The notes beneath the pieces were generated by a model. It ran no database searches, was not told the DNA's origin, and saw nothing but the letters and a program-made list of their open reading frames with translations. A program made the translations under genes and the position numbers. Below, in pieces: positions 1 to 64,000 of a stretch of DNA of 64,000 bases (position 1 is its first letter; the number at the start of each line of letters is the position of its first letter). Origin of the DNA: Arenicola marina (Eukaryota; Annelida; Polychaeta; Arenicolidae); assembly GCA_964019135.1 (NCBI GenBank), contig OZ025255.1, positions 22,297,708 to 22,361,707 on the forward strand. The letters are read 5' to 3'.

Positions 1-2480
1 GTATAAAACATTCAGGTGTCCTAATCCGAACCCATGTTTTGTTGTTCTGCCGCTGTGGCCGCTTACCAACTGTGGTAGGGGGCTGCATCGCTAATGCAAC
101 ACATTAATGAAATCCGCAACATTACCAGACTTAGATACCGAGCTCAGGGTTTCCACTTTGGATTTATTTCCGGTCTGAGCTTAGCTGAGTTGCTTAGCAA
201 GCTGAACTGCAGATCAACAGGTATGTATTTAAAACTCTCGCCCTCAGCCTTTGCAAGTAATATTAAAGGCTGGTACGATCATTCCATGATGACTGTCATT
301 AACCAGTTATTTTACGGTTGGCCTCAATTACGGTGTCCAGCCCTAGTGAGTAATGTAATCGTACACGTGTATTGACGGTATGCATTGTGTGGACCGCTTA
401 GGGGAACTACAAACGTTTGATGTCATGTGCTTTGACGACGAGAGTGCAGTACGTGTCACAACTGTCATGGCCCTGCAGTGCAAGGTCTAGAATGGCAAAT
501 TATGAAACCATAATTATTAGCTGTTACAATATCACAAGAAAGCTCTACCCTACAGCTGTCAAGGACGTGTGTCTAAACTTGAAATGAATAACAGGACATT
601 AGCAAAACATGATACCAGTCTTGATTAACCTGAGTGTAGTATATAACATAAGGTGACAGTGTCGTAGTCTTAAATCTGCTGTGCAACAGATGTCATTTTT
701 GTTTTCTTGTGACTGGGGGCTTATATCTTCATGTATACCATGTCATCAATCTGTGTAACAGGTGCAATGTTTGTTTTCTTGTAACTTATCTTATAAGTCG
801 GTAGCATAACACGTGTCATATAACAGCGGCGTAACAGGTGCCATAAATCGGTAGCATGACACATGTCACGAAGGGCTGAATCTCTCAATTGTCAAATTAT
901 AATGATCGATTGAGGCATCGTTCTTCTAATGTCGCTCATCCACGATCCGAAGACCTGTTCGCAACTAATCGATCGCGCATTGTATCCGCTCAGCATTACA
1001 TGACAAGATTTTAGCCAAATGGTTTGCTTTTAGATAGCAGTGGAGGCACGCATAGTTGTATGATTAGATTATTTGACCAGTGATCAATAAGAAATGGCGC
1101 GATGCTGACCACAGGGGGGACCAGAGAATGGAGGATGGTCACGTCCTCTCATTCTATTGCCGAATTCCGTATATTGTATTCTAGAACGCTGCCCTATATT
1201 GGCGGATCCATTCCAAGTCGCACAAGCCTGGTGGACACTTGGTTATACTTGTTACGCATGAGTGATTCCCCCACCACTGATCCATGTGGCTTCTACGGTG
1301 TTTGGCACCGAAATGAAAGACTTATGATCCTAATCAGCTTCTTATTTACATATCGACATTAAGGCGAACATCGATCGAAGAGACATCAGCTGAAAGGTCT
1401 GCATTTAAATCGAAGATGACGGATGTCACAACAGTTATTCTCATTTTACACGAGATCCGGTCTGTCTCTACCATATTCTATCAAATTACCTTCGATTGCT
1501 GGCCATTCTTATCGATTTCAATTACAATCCTGGAAATCGAGACTTGCTGTTCTGCCTCGATCATCAACCAGTTTTAAAATTTAGTAAATTTCTCATATAA
1601 AACATATGTAAAAAGGTACGTTTTTAATCGATCTATGATAGACGCGATTAACGACCCCACCTCGGTAGTTACGGTTGCCCATAATTTAGACAGCCATCCA
1701 AGGAGGTCGATGCCGATAGATTTTACTGTGACTTGACCATATGGATAGTGAGTTTATCGACCCGCCCAGGGTCCAACAACACTAGACGCGGAGAAACAGG
1801 GGGCTTTAAAAACGTATTTTTCAAATATGTATTTTCATTCCAGGGCTATCAAAGTTTCTGTAGATGGGCGGAGCTATATTTATTCGCTTTCCATCGATTG
1901 TTTTTTATGGCGACTGCATGAAATTTATAGAAAATGATATTCTCCCTCCGCGACCTTTGCCATCGAAGGTAAATGTCAGAATACAACGCGGATACATGGT
2001 TGGTATAAAATATTGACTCGGGCTTCAAACCCCGTCATATTGTGGGGACACGAATGAATGGTGCATTCGGGTGGATGCGAAACTAAACTAACGTCCAGGG
2101 ACACGCCCACGGCTACACGACTCTACATCAGCGCACAAGAAACTTCACAAATATGTCTATAATATATATAATTGTCTATAGTGCAACGTTATTACACCCA
2201 AAACATCCCGTGATAATTGCTAAAGAAACACATATATATACGTGTGTATATATAACTATAGGAAACAATTTATGTTCTAACTTATATAACAAATTAATGT
2301 GCTATATTTGTTTTCACGACATCAACACTACGGCTTCGAAATCCTTGTGTAACAAAACATACCAAAGATATTCGAAAAGTTCAGAAAAACAAAGAGTGGC
2401 ACGCATCATAGAAGCATCAGAACTGCACTGGAAGCTAACGCATAGCTAACACATTATACGTCGCTCATTCGCATATCATC
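1..2480. other. Non-coding stretch, no gene recognised
   Basis: No exon-like frame, RNA gene or intact transposon is visible here. A short imperfect duplication lies at about 797-870: a block with 'cggtagcataacacgtgtca' recurs about 50 bases later in altered form. The rest looks like ordinary intergenic or distal intronic DNA. If the MCTP gene continues leftwards, its later exons are either outside the window or too short for me to see here. Confidence 0.6.
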
Positions 2481-2539
2481 AACGTAGGATAACTTCTAGA
2501 ATAATGAAACGGGGTTTGTGGAAACGTGCCCCGGGTGCA

Positions 2540-2830
2540 AGTTCAAGGGCGCGAACCCACGACCAGTTGGCATGCATCACAACTACGGGCTGGATAGGCG
2601 CCCTATCAATGAAAGGATGGGGAGATGGCTTTGGATTGACAGAGGCATGTTGACCTCGGGTATCCTATCAGCTCAATGGTTGGTTTATTGATTGATTCAA
2701 GTAGGACATTTTAATATAGGCATAATAGGAAGGGCCAAGAGAGATTGGATCCAGGTCATCGGGAGTGACCCACCACGAAAGACATGGGATTAGGATCCTG
2801 AACAAGACATTTGTACAGGTAATGAAACAT
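2540..2830 (-). mobile_element. Degenerate tRNA-derived SINE remnants
   Basis: Positions 2540-2610 resemble a reversed tRNA-like head with a box-B-like 'gcgcgaacccacgacc'. Positions 2678-2830 resemble the reversed tail of the SINE family best seen at 9927-10173, with 'ggttggtttattgattgatt', then a degraded body including 'gaaagacatgggat'. Both are heavily diverged, and whether they are one or two insertions cannot be told. Confidence 0.45.
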
Positions 2831-3127
2831 GAAACAAATGTTAACCTATATCCAATAGTGTTATATACTATATACGGAAGAATTGTACCATAATATCAGA
2901 ATGTATAAAGAGTCAGGCGAAGGACAAAGAAGGGCTGACAAGGAATGAACCATACGTGTCATATGATATGTTTGTGAAGCAAACAAACGCTTCACACCTT
3001 AATAGCATATCATATATATCCTATTAAAATATCGAGTCTCATTTAATCAATGTTTTTTATCCAGTCTGTAAAATAACGAGACTCCGGTTCAGTCACCATC
3101 CACCAATGGTTTGGGCATACGGAACCC

Positions 3128-3534
3128 TAACTCTGACATCAAAACCACCAACAACACCAATTATTGCTAGACGCGAGGTGAGCATTTACATGTGAATTTG
3201 ATGTTGCAAACCTCAGAAAATAAATTATGTTTAAACCAACCACCAACAAGGTGAAGGTCTTGAATAACACGCCACTTTTCGATGCAGAACGCAAGCATGG
3301 CGGCGTACGCAAACTAAAGTCGTAAATGGCTTATGTTTCCCATATCAGAGTATATTTTGTCGGCGTTCGACTTGAAACAAGGCGCCGGGAGTGAGAATAC
3401 AGTAGATTTGCAAAAAGGTAAACACTTCAAATATTAGTGAAGACATTTTGTACCGGGAGCTTTTGAAAGGGCCATCGAAAAGTGTTGTGCTATTCTAAAT
3501 CTTCACCTTGGTGGTGGTTTTGATGTCAGAGCTA
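3128..3534. mobile_element. MITE with about 23-bp terminal inverted repeats and 9-bp target duplication
   Basis: The left end (3128) reads TAACTCTGACATCAAAACCA. The reverse complement of the right end (3534) reads TAGCTCTGACATCAAAACCA, so the termini match for about 23 bases with one difference. The direct repeat ACGGAACCC flanks both sides (3119-3127 and 3535-3543, or 11 bp if the following TA is counted). A 9-bp duplication with such ends suits a Mutator-like (MULE) non-autonomous element, but that family call is inference. Inside, 3239-3285 and 3473-3520 are also inverted copies of each other, so the original ends were near 70 bp before the left one was split by a later insertion. No transposase frame is present. 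Confidence 0.72.
3155..3238. mobile_element. 84-bp insertion nested in the MITE left end
   Basis: The 11-bp direct repeat ACCACCAACAA occurs at 3144-3154 and 3239-3249. The 84 bases between the copies interrupt the match between the MITE's two arms. This is what a later small insertion with its own target duplication would leave. The insert has an internal inverted pair (GAGGTG... and ...AACCTC) but no ends I recognise. Confidence 0.55.
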
Positions 3535-4092
3535 ACGGAACCCTAGACATAACCCAGATATACTCCTAGTATGAGGAAACGTATTCGACAATAAGCCGCA
3601 ATAAGCGTTAAAGGATGAACCTTAACGTGCAAAGATGTTAATGCAAGTATAATGCTTACTAAGTAGGTCCCGATTTAAACAACATTTTCGTTCCTCTTTT
3701 GCGACAGAGGTCAGAGCAGTGCTTACGGCGATGTTGACCAATAGTCATTAGCTGTTTTGGAAGTTACCCCCAACCCCCCTATCCACCATGGGAGACAAAA
3801 CGGTAACCACAATAAGCTAAGTGCAGGGAAGGAACCCATATGGTCTCTATTGATAATATTATTTCAACATTCCAATTTATATATGAACGAAATTTAATGC
3901 AATGTGTTACTGATTGAGCGACATGCCGACAATTTAAATCAAAACTAAAATCGCCGCTAGGTGGAGCAAAGTGCTTACATTCAGTGGAGACTGATCCGGG
4001 GAATCATCCTCTTTGTCTGAGCTCATGGTCGCTGGTGTTTCGAGGAATCGTTCACTGGTGTGTCCAGGTACGGCGAATGTTGAAACAACGAA

Positions 4093-4250
4093 GTGGTCAC
4101 CGGTATAACACCGAGGTCGTACGGACAGACAGGTGAGTGGTGTACCACCGAGGGCGTACCGACAGGCAGGTCAGTGGTGTACCACCGAGGGCGTACCGAC
4201 AGGCAGATCAGTGGTGTACCACCGAGGGCGTACCGTCGGGCAGATAAATG
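4093..4250. repeat. Minisatellite, 37-bp unit, about 4 copies
   Basis: Unit starts at 4137, 4174 and 4211 are exactly 37 bases apart, with a degenerate first copy from about 4093. The unit contains 'gtggtgtaccaccgagggcg', whose GGTGTACCACC core is nearly self-complementary. Short open frames across it are by-products. Confidence 0.85.
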
Positions 4251-6470
4251 TAATCATTGGCCGACGCAGTCGTCAGTGGCTTTACTGCCGAGGTGACCAC
4301 TGGAATGCCGTGGATCTGGTCAATGTTCGGCCAGTTCTGTATCAATGGTGGCTCTTGATGAGGACACACCATACACTGTGTTAAACGACCAGCAGATATC
4401 GGCAGCCGGGAAGGAAATAACGCGTGGCGAAGACTTGCCCTTTACGACGCCGCGCTCAAATCACCTGTCGTTCGAACGACATTGGTGCCCGCAGTCAGCA
4501 TCTAAACCAACGACACTCCTCCACCTGTCAATCCTTCCATCTATTCATCGATCTCAGGCTATGAAGTTCGTATTTTCGCCCTCACTTAGCGCTTAAACTG
4601 TTCGAGACGCGTGTCTGTAGAGACACGACAACTTCAGTTAGCTTTGACCTCAGCACGATCTAGGCTTAATATAAAGCCAGAAGAGCATTGGGCAGGTCAA
4701 TTCTAGACGCAGTGATTAAGAAAATGGCAATGCTTATTTTAAAGAGAATTCTGCACAACGGTAACCGCCGATATATATTAATATGGCAGACTCCCGCGGG
4801 AAATCCAATACTGCCCTTGCACGTTATATCCAATTTCAAATTGCGAGCCACCAGAGTGACGAGTCCTCTTTCACAGCGACGCCTTTGAGCAGCGTGACCA
4901 GGGGAAACCAGCCGCCACACGAGAAAACGCGAGACAACGCGAGAGCGAGAGATGAGAGGGGTCACGTCTATCTATCTGACGTGGTGCAGGCCATTCAAAC
5001 CACGTGACACTCGACGCGTCGATACCCCATGACATCCGCGACCAATTAAGAAGTGACGAACAGACAGACCTGCCAGCTTTATAGTATCATTTGATACCGT
5101 GGCGCGCATGATCTCGCGGATCAATGACAGTGTTTCATCAATCTGTCAGACCAGCCCGGCGGAAAGGGCATGAGGAGCACCGTCGCACACGCGTCTAAGA
5201 GGCCGCATACAAAAAAGATCGGTAGGAGAATGGGTGGATTGGCGTTTTGACGTCACCTGTCTGCAAAAGCATATGGCTTGAAGCTCACCAGTACACACAC
5301 ATATATTAACTGACGCGTTTAGCGCAAAAAACCTCCAAATACCTAATTTTAGGTGCGATCTACAGGTAGAGCAAGACGAAAAGAGGACTTCCGCGTTTAT
5401 AAGTGTGTACAGGTTTGTTGTTTTTTGTTTGCCAGAAGGAAAACCATCTGTGTGTTGTTGTCGAGGATAATTGACTTTGTCCTCGCCGACCTCCATTAAC
5501 CAAGCGGACCACTCCCGCAGGCTGATCCCATATGTCCTCAAATGTTAACGATGCATTAACCTTTAATGCGGCCGGCCAAGTCATTATGGATGTACAGCTA
5601 TCTGCAGTAATGGGACCTGGTCACTCCAAGTCAGTGGCCAGCTTTTTTTCTCCATGACAAAAAGCAGATTATAACATGTTCGTTAAATACTAAAGAGCTG
5701 GAGAGAGGGTCCTATTTCTTTGCAAAAGAGGACACTTTGCAACCAAGTGGCCAGTTTGCGTGCATATTCTGCTAAACAGCTCAAGGGTAAGGTTAAAATG
5801 ATGAATAGTTGTTGTATTTTCATAATAATTAAGTACATGTATCTCATCAGCTCATTTTATCATTGTCGGTCAATAGCACCTGTGCTAATGTTTACTGCTG
5901 ACGTTTATATACCGACGTTAAGTAAAACTTTATCTTATCTTTTCTTATCTTATATGATATTATATTATCATATATTATTTTATCTTATCTTGGAAGCCCG
6001 GCCGCTGCCGATCGCTGGGTAAGTGAGCATGTCGCGTAGCCTTCGGTTACTGGATGGCGTCACATTGACGATCACTGCCAGCAGGTGGCGACACTGACCT
6101 ACGACTGGAATATCGACGTTTGCTAAGCGAGCACTTCCACAATGGCCCAACATGAAAGACGCAGTTATTTGGAAATATAATGTACAAATGACTGCCATAG
6201 ATTGTCATCGCTTAACACATGGGGACACCTTGCTGTTGAGTGACTAAGCTGCTCGTATAGCAGTATTCTAGCTCTATTTCCCAGATGTATACTGGACATT
6301 GTTTGATCTTGTTGGTGTTCAATGTGTAGGAAATATAAACATGATCATGTCTTTCATGGCAACTCTAGTGACGATATCAAACTTAGGCCCGCAGATAACG
6401 GGGTTTCAATTTTCTGTTTTCTTTAACATTTTTGTTTTTGCGCACTACATATTTGTATCTATGCGATATG
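4251..6470. other. Non-coding stretch, no gene recognised
   Basis: No conserved domain or exon with convincing splice sites was found on either strand. Positions 5920-5995 are a low-complexity run built from 'ttatcttatc'. Frames of 60-130 codons occur on both strands, but their translations show no recognisable motif or biased composition. Confidence 0.55.
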
Positions 6471-6471
6471 G

Positions 6472-6498
6472 ATGTAACATGCGATTTGCATGTTACAT
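6472..6498. repeat. Perfect 11-bp hairpin
   Basis: ATGTAACATGC at 6472-6482 is followed by five bases (gattt) and its exact reverse complement at 6488-6498. It lies in AT-rich DNA, with no terminator or transposon context that would give it a function. Confidence 0.6.
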
Positions 6499-6649
6499 AT
6501 TCATATTTACAACTTATATATTGCGCATTGCATACCATCGCAAAAATGAGGCGTTCGCAATACCAGAGTAACTGATGCGTTAGCCCACTGGCCTAACTAT
6601 AAACCTAACCCATGCCTTCCAGGGATTGCTGCTTAGATTTAGGAACAAC

Positions 6650-6840
6650 GCTGCAACCTACGTAGGTCATATCGAGGGTCAAGGAAGAGAAGAGAGGAGC
6701 CATGTCTCCGGGAGTAACCCCTATTCTATGCGAAGAGAGACCTTTATCCTGCTCAAACCTAGACATTTGTACAGGTGGACGCAAACCACGCATCAGCCGC
6801 TTGGACTGGCCTAGCCGAGCGTGCTACATACTAAGCCACG
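6650..6840 (-). mobile_element. Degraded tRNA-derived SINE (family A)
   Basis: It carries altered versions of the family A body ('ggtcatatcgagggtcaa', 'gaggagccatgtctccggga') and a degraded head. The order is that of a minus-strand insertion, matching 9927-10173. It is much older than the copies at 10 and 11 kb. Confidence 0.6.
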
Positions 6841-7750
6841 GGTGACCCAGAGACAGATCTTAAGAACCATTCTGGGATAAATACGTTAATAAACTGTCCA
6901 AACAATGAAAATTAGTGATTGAGCAGGATACATAGCATGAAACACAAGCAGATGTGTAATATCGAATACTTCTCCAATTCCCCGTGAACACATTATAGAG
7001 TAGGCCTGGCCCACTTATAGAGTGCCAATGGAGAACTCACCAAGAACTTCAACAATCGACCTCTTCCATACATACACTTCCAGGATTAATCGATCCCAGC
7101 TCTATATCGAGCCTCCACATCCGCAACGGGGATGTTGAACTATACATCGAAGTGATTTTTAAAATTAATTATTGACCAGTTAGTCCATTAACATTAATTA
7201 ATTTAAGTGATTCATTAGGAGTATATTGTAGCGATCCATATCGTGCGGAGATATCGTCTGTCACATCCCACTGGCGGTAAGCGAAATCTGGATTACCTGA
7301 ATCATCTCGTCCTGCTATATAGTATATTATATATCCCGCTAGACATGAAAGATTCCGACACAAGCTTTCAATGGATCCAGATAGTCACGTCTTATCCAAA
7401 CATGCACAGCCTTGCTGTCCTAGTAAATAATAAAGGATGTTGGCTCTGCGGTGGCTGACACATCCAAGCAGGATGCTTCCTTAGTCCTGCCGCATACTGA
7501 TGGTCCAGCGAGTCCCTGTTGCAGTTAATCAAGAGATTTATGTGGTGGGGCGGTTTGGAGTAGATGGGGATGGGGTCGGATATGTCTTTGCCACAGTGGA
7601 GGAGGACACGAGATTATGTATGACCCGTGGCTTCCTAGCGACATTGACGCTGAAGGTCATATGTCGGGCATGGCCGCATCCCTCGCCGTCTATTCCAGGC
7701 TGGTTGTACACTGGGAGGGGTTGTCCCTCTGTGGCGGGTGGGGGGGCGGG
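6841..7750. other. Non-coding stretch
   Basis: I see no gene, repeat or structured element here. Short frames at about 7170-7460 on both strands have no recognisable motif. Confidence 0.5.
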
Positions 7751-7756
7751 GGTGAT

Positions 7757-7918
7757 GACGTCTTGTACTGTACGTGTCTGTGTGGGGGGTGAGGATGTCT
7801 TGTACTGTACGTGTCTGTGTGGGGGGTGAGGATGTCTTGTACTGTACGTGTCAGTGTGGGGGTGAGGATGTCTTGTACTGTACGTGTCTGTGTGGGGGGT
7901 GAGGATGTCTTGTACTGC
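7757..7918. repeat. Minisatellite, 37-bp G-rich unit, 5 copies
   Basis: Units start at 7757, 7794, 7831, 7867 and 7904 (spacing 37, 37, 36, 37). Each has 'gatgtcttgtactgtacgtg' followed by 'tctgtgtggggggtgag'. GTACTGTAC gives each unit a short inverted repeat. Copies are nearly identical, which suggests recent expansion. Long frames on the minus strand here are repeat by-products. Confidence 0.9.
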
Positions 7919-8129
7919 AGCACAGGGAGGCATCCCCCCGGGGAATCCATCTCACACAATGGCTCTCTTCGGCAGGGCATTTGATGTGGCTTCACAAGGC
8001 GCCACGCCATTAGGCCTGAAGGCGATGTGGGAGACGTCACAGCAGTCTGGTGGATAAATGGTTCCATTCGTGAGCCAGACCACCTTTGTGGACTTATATA
8101 GGCCACACCGGCTGTACCACAATGAGATA

Positions 8130-8250
8130 GAAGATGAGACGGCCCTAGAAACAGGTGGGGCCTGCACCGGTGGGACTTGAACACACAGTCCAGCGCCCTA
8201 CATCTCGACAGCGGTGGTTCCTCAGATCTGCTAAGGCAATAGTGCTTGCA
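8130..8250 (-). mobile_element. tRNA-derived SINE fragment
   Basis: In reverse complement this has a tRNA-like box B region (from 'gtgggacttgaacacacagt') and a head-like segment ending near 'ggtggttcctc'. It resembles the family B SINEs at 20.1 and 25.4 kb but is diverged. Confidence 0.45.
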
Positions 8251-8589
8251 GTTATTTTGGCCCAAATGTTCTGATGCCTTGTTTATATGTCACGATATTG
8301 AGGCGTTTCTAATTGTCTTGTTTTACATGTCAGGTTCTGCTTTCCACGTCCTGGTTGTCGTGATGTCAGTACCGGCGAAAGTGGTCGTTAAACTCAACAT
8401 TAAAAACATTAAATCAAAACTGAATATCGCGTTGCGAATCGGCCATTCCCCAAAGATGACAAAATGGCACGAGGTGAAATGTTGGTGTTTAAAGCAGCGG
8501 TTGCGCACGTGAGGGCTAAATAGAGGCTAAAAAATATTGCACATGATGTCGGGTAAAGAATGTTCCCGGGACAATGAAATTTGCCCCTA

Positions 8590-8650
8590 ATCCAGATCTG
8601 CATCTCAACCTGCTTATCAACTGAGCTAGGAAGGCTCCCCCGAACAAATG
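8590..8650 (-). mobile_element. SINE head fragment with box A
   Basis: The reverse complement contains CCTAGCTCAGTTGATAAGC, a good tRNA box A region. Downstream sequence does not continue into an identifiable tRNA body, so this is a truncated SINE head and not a tRNA gene. Confidence 0.5.
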
Positions 8651-8659
8651 GCCGAAAAG

Positions 8660-9740
8660 TACCTTTGTCTCGGCAAAATTTGACAGCACGGTATTATATT
8701 GTATTTATAGTAGAACTGTATAACTACGTATGTTTATATCTTATGTTTGAGGCATGTGCGCAGGGCATTGTGGGGCAGTAGTTCTCTCTTTACCGTTGAC
8801 ACAGGGATTTTCGATATTTCGATTTTTTGGACACTGGCATTTTCCTACCCACTATAGTCGGCACGGAAAATATTTGCCGCCTCGTTTTCTAATTTGACAC
8901 GAAATGTTTCATTGACAAGCCTAAAAGCAGTTTATATTTGTGAACTTGATCCAAAGACCCAACAGAATTTGGCGTACTCACAGTCCTGTTGTCAAAAGAA
9001 TTCACATGATGCCAACATTATGAGTTTCACGCAAACGAAGCAGACAAGTTTCGCCATGACCGTCGCTCTGTTTACCTTGTCATCTGTCATGTCTGTGGGC
9101 GATAGTATTGCTGGTATTTTGGGCAGGGGGGTTAGGTTGTGTCAATGTCAAGCCGTAACTTGAATTAAGCTTACATGCGTTCATAGTTCTTCTCATATTA
9201 TGAACATTGAAGCTAAACCTCATTCCTTTTGCATTGCTTTTGCTTTGAGACGCTAAAATTACTGTTAGTATAGAAACTTTGCATGGGCACATAATGTTCT
9301 GTCCCCTTTTCTAGTGCCTGATATTAGACTCTTCCGTGGGTTTACTCCTTTTAACCAATGAAAACGCAGTAATATGACCTTCACCTTACGATATCATGAA
9401 AAAGCGGCTGTCAACACAGTTTCGTCTGCTATACTTTATGCTAGAGACTATCGAGTTGTGCTGTTATTAAACAAGATACATTTTCAAGTAAGTTAAAATC
9501 ACAAGGGTCTTGTGTAATGGAGCAAATAAATACATAAATCGTGGCTGCAAATGGTACACGGACAAAAATATTTACGAAAGCGAGGCGGCAGATATTAAAC
9601 GCGCCGACTAGTCACTGTCATGGATTAAAGGCACAACGACACCGCCTAGTATCGCTTTAGAAATGCTGTACCGCACACCAGTCACCGATCCGTTGGACGC
9701 ACTTCACACAATGTAACGGTTCTATTGCTAACGGTAATGC
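8660..9740. other. Non-coding stretch
   Basis: No recognisable gene or element. A frame at about 8894-9163 on the plus strand has no conserved motif and no acceptor or donor of convincing strength at its borders. Confidence 0.5.
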
Positions 9741-9754
9741 GCGGACAAGCCAAA

Positions 9755-9845
9755 CTTCCGGAATCAAAGACTAGTCCAATACTTCCGGTATCAATGATAG
9801 TCCTGCTAGGACTAGCATTTCCGGCAGAAACAATACTTCCGGTCG
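9755..9845. promoter_or_regulatory. Cluster of ETS-like TTCCGG motifs
   Basis: Four TTCCGG cores lie within about 90 bases: 'aaacttccggaatc', 'aatacttccggtatc', 'catttccggcag' and 'aatacttccggtcgg'. ACTTCCGG is the reverse complement of the ETS/GABP consensus CCGGAAGT. No transcript start is otherwise supported here, so a regulatory role is inference only. Confidence 0.3.
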
Positions 9846-9926
9846 GTTGCTCTTACATGATACCTTATGGCACAGTGTTTGCAACAAACGAATTATGATA
9901 AACGCTGATATGAAAACAATGTCTAT

Positions 9927-10173
9927 GGTTGGTTATTCACGACGCTTTAACCGCTTTTGGTCATATCGCGTCAATGGGAGAAGAAGAGAGTGGAACCATA
10001 TCCCCGGGAGTAACCCCCTGCTCTTTGCGAAGAAAGACATGGGATCTTTATCCTGCGACCACACAGACATAGCCACAGCAGGGCTCGAACCACCGATCCA
10101 CGTGCCGTTAGGCTCTCGGATAGCCAGAGCTCTCAATGCGAGCGCTCTAGCCCACTGAGCTATCGCGCCGGCC
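9927..10173 (-). mobile_element. tRNA-derived SINE, family A, near full length
   Basis: Read on the minus strand it begins with GGCGCGATAGCTCAGTGGGC (box A region). It then has box B GGTTCGAGCCC, a body including 'gacgcgatatgacc', and an (AACC)n-type tail seen on the plus strand as GGTTGGTT at 9927. This head, body and tail order defines family A here, which is repeated at several other places in the window. It is Pol III-type and has no protein. It would move only with a partner LINE's reverse transcriptase. Confidence 0.88.
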
Positions 10174-10429
10174 TCTAATTTCTATGGAAGCTTCTATATA
10201 CATTTCCCCGTGAAACATAGCGGTAATATTATGATCAGTGTCTCGTTGATTTATTGGTTGGTATGTGGATACTACCATATGAGGTCAGTGGGAAGGGTTT
10301 AGCGTTGAGCTCAGCCATATCCACGACACTGACTCAATTTTCGAGCACCGATCGGGTGACCCCATGTCTCAATTGTCCCTTGCTCTCGGTTCTCTCCAGC
10401 GGACCCATGACTTTTGAGTTTAGAAAAAC

Positions 10430-10680
10430 CCATGAGTTTAGTGCCAGCCTTGTGCACCGGTGGGCTAAACCTGATGCTGGAACGTACGTGATACGAAGGG
10501 CATATTTGCTGTTTTAGACCCACACGTGCTGCCTTAGCTCACCGGGGACACTCCTTGACGTGGATGAACCACGCCCCAGCTTAGATCGTCCAGACCGGAT
10601 TTCGAACCAGGGACTATTTGATCAGTAGTCTTTAATGAGGTTTAATGGGCTTCAAACACTCGGCCACGGAAGCCAATACC
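10430..10680 (-). mobile_element. Diverged SINE remnants (family B-like)
   Basis: Two tail-like blocks ('gccagccttgtgcaccggtg' near 10447 and a second near 10510-10545) precede a box-B-like 'ggatttcgaaccagggacta'. The layout matches reversed family B SINEs (compare 25408-25594), but identity is low. Two overlapping old insertions are possible. Confidence 0.5.
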
Positions 10681-10939
10681 CTTGAAATCGAGGACAATAC
10701 CTAGGTCCCGATGGGACTACTGCGAGGCAAGTGCACCCGCCTCCGACATAGCCAAGTGTTATGTCCATAACACATTGTTTTCGCAAATAACGTTATCGGT
10801 ATATGATGCGACAATCGATTGAATGGCGTAAAATGTCAATAATAACAGTGGAGTCGAAATTAAGTAGCACTTAAACAATATTACTGCGCAGAAATGTCAG
10901 AAACTCTGTCCAGGCTGAATGACTACCCAGACCCAACGG

Positions 10940-11211
10940 TTGGTTGGTTGGTTATTCAGGACGCATTAACCACTTTTGGTCATATCGCGTCAATGGGAGA
11001 AGGAAGGGAGAGTGGAGCCATGTCCCCCGGGGGTAACCCCCTACTCTTTACGAAGAAAGACATGGGATCTTTATCCTGTAACTACACAGACATGGCCACA
11101 GCAGAGCTGCAACCACCGACCCACGTGCCGTTAGGCTCTCAGGTGGCCAGAGCACTCAACGCCAGCGTTCTAGCCCACTAAGCTGTCGCGCCGCCCCCCC
11201 CCCCACCCCCA
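10940..11211 (-). mobile_element. tRNA-derived SINE, family A, complete, with 11-bp target duplication
   Basis: This is the same family as 9927-10173, with the head reading GGCGCGACAGCTTAGTGGGC on the minus strand and a GGTTGGTTGGTTGGTT tail. The direct repeat AGACCCAACGG flanks it exactly (10929-10939 and 11212-11222), the mark of LINE-mediated insertion. A run of C's (about 11192-11210) lies between the head and the right-hand duplication. Confidence 0.92.
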
Positions 11212-11699
11212 AGACCCAACGGGGATAAATATATAATTCATTTTAAATACGTTTGTGGAGGCATCGATATAACTACATACTTCTGTAAAGTTATATTATC
11301 CAGCATTGTTAGATGTCCATAGTTCAATTTTTTGCTACTTTCTCGACCAGGCATGCAAGAGCCGTGCCGCCGCAATGGGGTGGGCACTCGAAACACAAAT
11401 TAATTCTAACTTAACGGTGCACCGCCATTGTGGTCTGTGGCGACAGTTTCCTGTCAAACCGCACGGCCTGATGCCAGTATAAACACGAGGCGTATGAAAG
11501 CATCCCGCAATTTGATAGTTCGATAATCTCATTGATTGATTTCCAAACGGACAAAAGCAAAGATTCATGTGGAAAGGTACGTTGGACTGGGATGAGTCAT
11601 CCGGCGCTTTTTAATGCTAGTTTTAAAGTTTGCACTCTCTCTGGGGTTGAACTAACCTCGGCCGACACAGGGAACAACTGGATATCATGGAAGGGGGCA

Positions 11700-11770
11700 T
11701 TATGGTTGGATATGTGTTTTAGGCCAGGTTTGTGCACGAATGGACTAATCGGGGCCACCGAATGGCGGTC
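11700..11770 (-). mobile_element. SINE tail fragment (family B)
   Basis: 'gtgttttaggccaggtttgt' followed by 'gcacgaatggactaatcggg' matches the reversed family B tail ('gtgttttaggccacttttgt' at 25.4 kb). No tRNA-like head follows, so the piece is truncated. Confidence 0.5.
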
Positions 11771-11779
11771 CAAACAATC

Positions 11780-13265
11780 CAGCCGTTTGTGTGTTATGAG
11801 TCTCAATGTTTCCTCTTTAACGAGTATAACCGTTAACGCCGTATTTGGTAATAACCCAAGGCACAGATGGTGGTGACTGCGCAAGCTGTTGACGGCTGTT
11901 TTCAAGTCGTCCTCTCTACGCTCCTCCGCCACGCGCGGCCCAGATACACCAAAATGATGAAACCCTTTCTTTCCTAACATGTAGAGGTGTTCATTTTAGC
12001 CTGACGCACTTTTTTCGCAGGTCAAAATCGACAATATATTTTATAGCTTATGATCATGTTTTGAAGGAGATGTACAATAATCATGCACTAAAATACGGAC
12101 TATTTGTCTAGCATGCAACGTGCTCGCTGCAACAGAATACAAACTTACATTGAACTGTTCTAGAAGGAAAGGACATTTTCGTTCGCATGGGCTAATGGCA
12201 ATAAGACTGAGAGGCAAAGAATGTAATAACAACATAGAACAGTTATAAATGGCTTAAGGACTACCACGCGACAAGATTGTGCTTACGATACAACTCTCCA
12301 AGCATAAACTTACCTTTTGGCCGAGGACTATCTGTCAGAGCAGAAGGTAACAGTGTATTCTTTATATTGATAAGTGTCATAATTTATAATAATTGCTGGC
12401 CATTGCACCCCCATATATCGTATAAATCCTGCCATTTAAATATAGCCGCACACCACATAGATCTAAATACTCATCTATATCAAATGTCAAGTAAATGTCA
12501 TGTCATCAAATGCATATTATGTGCAGGAATTATTAGCTTCCCAGGTATAGACAGTTTAGGATGAGCTTCAAATTAAACAGCCCTGGCCATTAAGACAACC
12601 ATAGCACTCCCATAGGTCAGTGGGGATATGATCTGCGTAGTACTCATGTATACCGTTTGGAGCGACATAGGAACATTAGCAACAAAGACGAGAACTGACA
12701 ATTCGGATTGTAGAAATACGGAAAAGCAGATGACAACATTCTCTGCTGACCCATCTTTGAGTGGATGGATGACAGTGTTAACAACAGAGCGCCAGGACCA
12801 AGCCACCATTCCCGGTAGTGTCATGTTTTTTAGTACAAAATTCTCCATTTCACAGCCAAAACAGTTCCGTCTCATGTCCAACAGCATCATTGTATGAAGA
12901 TTTAACTGACGCCGCTCCTTCCGTGTTCAAGAGTGTGCCGTTGCCATCACGGAAAGGACACATCATCATAACGCCCCCAGTTCAGTCAACGTACAGGTCT
13001 GTCATAAGGGTCCCATGGACACCAACACCATGTCTCATCTATATCGTCACGAAACATTTAGATAATTGCTTTTTGTAATGGATGGTGCCAAACTATGCTG
13101 TCACAATAAGTGTTACTGCAATCAAGTTCGCACTTCCCACCAATGTGAAAGGCCCCGAAGGTTATACACCAACAATACTGCACCCTATTTTAAGGTTCGA
13201 AAGACAAATTTATATGTTTAGTAATCAGTCTATATTTGATATATCAAAATATCGTATTATACAAA
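11780..13265. other. Non-coding stretch downstream of the C2 exons
   Basis: This should be intron, or 3' flank, beyond the last visible MCTP exon. No further C2-like exon was found on the minus strand. A cysteine-containing minus-strand frame at 12573-12900 is discussed among rejected items. Confidence 0.45.
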
Positions 13266-13270
13266 TTGCA

Positions 13271-13307
13271 CAGTATTGTATATTGTATAATACAATATAC
13301 AATACTG
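13271..13307. repeat. Perfect 17-bp hairpin, 3-base loop
   Basis: CAGTATTGTATATTGTA (13271-13287), loop taa, then its exact reverse complement (13291-13307). Similarity extends a few bases outward (tgcacag / ctgcac). It is AT-rich, so it may be a small palindromic element or slipped replication product. It sits 180 bp downstream of the last visible C2 exon. Confidence 0.75.
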
Positions 13308-13486
13308 CACACCGTGGGTAACCAGCGTCACAAATCATGTGTCATGGTAACTTTAGAATGCAGAAAAGGATGCAAAACGAGAGCGGTGATTTAAGAGAAC
13401 CTCGATATGATAAGGAGATGTTGTGACTGATGGACTATAGTACACCCCAGCCCCAGCCCCAGCACCTGGAGTCACGTGGTCCTTAC

Positions 13487-13607
13487 CTGTTCCTTCTCCT
13501 CCAGTGACTTGGGCACCAGGGTACACGAGACGACCAGGTGACCCATGCTCTCTGGCTTCCCCTTCTTCTTCTCCTTTTCACTGAGATCGAGCTTCAGTTC
13601 TGTAGGC
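13487..13607 (-). CDS. MCTP exon: end of first C2 domain
   Basis: This 121-base exon completes the C2 fold with the final strands, including PTELKLDLSEKEKKKGKPES and then MGHLVVSCTLVPKSLEEKEQ. The pattern 'PTEvkLdL ... mGhlvvscTLvPk' is the usual end of the first C2 domain in MCTP1/MCTP2 proteins. The acceptor is ...GTGACAG|GCC, which supplies the last base of a split Val codon. The donor is GAACAG|GTAAGG. It enters in phase 2 and leaves in phase 0, in agreement with the exon before it. A lysine-rich loop (SEKEKKKGKPE) sits where the family varies in length. Later MCTP exons (second and third C2, transmembrane pair) are not seen to the left, so the gene probably runs off the window. Splice sites and frame are seen; the family is from recognition. 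Confidence 0.9.
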
Positions 13608-13946
13608 CTGTCACACGAGACGCCACGAGACGCCACGAGAGCGAGAGAGAGAGACGGCATATTATTACACATGCGTGATCACAACCTGGTTTTGATAATT
13701 AGACATCCGCCAACAAGTATCAGCCCAAGGTCAAAGGGGGTTGACACATAGTTACATAGTTGTTTTGTTGACCAGGGTTTAATTTAAAGTGTTATGTAAA
13801 TCGTGACATAGATCTGTATATCAGCACATGTAGTAGAGCCATGTCTGCGGGGCATCCCCTTACTCTGCTAGTATAGTAACCGGCCATATTCATTTTCGCT
13901 GGGGTCTATCTCCCCCCCCCCCCCCCGCCGGTCATGAGATACTCAC

Positions 13947-14169
13947 ACATCGGGCTCCAGGCCGCTAGGGTCTATCTCGGCGCCTCCCATGGGGTCATCG
14001 TTGAGACCCCTGTCGTAGTCATAGACACGGACCTCGACCGGCTTGAACGGGTCCTCGATGGGCAGCGAGAACTTCTCCTCCCACTTGGGGTTCAGGTTCT
14101 TGTACACTATGCGACTCTTGTAGTGCTGTTTACCTCCAATCTTGAACTTCACATACGGGTCACTGGTCC
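13947..14169 (-). CDS. MCTP exon: core of first C2 domain
   Basis: This 223-base exon translates to a clear C2 core: GTSDPYVKFKIGGKQHYKSR, then IVYKNLNPKWEEKFSLPIED, and VEVRVYDYDRGLNDDPMGG. The SDPYVKF motif and the aspartates of VYDYDRGLNDD are the calcium-binding loop residues of type MCTP C2 domains. NLNPxWEE is the family's strand 4 signature. The acceptor is GCTATTTCAG|GGACC and the donor is GATGT|GTGAGT. The phases (1 in, 2 out) join without a break to 16374-16266 and 13607-13487. MCTPs are ER-anchored proteins with calcium-binding C2 domains; the calcium role here is inferred from retained acidic residues. The end of the exon reads DDPMGGAEIDPSGLEPD, slightly unlike the commoner DDFMGSAFLDLxxLEL. 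Confidence 0.95.
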
Positions 14170-14225
14170 CTGAAATAGCGGAGCGCCAAAGAGAGGTTAC
14201 GTCATGGTGGTGATAGAATTCATGG

Positions 14226-14340
14226 TCAAACAGGACATGGAAAACAGGACATGGAAAACCGGACATGGAAAACAGGACATTTCTAAACAGGACATTGCCA
14301 AACAAGACATGGAAAACATGACAGGGAAAACAGTACAGGG
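14226..14340. repeat. Minisatellite, about 14-bp unit
   Basis: About eight imperfect copies of 'acaggacatggaaa' (variants ccggacatgg, aagacatgg, acatgacagg). It starts about 55 bases upstream, in gene direction, of the exon acceptor at 14170, so it lies in the intron before the C2 core exon. Confidence 0.75.
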
Positions 14341-15525
14341 CATTGGTAACACCTAGTTGTTAGAACAAATATAAAGATTGGCAACATATGGCAAAAAAAT
14401 AAAGACCTGATTTTGTTGTTTTTTAATGCCTGGCTTGGGCATCATGACCACAGACATCCTAATATACTGTGCTGTCATCAGCTGTCTAGTCTGGGTGCAT
14501 CTTGCATGTTAGACCCCACCGAAGGTATTAACGTAGTACTTAAATGGTGGGCGTGAGCAATACATGAGGTATGCTGCAACAATGACTTAACAAGAAGAAC
14601 GAACCTAATCTGTTCGCAATTTTCACCACGAAGCCAAACGAAACCAATCAAACCATTTAGTCACCCTTGGGATTTGCTAGACTTTTAAAGACCGATTCTA
14701 ATAATTTCGAAATTTCGAGTTTATTTATATTGTCAGTTTTCCTTCATTAAGATACCCAGCCAGAATGACAAGGCAAGACCGGCGCCGGCGCCATGGTCGC
14801 CGAATGAAGCTGGCTGGTGGAACAGATGAACTCACCATCATGGCTACCACCATCCCACATAAAGGAACTAAGACCCTGGGGTACCGAGGCGATATTACAT
14901 GTATACGCATAATGTATAGGTTGTGCAGAATGTATTAAAATATATAAAACACCAAGTTGCAATTGTTTTGTTAATAATAATAAAATCCATCTCCGGGTGA
15001 CCTTTACAGATGGCTTTACATTCCGTATTACACAGGAGGTGTTGGTCGTGCTAAGACGCCGATGTCGGACGTAAGCTGCTTAGCAACACTGATTTCGGTG
15101 ATTAGGCAAAGTAGGTTCGTCCGCGAGAATCTCCAGCTTGGACTCTGCTGCACGCAAGGCGATGCGTACGGCAAGCCATTTGTGTCCTATTACTTTGAAA
15201 GCTAACATTTTAAACTGTATTTATGACTTGAGCGCTAGATATAGTCACCAGGGTTTCACCTCAAGAAACAGAGTGAGAAAGCTAGTTTCTCCTCTAAAAA
15301 CTACGTTCTTTCGGCGCAAAAAGTTACTACCTTCCAGTCAGAGTTTTTGGACTAGCCGGTGGCCGTGGTGATAGCGGGGGGGTGGGGCGGGGTGGGGGAC
15401 ACCTAAAACCGACAACGATCGTACTATGGAGTGCGTACCCAGCTCGCCACTAGGGGGCGCCCCGCACCGGCAGCGCGGTCGAGCGGCTCTCCCAAAGGAG
15501 CCATAAACTGATTGAGCACGTCATT
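14341..15525. other. Intronic stretch, nothing recognised
   Basis: This lies between the first two C2 exons of MCTP on the minus strand. It is AT-rich near 14340-14960 and shows no element ends or coding potential. Confidence 0.5.
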
Positions 15526-15529
15526 GTGG

Positions 15530-15735
15530 CGGGCTAGCACACAATGGCTGGGCTAGTACCCACTGGCTGGGTTAGCTAGCACCCAGTGGCTGAGCTAGCA
15601 CCCAGTGGCTGAGCTAGCTAGCACCAAGTGGCTGGGCTAGCTAGCACCCAGTGGTTGGGTAGAACCCAGTGGCTGAGCTAGCTAGCACCAAGTGACTGGG
15701 CTAGCTAGCACCCAGTGGCTGGGCTACCACCCAGC
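15530..15735. repeat. Minisatellite, about 22-30-bp unit with GCTAGC
   Basis: Repeats of 'gctagctagcacccagtggc' and 'tgggctagctagcaccaagt' occur about eight times. GCTAGC and CTAG are palindromic. Units vary by deletion of one 'gctagcta' half, so the ladder is irregular. It is intronic within MCTP. Confidence 0.8.
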
Positions 15736-15989
15736 TCTCCATGTCAGAGTCGGTAAAGACCCTACCAAGCCAAAGTTTTAAAACATGCTTGCAAAACGAG
15801 AGCAGAATGTGCTGGGTATCGCTTCTGTACGATCCACAGTGGTTGTGGGTCAATGTTGTCGGATACGGGACGACTGGTAAGAGAGAACTCGGAATACAGA
15901 CTTGAGATATACGAGAGACCGGTTTGCAGAGGGAGAACCACTCCGGGGCGAACCATATTGTCACAGCCAGAATGACATGTTCAGCATTA

Positions 15990-16064
15990 CGACATGTCCT
16001 TGTCGGGTAGCAGGATGTAATTGTTTGCTGTATGTCGGGTAGCAGGATGTAATTTTTTGCTGTA
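15990..16064. repeat. Tandem duplication, about 32 bp, two copies
   Basis: 'tgtcgggtagcaggatgtaa' followed by 'ttgtttgctgta' occurs at about 16000 and is repeated at about 16032 with 'tttttt' in place of 'ttgttt'. It lies about 200 bases downstream of the donor at 16265. Confidence 0.75.
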
Positions 16065-16265
16065 TTTAACGATAATACGCATGTTATGCACCAAAGAAGA
16101 ACAATTATCAAACAGGGATTGTGAAGGAAGGTGCATGACGGACGATTAGTCTATCGGCAATCTTGAAAAAACGATAACAGAGTTTAAGAGTGATTTACTA
16201 GCGGAATATATTGTTTGAAGTGTCGCGATCATTGAACACGGGTAAAGTCGCCATGTTGTACTTAC

Positions 16266-16374
16266 CACAACTGTCTCTGACCACCAAGTCTTTCCCCTCC
16301 CGTAGCACCACGTCAAGAATGAAAAAGGGGTGAGACTTCAAGTTTCTTTGTCTTTGTCGAAGCACGCCAGCCTC
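16266..16374 (-). CDS. MCTP exon: start of first C2 domain
   Basis: This 109-base exon encodes 36 residues plus one base: EAGVLRQRQRNLKSHPFFIL, then DVVLREGKDLVVRDSC. The phrase 'FFILDVVLREGKDLVVRD' is the first strand and calcium-loop 1 of the MCTP first C2 domain (human MCTP2 has the similar 'LLTIHLKEGRNLVVRDRCG'). The loop-1 aspartate is residue 34 of the exon. The acceptor is excellent (TATTTCTTTTTGCAG|GAG) and is in phase 0. The donor is TGTG|GTAAGT, in phase 1. This acceptor is the point where the alternative N-terminal exons at 46.6, 43.6 and perhaps 41.4 kb would join, since all end in phase 0. The intron to the nearest of them is about 25 kb and is filled with minisatellites. Exon boundaries are seen; joining to the N-terminal modules is inferred from phase and family order. 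Confidence 0.93.
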
Positions 16375-17555
16375 CTGCAAAAAGAAATACAAGTCAGGGT
16401 CAACATCAGCGACACCTCGCGGGCGAGAGTGGAGCGTGGTGATCAAACATTGACATAAAGGATGGCAATATCCGGCCGCAGTAAGCAACTCGCCGGCCAA
16501 CATCATTTGCGAATCACGGCCTTTCCGTAACTTCGGGGCACACACGAAGCAGAACATCCGTTTGGAAGCGAATGAGCGATAAAATAGGAAATTATGTCAT
16601 AATTTACGACTACTCAAAGGATCAAGGGCAACGAATGTTGTGATCTATGCAGGGGACTGGCACAAACAGGTTAATGGCTTCACAAAGTGTAACGTAGCGT
16701 GCCAGAGCCACTTATTACATGGGCGAACATTACTGGGAGAGAAATTCACCTCCCGAGCTACATATTATGGTTTGCGCCACCCGATGAGTTCTTCCCCGCA
16801 GCCCCATATATCCCTTATCAATCAAATCCGCCCCCGGTGTCCAGCGGGGTTTCTATTGAAGATCCCGGATGCGGCAAACCACGTGACACGCGGAAACCGT
16901 TTGATGGAGATAAATGTGCTTTATACTCCACAATCGCTGAGCAGACGACTTCCGTGACGTTATAAAATGTCAAATATCGACATGACCTTGACCATGTCAG
17001 GTCACATGATGACCTATGGGATGGCCCTATAACGAGACAACACTTGAAGTCGTCCTCGATGCTCACCTAGATATCGCTTTGTAGGGGTTTGAACCACCAA
17101 GAGCTGTCACATAAGATGCCATAACACATGATTTATTGTCGCAATATCCACATAGATTAAAGCTAGATGATAGAGCGCGATCGCCTTTATTCTGGTTTGG
17201 GCAATATTGTGTAGGATTCTACTCAATTGCTGGATGACATAGGTTCTATATGATCTTTATGTAAAGAGAGTTTTAGTATAAACTGAACTACAGTTATGAC
17301 AGTTATCATGAACGGTATCCAGCATGGGATAAGCGTTATAACCGGTTCTTGAACCCAGGGCATGAAAAAAAACAAGAATGAACGTTCAAGACGGTCGTTT
17401 ATTATGTTTAGGTGAACCATTGTTGTAGCACAGCTCACGTATTATTACTCAGGCCTACCATTAACTACAATAATGAAATTCGTGGGCTTTAACAAGCTGG
17501 CCGTTTTGAACATACGCAAAATGTATAGATCAATACATAGGTGACCGCCTCGTGT
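16375..17555. other. Intronic stretch
   Basis: Nothing coding was recognised. A box-B-like 'gtaggggtttgaaccaccaa' near 17080-17100 may be a SINE scrap. Confidence 0.45.
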
Positions 17556-17559
17556 TTGT

Positions 17560-17738
17560 TGCCATCAATAGAAGAGAAATGTAGGTGCTGAGGCGGCTTT
17601 TGTGCACAAGAAACCTCCTGGAGCAATGCAACATCAAAGATGGCTGAAACATCCCCCCACATTCGGGTGCTAAGGCGCGAACCTATGACCTGTCTGCAGC
17701 TCACACGGCTTACCAACTAAGCCAGCGAGGCTCCCGCC
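17560..17738 (-). mobile_element. tRNA-derived SINE (family B-like)
   Basis: In reverse complement it starts GGGAGCCTCGCTGGCTTAGT (box A region GGCTTAGTTGG). It has box B AGGTTCGCGCC and runs into the tail 'tgtgcacaaaagccgcctca' with 'caccta' near 17580. Order and tail match the family B copies at 25.4 and 59.9 kb, with moderate divergence. Confidence 0.75.
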
Positions 17739-17739
17739 A

Positions 17740-18525
17740 CCAGTATCACCAGGGGCGCGGGAGAGGGCCTATCACTTAACCTCACAGCCAGCCTATGGCA
17801 CGGCTTTGCAGCCAGGCTGCCGGAGAAGGAATTCTCCTCACGCCGTAGCGGCCCCTCCCCGGGGGTAGTGATGGGGCTAAGGAGCCTCTCGAACGGATGT
17901 GTGCAGCTACCCTAACCCCCCTCCCTCCCATCCCACCCTTCTTCCTCTGCTCCCTCCCCCACTCCTCCCTCCCCACCCCCCACCCCGCCACATCATCCAA
18001 TTATTGCCCGCCTTCAGTCTCAAGTTGCGTCTCTCCTTGGTATTTCATTTCTAATTCCCTTTCCAAACAACAGGTCGTTGGAGCGTTAACGTCATTATTA
18101 AGGTTTGTGATTCACTACTGTCGCCAGGCGCAAAGTTGATTACGTGTCACCAATAATCAGGTAATGCGTTTTTGTCTATAGACTGAGGTATTGCCTCAGT
18201 ATGTCTAGCCGTGCCATATGGCCTAAGTGATGGAAGAATAATTGAGTCACCCACTTTACATATAGGTACTTTTTACAACGTGAAAACTATTTTATGCGGT
18301 GTAATTCTCGTCCCTGTCTATTCAGGCGCCGCTCATCAACGTAGGTTCAAGGCGGATTGTATCGCTTTTCAGCATATTGCTCTCACAGCTTCGCGTAACA
18401 GTAAATAACAAAACATTGCTTCTGCTATTTGCTACAATTTTTGCTATTTAATTATTTGCGTCATAGCAGAATTTTATCAATGTATAACAAAGGAACGATG
18501 ACGTACTCTATATCTACATATTTAA
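17740..18525. other. Intronic stretch with C-rich segment
   Basis: Positions 17915-17995 are C/T-rich ('ccctccctcccatcccaccc'), producing frames on both strands that look like by-products. No gene was recognised. Confidence 0.5.
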
Positions 18526-18529
18526 GTCG

Positions 18530-18692
18530 GTTGGTTGTATATTTAGGACGCTTTAACCACTCTTGGTCAATGGGGGAAGGACGAGAGAGTGGAGCCATGT
18601 CCCCGGGGGTAAGACCCTACTCTTTACGAAGATGGACATCGGATCTTTATTCTGCGACCACGCAGACATGGTCACAGCGGGGCTCGAACCCC
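18530..18692 (-). mobile_element. SINE family A, head missing
   Basis: Tail 'ggttggttgtatatttagga' and body ('gtggagccatgtccccgggg', 'ctttacgaag') match 9927-10173, ending at box B 'cggggctcgaacc'. The tRNA head beyond box B is absent, so the copy is 5'-truncated, as is usual for LINE-driven insertion. Confidence 0.82.
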
Positions 18693-18904
18693 AGAAATTA
18701 GTTCTTATTGCTAGAACTATCATAACAATTGGCAACTCCATCATACAGGCTGGACCTAATTGGTCAACACAGTCATATAGGCTGGACCTATTGCAGCCTG
18801 GGGAACACCTTGTGACGACATGGGACACAGTCACGTGATGAAGCGGCGTTCGAACAGCGTCGCTTAATTCACAAAGCTTGTTTCCCCTCAAATATCGACA
18901 CGTT

Positions 18905-19003
18905 AAAGGGAACGCGAGGCGGAGCGGGGCGCGGCGGGGCGGGGCGGGGCGGGGCGGGGCGCGGCGGGGCGGGGCGGGGCCGGGCAGGGTGGAGCGGGGC
19001 GGT
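18905..19003. repeat. GC-rich short tandem repeat (GGGGC)n
   Basis: A run of GGGGC/GCGGGGC units covers about 100 bases just before the N gap. High GC and G-tract density explain likely sequencing failure beside it and give G-quadruplex potential on the plus strand. Confidence 0.9.
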
Positions 19004-19106
19004 TAGTATGTGTCAGTGCGTATGTGAGCGGGGGCTGGGGTGGAGGGCAAGACGAGGGTGGACGGACATTGGACTAATAATCTGCGACATGTCACGGAAG
19101 GAGACA

Positions 19107-19306
19107 NNNNNNNNNNNNNNNNNNNNNNNNNNNNNNNNNNNNNNNNNNNNNNNNNNNNNNNNNNNNNNNNNNNNNNNNNNNNNNNNNNNNNNNNNNNNNN
19201 NNNNNNNNNNNNNNNNNNNNNNNNNNNNNNNNNNNNNNNNNNNNNNNNNNNNNNNNNNNNNNNNNNNNNNNNNNNNNNNNNNNNNNNNNNNNNNNNNNNN
19301 NNNNNN
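19107..19306. other. Assembly gap of exactly 200 N
   Basis: Two hundred consecutive N characters. The round number suggests a placeholder of unknown true length. Frames translated across it are meaningless. Confidence 0.99.
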
Positions 19307-19576
19307 ATGTGTATGGCGAGAGTGAGATTGAACAATGTTCCATAATCCAAGACGAGAGAAAGAAGCAAGCGAAATATATGTCGGTCCCCTGCATCCGTGA
19401 GACGTTGCAGGAGGAGCTTCCTGGTCTCTGATGCTGGACACATACATAGCTGCGGAGGGCGAGCAGTCCCTTCAGTCCCTACAGCGTCCAAAACACGATA
19501 CGAAGGCTCGGTACCCTACTACCAGGCGGTACAAACATCCCCACCCTCCCTCTTCGATCACCCACCCACCTACATG

Positions 19577-19760
19577 GGTTGGTTGGTTGTAGATTCAGGA
19601 CGCTTAAACCACTCTAGGTCATATCGCGTCAATGGGAGAAGGAAGGGAGAGTTGGGCCATGTCCCCCGGGGTGTAACCCCCGAATCTTTGCGAAGAAGGA
19701 CAGCCATGGCCACAGCGGGGCTCATACCATCGATCCACGTGCCGTTAGGCTCTCAAGGAG
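19577..19760 (-). mobile_element. SINE family A, internally deleted and truncated
   Basis: Tail 'ggttggttggttgtagattc' and body ('catatcgcgtcaatgggaga') match family A. The segment between 'gaagaaggaca' and 'gccatggccac' lacks about 20 bases present in other copies, and the head stops at 'gttaggctctca'. Confidence 0.82.
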
Positions 19761-20131
19761 GCCCCACCTACATGTGCTCATGTTTTACGCAGAATGATCT
19801 TGTCACGCAATCCTCATGAGGATTACGGTTTGCTCCTGGCCAGGGGTTACGTATCGCCAGAGGTCAGCAGCGACCTCGTGCTAAGTAGAGGGCACTCTCG
19901 TGACCAAATCAAGATCACATGAAACTTCTGGGGACGGGCCAATTAAAAAGCCACTCACACCAACCATGGCAACCATGACAACGGGTCTGGGGGCGGGTAC
20001 CTGTCGTCGAGGACAAGGATCCGTGACAAGTACACACAAGGCTCACGCCGCATGGAAATGTTTGCTGGATCCCTCGGGCTTAATTACTACTGTCTGACTA
20101 ATTCAACTTAAAAAGTAATTGGGTGATGGAT

Positions 20132-20286
20132 GATTTGGTGGTTTTGGCCACCTTTGTGTACGCATGGGCTTAACCGGGCCAAGGAACGGACGAAACTGCC
20201 CCAGCCACAGGTGGGGTTAGAACCCCTGACCGATTGGTCTGCAGCCATGCCAGCTACCACTTGAACGGGTGGTTCCCCTGAGGGTA
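20132..20286 (-). mobile_element. tRNA-derived SINE (family B-like), diverged
   Basis: Plus-strand order is tail ('ggttttggccacctttgtgt'), linker ('gggccaaggaacggacgaaa'), box-B-like 'ggggttagaacccctgacc' and head. It matches 25408-25594 with many substitutions. Confidence 0.75.
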
Positions 20287-20514
20287 ATTGGAACATCTAC
20301 TTTGTAACAAGACAGCTTAACAAACAAGTCCGGTTAGAATGATAACATATGTCATTTGCATGTTGAACGCCAAAGACAAACCACAACGGTAATGATAAAA
20401 CGGGCAGTTGGCCGTCAATTCCGGCAAATGTCTGTGCGTCTGAAAGCTGAGCATGAGCTGTTAAAATGGCTGCACTGCCACCCGTCGCCGTCGGCGTGGT
20501 CATTTTTGCTGTCA

Positions 20515-20605
20515 CTGTGTCAAACACACACCGTCACTGTGTCAGACACACACACCGTCACTGTGTCAGACACACACACAGTCACTGCGTCAATGCCAGT
20601 GACAG
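20515..20605. repeat. Minisatellite, about 23-bp unit, 4 copies
   Basis: 'cgtcactgtgtcagacacac' with a short 'aca' extension repeats four times. The unit includes GTGTC...GACAC, so each copy can form a small hairpin. Confidence 0.85.
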
Positions 20606-20639
20606 TTGACCCTAGCAATTTTACTGTCACCTAATTTTA

Positions 20640-22720
20640 TTTTTAGGCTAGCCTAGCCGCATGACAAGAATTTTCAATTTCAGGCTGACCAGGCTTGGAT
20701 CCAGGGATGTGGTGGGGTGGGGGGGGGGATCATCCACTTCCCTGTGAATAAAGTCATCAAGGCAAATTTACTTTAGGTCACCATCACCGGTACCTGCACA
20801 ATCACAAACATTAACAAAAATTCAATGAAAGATATTTTACAAGAAAACTAAAATCAAGCTTATAAGAGAAATTAAAAGTATTTGCCAAAAAAAGACTGGC
20901 AGAGTAAAATTGCTCAAGTGTTACTGTTAGCCTAAAGTTGTTTATTTTGTGCCTGTTTTTTTTATTTCCGTTCCCATGTGTAAATACCAATGAACGTTGC
21001 ATTTATATGAATACATATAATGACAGTTAATGGATGCTGATCACCTATAGTAAAATGATTGTCACAGACAGTTAGCATCGTTAGAGTAGTTGTCACATCC
21101 AGCTCAGCCAATTACCATGGTTTTAGTTCTTATTACTCCATCTAATTGGCTTCCAGCATATCATGTAAGTTGCAGAGGTGCTGATTTCATTTCAGGTTTG
21201 AAATTCTGAGATAAATTTTGATTTATCCACCTATGTGTAAATATGGCTATATTGTCAATTGCTTTATGAACTAGGACACTAGCATGACGTTGTCTTACCA
21301 GCTTAATTTACCATATAACTTGTTTCTTCAAAACCTTAAATTGCATGATGGGTGCATCATTTTATAATTTCCATGTTTCATATATATATTGGATCTGACT
21401 TTGTATCAAGATTGACAATCATTGTCTATATAATAGATTCAAATTGTTTAATTACCAATTGTTTGACACAAAAACACTGTTTAAAATTTTATCAAAGTGA
21501 CTATTTTAGCTGGACTCAAATTTGACACATATCTGGTAATCAGGGCCACATACCTATGTAGTTATATGGTGCTTTATGGAACATTCTAGTCTTGTCATAC
21601 TGTATCTATAAGACTCAATTTTGTGACTTTATTTGCAAAGTAATGCCCCAACTTATAGGGGTTATACATCTAACATGCAAAGGATATGTCATATCATAGA
21701 AAGATGTGAGATATCTATTCGCCATGAAAATACATTTTAACTTTCTCTTACTTTCAATGTTTCATCGTTTTAGTCTAATTTAGTCTAATTTGGTTCAAGT
21801 TGAATATTATCTTGATGGTTAAATTATGGGACATTATGATATAATGTAACCATTTAGCGAAAATACAGTAATAAATTAAATATTCTTCACATATGAAGTA
21901 TATCACACAATCTGCTATTGACCATGTGTAGTTTTTGCATGCCAGTTTGGTTTTATTAATGATCATAGGAGCATACGCAGTCTTTCATCACTTAACTATC
22001 ACTTCAATCTGTGTTGTTATTTGAATTGAACATACAGCTAGGCCTATATTTTCATTTGCTTTGACATGCAGTTCATGTATATCCACCTCCAGATTTCTGT
22101 CTGAGTAGCACTCTTGTTATGCATTGTGAATGGATATATTAACGATTATTTAGATCTAGATTAGCTGCACTAGAAATCTGCAACACTTCTTTTAATAGTA
22201 GAACTTCTTTCGATCCGAAAATAGTTGCGCTCGCCCTTTTTTACCTATATGACATATTAATGATTACGACCAGGGGGAAGCATTTCTTTTACGTCTATTC
22301 TGCTAAGTGGGTCTTCATGGTCCATTAGCTCTAGGAGTGTGTGACCACACAAACTGTTGGCGGACGTCCGATTTAACGCTTACGTCTCCACCTAACACGA
22401 AGACCAACTCATATTCATTATAGTTAATTTCATTTATTTCAGCAGGATGACTATGGAAAGGATTAAGATTATGGTGACAACGAGATTATTACTAATGTTA
22501 AACTAGTTTTAATCCGCTTGAAAAATATCCAAACTGTCCTTTTTTAAATTCCTTTCTCGGTATTTGTAGGCGTTTTATCGAACTAATGTGCGTCACTTTT
22601 GACAAAAAATTTGGTTTGCACTAGATGATCGCAGGTCTCCCGCCACGCGTGACGTCATTATAACCCAACCCGTGATGATGAGAAGGTATGAACCGACTGC
22701 AAAATGTCATGCAACCAGTG
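20640..22720. other. AT-rich, repeat-poor island, no gene recognised
   Basis: Base composition is visibly more AT-rich than the flanks, and no minisatellite or SINE is seen for about 2 kb. That is unusual in this window. Codon frames are short. A good acceptor-like site (TTTCATTTATTTCAG at about 22430 on the plus strand) precedes a short frame only. It could be conserved intronic sequence, an untranslated region, or an old insertion whose ends I cannot see. Confidence 0.4.
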
Positions 22721-23510
22721 ACAATAAATATTGCCTGGCAGCAGCCTATTTCCTCTCTATAATAACAGCCGGCCTGTCGCCCACTACGCTCGTGGTTTTA
22801 CATCACCCAGAGATTGTTTCTGATGTGTGGTAGTCTGGTCCAGATATGATATGGGAGAGCAGAGCCGGCTAATAACATCCGAGAGTGCAGTCAGCAGACA
22901 CGCGGAACCGGAACCGGAACCAGTATCCCACACCCACCTCCCCCATTATAATCCATATTTCATCAGCCAATGGAAGCTTAGCTTTCAAATGAATCCTACA
23001 AGGCGGTTCATTCGACCAATTAATAAGCTTGTGGCAGGAAGTAGACAAACGTCCCGCAATCCGTCCCCTCTGGGCACGATCGACGGTGTTCTTCGGGGGA
23101 TACACGACCTTGAAAACCGAGACGCAGGGTCCCAAGGTCGACTGCGTATTCCGAGGCACGATTGTTATGTCAAGGGATGCGCTATGGGTTGGGTGGGAAC
23201 CATGAGCAGTGGTACCCGGGGGTCTTGTTCCACAAACGAAGGCCACTTAACTGCTACCCAGCCGATGTCAGGCGAGGCAAGAGAGACAAAATCATACCCT
23301 GCATAAACCATTTTCCTCTGGCCCTTCGGGGGAAATGGAGAAGGGGGTGGAAGGGAGGGGAGGGGATTGGAGGGAATGGGAGGGGAGGGGAGGGCGCGGG
23401 GTATGCCACGCCGCCGTACACATTGTGATGCCAGCGACGCGGTAGCAGAGAGCGGTGCATGCCAATAGCCTTTTACTGGCACTGTTGGCCTCTTCTGAAT
23501 GACACAAACA
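22721..23510. other. Intronic stretch with G-rich segment
   Basis: Positions 23338-23400 are a run of GGGA/GGGG tracts ('gggaggggaggggattggag') with G-quadruplex potential. Overlapping frames on both strands (about 22830-23520) come from base composition and show no domain. Confidence 0.5.
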
Positions 23511-23516
23511 GAGACT

Positions 23517-24245
23517 CATGTGAACGATGCGTTCATCTGAACGATGCCGTAGCGTTCATCTGAACGATTCCATAGCGTCCATCTGAACGACGCCATAGCG
23601 TTCATCTGAACGTTACCATAGCGTTCATCTGAACAATACCATAGCGTTCATCTAAACGACAGCATAGCGTTCATCTGAACGATGCCATAGCGTTCATCTG
23701 AACGGTACCATAGCGTTCATCTGAACGATACCATAGCGTTCAGCTGAACGATACCATAGCGTTCATCTGAACAATACCATAGCGTTCATCTGAACAACAC
23801 CATAGCGTTCATCTGAACGATACCATAGCGTTCATCTGAACAATACCATAGCGTTCATCTGAACGATACCATAGCGTTCATCTGAACGATACCATAGCGT
23901 TCATCTGAACGATACTGCGTTCATCTGAACAACACCATAGCGTTCATCTGAACAATACCATAGCGTTCATCTGAACGATGCCATAGCGTTCATCTGAACG
24001 ATACCATAGCGTTCATCTGAACGATTCCATAGCGTTCATCTGAAAGATACCATAGCGTTCATCTAAACGACAGCATAGCATTCATCTGAACGATGCCATA
24101 GCGTTCATCTGAACGATACCATAGCGTTCATCTGAACAATACCATAGCGTTCATCTGAACGATTCCATAGCGTTCATCTAAACGACAGCATAGCGTTCAT
24201 CTGAACGATGCCATAGCGTTCATCTGAACGATGCCGTAACGTTAA
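23517..24245. repeat. Minisatellite, 23-bp unit, about 31 copies
   Basis: The unit is 'gttcatctgaacgataccat' plus 'agc', a near-perfect ladder. Variants change the centre (gatacc, gatgcc, caatacc, cgacagc). TTCATCTGAA is nearly self-complementary. One unit near 23905 is shortened ('gatactgcgttcatctgaac'). Intronic to MCTP. Confidence 0.95.
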
Positions 24246-24599
24246 TTTGAATAACAATAAACCCCATTCCGACATTCACAAAAGGTCACGACCTATTTGG
24301 TGATAAAGTAACTTAGATGGCTGACGTCACCGACTGCCCGTTGCTTCCGAGAAGAGTTCACAACCTGATTAGCGATAAGGCTGGTACCGCCTACACAACA
24401 CTGCAGCCGCCACCCCCTCCTCCCTGTATGGAGATACCTCCAAGCTAATCCCTTTGTTCCATTATATTTCAGGCGCCAGTATATCGACTACTACTAATTC
24501 GCTGGTTACGGAGCGGAATTAGAAACCGCGTACTCACAAATTCGCTATGGCGACGCGCTGTACGTTGTAACGACCACGTGACCCTCAATCGATGACACG

Positions 24600-25215
24600 C
24601 GGTGGTGATACGTAACCGTCCAGTGGTGATACGTGACCGTCCAGTAGTGATATTACGTGACCATCCAGTGGTGATAATACGTAACCGTCCAGTGGTGATA
24701 CGTGACCATCCAGTGGTGATACGTGACCGTCCAGTGGTGATACATGACCACCCAGTAGTGATATTACGTGACCATCCAGTAGTGATATTACGTGACCATC
24801 CAGTGGTGATACGTTACCGTCCAGTGGTGATAATACGTAACCGTCCAGTGGTGATACGTGACCGTCCAGTGGTGATACATGACCACCCAGTAGTGATATT
24901 ACGTGACCATCCAGTAGTGATATTACGTGACCATCCAGTGGTGATACGTTACCGTCCAGTGGTGATAATACGTAACCGTCCAGTGGTGATACGTGACCAT
25001 CCAGTGGTGATACGTGACAGTCCAGTGGTGATACGTGACCGTCCAATGGTGATACGTGACCATCTAGTGGTGATACGTGACCGTCGAGTGGAGATACGTG
25101 ACCGTCCAGTGGTGATATTACGTTACCATCCAGTGGTGATACGTGACCGTTGAGTGATCCGTGACCGTCCAATGGTGATACGTGACCGTCCAATGGTGAT
25201 ACGTGATGACACTAC
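24600..25215. repeat. Minisatellite, 21-24-bp unit, about 28 copies
   Basis: The 21-bp unit 'gtggtgatacgtgaccgtcc' plus 'a' alternates with 23-24-bp variants containing 'gatattacgtgacc' or 'gataatacgtaacc'. A block of about 140 bp (24735-24870) recurs at 24860-24990, so a higher-order duplication is present. Units of 21 and 24 keep frame, which explains the long frames on both strands. They are not genes. Confidence 0.95.
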
Positions 25216-25301
25216 GTGACCGTCCAGTAACGAAACCTTACGCTGATTACGTGACACGCGATACGTTAAACCGTGACCCTGCAGTGTTTGAAGGTACCCA
25301 C

Positions 25302-25336
25302 GCCACCGCACCCCCCCCCCCGCACCCCCCCCCCCA
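25302..25336. repeat. C homopolymer runs
   Basis: Two long poly-C runs separated by 'gcac'. Homopolymer length is likely to be variable or misread. Confidence 0.8.
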
Positions 25337-25407
25337 AACCATCAAGACCAAGTTGATGGGACTGCCGACTGAACCAAGGTAGTGTTATATATGCAGGGGC
25401 GTGAGGA

Positions 25408-25594
25408 ATGGAATGTTGGTGTTTTAGGCCACTTTTGTGCACATACAGGCTAAATTGGGCCAAGGAACCTCCCGAGACGATGAAGGATGAAGGAATGAAA
25501 CATGCCCCAGATTAGGTGCCCGAGCCCGGATTCGAACCCAGGACCTATTGATCTGCGGTCTAGTGCGCTAACCACTACACCAGGGAGGCCCCCT
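25408..25594 (-). mobile_element. tRNA-derived SINE, family B, complete, with 16-bp target duplication
   Basis: On the minus strand it reads GGGCCTCCCTGGTGTAGTGG (box A region), box B GGTTCGAATCC, a linker with 'gaggttccttggcccaattt', and the tail 'tgtgcacaaaagtggcctaa'. The 16-bp repeat TGCAGGGGCGTGAGGA flanks it perfectly (25392-25407, 25595-25610). It is almost identical to the copy at 59899-60088, so both are recent. Confidence 0.95.
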
Positions 25595-25611
25595 TGCAGG
25601 GGCGTGAGGAG

Positions 25612-25668
25612 GCTGGGGTTAATGGAATGGAGGTTAATGGGGTGGAGGTTAATGGAGTGGAGGAATAT
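25612..25668. repeat. Minisatellite, 17-bp unit, about 3 copies
   Basis: 'ggttaatggagtggagg' repeats with small changes directly after the right-hand target duplication of the SINE at 25408-25594. Confidence 0.8.
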
Positions 25669-25669
25669 T

Positions 25670-27245
25670 ATACTGATCAGGCCGGTGACATTATGGCAGT
25701 CCAGCAGTACTGAACAGAACAGTCGCCGACTTCTATGCAGTCCAACACGGTCAACACTGAAAGGTGTACACTGAATGCCCGGAGAGGAAACAGAGGATTC
25801 ATTGGGTGAAAGAGGAAAGCCAACCAACGTCTCCACCCCCCGCCCCCCACCACCCGCCCCATTCCCCCCTCCCCACCACCCTCACCATCCCTACTCAACC
25901 TCAACGAGCGGTCATCAGGCCCTCAATCCCCAATTTCCTGTGTCACCCCTACCCCTGCCCCACTCCTTCACCCCCCCCCCACCCCAGCCTATGCCTTTGC
26001 CGTCGGCACCCTCTCGAGTGATGATGAGATTAGACCAAAGCAACATCGGTTTGCAGGAAGCTGGCCTGACCCAAGTTACATGCCAGAGACGCTCACATCA
26101 TCGGAGTAACGACGTTATTAGTCTGACTGCTCAATGAAGGGACGAGGCCGCCCCAGTGACCGAGTCAGTACAGTGCGCCCGATATATGTATATGTATATA
26201 TATGTCTCCGTGTCTCTGCTCAGCTGAAACCCAATTGTATACGTAAGATCGGCTTTAACCCGGCGTTTCGGCTACGAGTTTCAAGCACGGAAGTGTGACT
26301 ATTTACACGTTCAATGAAGGCCAGCCATGGGTTCTATATCCCTGTCATATCCTTTAGACCGTTAAACCTAGACTTCCGTAGAACCGCCGTTGCGCATTCA
26401 TCCCCCGCGGTGCGCATGTGTAGCACACAGAATCCTACCTGTGTCGCTATTTATAGAAATGCTTTAATACGCACTGCCGGTTCTAGGGTACTCACGCGGC
26501 CGGCATCTCGGGGCCTGCAAACCGCTACGCATAAAAACGCATAACGCGGTTTACAGGATATAAACAAAGGTCTAATTAGTGGATGTCGATTTCATGACCT
26601 ACAGATGATCTTTTATGACACGTGACTAACAAAGGGCAGGAGTAAATGACCTCAAGATTGTCACTGCTTGGCTGGCGAAGAATGATTTGGCGCACCAACG
26701 ATCTTTCCAGGTGAGGATTACAAGCCAAGAGACAGGAGTGAACATTTAACTATCTATGATATTCACAATCCATCGTTATACGAACACCTTACTAGTGACG
26801 TCACTGCCAAAGTCAGTACTTCTTGAGTTAGACTGCAATGGACGTCGCTACTATAGTTTAACTCAAATAAAAAATGCAGGAGACAGAACAGTCTAAATAT
26901 ATTAGCACCCGGGAAACGACAGGAAATTCGCGCTTTTATGACATATATTGGGGATCGCGATGCTCATCTGCCTACCTGTCGATTTCGCTGCAGTACCGGA
27001 GAGGGTGGCAGGGAGGGGGACAGTCTATAAGAAGCTGACGAGGGTCTGGCGGGTGCTAGGTTGCCGAGACTGTCGGCTCGGGCGGGTACATCCCCGGTGA
27101 GCCCCCAGGCCAGGCGCCACGGCAGGGCCAAGGCTTCCTCCAGGCTGGGGGAGCGGCGCATGACACCGTCCTCCTGCCCCCCTCACACCGCCAGGCCAGG
27201 CCGGGGCAGGCCGGAGCAGGACGGGACGGACTGCTCCAGATGGGG
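25670..27245. other. Intronic stretch, C-rich at 25830-25990
   Basis: C-rich low-complexity DNA gives proline-rich frames without domain content. Positions 26180-26203 are a short TA/TG run. Positions 27040-27240 are GC-rich. No exon was recognised. Confidence 0.5.
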
Positions 27246-27248
27246 CTC

Positions 27249-27270
27249 CACACACACACACACACACACA
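27249..27270. repeat. (CA)n microsatellite
   Basis: About eleven CA dinucleotides. Confidence 0.95.
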
Positions 27271-27489
27271 GTCGGCGCCCGGATCAGTCCGCAAGAGGAG
27301 TCGGCTCCCAGTACGTATCCATGTGGTCAGGTAGCGGGTTCAACGCTAGGCCATTGATTAAGTATCACTGGTCACACGATACGACAATGCTTGGAATATT
27401 GTCCAGAACCCAATACCCTGAGAGTATTGTTTAAAGGTCGGACATCCACGATTGCTGGGGCCATTCCGATATCCTGTTTAATCCCGGTA

Positions 27490-27720
27490 TCGCGGCATCC
27501 TGACATCCTCTGGTTGGCATTCTTGTTCTGACATCCACCAGATGTCACTGGTTTATCCTGGTGTATCCTGATAGGTAACAGTTATCACTATATCTTGACA
27601 ACCATCAGTTATCACGCTATCATGACAGCTTAATGTCACTGTATCTTGACAATCAATAGTTATCACTGTATCCTGTCCGACAATATTTGTCACTGCATCT
27701 TGATATCCGATCAGTATTTC
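27490..27720. repeat. Degenerate minisatellite
   Basis: Loose repeats of 'gttatcactgtatcttgaca' and 'atcctgacatcc' occur about eight times with variable spacing. It looks like an old array. Confidence 0.6.
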
Positions 27721-27923
27721 TTCCTCGACGTTTTACCATAGTTTTCATCAATATTCACTTACTGGTATTTACAGTGCCTCCATCACATCCAGACGGAACA
27801 CTGTCTCCGACAATGTATCCCTGATATCCCTTCATTCGATTGTTCAGAAAATGTTACACCCGGACGATTGTATTGACTCGCTGAAACACGACCAATAGCT
27901 TGCCTTACCCAGACAGTCCCAAA

Positions 27924-27957
27924 CCGCCACCGCCACCGCCACCGCCACCGCCGCCTT
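27924..27957. repeat. (CCGCCA)n hexanucleotide repeat
   Basis: Five CCGCCA/CCACCG hexamers in a row. Confidence 0.9.
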
Positions 27958-28165
27958 CACTTGCTTGCTCACGCAGCCCACAGCGAGATATCTAATTCAC
28001 GGGCAGTATATTCGCGGCGCTTCTAGCCTACATTTCACATCATAATGGCGCCGCATATCAGATGTGACACCTATTTTTTGGACGAATGAAAATACCGGGC
28101 GCCATTCTCTGAGGAGATAGACGCGGCGACCGATGACATCACACCAGGCGTCAGAAGCAGCCAGG

Positions 28166-29150
28166 GCTAGACTCCAAGGCCCCGGCCAGACTTCAGAGCA
28201 CGGGCCAGACTCCAGAGCCCGGGCCAGACTCCAGAGCCCGGGCCATACTCCAGAGCCCGGGCCATATTCCAGAGCCCGGGCCATACTCCAGAGCCCGGGC
28301 CAGAATCCAGAGCCCGGGCCAGAATCCAGAGCCCGAGCCAGACTCCAGAGCCCGCGCCAGACTCCAGAGCCCGGGCCAGACTCCAGAGCCCGCGCCAGAC
28401 TCCAGAGCCCGGGCCAGACGCCAGAGCCCGCGCCAGACTCCAGAGCCCGCGCCAGACCCCAGAGCCCGCGCCATACTCCAGAGTCCGGGCCATACTCCAG
28501 AGTCCGGGCCATACTCCAGAGCCCGAGCCAGACCCCAGAGCCCGGGCCATACTCCAGAGCCCGCGCCATACTCCAGAGCCCGGGCCACACTCCAGAGCCC
28601 GGGCCATACTCCAGAGCCCGCGCCAGACTCCAGAGCCCGGGCCAGAATCCAGAGCCCAGGCCATACTCCAGAGCCCGAACCAGACCCCAGAGCCCGGGCC
28701 AGACTCCAGAGTCCCGGCCATACCCCAGAGTCCGGGCCATACTGCAGAGCCCGAGCCAGACCCCAGAGCCCGGGCCAGACTCCAGAGCCCGGGCCAGACT
28801 CCAGAGCCCGGGCCATACTCCAGAGCCCGGGCCATATTCCAGAGCCCGGGCCAGACTCCAGAGCCCGGGCCAGACTCCAGACCCCGGGCCATACTCCAGA
28901 GCCCGGGCCATATTCCAGAGCCCGGGCCACACTCCAGAGTCCGGGCCATACTCCAGAGTCCGGGCCATATTCCAGACCCCGGGCCAGACCCCAGAGGCCG
29001 GGCCAGACTCCAGAGCCCGGGCCAGACTCCAGAGCCCGGGCCATACTCCAGAGCCCGGGCCATATTCCAGAGCCCGGGCCAGACTCCAGAACCCGGGCCA
29101 GACTCCAGAGCCCGAGCCATACTCCAGAGCCCGGGCCCGACTCCAGAGCG
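28166..29150. repeat. Minisatellite, 19-bp unit, about 52 copies
   Basis: The unit is 'cagagcccgggccagactc', with common variants 'catactc' for 'cagactc' and 'gcgcc' for 'gggcc'. Because 19 is not a multiple of three, each frame cycles through all unit phases in 57 bases (19 codons). No phase holds a stop on either strand, so frames of 300 codons or more run through both strands. The repeating peptides are arithmetic by-products. GCCCGGGC gives each unit an 8-bp palindrome. Confidence 0.97.
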
Positions 29151-30120
29151 ACACTGCAGCTAACCAGACAAAGTTCCAATTCCCGAGTGGCACGTTCGTC
29201 TGATGGACTTGAAGTGCCCAAAGGCCCGGACCCCCATCCAATCGAAACTATTCCCCCGCCGACTAGTGCCATGAATGATTGGCGCAGTCACTAGACAAAT
29301 ACCGAGCAAGACGAGACGCGGACCTAGCCTATCATGTGATTAATATCATTGGAAAATCAAGCAAAAAGTAAAACTTCAAACACAATACTCACTCGTTATT
29401 ATTCATATATTATATATATATTGGCAAAGCGGCGAAAATGACCCACCAATATGGTAAGTTTATTCTGTTCACCACTGTTCTCTCTATTCAGTGTCAATTG
29501 ACTATAGTGACAAAACTTATATAGAGCCTGACTGATGTGTCGGTGGTTTTCCTCGGGGAACATGCAGCGACATGGGATGTAAATAAGTGGATTCCGTGAA
29601 AACAGACGAACGGGATCACGCGAGAGGAAACCCAAACGCGGGGAGTCAACCGTAGAAACAGACTCTCAATATCTGGACAAATCGCCCCCAGGCCGAGACA
29701 AAAACACTTCTTATAATAACAGTGGAACATCAAAGGACAAAGGATAACCGACGGCGAGGCGACAAACAAACTACCAGCCCAGGTTTGCTTGATTGCCAGC
29801 ATGAAATAACGGCGCAGCACACACTTGGGACGTCGTATGAGCTACCACGAGAGGTCGCCACTGTCCGACGTTAGGCGCCTCATCATGTAATCCAAACAGT
29901 CCCGCGGTGAATAATAACACCGGAAGTTGAGAGCTCAGCTTTTGTTCGCTGTTGAAAGAATAATACTTTAATGTCGCGTGGCTATTAGGGAGATTGGTGG
30001 TTTGGATGGTTTTGAGTTTGCGATTATTCATGCTGTATAAACCTATGCTCAGTCGAGAGTGGCTTAACCATCAGAGTTTTTTTCACAAGAATTGTAACCA
30101 TAGAAAGCAGAATGGTCCTA
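29151..30120. other. Intronic stretch, nothing recognised
   Basis: No element ends, exon or RNA gene is visible. A short (TA)n-like run lies at 29405-29422. Confidence 0.5.
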
Positions 30121-30127
30121 CCACGTG

Positions 30128-30545
30128 TCAAAGCTTGGTCACTTAAAGATATTATCACGTGTTAAAGCCATGCAACTTAAAGCATTGCCACGTGTCAAAG
30201 CCATGCAACTTAAAGCATTGCCACGTGTCAAAGCCATGGAACTAAAGCATTGCCACGTGTCAAAGCCTGGTTACTTAAAGCATTGCCACATGTCAAATCC
30301 TGATCAGTTAAAAATATTATCACGTGTCAAAGCCATGCAACTTAAAGCATTGCCACGTGTCAAAGCCATGCAACTTAAAGCATTGCCACGTGTCCAAGTC
30401 ACGCAACTTAAAGCATTGAATCGTGTCAAAGCCTGGTTACTTAAAGCATTGCCACATGTCAAAGCCTGGTCACTTAAAGATATTACCATGTGTCAAAGCC
30501 ATGCATCTTAAAGCATTGCCACGTGTCAAAGCGTCGTCACGTGTC
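30128..30545. repeat. Minisatellite, 33-bp unit, about 12-13 copies, E-box in each
   Basis: The unit is 'gccacgtgtcaaagccatgc' plus 'aacttaaagcatt'. Most copies contain the palindrome CACGTG (canonical E-box); a few have CACATG, CATGTG or TCGTGT. A unit of 33 keeps frame, giving an 11-residue peptide repeat by-product. Confidence 0.93.
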
Positions 30546-31285
30546 GCACGCATTGCACCGGTTACAACACCAGAGGATTGTCGCGTACACTATAATAGTG
30601 GCGTTGTGGTGACCTCGCCTATAACCCTGGCGTCAACTGCAGTGCTCTGCCCGTAGCCATATTATCGCCGACGAATCTGCATCCAATATGAAAACTTCAG
30701 TGCCACGCGCCGTTATTTCTGTCGTTAACACAATCCACCATCAGATTTTTCGTGCCAAGCAATCGCATGCATATACAATTCTATGGTTTTTTTTTATCGC
30801 AAATCGCACTTCAGAACATGCCATCAGTTTTACATTGACTGCGGACGGTATGTAACATCGCTTCGATTCGACTCACTTAGCCATATACTCCGCCCCATCG
30901 CCGGCGTGACTACCCACTTCACGGGGGTATTGTCATGGCGAAAAGTGAAACAACGAGTGGAGCTGGATGTGATAAATGAAACCCATAAACCGGAAACACG
31001 ACTCTTTACCGGACATACTCTCTCCCTGTCCCCTTCCGGGATGCTCCAACCCCGCCACACCCGACCCCACCCGACCCCACCCGACCCCACCCTGCCCCCA
31101 CCCCGCCCCCACCCAGCCCCCACTCCCATACCATACCCCCAACACCTACCACCCTACCCCCATCACCCCGCCCGACCACCTCCCGTTACTGCAACTAACA
31201 CCTTCATAATGGATGCCACCCCATGGCAACCCCATGGTCGTAATGGACGGTGGTTATTAGCCACCGGAAGGTAACAAACGGACGG
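30546..31285. other. Intronic stretch, C-rich at 31050-31195
   Basis: Positions 31065-31110 are 'accccacccgaccccacccg' type repeats. The 163-codon frame across the region is compositional. Confidence 0.5.
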
Positions 31286-31289
31286 TCAA

Positions 31290-33985
31290 TTATGACTAAG
31301 GTCTCGAAAACCTGCTGTGTGTAGGGGGGTAGAGAATAAGGACATAGGGTTCGTCACATTACAAGTTATGACTAAAGTCCCGACAACCTGATGTGTGTCG
31401 ATGGGAAGAGAATGAGGACATAAGGTTCGTCACATTACAAGCTTTGACTGAAGTCCCGACAACCTGCTGTGTGTAGGGGGGTAGATAATAAGGACATAGG
31501 GTTCGTCACATTACAAGTTATGACTAAAGTCCCGACAACCTGATGTGTGTCGATGGGAAGAGAATAAGGTCATAGGGTTCGTCACATTACAAGCTATGAC
31601 TGAACTCCCGACAACCTGCTGTATATAGGGGGGTAGAGAATAAGGACATAGGGTTCGTCACATTACAAGCTATGAATGAAGTCCCGACAACCTGCTGTAT
31701 ATAGGGGGGTAGAGAATAAGGACATAGGGTTCGTCACATTACAAGCTATGATTGAAGTCCCGACAACCTGCTGTGTGTAGATGGGAAGAGAATAAGGACA
31801 TAGGGTTCGTCACATTACAAGCTATGAATGAAGTCCCGACAACCTGCTGTATATAGGGGGGTAGAGAATAAGGACATAGGGTTCGTCACATTACAAGCTA
31901 TGACTGAAATCCCGACAACCTGCTGTGTGTAGATGGGAAGAGAATAAGGACATAGGGTTCGTCACATTACAAGCTATGACTGAAGTCCCGACAACCTGCT
32001 GTGTGTAGGGGGGTAGAGAATAAGGACATAGGGTTCGTCACATTACAAGCTATGATTGAAGTCCCGACAACCTGCTGTGTGTAGGGGGGTAGAGAATAAG
32101 GACATAGGGTTCGTCACATTACAAGCTATGATTGAAGTCCCGACAACCTGCTGTGTGTAGGGGGGTAGAGAATAAGGACATAGGGTTCGTCACATTACAA
32201 GCTATGACTGAAGTCCCGACAACCTGCTGTATATAGGGGGTAGAGAATAAGGACATAGGGTTCGTCACATTACAAGCTATGACTGAAGTCCCGACAACCT
32301 GCTGTATATAGGGGGTAGAGAATAAGGACATAGGGTTCGTCACATTCCAAGCTATGATTGAAGTCCCGACAACCTGCTGTGTGTAGGGGGGTAGAGAATA
32401 AGGACATAGGGTTCGTCACATTACAAGCTATGATTGAAGTCCCGACAACCTGCTGTATATAGAGGGTAGAGAATAAGGACATAGGGTTCGTCACATTACA
32501 AGCTATGACTGAAGTCCCGACAACCTGCTGTGTGTAGGGGGGTAGAGAATAAGGACATAGGGTTCGTCACATTCCAAGCTATGATTGAAGTCCCGACAAC
32601 CTGCTGTGTGTAGGGGGGTAGAGAATAAGGACATAGGGTTCGTCACATTACAAGCTATGACTGAAGTCCCGACAACCTGCTGTATATAGAGGGTAGAGAA
32701 TAAGGACATAGGGTTCGTCACATTACAAGCTATGACTGAAGTCCCGACAACCTGCTGTGTGTAGGGGGGTAGAGAATAAGGACATAGGGTTCGTCACATT
32801 CCAAGCTATGATTGAAGTCCCGACAACCTGCTGTGTGTAGGGGGGTAGAGAATAAGGACATAGGGTTCGTCACATTACAAGCTATGACTGAAGTCCCGAC
32901 AACCTGCTGTATATAGGGGGTAGAGAATAAGGACATAGGGTTCGTCACATTCCAAGCTATGATTGAAGTCCCGACAACCTGCTGTGTGTAGGGGGGTAGA
33001 GAATAAGGACATAGGGTTCGTCACATTACAAGCTATGATTGAAGTCCCGACAACCTGCTGTATATAGAGGGTAGAGAATAAGGACATAGGGTTCGTCACA
33101 TTACAAGCTATGACTGAAGTCCCGACAACCTGCTGTGTGTAGATGGGAAGAGAATAAGGACATAGGGTTCGTCACATTACAAGCTATGACTGAAGTCCCG
33201 ACAACCTGCTGTATATAGGGGGTAGAGAATAAGGACATAGGGTTCGTCACATTACAAGCTATGATTGAAGTCCCGACAACCTGCTGTGTGTAGGGGGGTA
33301 GAGAATAAGGACATAGGGTTCGTCACATTACTAGCTATGACTGAAGTCCCGACAACCTGCTGTGTGTAGGAGGTAGAGAATAAGGACATAGGGTTCGTCA
33401 CATTACAAGCTATGACTGAAGTCCCGACAACCTGCTGTGTGTAGGGGGTAGAGAATAAGGACATAGGGTTCGTCACATTACAAGCTATGACTGAAGTCCC
33501 GACAACCTGCTGTATATAGGGGGTAGAGAATAAGGACATAGGGTTCGTCACATTACAAGCTATGATTGAAGTCCCGACAACCTGCTATGTGTAGGGGGGG
33601 GGGTAGAGAATAAGGACATCGGGTTCGTCACATTACTAGTCATGATTGAAGTCCCGACAACCTGCTGTGTGTAGGGGGGTAGAGAATAAGGACATAGGGT
33701 TCGTCACATTACAAGCTATGACTGAAGTCCCGACAACTTGCTGTGTGTAGGGGGTAGAGAATAAGGACATAGGGTTCGTCACATTACAAGCTATGACTGG
33801 AGTCCCGACAACCTGCTGTGTGTAGGGGGTAGAGAATAAGGACATAGGGTTCGTCACATTACTAGCTATGACTGAAGTCCCGACAACCTGCTGTGTGTAG
33901 GGGGTAGAGAATAAGGACATAGGGTTCGTCACATTACTAGCTATGACTGAAGTCCCGACAACCTGCTGTGTGTAGGGGGTAGACA
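31290..33985. repeat. Satellite-like array, 75-76-bp unit, about 35 copies
   Basis: The consensus includes 'agggttcgtcacattacaag', 'ctatgactgaagtcccgaca', 'acctgctgtgtgtagggggg' and 'tagagaataaggacat'. Three linker types alternate: 'gtgtaggggggtag', 'atatagggggtag' and 'gatgggaag'. Units of 75 bases keep frame and give 25-residue peptide repeats on the minus strand, which are by-products. Copies are about 95% alike by eye. The last unit breaks off at 'gtagacattgcaagcttt'. Confidence 0.97.
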
Positions 33986-34800
33986 TTGCAAGCTTTAAAA
34001 AACGCTACAGGTGTAAAAATTGAGAAGATTTAAAAAACAACTGTATAATGCGATTGTCGAGGATTCGTACAGCTGTGACAATCCACTTTCTGTTGTTCAC
34101 TTGTTAATGAGTCTTGTTATGTCACAATTGATGGGTTGAATATGGAGGTGGGGAAGAAATCTGTCGAGCTAAAGGTAGAAGAGTAAAACAGAGAAAGTGG
34201 AGGCAAAGGTCACCATTTGACGCCTCATCCGCGATTGACCACGGCATTTGAAACCTGCATCACCATTCGTATTGATGCATTGACGAATAAAGCGATAATA
34301 TACGCAAGGCACAGCCAAATATCCGCACTGAGACCGGGAGTTTCGCGCAATGATTGCCCCTGTATATATAGACTATAAAGCTATACGAGATCCATCCTTC
34401 AACGGCCGCTAGATGGCTGCACCCAAGGCTGCCGGATACAGTAAGGCAGAACGGGTGACAGGGAAAATGGTCTATTTCCAGCATGTGATTGCTTTATCCA
34501 GAAATTTATGTTCCATATGCATGTATAATGCAACGTAAGTAGATTGCTTTGTCGGCTGGCAAATACTATAACCATCTATTTAGAGCGCGATAACATGGGA
34601 GGATCTCCCATCAAACCTTCTTTATCGCAAACGCTTTTTCTTTTTTCGATTAAATGGCTTTTCCCTTGGTTCCTACCTCTAGGATGCCACTGAATGACGT
34701 AATTAAGGACTTCGCCAATAATGGTACCAGCACCACCCCCAGTTAATAACTGACTCGACGAGAGGGAACAGGGGAGACCTCCCTGTATCCAGGTATTATA
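33986..34800. other. Intronic stretch, nothing recognised
   Basis: No gene, repeat or element ends were identified. Confidence 0.5.
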
Positions 34801-34809
34801 GTAGTCGGG

Positions 34810-34965
34810 CGGGCACCGTGTACACCTTTCAATTAGGCCGGTGTGGAGAGCCCGCACGTCGAGGGGTCGCTCCAGTAACTCACGACCCCCGATAGAGAGG
34901 TATGGCACAAGTAATGCACTGCACCCCCCCCCCCCCTCCCTAACTGAGCTGTCGCGCCAATAATA
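34810..34965 (-). mobile_element. Degenerate SINE with family A-type head
   Basis: The minus strand begins GGCGCGACAGCTCAGTTAGG (box A region) after a poly-C/poly-G run at 34924-34938. A box-B-like stretch 'gggggtcgtgagttactgga' follows. The body does not match family A well, so it is an old or related family. Confidence 0.5.
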
Positions 34966-37055
34966 ATGGCCGGAGACCATTAAGGGGGAAGGGGGCGATG
35001 GCGTGGGGGTGGGGAGGGGTGATGGCGCAGGGAGTGGGGAGGGATGGAGGGGTCCACACAGCACCCAAGCACAAGCAATCAATTACTACCTTCGCTTGAC
35101 CTGGAAGGACTGCCAGGCCCTGGTGGACGCCTCCACGACGTCTCCTGTCCTAATCGACAAGCAGACCCCCAGACCCCGCCCCCTCCCCCTCCCCCCCACC
35201 ATCAACCACCACCCACCTTCACCCACCACCAACCTTCACCCACCACCCACCTGCCCCGCCACCCGGGTCAACCGGAAGCTGGCCGATGGACAATGACACG
35301 TGGTCTGCCGGCGACCCATGCAGCCTTAGCCCACCAGCTAATATCCCCGCCACGGACACAGTATGCTGCCGGAGATTTATTAATGCCGCGACTGTTTCAG
35401 GTAATAGCCGCAAATTACAGTCAACATCGGAGGTGCGAAACCGAATCTCTGATCGACCCCCTGGCTGGACTCTCTATTATCGTCTACTATCCGGCTCGCG
35501 TTATTCGCTTTCGGCTTTCAGCATAATTGTTTTTTGATGTAATGAGAACAATTTCTAAATGACTAAATAATTCTTTGTTTCTTTCCAGTGCTTGTATTTG
35601 ACAAGAATTACGTCTACTGAATCGTTGTTGCAGTAATAAATGAATGTTACATTTCTTCGGATCCAAACAATTCTAATCATAGATATTTATTATTCACGTC
35701 GCCTTTGCCACAGTTGAAATATAATGGATTCAATTCGCATAAAACAGGCGGCATATGATTACGCTAATATTATTTAATACCTGGGGTAGTTGTTTTTGTA
35801 CATGTATTATTAATCCATATTGAGCTCGTATTCTTAGAACTATGCTAAGAAAACCTCACCTAGTTTTATATTGAACACGCATTAAATTCATAACAGGCAG
35901 GCTCATAGCATTCGTTGCATATTCCACCGGCCAAAGTGTTGGAATTAGTAGCGTGGACGTGCTATAAATATCATGTTCCACGTGGAAGGATGACGCAAGG
36001 TGTAGGAAGTGGAGCTCTCGCACTTTGTTCATATATTCATCGCCTGGATAAATATTTATAAACATAGCCATTGAATCCAAGTACTCCTGCTTCCAAATCA
36101 ATAACCGGCCAGTGACAAATTCATTAATGATTAAAGTCACAAGTGAAACCACTCGACGAGAGTCCAATGAAGGCCTACATCATGAAGTGTAGCGCGTCCG
36201 TCACGACCTTGAATGACCTTGGGACGTGAGCCCTTGGGGTAGGGCCGCGGTCGAGCGTTTAGCCGTAGGGCTCAGGTGTCTCACAGCAAATGAAGACCCA
36301 GAACCAAAGAAATCCTTAGCGACTACGATCAAGGGGAATGGACGGCCGACCTCTCGTTATCCAATTAGCTCGCCTTAAGAAGGAGGTCCTCGCGACAACG
36401 GTCTGTTTTCCGGGAAGTACACCCCCGCACCCCAGGGGACCGCTATAACGAGGCACATGAAAGTGCCTGCGGCGGAAACACGCAGTGAATATATCCATTA
36501 TTATAATAGTATTTTTCAACCAACCATGTATTAATAACGAATTGAGCACAGCGGATGTTCACCATGTTATCACCCGTTTTTTGTTCTTCATTTACGCATT
36601 ATGATATTTTATTTTATCCCTTCGTGAAAATGGAAAAAAACAAACCCATTAGGCTGCTAGGATTGCAACCGTTATTTCATAACATCGGGAGGTGTGCATG
36701 AAGACTCGTTGATGGAGTTCGCATCAACAAAAATGTAAAAAAAATCGTTTCCATGGTGACACGACAGTCCATCGAAGATTTAGGGGTTATAGATTCCACT
36801 CTCGATGGAAGAGAGGACAGGGGAGGGGAGAGGGGACAGGAGAGAGGATGAAAGTGCGAGTGAGGAGGGCAGTGTGGAGAGAGGAGAGGCCGGTGGAAGC
36901 CATTCCGTATCATATGGCCTCATGGTGAAGATAGGTGGTCGGGTCAGAACTGCAATATTTTTTTTTACTGTAACGAAAAACAGGAAACGCACCGAGCAGT
37001 GAACAATGGCAGCTGTTAGTTAATGCATGTGGGTGTAGTGAGTTGATGTTTGGGA
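34966..37055. other. Intronic stretch with C-rich segment 35165-35265
   Basis: 'caccttcacccaccaccaac' repeats make proline/histidine-rich frames. The remainder (35.5-37.0 kb) is AT-rich and featureless, apart from a G/A-rich run at 36805-36890. Confidence 0.5.
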
Positions 37056-37059
37056 GCTG

Positions 37060-37465
37060 TGGATACGTGGCAGTAAACACAACAGGGACCTGGCAATATG
37101 CACTTGTAAACACAAGGACTTGGCAATACGCAGCTGTAAACACACAGGACCTGGCAATACGCAGCTGTAACACAACAAGGACATGGCTATATGCAGCTAC
37201 AAACACAACAATGACCTGGCAATACGCAGCTGCAAACACACCAGGACCTGGCAATACGCGGCTGTAAACACAACAATAACCTGACAAAGCGCAGCTGTAA
37301 ACACACCAGGACCTGGCAATACGCAGCTTTAATCTCAAGGACCTGGCAATACGCAGCTGCAAACACACAAGGACATGGCAATACGCAGCTGTAAACACAA
37401 CACGGACATGGCAATACGCAGCTGTAAACAAAAGAACGAGGTGCCAATACGCAGCTGTAAATATG
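37060..37465. repeat. Minisatellite, about 29-33-bp unit, about 13 copies
   Basis: The unit includes 'acctggcaatacgcagctgt' followed by 'aaacacaacagg', with indels. Degraded copies continue to about 37600. CAGCTG is present in most units. Confidence 0.9.
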
Positions 37466-37599
37466 CCGACAAAAATATACATGCTAAGCCTTAAATGTGA
37501 CTTGCCAGTATGCAGGTGCAAATACAGCGGTTTACTAATACATAAGCATAAATGTCAGTCCGGCAAATATAAGCTACCAGCTTCCAATGCGCTATTGCC

Positions 37600-38045
37600 T
37601 GTCTATACAGAGAGGTGTAACTGAGTAGCTGTGAATATATGTATGGTGTGAACACTCCCCCCCGATACATGAAGACATTCACAAAGAGAGACAGAGAGAG
37701 TGCAGTGGGAGTGACTGGGGGAGCGACTTCGACCTTTCCGGACTTCTGGATATTCGTCTGGCAGCCACGGCCAGCCAGGGACTGAAGTAACGTTCTTGGC
37801 GTAACAAACATATTGATGACAGAAAATATGATGCATTATCCGTGTTCACGCGTACACGTGCATCATCGTCATTTCTATTTTAGTAATGGACCTATTACTA
37901 CAAGTATTCCATTGAAATGGGTCATAAATAACTTCATCCATTATGGCATCTATAATGCCACATGCAGAAACCGTATTGTTGCGTCTATTGTGACCTGGAC
38001 AATTCGCGCAGAAAGACATGGGAGCTGCTTTATATTGCACAGACA
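37600..38045. other. Intronic stretch, nothing recognised
   Basis: No gene or repeat was recognised between two arrays. Confidence 0.5.
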
Positions 38046-38049
38046 TTGG

Positions 38050-39800
38050 GACCACGAACCGGCCGCTCGGGCTGGCCTAGCAGAGCACACTGGACAATAA
38101 CCGGCCGCTCGGGCTGGCCTAGCAGAGTACACTGGACCACGAACCGGCCGCTCGGGCTGGCCTATCAGAGCACACTGGACCACAAACCGGCCGCTCGGGC
38201 TGGCCTAGCAGAGCACACTGGACCACGCACCGGCCGCTTGGGCTGGCCTAGCAGAGCACACTGGACCACGCAACGGCCGCTCGGGCTGGCCTAGCAGAGC
38301 ACACTGGACAATAACCGGCCGCTCGGGCTGGCCTAGCAGAGCACACTGGACCACGAACCGGCCGCTCGGGCTGGCCTAGCAGAGCACACTGGACCACGAA
38401 CCGGCCGCTCGGGCTGGCCTAGCAGAGCACACTGGAACACGAACCGGCCGCTCGGGCTGGCCTAGCAGAGCACACTGGACCACGAACCGGCCGCTCGGGC
38501 TGGCCTAGCAGAGCACACTGGACCACGAACCGGCCGCTCGGGCTGGCCTAGCAGAGCACACTGGACCACGAACCGGCCGCTCAGGCTGGCCTAGCAGGGC
38601 ACACTGGACAATAACCGGCCGCTCGGGCTGGCCTAGTAGAGCACACTGGACAATAACCGGCCGCTCGGGCTGGCCTAGCAGAGCACACTGGACCACGAAA
38701 CTAGCAGAGCACAGTGGACAATAACCGGCCGCTCGGGCTGGCCTAGCAGAGCACACTGGACCACGAAACTAGCAGAGCACACTGGACAATAACCGGCCGC
38801 TCGGGCTGGCCTAGCAGAGCACACTGGACCACGAACCGGCCGCTCGGGCTGGCCTAGCAAAGCACACTGGACCACGAACCGACCGCTCGGTCTGGCCTAG
38901 CAGAGCACACTGGACCACGAACCGGCCGCTCGGGCTGGCCTAGCAGAGCACACTGGACAATAACCGGCCGCTCGGGCTGGCCTAGCAGAGCACACTGGAC
39001 AATAACCGGCCGCTCGGGCTGGCCTAGCAGAGCACACTGGACAATAACCGGCCGCTCGGGCTGGCCTAGCAGAGCACACTGGACAATAACCGGCCGCTCG
39101 GGCTGGCCTAGCAGAGCACACTTGACCACGCACCGGCCGCTTGGGCTGGCCTAGCAGAGCACACTGGACAATAAACCGGCCGCTCCGGCTGACCTAGCAG
39201 AGCACACTGGACCACGAACCGGCCGCTCGGGCTGGCCTAGCAGAGCACACTGGACAATAACCGGCCGCTCGGGCTGGCCTAGCAGAGCACACTGGACCAC
39301 GCACCGGCCGCTTGGGCTGGCCTAGCAGAGCACACTGGACCACGCACCGGCCGCTCGGGCTGGCCTAGCAGAGCACACTGGGCAATAACTGGCCGCTCGG
39401 GCTGGCCTGCAGAGCACACTGGGCAATAACTGGCCGCTCGGGCTGGCCGAGCAGAGCACACTGGACAATAACTGGCCGCTCGGGCTGGCCTGCAGAGCAC
39501 ACTAGACAGTAACTGGCCGCTCTTGCTGGCCTGCAGAGCACACTGGGCAATAACTGGCCGCTCGGGCTGGCCGAGCAGAGCACACTAGACAATAACTGGC
39601 CGCTCTTGCTGGCCTGCAGAGCACACTGGGCAATAACTGGCCGCTCGGGCCAGCCTGCAAAGAACACTGGGCAATAACTGGCCGCTCAGGCTGGCCGAGC
39701 AAAGCACACTGGACAATAACTGGCCGCTCTTGCTGGCCTGCAGAGCACACTGGGCAATAACTGGCCGCTCGGGCTGGCCGAGCAGAGCACACTGGGCAAT
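38050..39800. repeat. Minisatellite, 42/43-bp unit, about 41 copies
   Basis: The unit is 'cggccgctcgggctggccta' plus 'gcagagcacactgg' plus either 'accacgaac' (43 bp) or 'acaataac' (42 bp). The two endings are interspersed in blocks. From about 39385 units read 'tggccgctcgggctggcc(t)gcagagcac' and are more variable. Frames such as repeated 'ARPARAAGYCPVCS' are by-products of the repeat. Confidence 0.97.
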
Positions 39801-39960
39801 AGCCGAACGCGCTACCGACTGGGCCACGGGGGGACCCCAGGATTACGGAGGCCTCGTGTGGGTGGAAAGGTTGTTACCGATTAATGTCTCTGGGGGTAAT
39901 CCCATTCCGTAGAATTCGGAGGCAGATATTAGGATCTTTATCCAGTATTAACACAGAATG
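39785..39960 (-). mobile_element. SINE head and degraded body at the edge of the array
   Basis: The reverse complement of 39785-39838 gives a tRNA-like 5' half (CCGTGGCCCAGTCGGTAGCG, box A region) that merges directly into the last array unit ('ggctattgcccagtgtgc'). Positions 39868-39960 carry degraded family A body motifs ('gggggtaatcccattccg', 'atcttta'). Confidence 0.45.
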
Positions 39961-40498
39961 TTGCTTTCACCGAGCCAAACCTGTATAAACAAGGGCATTA
40001 AAGGTATCGGGGACGAAGGGCTGTAGCTAATATCTGTCATCAGTGTTATCTTTAAGAAGGACGGGCGCAGACTTCACAGCGCTGATGAAAACATATCGGG
40101 AGGCTGATGATTTGAGTGGCCATATAATAGCAACGGACACTTCGCAATATGAGCAAAAAGCATCTGGAATAAAGGAGCCAGCCAATCGGTGACATGGTGG
40201 ACCAAGGGACCAATCCACTATTGTGCCCTTCAGGCCAAGATCTTGAGTGGTCCCCGACCCTGTTGATGTACATCTAGTCATCATCCCCCCAACGATAACT
40301 GATACACACAGAATCTTGCCGACAAGTATTATACGTCCTTAGGCGGATTTTGCTGAAAACGCCGAGCGCCATTTGATGCGACGCTGAGCCATATTAATTG
40401 GGCGCCATGCCTGAAAGATTGGACAGGCCAATAAAGTGCTCCCCCCGACGGCCACGTGGGGTGACTGACTGATCGACACTGCACCACACAACGGATGG

Positions 40499-40757
40499 GG
40501 TTGGTTAGCTGGTTGGTTGATTATTCAGGACGCTTTAACCACTTTTGGTCATATCGCGTCAATGGGAGAAGGAAGGAATGATCGGAGCCATGTCCCCGGG
40601 GGTAACCCCGTACTCTTAACGAAGAAGGACATGGAATCTTTATCCTGCGATCACACGGATATAAAGGGCCACAGCGGGGCGCGAACCACCGATCTACATG
40701 CCGTTGGGATCTCAGGTGGCAAGAGCACTAACACACTGAGCTATCGAGCCGGCCCCC
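40499..40757 (-). mobile_element. SINE family A, near full length
   Basis: Tail 'ggttggttagctggttggtt' is followed by the body 'catatcgcgtcaatgggaga' and head ending 'gagctatcgagccggcc'. Box B in reverse is 'gcggggcgcgaaccaccga'. It closely matches the copies at 10 and 11 kb. Confidence 0.9.
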
Positions 40758-40774
40758 ACAGCAGATGTGGACAG

Positions 40775-41262
40775 GACAGACTATGCATGCAAGCAAGTGA
40801 AGGCAAGGTAGATTTCAGACGGTGGCACAAGCCTGGGTTCTGGACACAACGTACTATGCATGTAAGCAAGTGACGGCGGTAGATTCCAGACGGTGGCACA
40901 AGCCTGGGTTCTGGACACAACGTACTATGCATGTAAGCAAGTGACGGCGGTAGATTCCACACGGTGGCCCAAGCCTGGGTTCTGAACACAACGGACTATG
41001 CATGTAAGCAAGTGAAGGCGGTAGATTCCAGACGGTGGCACAAGCCTGGGTTCTGGACACAACGGACTATGCATGTAAGCAAGTGAAGGCGGTAGATTCC
41101 ACACGGTAGCCCAAGCCTGGGTTCTGGACACAACGGACCATGTATATAAGCAAGTGAAGGCGGTAGATCCCAGACGGTGGCACAAGCCTGGGTTCTGGTC
41201 ACAACAGACTTTGCATGTAAGCAAGTGAAAGCGGTAGATCCCAGACGGTTTGCACAAGCCTG
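40775..41262. repeat. Minisatellite, 71-bp unit, about 7 copies
   Basis: 'ctatgcatgtaagcaagtga' recurs at exact 71-base spacing (40854, 40925 and on), with 'cggtggcacaagcctgggtt' in each unit. It begins about 124 bases downstream, in gene direction, of the candidate MCTP donor at 41385. Confidence 0.93.
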
Positions 41263-41385
41263 GTGTCCGGAGTTGCTCACTTGACTCTGTCGTGAAATCC
41301 GTCCCATGGCCTCCTCGGCCTTCAGGTCTAATTACTCCAGATTACAGACCCGCCCCATTCGTCATCGCTGAGACGTATCCGTCAC

Positions 41386-41523
41386 TTGTCTAGTCCTGAA
41401 CACGGACCAGATCTTCCTGAAGGCATTCCGACCCGGTCCGCATGCATATTGATATCCTTGTTCTTGCAGCGCCACGGCCGCGGCTTTTGGCGGCATTACG
41501 GTTTCCGCCATGCCGGTGGCCAT
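41386..41523 (-). CDS. Candidate alternative first exon of MCTP
   Basis: An ATG with a good Kozak context (GCGATGG) at 41523 opens a frame MATGMAETVMPPKAAAVALQ and later GRNAFRKIWSVFRTRQ. Ending the exon at CAA|GTGACG (41386) leaves phase 0, which fits the phase-0 acceptor at 16374. The basic/aromatic patch (FRKIWSVFRTRQ) resembles the amphipathic basic N-terminal helices of MCTPs, such as the 47-kb exon's RLWNSLKRRTSKLR. The donor is only moderate. If it is not used, the frame stops at 41362. A GC-rich segment just upstream (41575-41870) could be a promoter. The evidence is phase, position and composition only; RNA data would decide. Confidence 0.35.
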
Positions 41524-41574
41524 CGCACAGGCGGATGTACGCCACGAAACGTCATCCTTGAATGACAAAAGCAC

Positions 41575-41870
41575 GGCTTGACGGTGGCCACGGCAGCGGG
41601 CCGGGGCCAGTGGGCAGGGACCGGCGGGCAGGGGCTCGTGGAGTGCCAGGGCGGCGGGGTGGGTGGGGCCCAGGGGGTGGAATACGGCGGGCAGGCAGGG
41701 TGCAGGGGAGGCGGGCTGCAGGGGAGGCGAGCTGCAGGGGTGGCGGGTGGAGGGTAGGGGGCGGGGTAGGTCATCCTGACCAACTGAAGCTAGCGGGCTG
41801 GGCCTAGGGCGAGTGGGTGGTGGGGAGGGGGCGGCTGCATGAGGTAAGACGGCCGGGGACTGGGGCGTAG
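41575..41870. promoter_or_regulatory. GC-rich, CpG-containing segment upstream of a candidate first exon
   Basis: Imperfect G-rich repeats ('ggcgggctgcaggggaggcg') with many CpG and GGC tracts cover about 300 bases just upstream, in minus-strand sense, of the ATG at 41523. This could be a promoter or only a degenerate G-rich minisatellite. No TATA or initiator stands out. Confidence 0.3.
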
Positions 41871-42580
41871 AGCTGCATCTGGTCTCCGGCCGCTACAACA
41901 GGGGGACAGAGTATTGATTCAGCTCTTGGTAGACAGCGGGTTACCCGGGTGTGTGGCAGCTAACTTAGACAGAAGGTAGGGATGGGGTGGGATGGACCGG
42001 CACGATTTCCTGGCGATGGCATTGACCGGGGTAGCGAGCCGGTTATGGGCTGTCATGCGTGCCCCCGCACAGCGCCCTCTCCCCTCCCGTGGACCGCCAA
42101 AGGACGGCCCTAATTTGTTTCATTTAGCTGCCTATTTAGTTTTCAAGGCTTGAGTGATTTGTTTCTTCTTTACATGAATATCGACTGAATATAAATTGTC
42201 TGCATGCCACAGAGATGTTGGTAGAATAGCCCCTTGGGCCAAAGGGATATTTCCGATGCTAGCTTCGAGCCAGTCTCCTATGATATAATGAATGTTTACT
42301 TCCGGTTCACATAATCACGGACATTGACCGCGGTTCATGGTGTCCTCTTTTACTAATAGATGGCCCCACGGCATAGCATTTCACGCAGGACGATTGGCTG
42401 AGCCCGGGTTGTCTCATTATGCAGACAGGCTTGCTATGCCTCCCCAAGGCGATATCCTGACTCAACATTTGTTCCTTCTTCTGACGCCATGCTACAATAG
42501 TTGCTTCCTATATCACCAGATTATCGCAATTTTCCGTTGTCTCTCCCAAATGGCCATTGATCTAATTTCACCACACTACG
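41871..42580. other. Intronic stretch, nothing recognised
   Basis: No repeat or coding signal was found. Confidence 0.5.
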
Positions 42581-42584
42581 GCCA

Positions 42585-43035
42585 TGGTTTCTTTTCTACC
42601 GCCTAACTAGCCATGGTTTCCTTTCTACCGCCTAACTAGCCATGGTTTCCTCTCTACCGGCTGACTAGCGATGGTTTCCTTTCTACCGCCTGACTAGCCA
42701 TGGTTTCCTTTCTACCGCCTAACTAGCCATGGTTTCCTTTCTACCGCCTGACTAGCATGGTTTCCTTTCTACCGCCTGACTAGCCATGGTTTCCATTCAA
42801 CCGCCTGACTAGCCATGGTTTCCCTTCTATTACCTGAATGGCCATGGTCTCTTTTCTACCGCCTGACTAGCCATGGTTCCCTTGCTACCGCCTAACTGAC
42901 CATGGTTTTCTCTCTGCCGCCTGACTAGGCATGGCTTCCTTTCTATCGCCTGACTGGCTATGGTTTCCTTTCTATCGCCTGAATAGCCATGGTTTTCTTT
43001 CTACCCCCTGATTAGCCATGGCTTCCTTTCTACGT
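42585..43035. repeat. Minisatellite, 29-bp unit, about 15 copies
   Basis: 'ccatggtttcctttctaccg' plus 'cctgactag' repeats, with the palindrome CCATGG in nearly every copy. Later copies diverge. Confidence 0.93.
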
Positions 43036-43114
43036 GTCAGGTTTGACGAAATGCAGTGGTATCTGCAGCTGACAGACAAACCAATGAAGTTGAACAATTT
43101 TGATGCTTGGCTGA

Positions 43115-43365
43115 ATGTCTGTGCCGTCATAACGCGCTATGAAGTTCCTTATTAAACCATAGCCACCAGGCCGGAGCCGTCATAACGCGATATACAAGGT
43201 CCACATTAAACCATTGCCACCAGGCCGGGGCAGTCATAACGCGCTGCACAAGGTCCTGCCGCCCTTGGTTTCAGCAGGCCTGCGCAGTCATTATGTGACA
43301 TAAACGTTTATTATTAAACCATTGCCATACTTGGCTTCCGACCTGTTCTGTCATCACGCGATACC
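43115..43365. repeat. Degenerate minisatellite, 52-62-bp unit, 5 copies
   Basis: 'gccgtcataacgcg' occurs at about 43121, 43178 and 43230, with weaker copies at 43285 and 43348. Each of the first copies is followed by 'ttaaaccat..gccaccaggccgg'. Confidence 0.75.
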
Positions 43366-43375
43366 CTCACAGCTA

Positions 43376-43595
43376 GCCTTACCCTCAACGGTTACCCTTA
43401 CCCCACACGACTACCCTTACCCCCAAGGCTGCCCTTACCCCCCACGACTACCCTTACCCCCAAGGCTACCCTTAGCCCCGACGACTACCCTTATCCCCAA
43501 GGCGGCCCTGACCCCCCACAACTACCCTTACCCCCAAGGCTGCCCTTACCCCCCACGACTACCCTTACCCACACGGCTACCCTTACCCCCCACGA
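43376..43595. repeat. Minisatellite, about 18-bp C-rich unit, about 12 copies
   Basis: Alternating 'ctacccttacccccaagg' and 'ctacccttaccccccacga' units. It ends about 20 bases from the MCTP donor at 43616, so it is immediately downstream of that exon. The CCCTTA motif is not the telomeric CCCTAA. Confidence 0.9.
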
Positions 43596-43616
43596 ATCCG
43601 CCCCGCCCGTTCTGAC

Positions 43617-43778
43617 CTGCAGGTCTGTGATCTCGTCCGGCTCTAGTTGGACATTGGGGATGCCATCGCCATCCAGGTTGTCCTGCACGGATTGGCTCCG
43701 GAACAGCGAATTTCGTCGGAACGGGCTCGGCAGCCGGGACAGGAAGTTGAGCTTCTCTCCAATGGATCCAGCTGCCAT
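43617..43778 (-). CDS. MCTP alternative first coding exon
   Basis: The ATG at 43778 lies in a near-ideal Kozak context (GTCACCATGGC). It opens 54 codons that begin MAAGSIGEKLNFLSRLPSPF, include RRNSLFRSQSVQDNLDGDG, and end EPDEITDLQ at the donor CTGCAG|GTCAGA. The exon leaves in phase 0, matching the C2 acceptor at 16374. The basic, serine-rich start (SRLPSPFRRNSLFRSQS) followed by an acidic stretch is typical of the low-conservation leader before the first MCTP C2 domain. It would make a shorter isoform lacking the 47-kb exon. It could instead be an internal exon if an upstream acceptor exists, but the Kozak context argues for a start. A 71-bp array covers the region just upstream and an 18-bp array begins just after the donor. 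Confidence 0.65.
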
Positions 43779-43908
43779 GGTGACTCCGGTCAAATATCAA
43801 CCCCGCCACAAACAACTCTTGAAGTAAGACCCAACTTCGCAAAAAAACACGCACAAAACGCAAGAGTTCCTGATAGCGCAGCGGGTCTCAATATCTTTGG
43901 AACGTCTT

Positions 43909-44400
43909 CCGGGAACAGTCTGGATATAGAGGTCCTCGCATTCTGCCTTCCTCAGAGTGTACGTTGTATAAGCGCAAGGTTATGAACAGTCTGGATATAG
44001 AGGTCCTCGCACTCTGCCTTCCTCAGAGTGTACGTTATATAAGCGCAAGGTTATGAACAGTCTAGATATAGAGGTCCTCGCACTCTGCCTTCCTCCGAGT
44101 GTACGTTGTATTAGCGCAAGATCATGAAGAGACTGGATATAGAGGTCTTCGCGCTCTTCCTTCCAGAGTGTACGTTATATAAGCGCAAGGTCATGAAGAG
44201 ACTGGATATAGAGGTCTTCGCGCTCTTCCTTCCAGGGTGTACGTTATAGTAGCGCAAGGTGGTGAACACTCTGGATATAGAGGTCCTCGCACTCTTCCTT
44301 CCAGAGTGTACGTTATATTAGCGCAAGGTGGTGAACAGTCTGAATATAGAGGTCTTCGCGCTCTTCCTCAAAGTCTACGTTATATTAGCGCAAGGTCGCG
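43909..44400. repeat. Minisatellite, 71-bp unit, about 7 copies
   Basis: 'gaacagtctggatatagagg' recurs at 71-base spacing (43913, 43984), with shorter units of about 62-67 bases later. Each unit holds 'agtgtacgttatataagcgc'. It begins about 130 bases upstream of the ATG at 43778, in the likely promoter or 5'-untranslated region of that exon. TATATAAG in several units is TATA-like. Confidence 0.92.
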
Positions 44401-45955
44401 GGCCACGTACTATCAGGCTTCACGTTACCAGTCATATCAATTGTTTCAGTTTATATAAGTTAACAGACTGCAGCCACAGAGGGCGCCGCTGGCCCACTCT
44501 AAGTCAGACCAAATTACGCCAAACCTCCCTTCTCTGGAGAAACGTAGCGAAACTGCCAGTGGTGTATTCCTTCAGATACCTCCAGCAGAACTCAAGCCCC
44601 GGGTTGTCATGTTGTCATGTGCATCATCGTAGGTGATCGAATGCCAGGCCCGCAGAGTATGGAATCAGATCATGCGTATGGTGCCGCGTTTGTCTGGGTC
44701 ACTAGCCAAGCAACGGACACATTATTATCACGGTGGGCAAATGCGACTTGGGGCTTTAGATCTTCATCTATAGACTACCCGCATCTCTAAATACCGCAGC
44801 CAAACCACGATATATATATATATATATATATATGCAGATCTATACATTCGCTGGTAGAGGTCGCCAGTATGAAACATTGGTGGAATGCTGGCTGGTTGGC
44901 TACCTAAGCATAGCGATACGCTGAGTGGGTATGGCACACGCGACGACCAATGCGGGTTGCCGACCACAAATTGTGACCCCACTATAGCCAACTGCCACGA
45001 CATGCCTGGTATATACAGGATATAGATAAACTACACACACAACATGTAAATTCTTGTAATAAGCAAAATATGCAACAAAATGTATGGCTACATTGATAGA
45101 TGCGTCAATTAACTGGACCAGAGCCTATCAACATAGTGGCAGCGGTCACCAGTGTTGTATAGTAGCTTCGGTTATTAAAGGTGCTATTACACAAAGAGAA
45201 GTGGAGGAGTTCGTAGTTCAGAAGCCGCATATATCTTCAATCCCCGAGCATTTTATTTTTCGATGTTTGGGTTGCAATGATTATTTCCTCTGAAAATTGT
45301 GGCCCTCACCACGGTTAGCAGAAAAATAAGTCCCCAATGATGCTGTAATCTGGTAATAACACCTTTAAAACTGTGCGGCGGTCACCGGTACGCATGCACT
45401 CAGTGGCTGCATCAGGCGCTAGCTAACGATAAATGTTATCCAGTATCCAGATGGGGCAACAGGAGTCCTTGAGGCAACGAATACATGAATAACAATATAG
45501 CATAAACGGCCGGAGATTCCCCCTTGCCCTCCACGCCCTCCAACCCCACCCCCACCCACTCCACCCCGCCCCCTAGCGTTTACCAATAGCGACGCCAACA
45601 GCGTTCAGAGGAATTTCAGTTTCTATGTAAGCCTGAAATGCATCGAAAGCGTTTTGAATCACGAGTGACTGATGGTCGCATACTGTTGATGTGGAATCGA
45701 TGATTTTTCTACACGACCCTGGTCAATTTTCGATAAAAGGATCTCTGAATTGCTTTTAACATTGGAACGACCAGCACGCCCGCAGCGCACGGGGGATATT
45801 GGGAAGGACGCAAGTTTGATACATGCAGCAAGTGCATTTCCTTTGAGGCGCGTTTCCATGACTACATAATGCAAGTGGGTGGACGGAATGGCCAACATGC
45901 CGTGATGGTATCCTGCCTTGAGTTAACAAATCGCAAAATAGACAAATTATGTCCT
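44401..45955. other. Intronic stretch with a (TA)n microsatellite
   Basis: A (TA)n run lies at about 44811-44832. Positions 45520-45580 are C-rich. Nothing coding was recognised. Confidence 0.5.
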
Positions 45956-46047
45956 TTAAACCGCCAGATCTAGACTATCGTAGAACGGCCGTTGCGTGTT
46001 CATGCGGTGTGCATGTGCCGGACTCCTGGCTTCGGGTGATAACGGGT

Positions 46048-46638
46048 CACTCACCGAGGTATCTATGACGTCACATTCACCGGGTGATAAGGGAGCACTC
46101 ACCGAGGTATGTATGACGTCACATTCACTGGATGATAACGGAGCTATGGGTGATAAGGGAGCACTCACCGAGGTATCTATGATATCACATTCACTGGTTG
46201 ATAAGGGAGCTGTGGGTGATAACGGAGCACTCACCGAGGTATCTATGACGTCACATTCACTCGGTGATCACGGATCACTCACCGAGGTATCTATGACGTC
46301 ACATTCACTGGGTGATAAGGGAGCACTCACCGAGGTATCTATGATATCACATTCACTGGGTGACAAGGGAGCTGTGGGTGATAACGGAGCACTCACCGAG
46401 GTCTCTATGACGTCACATTCACTCGGTGATAGCGGAGCACTCACCGATGTACCTATGACGTCACATTCACTCGGTGATAACGGAGCACTCACCGATGTAC
46501 CTATGACGTCACATTCACTCGGTGATAACGGAGCACTCACCGATGTACCTATGACGTCACATTCACTCGGTGATAACGGAGCACTCACCGATGTATCTAT
46601 GACGTCACATTCACTGGGTGATAACGGAGCACTCACCG
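46048..46638 (-). repeat. Array of 12 splice-donor units (48 or 66 bp) overlapping the MCTP exon end
   Basis: On the minus strand each unit contains TCGGTGAGTG, a strong 5' splice site. Plus-strand starts of the motif are 46048, 46096, 46162, 46228, 46276, 46324, 46390, 46438, 46486, 46534, 46582 and 46630. Every spacing is 48 or 66, both multiples of three. The frame of the 47-kb exon stays open through the first eight units, giving a 16-residue repeat (SVSAPLSPSECDVIDT), until a TGA at 46270-46268. It is then open again in the same frame to 45956. Nine units also contain the CRE palindrome TGACGTCA. The TGA replaces the TTA (Leu) codon of other units. Confidence 0.93.
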
Positions 46639-47013
46639 AGCTAACTATGACGCCGATCCCGCTGTCCACTTCACTCTCCTTCTCCTCCCCGCGCGTACGC
46701 TCCAACAACTCCCTCTGGCGACGTTTCTCAGCGTCCTTGAAGAGTGAGTCAAAGTCTGAGGCTCGATCCCCGTGTGTACCGCCGTCCGAGCAGCAACCAG
46801 CGGCAGTGACGGCTTCCCCATCCTCCCCGCCCGCCTCATCCCTCTTGCTGATTGGTCCCTTTTCCTTGCTGCGCGTCCGCAGCTTGCTCGTGCGTCGCTT
46901 GAGGCTGTTCCACAGCCTCCGCCGCCGGCTGGTAGGGGGCGACTCTGTCGTGCCCGACTGGCGGATGTCCAGCGAACTCTTGGAGCGGCGTTCATCCTCG
47001 GCTGCCCTGCTGC
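46637..47013 (-). CDS. MCTP N-terminal internal exon
   Basis: The acceptor TGTATTGTCTAG|GCAG (exon from 47013, phase 1) and the donor GCTCG|GTGAGT (exon end 46637, phase 0) frame 125 codons. The translation has no methionine, so a start lies upstream. It reads SRAAEDERRSKSSLDIRQSG, then RRRRLWNSLKRRTSKLRTRS, an acidic and serine-rich middle, DSLFKDAEKRRQRELLERTR and ends DSGIGVIVSS. The basic 'LWNSLKRRTSKL' patch matches the amphipathic leader of MCTPs (human MCTP2: VWGSLKQRT). Phase 0 fits the C2 acceptor at 16374. The donor is the first of 12 tandem copies, so the true 3' end may vary, adding 16- or 22-residue repeats. Splice sites and frame are seen; assignment to MCTP rests on the leader motif, strand, phase and order. 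Confidence 0.78.
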
Positions 47014-47890
47014 CTAGACAATACAACACAGTGTCATCACGTCTACGATATATATACAGCGGTAAAATGAGATATATAAATTAATAAAACAACTTGTAGC
47101 AATAAATATGCAGTAATATAACAGAATGTACAGTGATATCAGAAGATATAAAGCGATAAAACAGTATATACAGTGATTTCTTTTTCCTGGAACAAGAATT
47201 TTAATAGGTAAGCGAACCATTTTGTAATACCAACGTAGCTTCATCCATTAATACAATAAAATGTGTACATGCATTTTCGTAAATTCAATATCACTCACTT
47301 AAATTAGTAAATTATTTAACCTTCAGAAAATTTAATTAGAGACACGATAGTACGAAACAAAACGACAATTAAAGCCACGAGGCGTAGATTTCCTGAAACA
47401 AACGGGTCCTGTGGGATAACAAAGGTGAGGAAATGTAACTACTATTGCTGTACTTATGCTATTGTCATATCAGCTTATAAGTAAAATATATTTATCACAT
47501 AAGGAACAGTTAACACTGTCTATCCATCCCGTTGAACCAACCAGAGGTATTCATGGTTATTAAGACAAAGAAGTAAGATAAGAATTGCTACAAATTACCA
47601 CAGAACATAACGAAACATAACCCATATCCTCGAGCCACACGACCCCATCAGTAAAGCCCCGGATGTGAAGAAACTACCTGTCCCACACCAGCCGCACTGG
47701 AGCGACATCTGCCGGTGAGAGGTGTCATAGATCTACAGCTATTTGGCGGCACGCCTGCTGTCGTATCCAAGGGTAACGCATATAGACACCCCACTCTCCC
47801 TGGGGAACATGATATCGCGTAACGAGACTTCGGCGAGAAGGTGTGAGACCTGGCGCGAGAGGCGACGAGAGATTATCCCCGAAAAGCGAG
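47014..47890. other. AT-rich intronic stretch
   Basis: Positions 47040-47175 contain loose repeats of 'ataaaacagtatatacagtg'. Nothing coding was recognised. Confidence 0.5.
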
Positions 47891-47892
47891 GC

Positions 47893-47999
47893 TTTCTCGC
47901 GCCGAGCGCCACTGATGACGTCACGCCGAGAGCCACTGATGACGTCACGCCGAGAGCCACTGATGACGTCACGCCGAGAGCCACTGATGACGTCACGCC
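47893..47999. repeat. Minisatellite, 24-bp unit, 4 copies, each with a CRE palindrome
   Basis: 'ccactgatgacgtcacgccg' plus 'agag' repeats with TGACGTCA at 47916, 47940, 47964 and 47988. TGACGTCA is the CREB/ATF consensus. Sequence outside the octamer differs from the 46-kb array. It lies in the intron between the candidate first exon at 50.0 kb and the 47-kb exon. Four perfect sites at 24-bp spacing could form an enhancer, but this is inference. Confidence 0.85.
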
Positions 48000-48845
48000 A
48001 GAGAATAATACTATGTATCTGTTAGTTCCGTTAGCGGAGGCGGTGTATTTAGTTTCTATGGCATACGATTCATCTTCGGGGACATTAATTTGTCCAGATT
48101 ATGACTGATCTCCACCCCCCCTGCAGTGGCAGAATCTCAATAAGTCCGTTATGACGGGCAATATCAAGTGTCAAATCCTCACATCAGGCTGCCGTACGCT
48201 GCACTGTAATGATAAAAACCCACAGCGAACCATAATACGTATATCACATGTGTTTTTCAGCATCGGACTCTTATCGGTTATTTCTGCCGCAAGCCCTGTT
48301 CTGAGTATCCAAGACTATGGGTCCCTTATGGTGAGGGCGTCCACTTTCTCTCTCTCCCGCAGTCGGCTGTCATGTAAACTTACTCCATTACATGCTCTGA
48401 CACGGTTGTTCACCCGGCGCAGTTACACGTTTCATAATAAGATACCTCGCCCGTGGCTTTAATAAAAGGTACGTGATTCCATGTGTGTGAACTCCCAGCA
48501 GTAATTCGCGGATATCCCACCAGGTGGAGTGACTTGTCACCGCAATCCGCGGGAAACGTAAGAATGTCGCCAGGTTTCACAATTAGTGAAGTCTCAAGTG
48601 GCTAGGCGGCGTTGCTGTCGTCGCCATGGCTGTTGGTTTTATAGTTCCCCCCTATTTTCACGCCAGAAAATGGATCCGTTACAACGAAAGCGCGTCGTCT
48701 AACGGCAACGTGTTTTACCCACGACTAGCAGCCCATCGGCTACAACACCCACTCCAGGGAATGTGGGCGCTAAACTAAGGGCGGCGTAAGTAATATGGCA
48801 CCATCGGTACCACCACGAAGCGTCACCATCGGCACCTCCAACGGC
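48000..48845. other. Intronic stretch, nothing recognised
   Basis: No gene or element was recognised. Confidence 0.5.
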
Positions 48846-48849
48846 ACCA

Positions 48850-48933
48850 CCATGCAGCGTCAACGCCACCACCAGCACCACCACCACCACCACCACCAGT
48901 ACCAGCAACACCACCAGCACCAGCACCACCAGC

Positions 48934-48964
<31 letters not shown>

Positions 48965-48966
48965 CA
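48850..48966. repeat. (CAC)n / CACCAG trinucleotide repeat
   Basis: About 110 bases of CAC with interspersed CAG. Histidine- or valine-rich frames here are by-products. Confidence 0.93.
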
Positions 48967-49144
48967 GGCACCAGGCCGGTCGCCGTAGTGTATCGTGGCA
49001 GCCCACAGAGCTATGGACGTTTTAAATTCATGACCAGCCCAGGAGATGTCGTTTGAGATTTCCTTTCTCTCGCCCTGTCCGTTGGCGTCCTTCGCCCCGT
49101 GTGTAGGTCTGTGTAGGATGGCCGCTTTATAGCAGGGCTGTCCC

Positions 49145-49950
49145 CGCGTTTGAGGGGGGGGGGTGTCTAGGGGGGGCTTACACGGGGAAGAGTTATGGGG
49201 GGAGGGAGAGGGGGGCGGGGAGGCGGTGGGCACAAGGGTGTGGGTAAATGGTGGGGGGGGGGCTGGTAGGGGGTTCCTTAATGACGCAACGGTTGAGACT
49301 CATTGACCACAGGACACACAGACCCACTTAACCGAGGCAAAGTGGCGAGGGAAAGGGCAGGCCGGGGGCCACGACCCGTCGCCTGGGCGGGGGGGGGGGG
49401 GTGGGGGGTGCATCGGGGGCAGGGTGGCTGCTTGGGGAGTGAGACCATAGGGGGCAGGGTGGCTGAGTGGGGAGTGGGACCACATGGGTGAGAGTGGCTG
49501 GTTGGGCAGTGGGTCTTTAGGGGTGAAGGTGGCTGACTGGGGAGTGGGACCATAGGGGGCAGGGTGGCTGAGGGTCAGGGGGGAGTGGGGCCACATGAGT
49601 GACGGTGGGAGTTGGGGAGTGGGGCCACACGGGTGAGTGGGGGAGTGGGGCCACACGGGTGAGGGTGGGAGTGGGGGATGGGGCCTACGGGTGAAGGTGG
49701 AAGTGAGGGAGTGGGGCCGGGTAAGGGTGGGAGTGGGGGGTGGGGCCTACGGGTAAGGGTGGGAGTGGGGGGTGGGGCCTACGGGTGAAGGTGGGTGAGG
49801 GAGTGGGGCCACACGGGCGACGGTGGGAGTGGGGGATTGGAGCCACACGGGTGAGGGTGGGAGTGGGGGGTGGGGCCACACGGGTGAGGGTGGGAGTGGG
49901 GGGTGGGGCCACACGGGTGAGGGTGGAAGTGGGGGATTGGAGCCATACAG
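49145..49950. repeat. G-rich minisatellite, about 34-35-bp unit
   Basis: From about 49425 the unit 'gtgggagtggggggtggggc' plus 'cacacgggtgagg' repeats about 14 times with variants, preceded by irregular G-tracts. The plus strand is strongly G-quadruplex prone. It ends about 67 bases downstream, in gene direction, of the candidate donor at 50016. Confidence 0.88.
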
Positions 49951-50016
49951 AGCACGTCGAGTTGTCCGGAGTGCCCCTAAGATGAGTTAACACACGGATG
50001 TCCAACAACCTCTTAC

Positions 50017-50047
50017 CGTCCTCCGCCCGGTCCGTGACCAGGTGCAT
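50017..50047 (-). CDS. Candidate first coding exon of the long MCTP isoform
   Basis: An ATG at 50047 (context GTAATGC, purine at -3) opens MHLVTDRAED plus one base, ending at the strong donor GGACG|GTAAGA. The exit phase (1) is exactly what the 47013 acceptor needs, and joining gives ...RAED-G-SRAAEDE. The frame is open further upstream (KRFPRILCWLGLSTPV...), so the exon could be longer, or coding could start elsewhere. Evidence is a strong donor, matching phase, strand and position only, since ten residues are too few for family recognition. A phase match alone would occur by chance one time in three. Confidence 0.38.
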
Positions 50048-51175
50048 TACAGGGGTGCTTAAACCCAACCAGCACAGAATTCGCGGAAACCTCTTGGAGA
50101 CGGCGCTTGCTTGGTTAACGTTACTCCCACAGGGACAGCACTTCATATACCCAGGACGTTCAGCTGGCCACGACCACAGGCACAAGAAGATTAACCAAAA
50201 ATGTACCTAACGGAGGCGCGGGGGGAGGGCGGGGGGGGTCTGGATACAAGAATAATCTAACTACAGTTAGTTTCATATACTTTACGACAAGGTCTGTAGC
50301 CTGCTAGAACGCTTGCCTTCGACATTGTTTTTATCGGTATGCCTACAACGTCATTCAAAATAGGATATCTTCTTAGAAATACGAAGCAAACTGGAAATTA
50401 AAAACACGCCTATGAAGGACATGGTCTTAATTTCTAAGTATTGCTCATTATGCCATTTCGGCAAAAAAAAATCCCTCATTTAGGCGCATTTGATTCGCGG
50501 AAAACCTCCGCTTTTCTGGCTTCCTCTAAGGCCATTAATTGCTACCGAACATTGTATGAATGAGTCGTGGGGAAAATCTCATCATGGTAATAGGATATGA
50601 TTTCCTCAGCCCTTTATCTGCCCACGAGTCTCCTGTTCTGTTACCATCGCTACCACTGGTCCAAGATTCGGACCCAGACCAATACTTGTCCCTTTACTCT
50701 ACTTCATCCGCTCCCGTTCCCGGGCCGTCACACAAATAACGGCAAAACACGACCTCGGCGGAAATCCTTTACAGCCGTTGCAACCGTATAAAAAAAAACT
50801 CACATCGTAGCCGCCAATTAGGCTAAGTGATTCCGCCAGCATAAACAGGCAAATGGCCTCCCCTCCTCCCAAGCCGGCAAATGGAACTAGCGTGTGTTTC
50901 CCAAGGCGCCGTCGGTGGGAGCTCTTCAATAGAACGATGAATTGTGAGACGGATCCGAAGGAATAGATACTCAAGCAGGTAATATGGGTAGTCATGGTTA
51001 CGGGGGTGGTGGACGGGGAGAGAAATGGCGGGGGGTTACGAAGGTTGATTGGGAGTTATCATGTGGTTTTTAAGCGAATAGATCGACCTCTGAATCCTAA
51101 AAGCCCCTCCTTGATCGCCAGCAATTGCAGTTCTCACATGGAGAACGATTCCCCTGTTTAACGACCCTTGGACTG
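50048..51175. other. Upstream stretch, nothing recognised
   Basis: No exon or repeat was identified. If 50047-50017 is the first coding exon, its promoter and 5'-untranslated region would be here. Confidence 0.4.
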
Positions 51176-51177
51176 GC

Positions 51178-51350
51178 GCTGGCGGTACGTGGATCGGTGG
51201 TTCGCTCTCCGCTGTGGCCATGTCTGTGTGGTCGCACGATAAAGATTCTATGCCCTTCTTCGCAAAGAGTAGGGGGTTAAACCCGTTCTTCCCTTCCTTA
51301 TCCCATTGACGCGATATGACCAGAATTGGTTAAAGCGTCCTCCAACCTCC
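51178..51350 (+). mobile_element. SINE family A, plus strand, head missing
   Basis: It reads from box B ('gtggatcggtggttcgctct') through 'gcagtagggggtt'-type body, 'cccattgacgcgatatgacc' and 'ggttaaagcgtcctccaacc'. It is the only clear plus-strand copy of this family in the window. Confidence 0.82.
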
Positions 51351-51619
51351 CTATGTGGGGACCTACCCAAACCACCAGCAACACGTCCGTTGCAAGCCTC
51401 ACGCCAATTGCACAACCACAGTATATATGTTTTGGTCCTGATAAATCCAATGTTCTTGTTAATATGAGCATGACTTTTGCTTTATCCACAAATTGCATTT
51501 AATCACCAGTGAAATACGCCTACACACACAACTATCAGCAGCCGGATACGCTCCGGCTGAACTAAGGAACAGTGACACCGCCCAGAATGACAACGATATT
51601 CACGTTGCGGACGCAACGA

Positions 51620-52460
51620 TCAGTGACCTATTTCACGTCCATAGTTTTGCCAGCTACGGGGCTTAGTCGGCTACAGTCGGCCTAGCCTTGACACATGGCT
51701 CTCTTGACCTCGCACCTAAAGGAGACGAGAGAGAGCCATGAAGCCAGTTTCGGTTGTGAGCGTTGATTTAAAAATCAGCGCCCTTCGGCCGTCGATTGCA
51801 GAAAGTACAGAAATAAACGGTCCTTGTCAATTTGTCAAGTTGTTCTTCATACCTATATAGTTCCAAGGGCAATGAAATTGAAAACAAACAAAATCCACCA
51901 CGTTTTGTACTGGTGAAAGTTTTCAACAACAATTTTCAACAACTCTCCCCGCCGCCATGTCGCTGTTACGTCACAGTTCTCGTCGATCTCCCGGCAGACG
52001 GAGCTCGTTCCTCGCATCACAATTTTTCCTAGGACTATGGCGTAAGCGTAACGCCCTCTGCCGGGAGATCGACGAGAACTGTGACGTAACAGCGACACGG
52101 CGGCGGGGAGAGTTGTTGAAAATTGTTGCTGAAAACTTTCACCAGTACAAAAAGTGGTGGATTTTGTTTGTTTTCAATCTCATTGCCCTTGGAACTATAA
52201 AGGTATGAAGAACAACTTGACAAATTGATAAGGACCGTTTGTTTCTGTACTTTCTGCAATCGACGGCCGAAGGGCGCTGATTTTTAAATCAACAATCGCA
52301 ACCGACACTGGCTTCATGGCCCTCCGGCCCGCTCCCCAGAGCGGATAAGCCAGGGAGGGGCATGCAACAGGGCTACAGTCGGCCATCGTTTACATGGTAA
52401 CTGTAGGCGACTAAGCCCTGTAGACGGCTAAACTGTGTTCGTGAAATCCGCCACTGACAG
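51620..52460. mobile_element. Large foldback (inverted-repeat) element, about 0.84 kb
   Basis: The left arm (about 51620-52003) and right arm (about 52048-52460) are inverted copies separated by about 45 bases. In the core (51735-52003 against 52048-52320) they differ at only a few positions: both carry 'gatttaaaaatcagcgccct', 'cgtcgattgcagaaagtaca', 'gttcttcatacct' and 'gttacgtcacagttctcgtc'. Further out, similarity continues through 'gggcttagtcg.ctacag' to 'cagtg.c..atttcacg', interrupted by unmatched segments of 40-60 bases. No transposase frame or clear target duplication was found. A transcript would fold into a hairpin of roughly 270 base pairs. Confidence 0.85.
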
Positions 52461-52764
52461 CCATCCATTGAGAGTTAATGCCGAAATAACATTGTTGAGT
52501 GGAGTGGAGCAAAACGATGAGCAAGGCAATTATCGTGCAATTTGCGGCGGTATTGTGAACCGACATGATCAAGAGCTTCAGGGACACATTATACACGGCG
52601 AGGACTGTGACAGCTATAATAGCAGCACGGCTAATATCTTTCAGTTTTCTTCCGTAAAATTCAGAAGTACAATACAGAAGGGCAGTAGACTCCAGGTCCC
52701 AACCGATCCCTGTTGGAGCTTGGGTGTAACGTGTGTCCCCGGCCAGTGATCAGATGGCAAGAAC

Positions 52765-52860
52765 TGAAATGAAACGCTGGTTTTTTTAAGCCACTTTTGT
52801 GCACATGTATCAAGACTAAATTGGGCCATATGCTAAAAATATCCTCCGGGGGTAACATAC
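52765..52860 (-). mobile_element. SINE tail fragment (family B)
   Basis: 'aagccacttttgtgcacatg' and 'gactaaattgggcca' match the reversed family B tail. The head is missing. Confidence 0.6.
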
Positions 52861-53464
52861 AAGACTCCGTGGGTACAAGCGGACCGAGCTGCAGACATCC
52901 AGATCATGGGATCGAAATGGCGTGAAAAAGGCTGCACCGCAATAATCTCCCTACAACTGACTATTGTTAAATTAGCATGTAACAGACAGGGCTACGAGCT
53001 CGTGACTCTTTGTAAAACGATCCCCGGACAGCGAAAATCCATCTTTATGGAGGAATAGCTGTCCACTTAATAACTCATGCGCCAACCAAATCACCACGTG
53101 CTTCGCCATAAAAATAATCCCCGAACACTACGGTGGCCGTGGTACTGTGTGGACACAGGTGGGGAGGTCTCACGGAGGAGTATCAAGATATACGGCGGGG
53201 GGGGGGGGGGTTAAGCGTTGGTCGGGATGAGAGGGGGAGGGGGCAAGCTTATTTATGCTGGACAAGACTGCACTCGCGGTCACAGGTACAATAAAACAAG
53301 TCACCTCTGTAGGTCCGCCTACAATACAAACAGTTGTAAATTGTCCGGACACCAGTACCATTATGGACCATGCAACCACACGGATGTCACGTCATTTAAA
53401 TGCCTTGTTAATACATTTTTATATACAAACCTTCGCGCTAAATAGAATAGTTTTAGTCCGATTT

Positions 53465-53630
53465 AATAATAATAATAATAATAATGTTTATTTCAAACTG
53501 TAGGCACCAGGCCCATGGTACAAAAATAGAAACATTTAATTTGCGACAAAGCACAACATTATTACAATAGAAAACCCAAAAGCCATTAAGTGAAATCTCT
53601 TTAATTTTAATTGCACATTTAACAATCTAG
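53465..53630 (-). mobile_element. LINE 3' end, 5'-truncated
   Basis: Reverse complement gives 'gttaaatgtgcaatt', 'gagatttcacttaatggctt', 'accatgggcctggtgcctac', 'tttgaaataaaca' and a (TTA)n tail. The same order occurs on the plus strand at 54970-55110. The tail (53465-53483 as AATAAT on the plus strand) is a trinucleotide microsatellite typical of some LINE 3' ends. It is only a short untranslated stub. Confidence 0.85.
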
Positions 53631-54349
53631 GGTGTATATACATGTATATCAATTTTTATTATAAAAGCATTGATATTTCAGTTGTATATTTGCAACTGTG
53701 GTTCAGTAGTGTATATGTCGTGCTCTAGGGAATGGGAGCGGTATATTCAATAGGTCTCATTGCATAATAAAACGATTTTTGTGTTTCAAGTACGGCTCAA
53801 AATTGATCCGCTAATAATAGTTAACGTTATGGCTTACGCGAATGCGAGCCACCGACGCTTGAGGACGGAGCACATAGGCATTCTCTCCCTACTCGGTGTC
53901 CCCCGCCTCACAGTAATCTCTCGCGGCCAGTGGGGTGCAGATGATCCCCGCACACATAATGTGCCCGACATAAAAGCCGGATCGTGACCTTGGTAGTTAC
54001 GACCGCTCGTAAACATGTCCCCCATTTCCTCCCTGGACAAAACGTTCACGGGGAGAAGTGCCTGGCGGTTTCCACACAAGAGGTCTTTCGACCTTGACCC
54101 TTGCTCATCCTGCTGCATGACCCCTCCTCTGTCGACCTGACCTTATTAAGTCGCGCAAATGTAATCCTTCTGAGTGGCTCGGGCGTGGACTGTTGACTCG
54201 CGGTATCTGTGGGAGTGCCCACTATCACTTTGGCGTTTGACAACGTAACTTACGCCATCATTATGAATATGATTTGCAACGTGATGTTTAGTGACACTTT
54301 TCTTGTTCTTAAAATGGATTTGCAGAGTACGTCTTCAGTTGCTTGCCCA

Positions 54350-55110
54350 CAAATCGGACTACTTTTATCAAGTACTGGGTTAAACTTCTGACAATGCCTG
54401 ATGATAGGTTAACGAAGAACGCTTACAATATGCTCTACTATCTAACAGAAGCGGGAAGGACTACATGGGCATCTAAAATAAAACAATTACTCTTGGTGTA
54501 TGGCTTTGGTGATTGTGGTGACTGGTTGGGTCAACAATTGGGTAGCCCAGAGTTATTTATCTCTTTATTTAGCCAAGGAGTTATTGACTGTGCAGGGCAG
54601 GAATGGTGTAGTAATATTAGTAATACAGATAGACTAGGAATTGATAAAGAATATAAAAGGTCTCTCATGTGTGAAGATTATTTAATATTACTCTCTAATT
54701 TTAGACTTCGCCAGGCCCTGTCAAAATTTCGATGTGGAATGTATTTGTTAAGAAAGCATGAGGCAAATGGTGTCACTTGTAAATACTGCCTGGAATAAAA
54801 TGGTCTCCAGTTAAAGCTAGACGAGTTTCATATTGTGGTAAAATGTCCTTTTTATTTACCGTTAAGATCTAAGTATATATCTAGAAAAGACCTCCAATAT
54901 TGCAACCTTGTAGATTTTTGTAATTTAATGTCTTCAAATGATAAAGGAAAACTTCATTACCTAGCCATATTTGTTAAATGTGCAATTCAACTGTATGAAG
55001 AAGCATATTTACCTTGAGAGATTTCACTTAATGGCTTTTGGATTTACTACAGTAAAAAAAAAAATTGTATCATGGGCCTACAGTTGGAAATAAACGTTAT
55101 TATTATTATT
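54350..55110 (+). mobile_element. Non-LTR retrotransposon (LINE), 3' part of ORF2 with tail
   Basis: A frame from about 54360 reads RTTFIKYWVKLL..., FRLRQALSKFRCGMYLLRK, GVTCKYCLE, then DEFHIVVKCPFYLPLRSKYI and ends QLYEEAYLP at 55015. The 'RLRhalsKFR... C.yC ... DEfHfvl.CPfY..lR' pattern is the C-terminal zinc-knuckle region that follows the reverse transcriptase in many LINE ORF2 proteins. One in-frame TAA (54796-54798) separates the two halves. The reverse transcriptase and endonuclease are missing (5' truncation near 54350). The 3' end is 'ggaaataaacg' plus (TTATTA)n at 55091-55111. It shares its 3' end with the stub at 53465-53630. The clade is not certain. Confidence 0.88.
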
Positions 55111-55204
55111 ATACCCTAATATTTTAAATATCGTTTTATGATATTTATCTTTCGGGATGATTTTATGTTTTCATGATGTTTTATGGCATATAGGACTGGC
55201 ATAT

Positions 55205-55310
55205 GCAAGAACGGTGTTTTAAGCCGCTTTGCCGCACATGTCGAAGGCTACATTGGCCAAAAAACCTTCCGGTACAATGTAATAGGGTTGGATGAAACTT
55301 GCCCTAGATG
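55205..55310 (-). mobile_element. SINE tail fragment (family B-like), diverged
   Basis: 'gtgttttaagccgctttgcc' and 'gcacatgtcgaaggctacat' followed by 'tggcc' resemble the reversed family B tail. The overlapping 115-codon plus-strand frame is therefore unlikely to be a gene. Confidence 0.45.
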
Positions 55311-55744
55311 TAGGTTTCAGCGTTTTTGCCTATGCAAGAAGATGCGGCATCTGAATATGCAACTATTTACACCCAAGATATATACTCGTCCATTACACAG
55401 GCTTAACTACTTGACACCTAAAACATTGTGTCCTGTAAAATGCTTTGCTTCACCAAAATATATCCATCTTTTACAAAGTCGTAATCCTGTATCAAAGAAA
55501 TATAAACGGAAGGAAACTAAACACCGGTAAATCAATGAATCCGACGACCGACAAAAGGAACTGAGGCACCGAGGAGGGGAATACAACGGACTCGGCGACC
55601 GCCCCTGCCATAATAAAGAACGGGATCCACGGGGATCCAGACAATCACCGTCGGGATCTTGCTCAACCGGACAGAAGGCCGGATCCAGAGTCCCGGGATC
55701 ACTGACCACCGATAGAGGGCGCTGCTTCTTCTTGGAGCGTTTTA

Positions 55745-56110
55745 CTGAAACACGGAGATCGGGAGAACACCCTGAAACACGGAGATCGGGATAACACACT
55801 GACACACGGAGATCGGGATAACACACTGAACACGGAGATCGGGATAACCCAGTGTAACAGTGAGATCGGGATAATACTGAAACACGGAGATCGGGAAAAC
55901 ACACTGAAACACTGAGATCGGGATAACACAATAAAACACGTAGATCGGGACAACCCAGTGTAACAGTGAGATCGGGATAACACAATAAAACACGTAGATC
56001 GGGACAACCCAGTGTAACAGTGAGATCGGGATAACGCGCTCTACAACGCATGTCAAAATGACACACTGAAACACGGAGAACGGGATAACATACTGAAACA
56101 CGGGAGATCT
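55745..56110. repeat. Minisatellite, 26-27-bp unit, about 14 copies
   Basis: 'cacggagatcgggataacac' plus 'actgaaa' repeats, with a second type 'cagtgagatcgggataa' and a higher-order block ('cacgtagatcgggacaaccc') duplicated at about 55935 and 55990. Frames on the minus strand are by-products. Confidence 0.93.
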
Positions 56111-57575
56111 GGATAAAAAACACGTATCTGATAATATGTGATTGAAATACATGGTCTGAACTTCGAATGTGAAATCAACGGCTAATCCGACTAATCCGTC
56201 CACAACGGACTGTGGACCGTGTTCGGTTCTCGTAATATGACGCAGTTGAAATACGTCGTGGTCTGAATTTTGAATGTGAAAGTAACGGATGATCTCTGAA
56301 CCGTGTCTGGTTGTCAGTGGTCTGTTTAAGATTACTTTACCTGTTTGAACGCCATATGGCGACAACGGATCCAAGAGATCCAATGGAGTATCGTGCTGTA
56401 GGTTTTCGAGCGGCTCAACTGATTGAGGAGCTGACCGATGCACCCATACGCTACAGAATTAACTCCATAACAGATGGCGAGGCCGGCGTCACACCACACG
56501 GTCGTTTGCTCCACACATCAATATAACAACCAGCCAGCTATCTAGCGTGTAGCCATGACGTCAACGTACCATTAAGTAATTACGCGCCATGCCATAGAAG
56601 GATAAATGGCTTTATGTTCGAGAAATGTTAGTGTGACAAAAAAAGATGTGCCGTTTTCACTTCTTACCATGATGTTTCCTGCTTTCAGTTTCCGATTCAG
56701 ACTCCACCTCCTTTCGTCTACGGCGTTTAGTTCTTCGGCCAATGCTGTTTGAGTTATACATTGTGATGTATGTATCAGTATAGCGAAAGTGGAGAATAGA
56801 TCAATCTGTGTGAGAATGTGAGAATTTCGTGGCACCTTTCCGACGCTAGACAATAATGCGGAGACCACTTAGATGCAACCCTGCACATAAGCCAAGCTTC
56901 TACCCCGTGGTAGTGTTGCGCTAGAGTTCGGCATTTAGCCCGTTGCGCATGCTTGTCTTTTTTATGTCCAAGTTCGGCAGTCACATACCGACCGGCATTA
57001 TGAGGTTTAATCAACTTTGTGAATACCCGGATCGGTAAAATAACCATTGTTACCCACAGCCAACGAATGATGTATTGCGGTATTGCGGTATTGCGGTGAC
57101 ATCTGCTTCAGGCTGTTCTAAAGCTGATCGTCGCGATAAACCTGTTATAGTGCCTTACAATGCGTTCACACGACACCGCTATGAAGCCATATATATGAAT
57201 CGTTTAATTAATCCTGTCACATTACACCATATTGTCCCATATTGTTAGGCAGGTATGCTATTCAGGGGGTAGACAGGACTGACAGAACAGTCGCGGATCC
57301 CTGACGTGTCGCCACGGTTGGAGTAAATTTGGGGATGGGTGGGGGGGGCAAATTGGTCCTGCAATATATCATTGGTATGCAGGTAACTTTATCGGATATG
57401 GCGAACGGCGTTAACTAGTTCTACAGACATCTGAAAAACAGAGCGCAAATCAACCATTTTACACAAACTTCGACACCAATATCAGTGTTCCACTCGCTTT
57501 TTAGCCCCATGTTGTCCCGTCTGTTCGATGCAGGTGACACTGCCCACTGCCCTTGGATCAATCACCGGAGAACAA
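56111..57575. other. Non-coding stretch, nothing recognised
   Basis: There is a small triplication of 'ttgcggta' at about 57070-57095. No gene was recognised. Confidence 0.5.
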
Positions 57576-57578
57576 GAT

Positions 57579-57742
57579 GGTTGGTTGGTTATTATATATT
57601 CAGGACGATTCAACCACATTTGGTCATATCGCGTCAATGGGAGAAGGAAGGGTAGGGCGGAGCCATATCCTCTATTCTTTACGAAGAAAGACATGGGATT
57701 TTTATCCTGCGACCACACAAAGAAAATTAGGTGGAGCACGAA
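57579..57742 (-). mobile_element. SINE family A, truncated
   Basis: Tail 'ggttggttattatatattca' and body 'catatcgcgtcaatgggaga' with 'acgaagaaagacatggga' match family A. It loses similarity before the tRNA head. Confidence 0.82.
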
Positions 57743-58065
57743 CCAAACAGACGTGTGATGTATTTCGATTATATGACCAATGGTGATAAAGCAGATTTCC
57801 ATGATCTGTTTGATCATCTGTAGACATAGGGAACAGGGACAAACATGCCCTCCACATATGCCAAACCTGAAGATCTATATCGAAAACCCTCGCGCTTGGG
57901 ACAAGTTTCATCCAACCCGGTTTCATTGTTCCCAGATGTTGCTTTTCATTTCATTTAATTTCATTGCAAGTCATTTTATCAAGATTTCTTTCACAACTAA
58001 ACAAATCTACGGCCATTTCAGTCAAGGGCATTGTTGAAGAGTCGAAGAGACATTTTTCAAAAGCC

Positions 58066-58481
58066 TAAATTAAAGTTGCATGTCGAGTTCCTTCCCGCCA
58101 AAACTAAGCCTAGGCGAAATTTATATCAAAATTTGCAGAAAACTCGATAGTTTCATTCTATAAATTCAGAAACCTGATAAACCTCGCCGTTTCGGCTGTG
58201 GTGTGGCAAACGTGTCTATCCCGGGACACCACAGAACTCGGTCGCGGCAATGCTACTTATACCAAAGCATCGCGAAGCACACAAACTGATGACGTTTACC
58301 ACTAAAATGAAAACTTGTGGTAAATTAATATCACAGACAAGGCTAAGAGACACTATTTGGCAGTCTGGTATGGGTGTAGTATAGATAAAAGAAGTCTTGA
58401 ATGATTCAAGAACTGATTCTTATATGTATTTTGACCTCATTAGTTTTGGCGGGAAAGAGCTCCACATGCAACTTTAATTTA
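58066..58481. mobile_element. MITE with about 42-bp terminal inverted repeats
   Basis: The left end at 58066 reads TAAATTAAAGTTGCATGTCG... to CCCGCCAAAACTAA (58107). The reverse complement of 58481-58440 reads TAAATTAAAGTTGCATGTGG... to CCCGCCAAAACTAA, with about three differences in 42 bases. The outermost TA on each side could be a TA target duplication, which would suit a Tc1/mariner-type non-autonomous element, but that is inference. No transposase frame lies inside. A small inner hairpin (CTTGAAT...ATTCAAG) lies near 58400. Confidence 0.82.
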
Positions 58482-58489
58482 CTGGTTTA

Positions 58490-58960
58490 AATGAAACCTG
58501 GGCGCCCATCCGCGATATCAAATGCTGCGTGCCTTGAACTGTATATTGAATACACACAGGGCATTAAATCGTACCCCTGGAGCATACCCCGTGTGGGTCC
58601 TGCCCTGCGTAAACAGATCCTGGCCCCAGAGTACGGGATATTACAGGGTTCGGTGAATAGTAACACCTCACAAAAGGCACACAAAGGATTCACTATCGTC
58701 GTATCGTCATAGAGCAGTATGCTTTCAGGCAGGGAGCCGTGGACACAGGGAGTCTGCCATACAGGCTTGCAATGCCATATGTAGAGTTGCGCATGTATTG
58801 TGCTACTATTATATTGTGATGTTCCATACAGTCATATATGGACTGCACATGGCGTTCACCCAGCCGATGAGGTATTTGTGACCAACGTATATACAGCGGC
58901 AATTGGCGGTATAGATTGTGGCATGTATTGGAACGGCTATGTAATCTGTCTCTATTATAA
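58490..58960. other. Non-coding stretch, nothing recognised
   Basis: No gene or repeat was recognised. Confidence 0.5.
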
Positions 58961-58966
58961 TCATAT

Positions 58967-59560
58967 CTACCTTCCTAAGCGAAATTACACAACATACACG
59001 GTCCCAAGCGAAGAGACACAACATATCTACCTTCCTAAGCGAAGAGACACAACAGATCTACCTTCCTAAGCGAAGAGACACAACAGATCTACCTTCCTAA
59101 GCGAAGAGACACAACATATCTACCTTCCGAAGCGAAGAGACAGCAGATCTAGCTTCCTAAGCGAAAAGATACAACATATACTTCCCCAAGCGAAGAGACA
59201 GCAGATCTACCTTCCTAAGCGAAATGAAACAACAGATACTGCCCCAAACGAAGAGATGCAACAGATCATCCTTCCCAAGCGAAGACACAACAGATCAACC
59301 TTCCTCAGTGAAGCAAGACAGCAGATTTACCTTCCTAAGCGAAGTGACAACCGATCTACCTTCCTAAGCGAAGAGACACAACATAAAGACACAACATACA
59401 CAGCTCCAAGCGAAGAGACAACATATCTACTTTCCTAAGTGACATCACAGAACAATTCTACCTCTGTCAGCGAGATATTAGATATACCTTCCTAAGCAAA
59501 TTGACATCAGATCTACCTTCCCAAGCAAAACGACAAACAGATATACCTCCCTAAGGAGAT
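58967..59560. repeat. Minisatellite, about 31-bp unit, about 18 copies
   Basis: 'gatctaccttcctaagcgaa' plus 'gagacacaaca' repeats with indels and decays after about 59450. Confidence 0.92.
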
Positions 59561-59589
59561 CCCAAATCCTAATGACTTCATGTACATAC

Positions 59590-60235
59590 ATATATACCTC
59601 TACGAACGAACTGACACAACAGTAGGTTTACCTCCCACATGGAAATGACACAACAGATGTAGATTTACCTCCCACATGGAAATGACACGAGAGATGTAGA
59701 TTTACCTCTCACGTGGAAATGACACGAGAGATTTATCTCCCATCGCCCTAATGGAAATGGCACAACAGATATACCTCCCAAATGGAAATGACACGGGAGA
59801 TTTATCCCCAATCGCCCTAATGGAAATGGCACAACAGATATACCTCCCAAATGGAAATGACACGGGAGATTTATCTCCCATCGCTCTAATGGAAATGGGG
59901 GGGCCTCCCTGGTGTAGTGGTTAGCGCACTAGACCGCAGATCAATAGGTCCTGGGTTCGAATCCGGGCTCGGGCACCTAATCTGGGGCATGTTTCATTCC
60001 TTCATCCTTCATCGTCTCGGGAGGTTCCTTGGCCCAATTTAGCCTGTATGTGCACAAAAGTGGCCTAAAACACCAACATTCCATTCCTTCTAATGGAAAT
60101 GGCACAACAGATATACCTCCCAAATGGAAATGACACGGGAGATTTATCTCCCATCGCTCTAATGGAAATGACACAACAAATATACCCCCCTCATCGAAAT
60201 GAAACAGCGGATTTACCTCCCCGGTCGAAATGACG
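59590..60235. repeat. Compound minisatellite interrupted by a SINE
   Basis: Two related units alternate: 'cctcccaaatggaaatgaca' plus 'cgggagatttatctcccatcg', and 'ctctaatggaaatggcacaa' plus 'cagatata'. The GGGAGATTTATCTCCC segment is a palindrome. The array is split by the SINE at 59899-60088 and resumes after it. Confidence 0.88.
59899..60088 (+). mobile_element. tRNA-derived SINE, family B, complete, with 14-bp target duplication
   Basis: Head GGGCCTCCCTGGTGTAGTGG (box A), box B GGTTCGAATCC, linker 'gaggttccttggcccaattt' and tail 'tgtgcacaaaagtggcctaa' are as in the copy at 25408-25594, with almost no differences. TCTAATGGAAATGG precedes (59885-59898) and follows (60089-60102) it. Because the host array repeats a similar motif, this duplication is slightly less certain than at 25 kb. 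Confidence 0.94.
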
Positions 60236-60257
60236 AGGCACACATCCCGGGCGGGGA

Positions 60258-60355
60258 TTGACCTTTGCTTCAATCCCATTTCATTGTTCCGGGATGTGTC
60301 CTGGCTCAACTCAGCCTTCCTGTGCCTAACAGCCGCTTGAATCACCAACATTTCA
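60258..60355 (+). mobile_element. SINE tail fragment (family B-like)
   Basis: 'gttccgggatgtgtcctggc', 'tcaactcagccttcctgtgc' and 'caccaacatttcattt' correspond to the linker and tail of family B in plus orientation, diverged, with the head lost. Confidence 0.55.
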
Positions 60356-60359
60356 TTTC

Positions 60360-61345
60360 CCTTTCCAAACAGAATGACACCCGACACCTACCTGCCCTGT
60401 TGGGCCGTCGGCCATGTGCATGCCATGTGTTCACCATGTTCTGTGGACCAGAAGTCCCATCAGTATCCGTCTCTCTCCCCCTGTGGTTAAACGCTCCGAC
60501 AGACCATTGTCTGGGCAGTGGTTTGGCGGTGTGCATGTCGACAGTTACACAGCGCCAAGACCCCGTCGTTGTTCTAAATCAATACTGCTTCGTCATAGCT
60601 CACGGAGTACTCATGGCTAGTGATATATTTCGCGACTGGTACGCGATTTTCAACATGGAACCAGCTGTTGTCACTCGATCTCCCTCGTTACAGCTCACGG
60701 AATCCAGTATAGTGGGAAACGCACTGCGCGAGCAATACGTGAGCGATGAAGGAACAAAGGACCGTGCTGACAACAAGAGTTGTTTCTGCATGGTGCCAGC
60801 GATCCTCAAACAAAAGATCCACGCACCATCTGCTAGCTAATATTTTAGCATAGCTCACCTATCACTCAGAAATTAAGTTTTCTCCAGAGAACGATTTCGT
60901 GGAAGATGAAAGGCAAAGGATTATGGCGACTGGCATTGGGTTTATACGACAAGTATATTTGGAAAATAACCATTGGCGGATGTGCTTCAAAACTATTCTT
61001 CTGCTTACCACCAGTCACACAAACAACCGGAGATTACTGTTCTTAAATGTTCCCGAAATTTATTATGAGAAACATGAACTACGCATGCTGTCAAACTCCT
61101 TACCTAAATGCAACAAAACTCGGTAACAGAAAGCAACAGAATAACTCGACAGCATGTACGTAGGGGGGGGGGGGGATTAAAATGCAACCATATAAGGTCC
61201 ACCTTTTATGTCAAAGCTCACGAAATGTATCAGGGTAGCAAATAGCAGGCGTGAGTAACACGTGAGCTATACTTAAACAAAAGAGTAAACTGAGACCCCT
61301 AGGTGAGACAGAACCCGGCTTCACGATATTAACCTTCAATGCGAG
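60360..61345. other. Non-coding stretch
   Basis: A 191-codon plus-strand frame (60265-60840) begins inside the SINE tail and shows no domain. Poly-G lies at 61162-61173. No gene is supported. Confidence 0.5.
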
Positions 61346-61348
61346 CTT

Positions 61349-61640
61349 TTGGTTGGTTGTCTTTAAGGACGCTTACAACATAAAACAACATATAAAGATG
61401 CAAACCGGTGGGGCCGAGTGAACTAATATCCAGCCATCAAATCACAGATCAAGAACATGCCTTGTTCTCAAATAACTGATGACCGTGGGAAGGGTCACAT
61501 TATTCATAGTTTGTTTACATCCATAAATCGAAAAACAAATTGGTCAGGGATTGAACACACAAGGCTAATTAAATTAATTAGTTCATTAAATTTAAGGTCG
61601 AACGATTTACCAACTGAGCTAACCGGACTTCACAGTGATC
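61349..61640 (-). mobile_element. SINE remnants: family A tail scrap and a tRNA-like head
   Basis: 61349-61385 has 'ttggttggttgtctttaagg' plus 'acgcttac' (family A tail). 61545-61640 in reverse has GGTTAGCTCAGTTGGTAAAT (box A) and box-B-like 'tgtgttcaatccctgacc' separated by an AT-rich segment. Whether they are one insertion is unclear. Confidence 0.5.
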
Positions 61641-62725
61641 GATGGTGTTTGAAGGCGCCTGCCTCTGAACTAGTAGAAGCACTCTTTTTCATAAAAGCGC
61701 CAGTTATAGTTTATGATGACGGACATTAGAGACGGACACAACCATCAAGGAAAGCAAACAGTTCATAACGCAAACATGCAGGACTCCTTGGCAGCGAGAG
61801 GTTACATCCGGTTGTTAGCGAACGCGTCAGTTGAAACACCCGTCGCCACTACCTCTCTCAGCCCTGGCCAACATTCTTTCTTTCTAACAAACCTGGCTAT
61901 CAGACTGAGAAGAATGCTTGAAGCTGAACCAATGCAACCAGACGGTGGTCCCACGTCACACGACGAGTAGCTGGCTTGGGGAAGAGAGATTTTCATTGAG
62001 AAAATTATGAAAAGATCAAACTGTCGGAAGCGAAAGGACATTTTCAGAGATGGATAAGTGTCTGGATCAATTAATGCTCACCTGTTTCCCGAAAACGTCC
62101 GGAATACGCGTCTGATAACCTCCTGAAAGCCCGCCGGAGAGGAGATCCCCTGGGTGACTCCTCCATCCTCCACCCCCCGGGGGGAGGGGGAGGGGGAGGG
62201 GGTGGGGCGCGGTGTCCTCTCGGCTACCTCCACTAACATCCGTCAGAGGGCGCCATATCCGAAAACGCCGCTGCAGTCTTCAACAGGAAGCGTCGTAACC
62301 GCAATAGCCTGGCGGCCAGTTTTTATCCAGATAGAAACACCTCCAAAGACTTGGTTTGTGAACGATTCACGGAAAATATGTAGTAGTCCGTATATATACT
62401 CCACAAGGTCAGTCGGGGGATGAGTGGAAGCTATGCGAAGTCATGAGAGTCTATATCCACATGTCCATTTCAAACACCGTCATCAGCACATTAATCGTCA
62501 CGTGGGGGTCACCAATAAATATTTCAATCATTGCCTCCTGTATGATCACAAACACATCGCCGTCGGATGTGTCACACCGAAGGCCATCCCAGGGTGCACG
62601 ATATCGATTATTGTAGTACACACAGGCCTTGAGTTAAACGTGGGCTATTCTGAATTCTGAGTAGGTTGGCGCCAGCAACACCTAAGCCAATTAAACGGTC
62701 GTTGGGAGTGAATCACATGATGAAC
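61641..62725. other. Non-coding stretch with G-rich run
   Basis: Positions 62175-62207 are G-rich ('gggggagggggagggggagg'). An 85-codon plus-strand frame at 61713-61970 has no recognisable motif. Confidence 0.5.
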
Positions 62726-62726
62726 C

Positions 62727-62980
62727 AGGGCTTCGTACCGGAGCACGATCGACCGCCGCGAACATTTTTGGTCACTCGGAACTTGCTACGGTACGACATT
62801 GGTCACATCGAACTATTTCTATTTGTTGCGGGGATAACCATCAAATAATTATCCTTACTTTGGAAAAAGCAGCACAATCAAAATTGCGCGCGTCCTTGAC
62901 CAATCCGCCAATTTCCAATCCTTATTTGTCGTACCGCAGAGAGTGCGATCGCGATCGATCGTGCTACGGTACGCAGCCCC
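62727..62980. mobile_element. Short inverted-repeat element (possible MITE), about 255 bp
   Basis: The left arm 'gggcttcgtaccggagcacg' plus 'atcgaccgccgcg' (62727-62760) pairs with the reverse complement of 62944-62980 ('gggctgcgtaccgtagcacg' plus 'atcgatcgcgatcgc'). A second inner pair ('tgctacggtacgac' near 62784 and its complement near 62930) supports an interrupted foldback. No target duplication was identified. Confidence 0.6.
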
Positions 62981-62984
62981 GATG

Positions 62985-63420
62985 ACATAATTACTCTTCG
63001 AAATAACAGGGAATTACCCCCGGGTTATGGCTCATTACTGTGGCGGGCATCACGTCATGGTCCACAACGTCCTGCTCCAATCAGAAATGAATAACTTATT
63101 GCTCAAGTTGTGTTCCTGGGAGGTACCCATCCGGAGCCTCAATGAATCAACCGAAAGGGTAAACAAAAATATCGGCCTACATCATTAAGCTCGCCAGAAA
63201 CGGGGCTTGGGTGTGGAAATGTTTTATTCAGTGGCTTCTCTGGCTTGCGAAGCGGCCTCATAGAATAGCGGGTGTGACTTGGACAATGGCGCTAACGAAT
63301 AAGGGAGTGTTGTCATAGATCTATCTATACTGTACCACCAGACGAGCGAGAGACCTTGTCAGTTACAAGTAACATAACCGTGCTGTGGCGGATGTGCGAC
63401 ATGTTAAATAATACAGTCGC
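62985..63420. other. Non-coding stretch, nothing recognised
   Basis: No gene or repeat was recognised. Confidence 0.5.
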
Positions 63421-63427
63421 GCTTATG

Positions 63428-63930
63428 CTCATTTATCGCCCACTACCACTATCGCCACAACGTCGCTCATTCCCGTTTATTGCCCACTACCCACCCACGC
63501 CACAACGTCGCTCGTCCCCGTTTATCGCCCACTACCCACTCACGCCACAACGCCGCTCGTCCCCGTTTATCGCCCACTACCCACCCACGCCAAAACGTCG
63601 CTCGTCCCCGTTTATCGCCCACTACCTACTCACGCCACAACGTCGCTCGTCCCCGTTTATCGCCCACTACCCACCCACGCCATAACGTCGCTCGTCCCCG
63701 TTTATCGCCCACTACCCACCCACGCCACAATGACGCTCGTCCCCGTTTATCGCCTACTACCCACCCACGCCACAGCGTCGCTAGTCCCCGTTTATCGCCC
63801 ACTACCCACCCACGCCACAGCGTCGCTCGTCCCCGTTTATTGCCTACTACCCACTCACGCCACAGCGTCGCTCGTCCCCGTTTATCGCCCACTACCCACC
63901 CACGCCATAACGTCGCTCGTCCCCGTACAT
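63428..63930. repeat. Minisatellite, 45-bp unit, 11 copies
   Basis: 'cgctcgtccccgtttatcgc' plus 'ccactacccacccacgccacaacgt' repeats. Forty-five is a multiple of three, so fixed frames stay open on both strands as 15-residue peptide repeats (for example PTTHPRHNVARPRLS), and several frames are open at once. No splice sites, start context or unique flanking coding sequence support a gene. Confidence 0.95.
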
Positions 63931-64000
63931 GACGCTTGCGTTTCTAGTTTACGGTACGGTGCGCCACGTTTTATTTAGTGTTTGAAGTTAGTTTTGGGCC

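Follow-up and report, generated by a model that had tools for sequence, protein, structure and literature searches.

A tandem array of 12 splice donors, headed by the donor of an N-terminal coding exon of an MCTP gene, is in our reading a mirage minisatellite, in which the first donor is used and the rest are passengers. We give this reading a probability of roughly three in four. The array lies in a 64,000-base stretch of the genome of the annelid Arenicola marina, hereafter the window. Taken alone, it would be an ordinary mirage; the genome-wide pattern matters more.

The array and the exon that it abuts

The sequence TCG/GTGAGT, in which the slash marks the exon–intron boundary, occurs 12 times without mismatch on the minus strand, from the donor of the MCTP exon at 46636 down to 46054. 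The first intronic bases of donors 1–12 are 46636, 46588, 46540, 46492, 46444, 46396, 46330, 46282, 46234, 46168, 46102, and 46054 (minus strand). All 12 occurrences of TCGGTGAGT in the window fall inside the array, against 0.37 expected, and none of 100 shuffles reached 12. By TRF and a listing of its units, the minisatellite spans 46029..46652 (minus strand), and the GTGAGT of its first donor is read at 46631..46636 on the same strand. Neighboring donors are 48 bases apart in eight cases and 66 in three; the 18 bases inserted in the longer units are similar to a stretch of the repeat unit. The 48-base unit consists of about 16 terminal exon bases and about 32 intron bases. These 16 exon-end bases recur with GTGAGT at 48-base spacing, 13 of 16 being identical, so that the repeat spans the exon–intron boundary.

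In the reading frame of the exon, all 12 donors stand in phase 0, and units 1–7 lack a stop, which leaves donors 1–8 reachable. Translation places an in-frame TGA in unit 8, at 46268..46270 (minus strand), and the frame that continues past the last unit ends at a TAA at 45956..45958 (minus strand; translation and sequence). The initial annotation had described an exon donor at the head of 12 tandem copies, a spacing of always 48 or 66 bases, preservation of phase at any choice of donor, and eight stop-free donors before the TGA at 46270–46268; all of this was borne out.

No second copy of the array was found in the 867-Mb assembly, whether the query was the 966-base stretch or a 26-base core with up to three mismatches. 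Minisatellites in general are abundant: those with a period of at least 12 and at least three copies make up 19218 of 154000 bases (∼12%) around the MCTP gene, and long ones in the window lie at 31291–33983 (unit 76), 38049–39795 (unit 43), 28159–29149 (unit 19), and 23529–24251 (unit 23). The same assembly holds a mitochondrial contig, C762, of 15942 bases (invertebrate code), with the one-strand order nad4L-nad4, an rRNA-sized gap, and nad1-nad3-nad2-cox1-cox2-atp8-cox3, all but cox1 named by eye, which we take to be the usual annelid order.

The gene itself has the make-up of an MCTP, namely C2 domains followed by a C-terminal transmembrane region, with its exons in order on one strand. Using human MCTP1 and MCTP2 sequences as probes, tblastn found colinear minus-strand exons from 16344 (E=0.019, a short exon) and from 14170 (E=1e-19), and it placed the second and third C2 domains and the C-terminal part ∼6 to 22.5 kb below the start of the window, also on the minus strand. 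The exon at 16266..16374 (minus strand; sequence and tblastn) has a phase-0 acceptor, TTTTTGCAG/GAG, and holds the start of the first C2 domain, most of which is encoded at 13947..14169 (minus strand; sequence, tblastn, and Pfam C2). Joined, these two exons match Pfam C2 with E=3.3e-22. A search for PRT_C (PF08372) gave no match in this genome and likewise none in 14 control genomes. The first MCTP coding exon was not found.

The exon beside the array, at 46637..47013 (minus strand), has an open frame between an acceptor TGTCTAG/GC and its phase-0 donor. It was absent from the tblastn table obtained with the human MCTP1 and MCTP2 probes and matched no Pfam family. Its assignment to MCTP, though indirect, is nevertheless credible from sequence, because the phase-0 donor fits the phase-0 acceptor at 16374 and because its motif RLWNSLKRRTSKL resembles what we take to be the N-terminal VWGSLKQRTRPL of human MCTP2. 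The intron of 30 kb (46.6 to 16.4 kb) is reckoned to the next recognized exon, and further exons may lie between. Across the gene, candidate donors could be placed at six of 12 approximate exon ends examined. One of the six is the N-terminal exon array, one is followed 117 bases on by a single 16/17 match, and four have no similar sequence within 3 kb downstream.

Frame and constraint in the MCTP units

The initial annotation had proposed that the array is a splice-site ratchet yielding graded linkers. Under such a model, several of donors 1–8 are used, and the stretch linking the N-terminus to the first C2 domain gains 0–7 Ser/Pro-rich repeats. The donors are indeed identical, in phase 0 throughout, and free of stops before unit 8. 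That units 1–7 are open and in frame, in an apparently disordered linker where extra donors could be tolerated, counts against the mirage reading, as does the invariance of the donor 9-mer TCG/GTGAGT in all copies. A precedent also exists in human IFI6, where, in the available part of the report, an array of such a kind can supply more than one used donor (PMC4526556).

Comparison of the 11 complete units lends this model no significant support. Their 12 variable columns represent 12 distinct changes, of which five are synonymous, six replace a residue, and one creates a stop; the synonymous share of 5/12 compares with a neutral expectation of 26% (p=0.18). All nine donor columns are invariant among the 11 units (p=0.056), although their codons could vary silently, and the longest invariant run, of 10 columns, is attained in 54% of random layouts. 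Thus, neither coding constraint nor donor conservation is significant in these units. The spacing is no stronger as evidence, since it rests on two independent lengths, 48 bases and the 18-base insertion, and two such lengths would both be multiples of three in about one case in nine. The array also belongs to a class without a frame rule, in which the unit length is divisible by three in only 5 of 13 arrays, and frame preservation was accordingly rejected as a sign of selection. Finally, at three ALDH1L arrays, described below, it is the first donor that fits. The ratchet proposal was thus not upheld. Because several donors would be tolerable in the MCTP linker, we keep the graded-linker idea, as an unlikely one.

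The open frame also bears on a model in which the repeats are exonic. Here, a single long exon would span the array and end either at a late donor or at the TAA at 45958, the TGA of unit 8 being a recent null mutation, with a short isoform without C2 domains. The frame is open from 47011 to 45959 apart from that single TGA, and synonymous changes, at 5/12, exceed the neutral share, but not significantly (p=0.18). However, the TGA itself speaks against this model, chance alone often leaves a 48-base unit open, and inspection by eye revealed no good donor after the array. As a coding repeat the array was rejected, given the same synonymous share, and we hold the exonic model to be very improbable.

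It is also conceivable that the array acts through a different signal in the unit, for example as an enhancer array of TGACGTCA, presumably a CREB/ATF-type motif, or as a U1 snRNP platform. Nine of the 11 complete units carry TGACGTCA, a palindrome; a second array at a distance of 1.3 kb contains it four times, and the window holds 18 copies against 0.9 expected. That second array, at 47900..48004 (strand unassigned; TRF and the TGACGTCA list), is diverged and has a 24-base unit. It shares both TGACGTCA and a CxCCGAG stretch with the nine-copy array at 46029–46652, which suggests that the two may be related. However, five further TGACGTCA sites in the window lie outside both arrays, and the motif occurs at most twice in 12 loci with other exon-abutting donor arrays. 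A role of this kind thus seems a long shot.

Donor arrays at ALDH1L and across the genome

The mirage reading draws in part on ALDH1L, the sole gene in which protein conservation allowed donor choice to be judged. Donor-copying arrays occupy three of its introns (L018, L031, and L038; contig C1, 604.5–644.6 kb), with units of 39, 28, and 87 bases. The array of 39-base units, which extends over about 6.5 kb, follows an exon ending in YFAGWCDKIQ. The 28-base units come after the second exon downstream of that one, and the 87-base units after a later exon, ∼30 kb further along. The three loci apparently belong to one gene, whose exons were read at the arrays rather than between them. When exons are joined at the first donor of the 39- and 28-base arrays, the product matches ALDH1L1 without gaps over 140 residues (E=2e-75), and the product of joining at the first donor of the 87-base array aligns with cytosolic 10-formyltetrahydrofolate dehydrogenase over 61 residues, likewise without gaps. 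Since a later donor would add residues or shift the frame, the first donor makes the known protein at all three arrays. Protein conservation thus points to the first donor as the one that fits in each case.

Donor arrays are not confined to these two genes. We searched the whole assembly for three donor words spaced 20–50 bases apart, with the same word reversed as the control. Matches numbered 56435 versus 30909 for GGTGAGT, 30039 versus 13253 for GGTAAGT, 3697 (729 on the forward strand and 2968 on the reverse) versus 447 for CAGGTAAGT, and 2860 versus 928 for CAGGTGAGT; these totals count array members and are dominated by long arrays, which weakens them as evidence. By number of arrays among the matches listed, GGTAAGT had six over the first 1.09 Mb of contig 1 and TGAATGG, its reverse, seven over 10.94 Mb (p=5.5e-4). 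Array densities were taken from the matches listed for GGTAAGT, TGAATGG, and YTTYNCAGG; the 100 listed for GGTGAGT were all on the plus strand and lacked two minus-strand arrays that appear among those for CAGGTGAGT. Single CAGGTAAGT sites are themselves 2.4-fold commoner than their reverse (14053 versus 5841), so part of the array excess reflects real donors. Even so, 26% of the perfect CAG/GTAAGT sites (3697 of 14053) are the first of three in a tandem array, compared with 7.7% for the reversed word (447 of 5841).

Acceptor words showed no such excess in the assembly. Runs of three gave 695 matches for TTTGCAGG versus 1231 for its reverse, an imperfect control because the reverse contains CpG, and 3533 versus 4495 for YTTYNCAGG, a word with 14 arrays listed over the initial 69 Mb of contig 1. 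Whether amplification in this genome concerns 5′ splice sites as a class, and not acceptors, we regard as evenly poised. One array, at C1:52043767-52045865, has a unit with both acceptor- and donor-like signals, TTTTACAG/GTACGT.

Sixteen distinct donor-word arrays occur among the matches listed for GGTGAGT, GGTAAGT, CAGGTAAGT, and CAGGTGAGT, all on contig 1, and all 16 flanks were read. Ten of the 16 begin at the apparent own donor of an exon, a figure without a matched control rate, since control arrays also lie near exons and exon contact is therefore not donor-specific. Three have no recognizable exon (L020, L024, and L028), one has a likely acceptor beside it, but on the opposite strand (L035), and the starts of two others lie outside the sequence read (L034 and L036). 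Three of the 10 exons score above the curated Pfam cut-off: the ALDH1L exon (L018; aldehyde dehydrogenase, in a scan of this exon spliced to the two that follow), a histidine ammonia-lyase exon (L022; aromatic amino acid lyase), and a TPR exon (L030). Two reach E<1e-4 below the cut-off, a lustrin-type exon (L019) and a transmembrane exon that weakly resembles an ErbB segment (L023). The other five are supported by an acceptor and an open frame; they comprise two exons with a hydrophobic stretch (L021 and L029), an acidic exon (L032), one that we take to resemble HDHD5, with no Pfam or PDB match (L025), and one with a presumably HDAC6-like zinc finger (L033; zf-UBP E=0.037).

Together with the two further ALDH1L arrays and that of MCTP, these 10 make up 13 exon-abutting arrays that were measured. 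Their units, MCTP first, are 48, 39, 28, 87, 34, 27, 46, 27, 25, 44, 46, 53, and 50 bases long, the values 28 and 27 having been fixed by reading where the script returned their doubles, 56 and 54. The five lengths divisible by three correspond to the chance level, and in L023 the donor spacings are mixed (27, 52, 21, and 21). The unit includes 10–40 exon-end bases in 12 of the 13 arrays and just three in L019.

For the control, 10 of the 14 edges of the seven TGAATGG arrays among the matches listed were read by eye. One of these arrays stops at an acceptor belonging to a later exon of ALDH1L, with the AG uncopied (L038), and another lies ∼50 bases from a likely acceptor (L045); a copied donor was seen at none of the 10 edges. 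At L035 and L038:1-104, the array reaches an acceptor without copying its AG, unlike the arrays at donors. Thus, arrays near exons are common in this genome generally, and copying of the splice signal is seen at donors only.

On the mirage reading, a tandem duplication would have been seeded across the exon–intron junction of the MCTP exon and then expanded, copying the donor with each unit. Splicing of the pre-mRNA would take the exon-proximal first donor at 46636, as the three ALDH1L arrays suggest by analogy, and the other eleven would be intronic passengers, used at a low level at most. The array could persist because donors added downstream of a working one leave the exon intact, and its multiple-of-three spacing would be coincidence. 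We infer that MCTP behaves like ALDH1L and that a "first donor wins" filter may be the cause. A second suggestion of the initial annotation, that the array reached fixation because each of its units functions as a donor, comes near to this, but the array is better described as tolerated, with its first donor intact.

Arrays of this kind may be relevant for several reasons. First, they set near-identical donors in competition at defined distances, so that donor choice, tolerance, and errors could be read directly from long-read RNA. Second, the donor–acceptor asymmetry is testable in other minisatellite-rich genomes. If true, it would amount to a natural experiment, in which extra downstream donors are tolerated and extra upstream acceptors are purged, and new isoforms or intron movement would have a large supply of ready-made donors to draw on. 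Finally, gene predictors may misread such units as protein repeats.

Relation to known systems

Among the papers listed in a literature search, none concerned donor arrays in annelids or at MCTP. Intronic minisatellites are described in earthworm metallothionein, and the available part of that report does not describe them as copying splice sites (PMC12783039). Intron gain through tandem duplication of splice-like sites is described, in the accessible portions of the respective papers, for cases in Drosophila (PMC2891723) and for human repeats (PMC2812944). Splice signals are likewise duplicated in the arrays described here, but existing introns are enlarged and no new intron position is shown.

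Closer to the MCTP array is the minisatellite of human IFI6 (6-16), whose multiple splice donors were reportedly described by Turri et al. in 1995. Its unit is reportedly 12 bases long and starts near the end of exon 2. There, too, repeat units with splice donors lie near an exon end. As far as the available text of a later source extends, several of the repeat donors are used in splicing (PMC4526556), whereas the MCTP array is known here from sequence alone.

The closest likeness is to the mirage minisatellites of amphioxus, which the consulted parts of two papers place in Adh3, the globins BflGb6 and BflGb9, and troponin C, with similar repeats in PGBD5, and which are reported there not to disturb splicing (PMC3087553, PMC3902484). 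They, too, are tandem units across an exon–intron boundary that copy a splice signal. The MCTP array is a boundary-spanning repeat of this type, and its units of 48 and 66 bases fall within the 10–160 bp given for published mirages and in the same range as the 10–72 bp of Adh3, as far as the available text goes (PMC3087553). The two systems also differ. The globin BflGb6, by the same partial account, copies the acceptor side, whereas donor words and not acceptor words are in excess here; and the amphioxus mirages belong to another phylum, whereas the arrays described here stand at many exons of an annelid.
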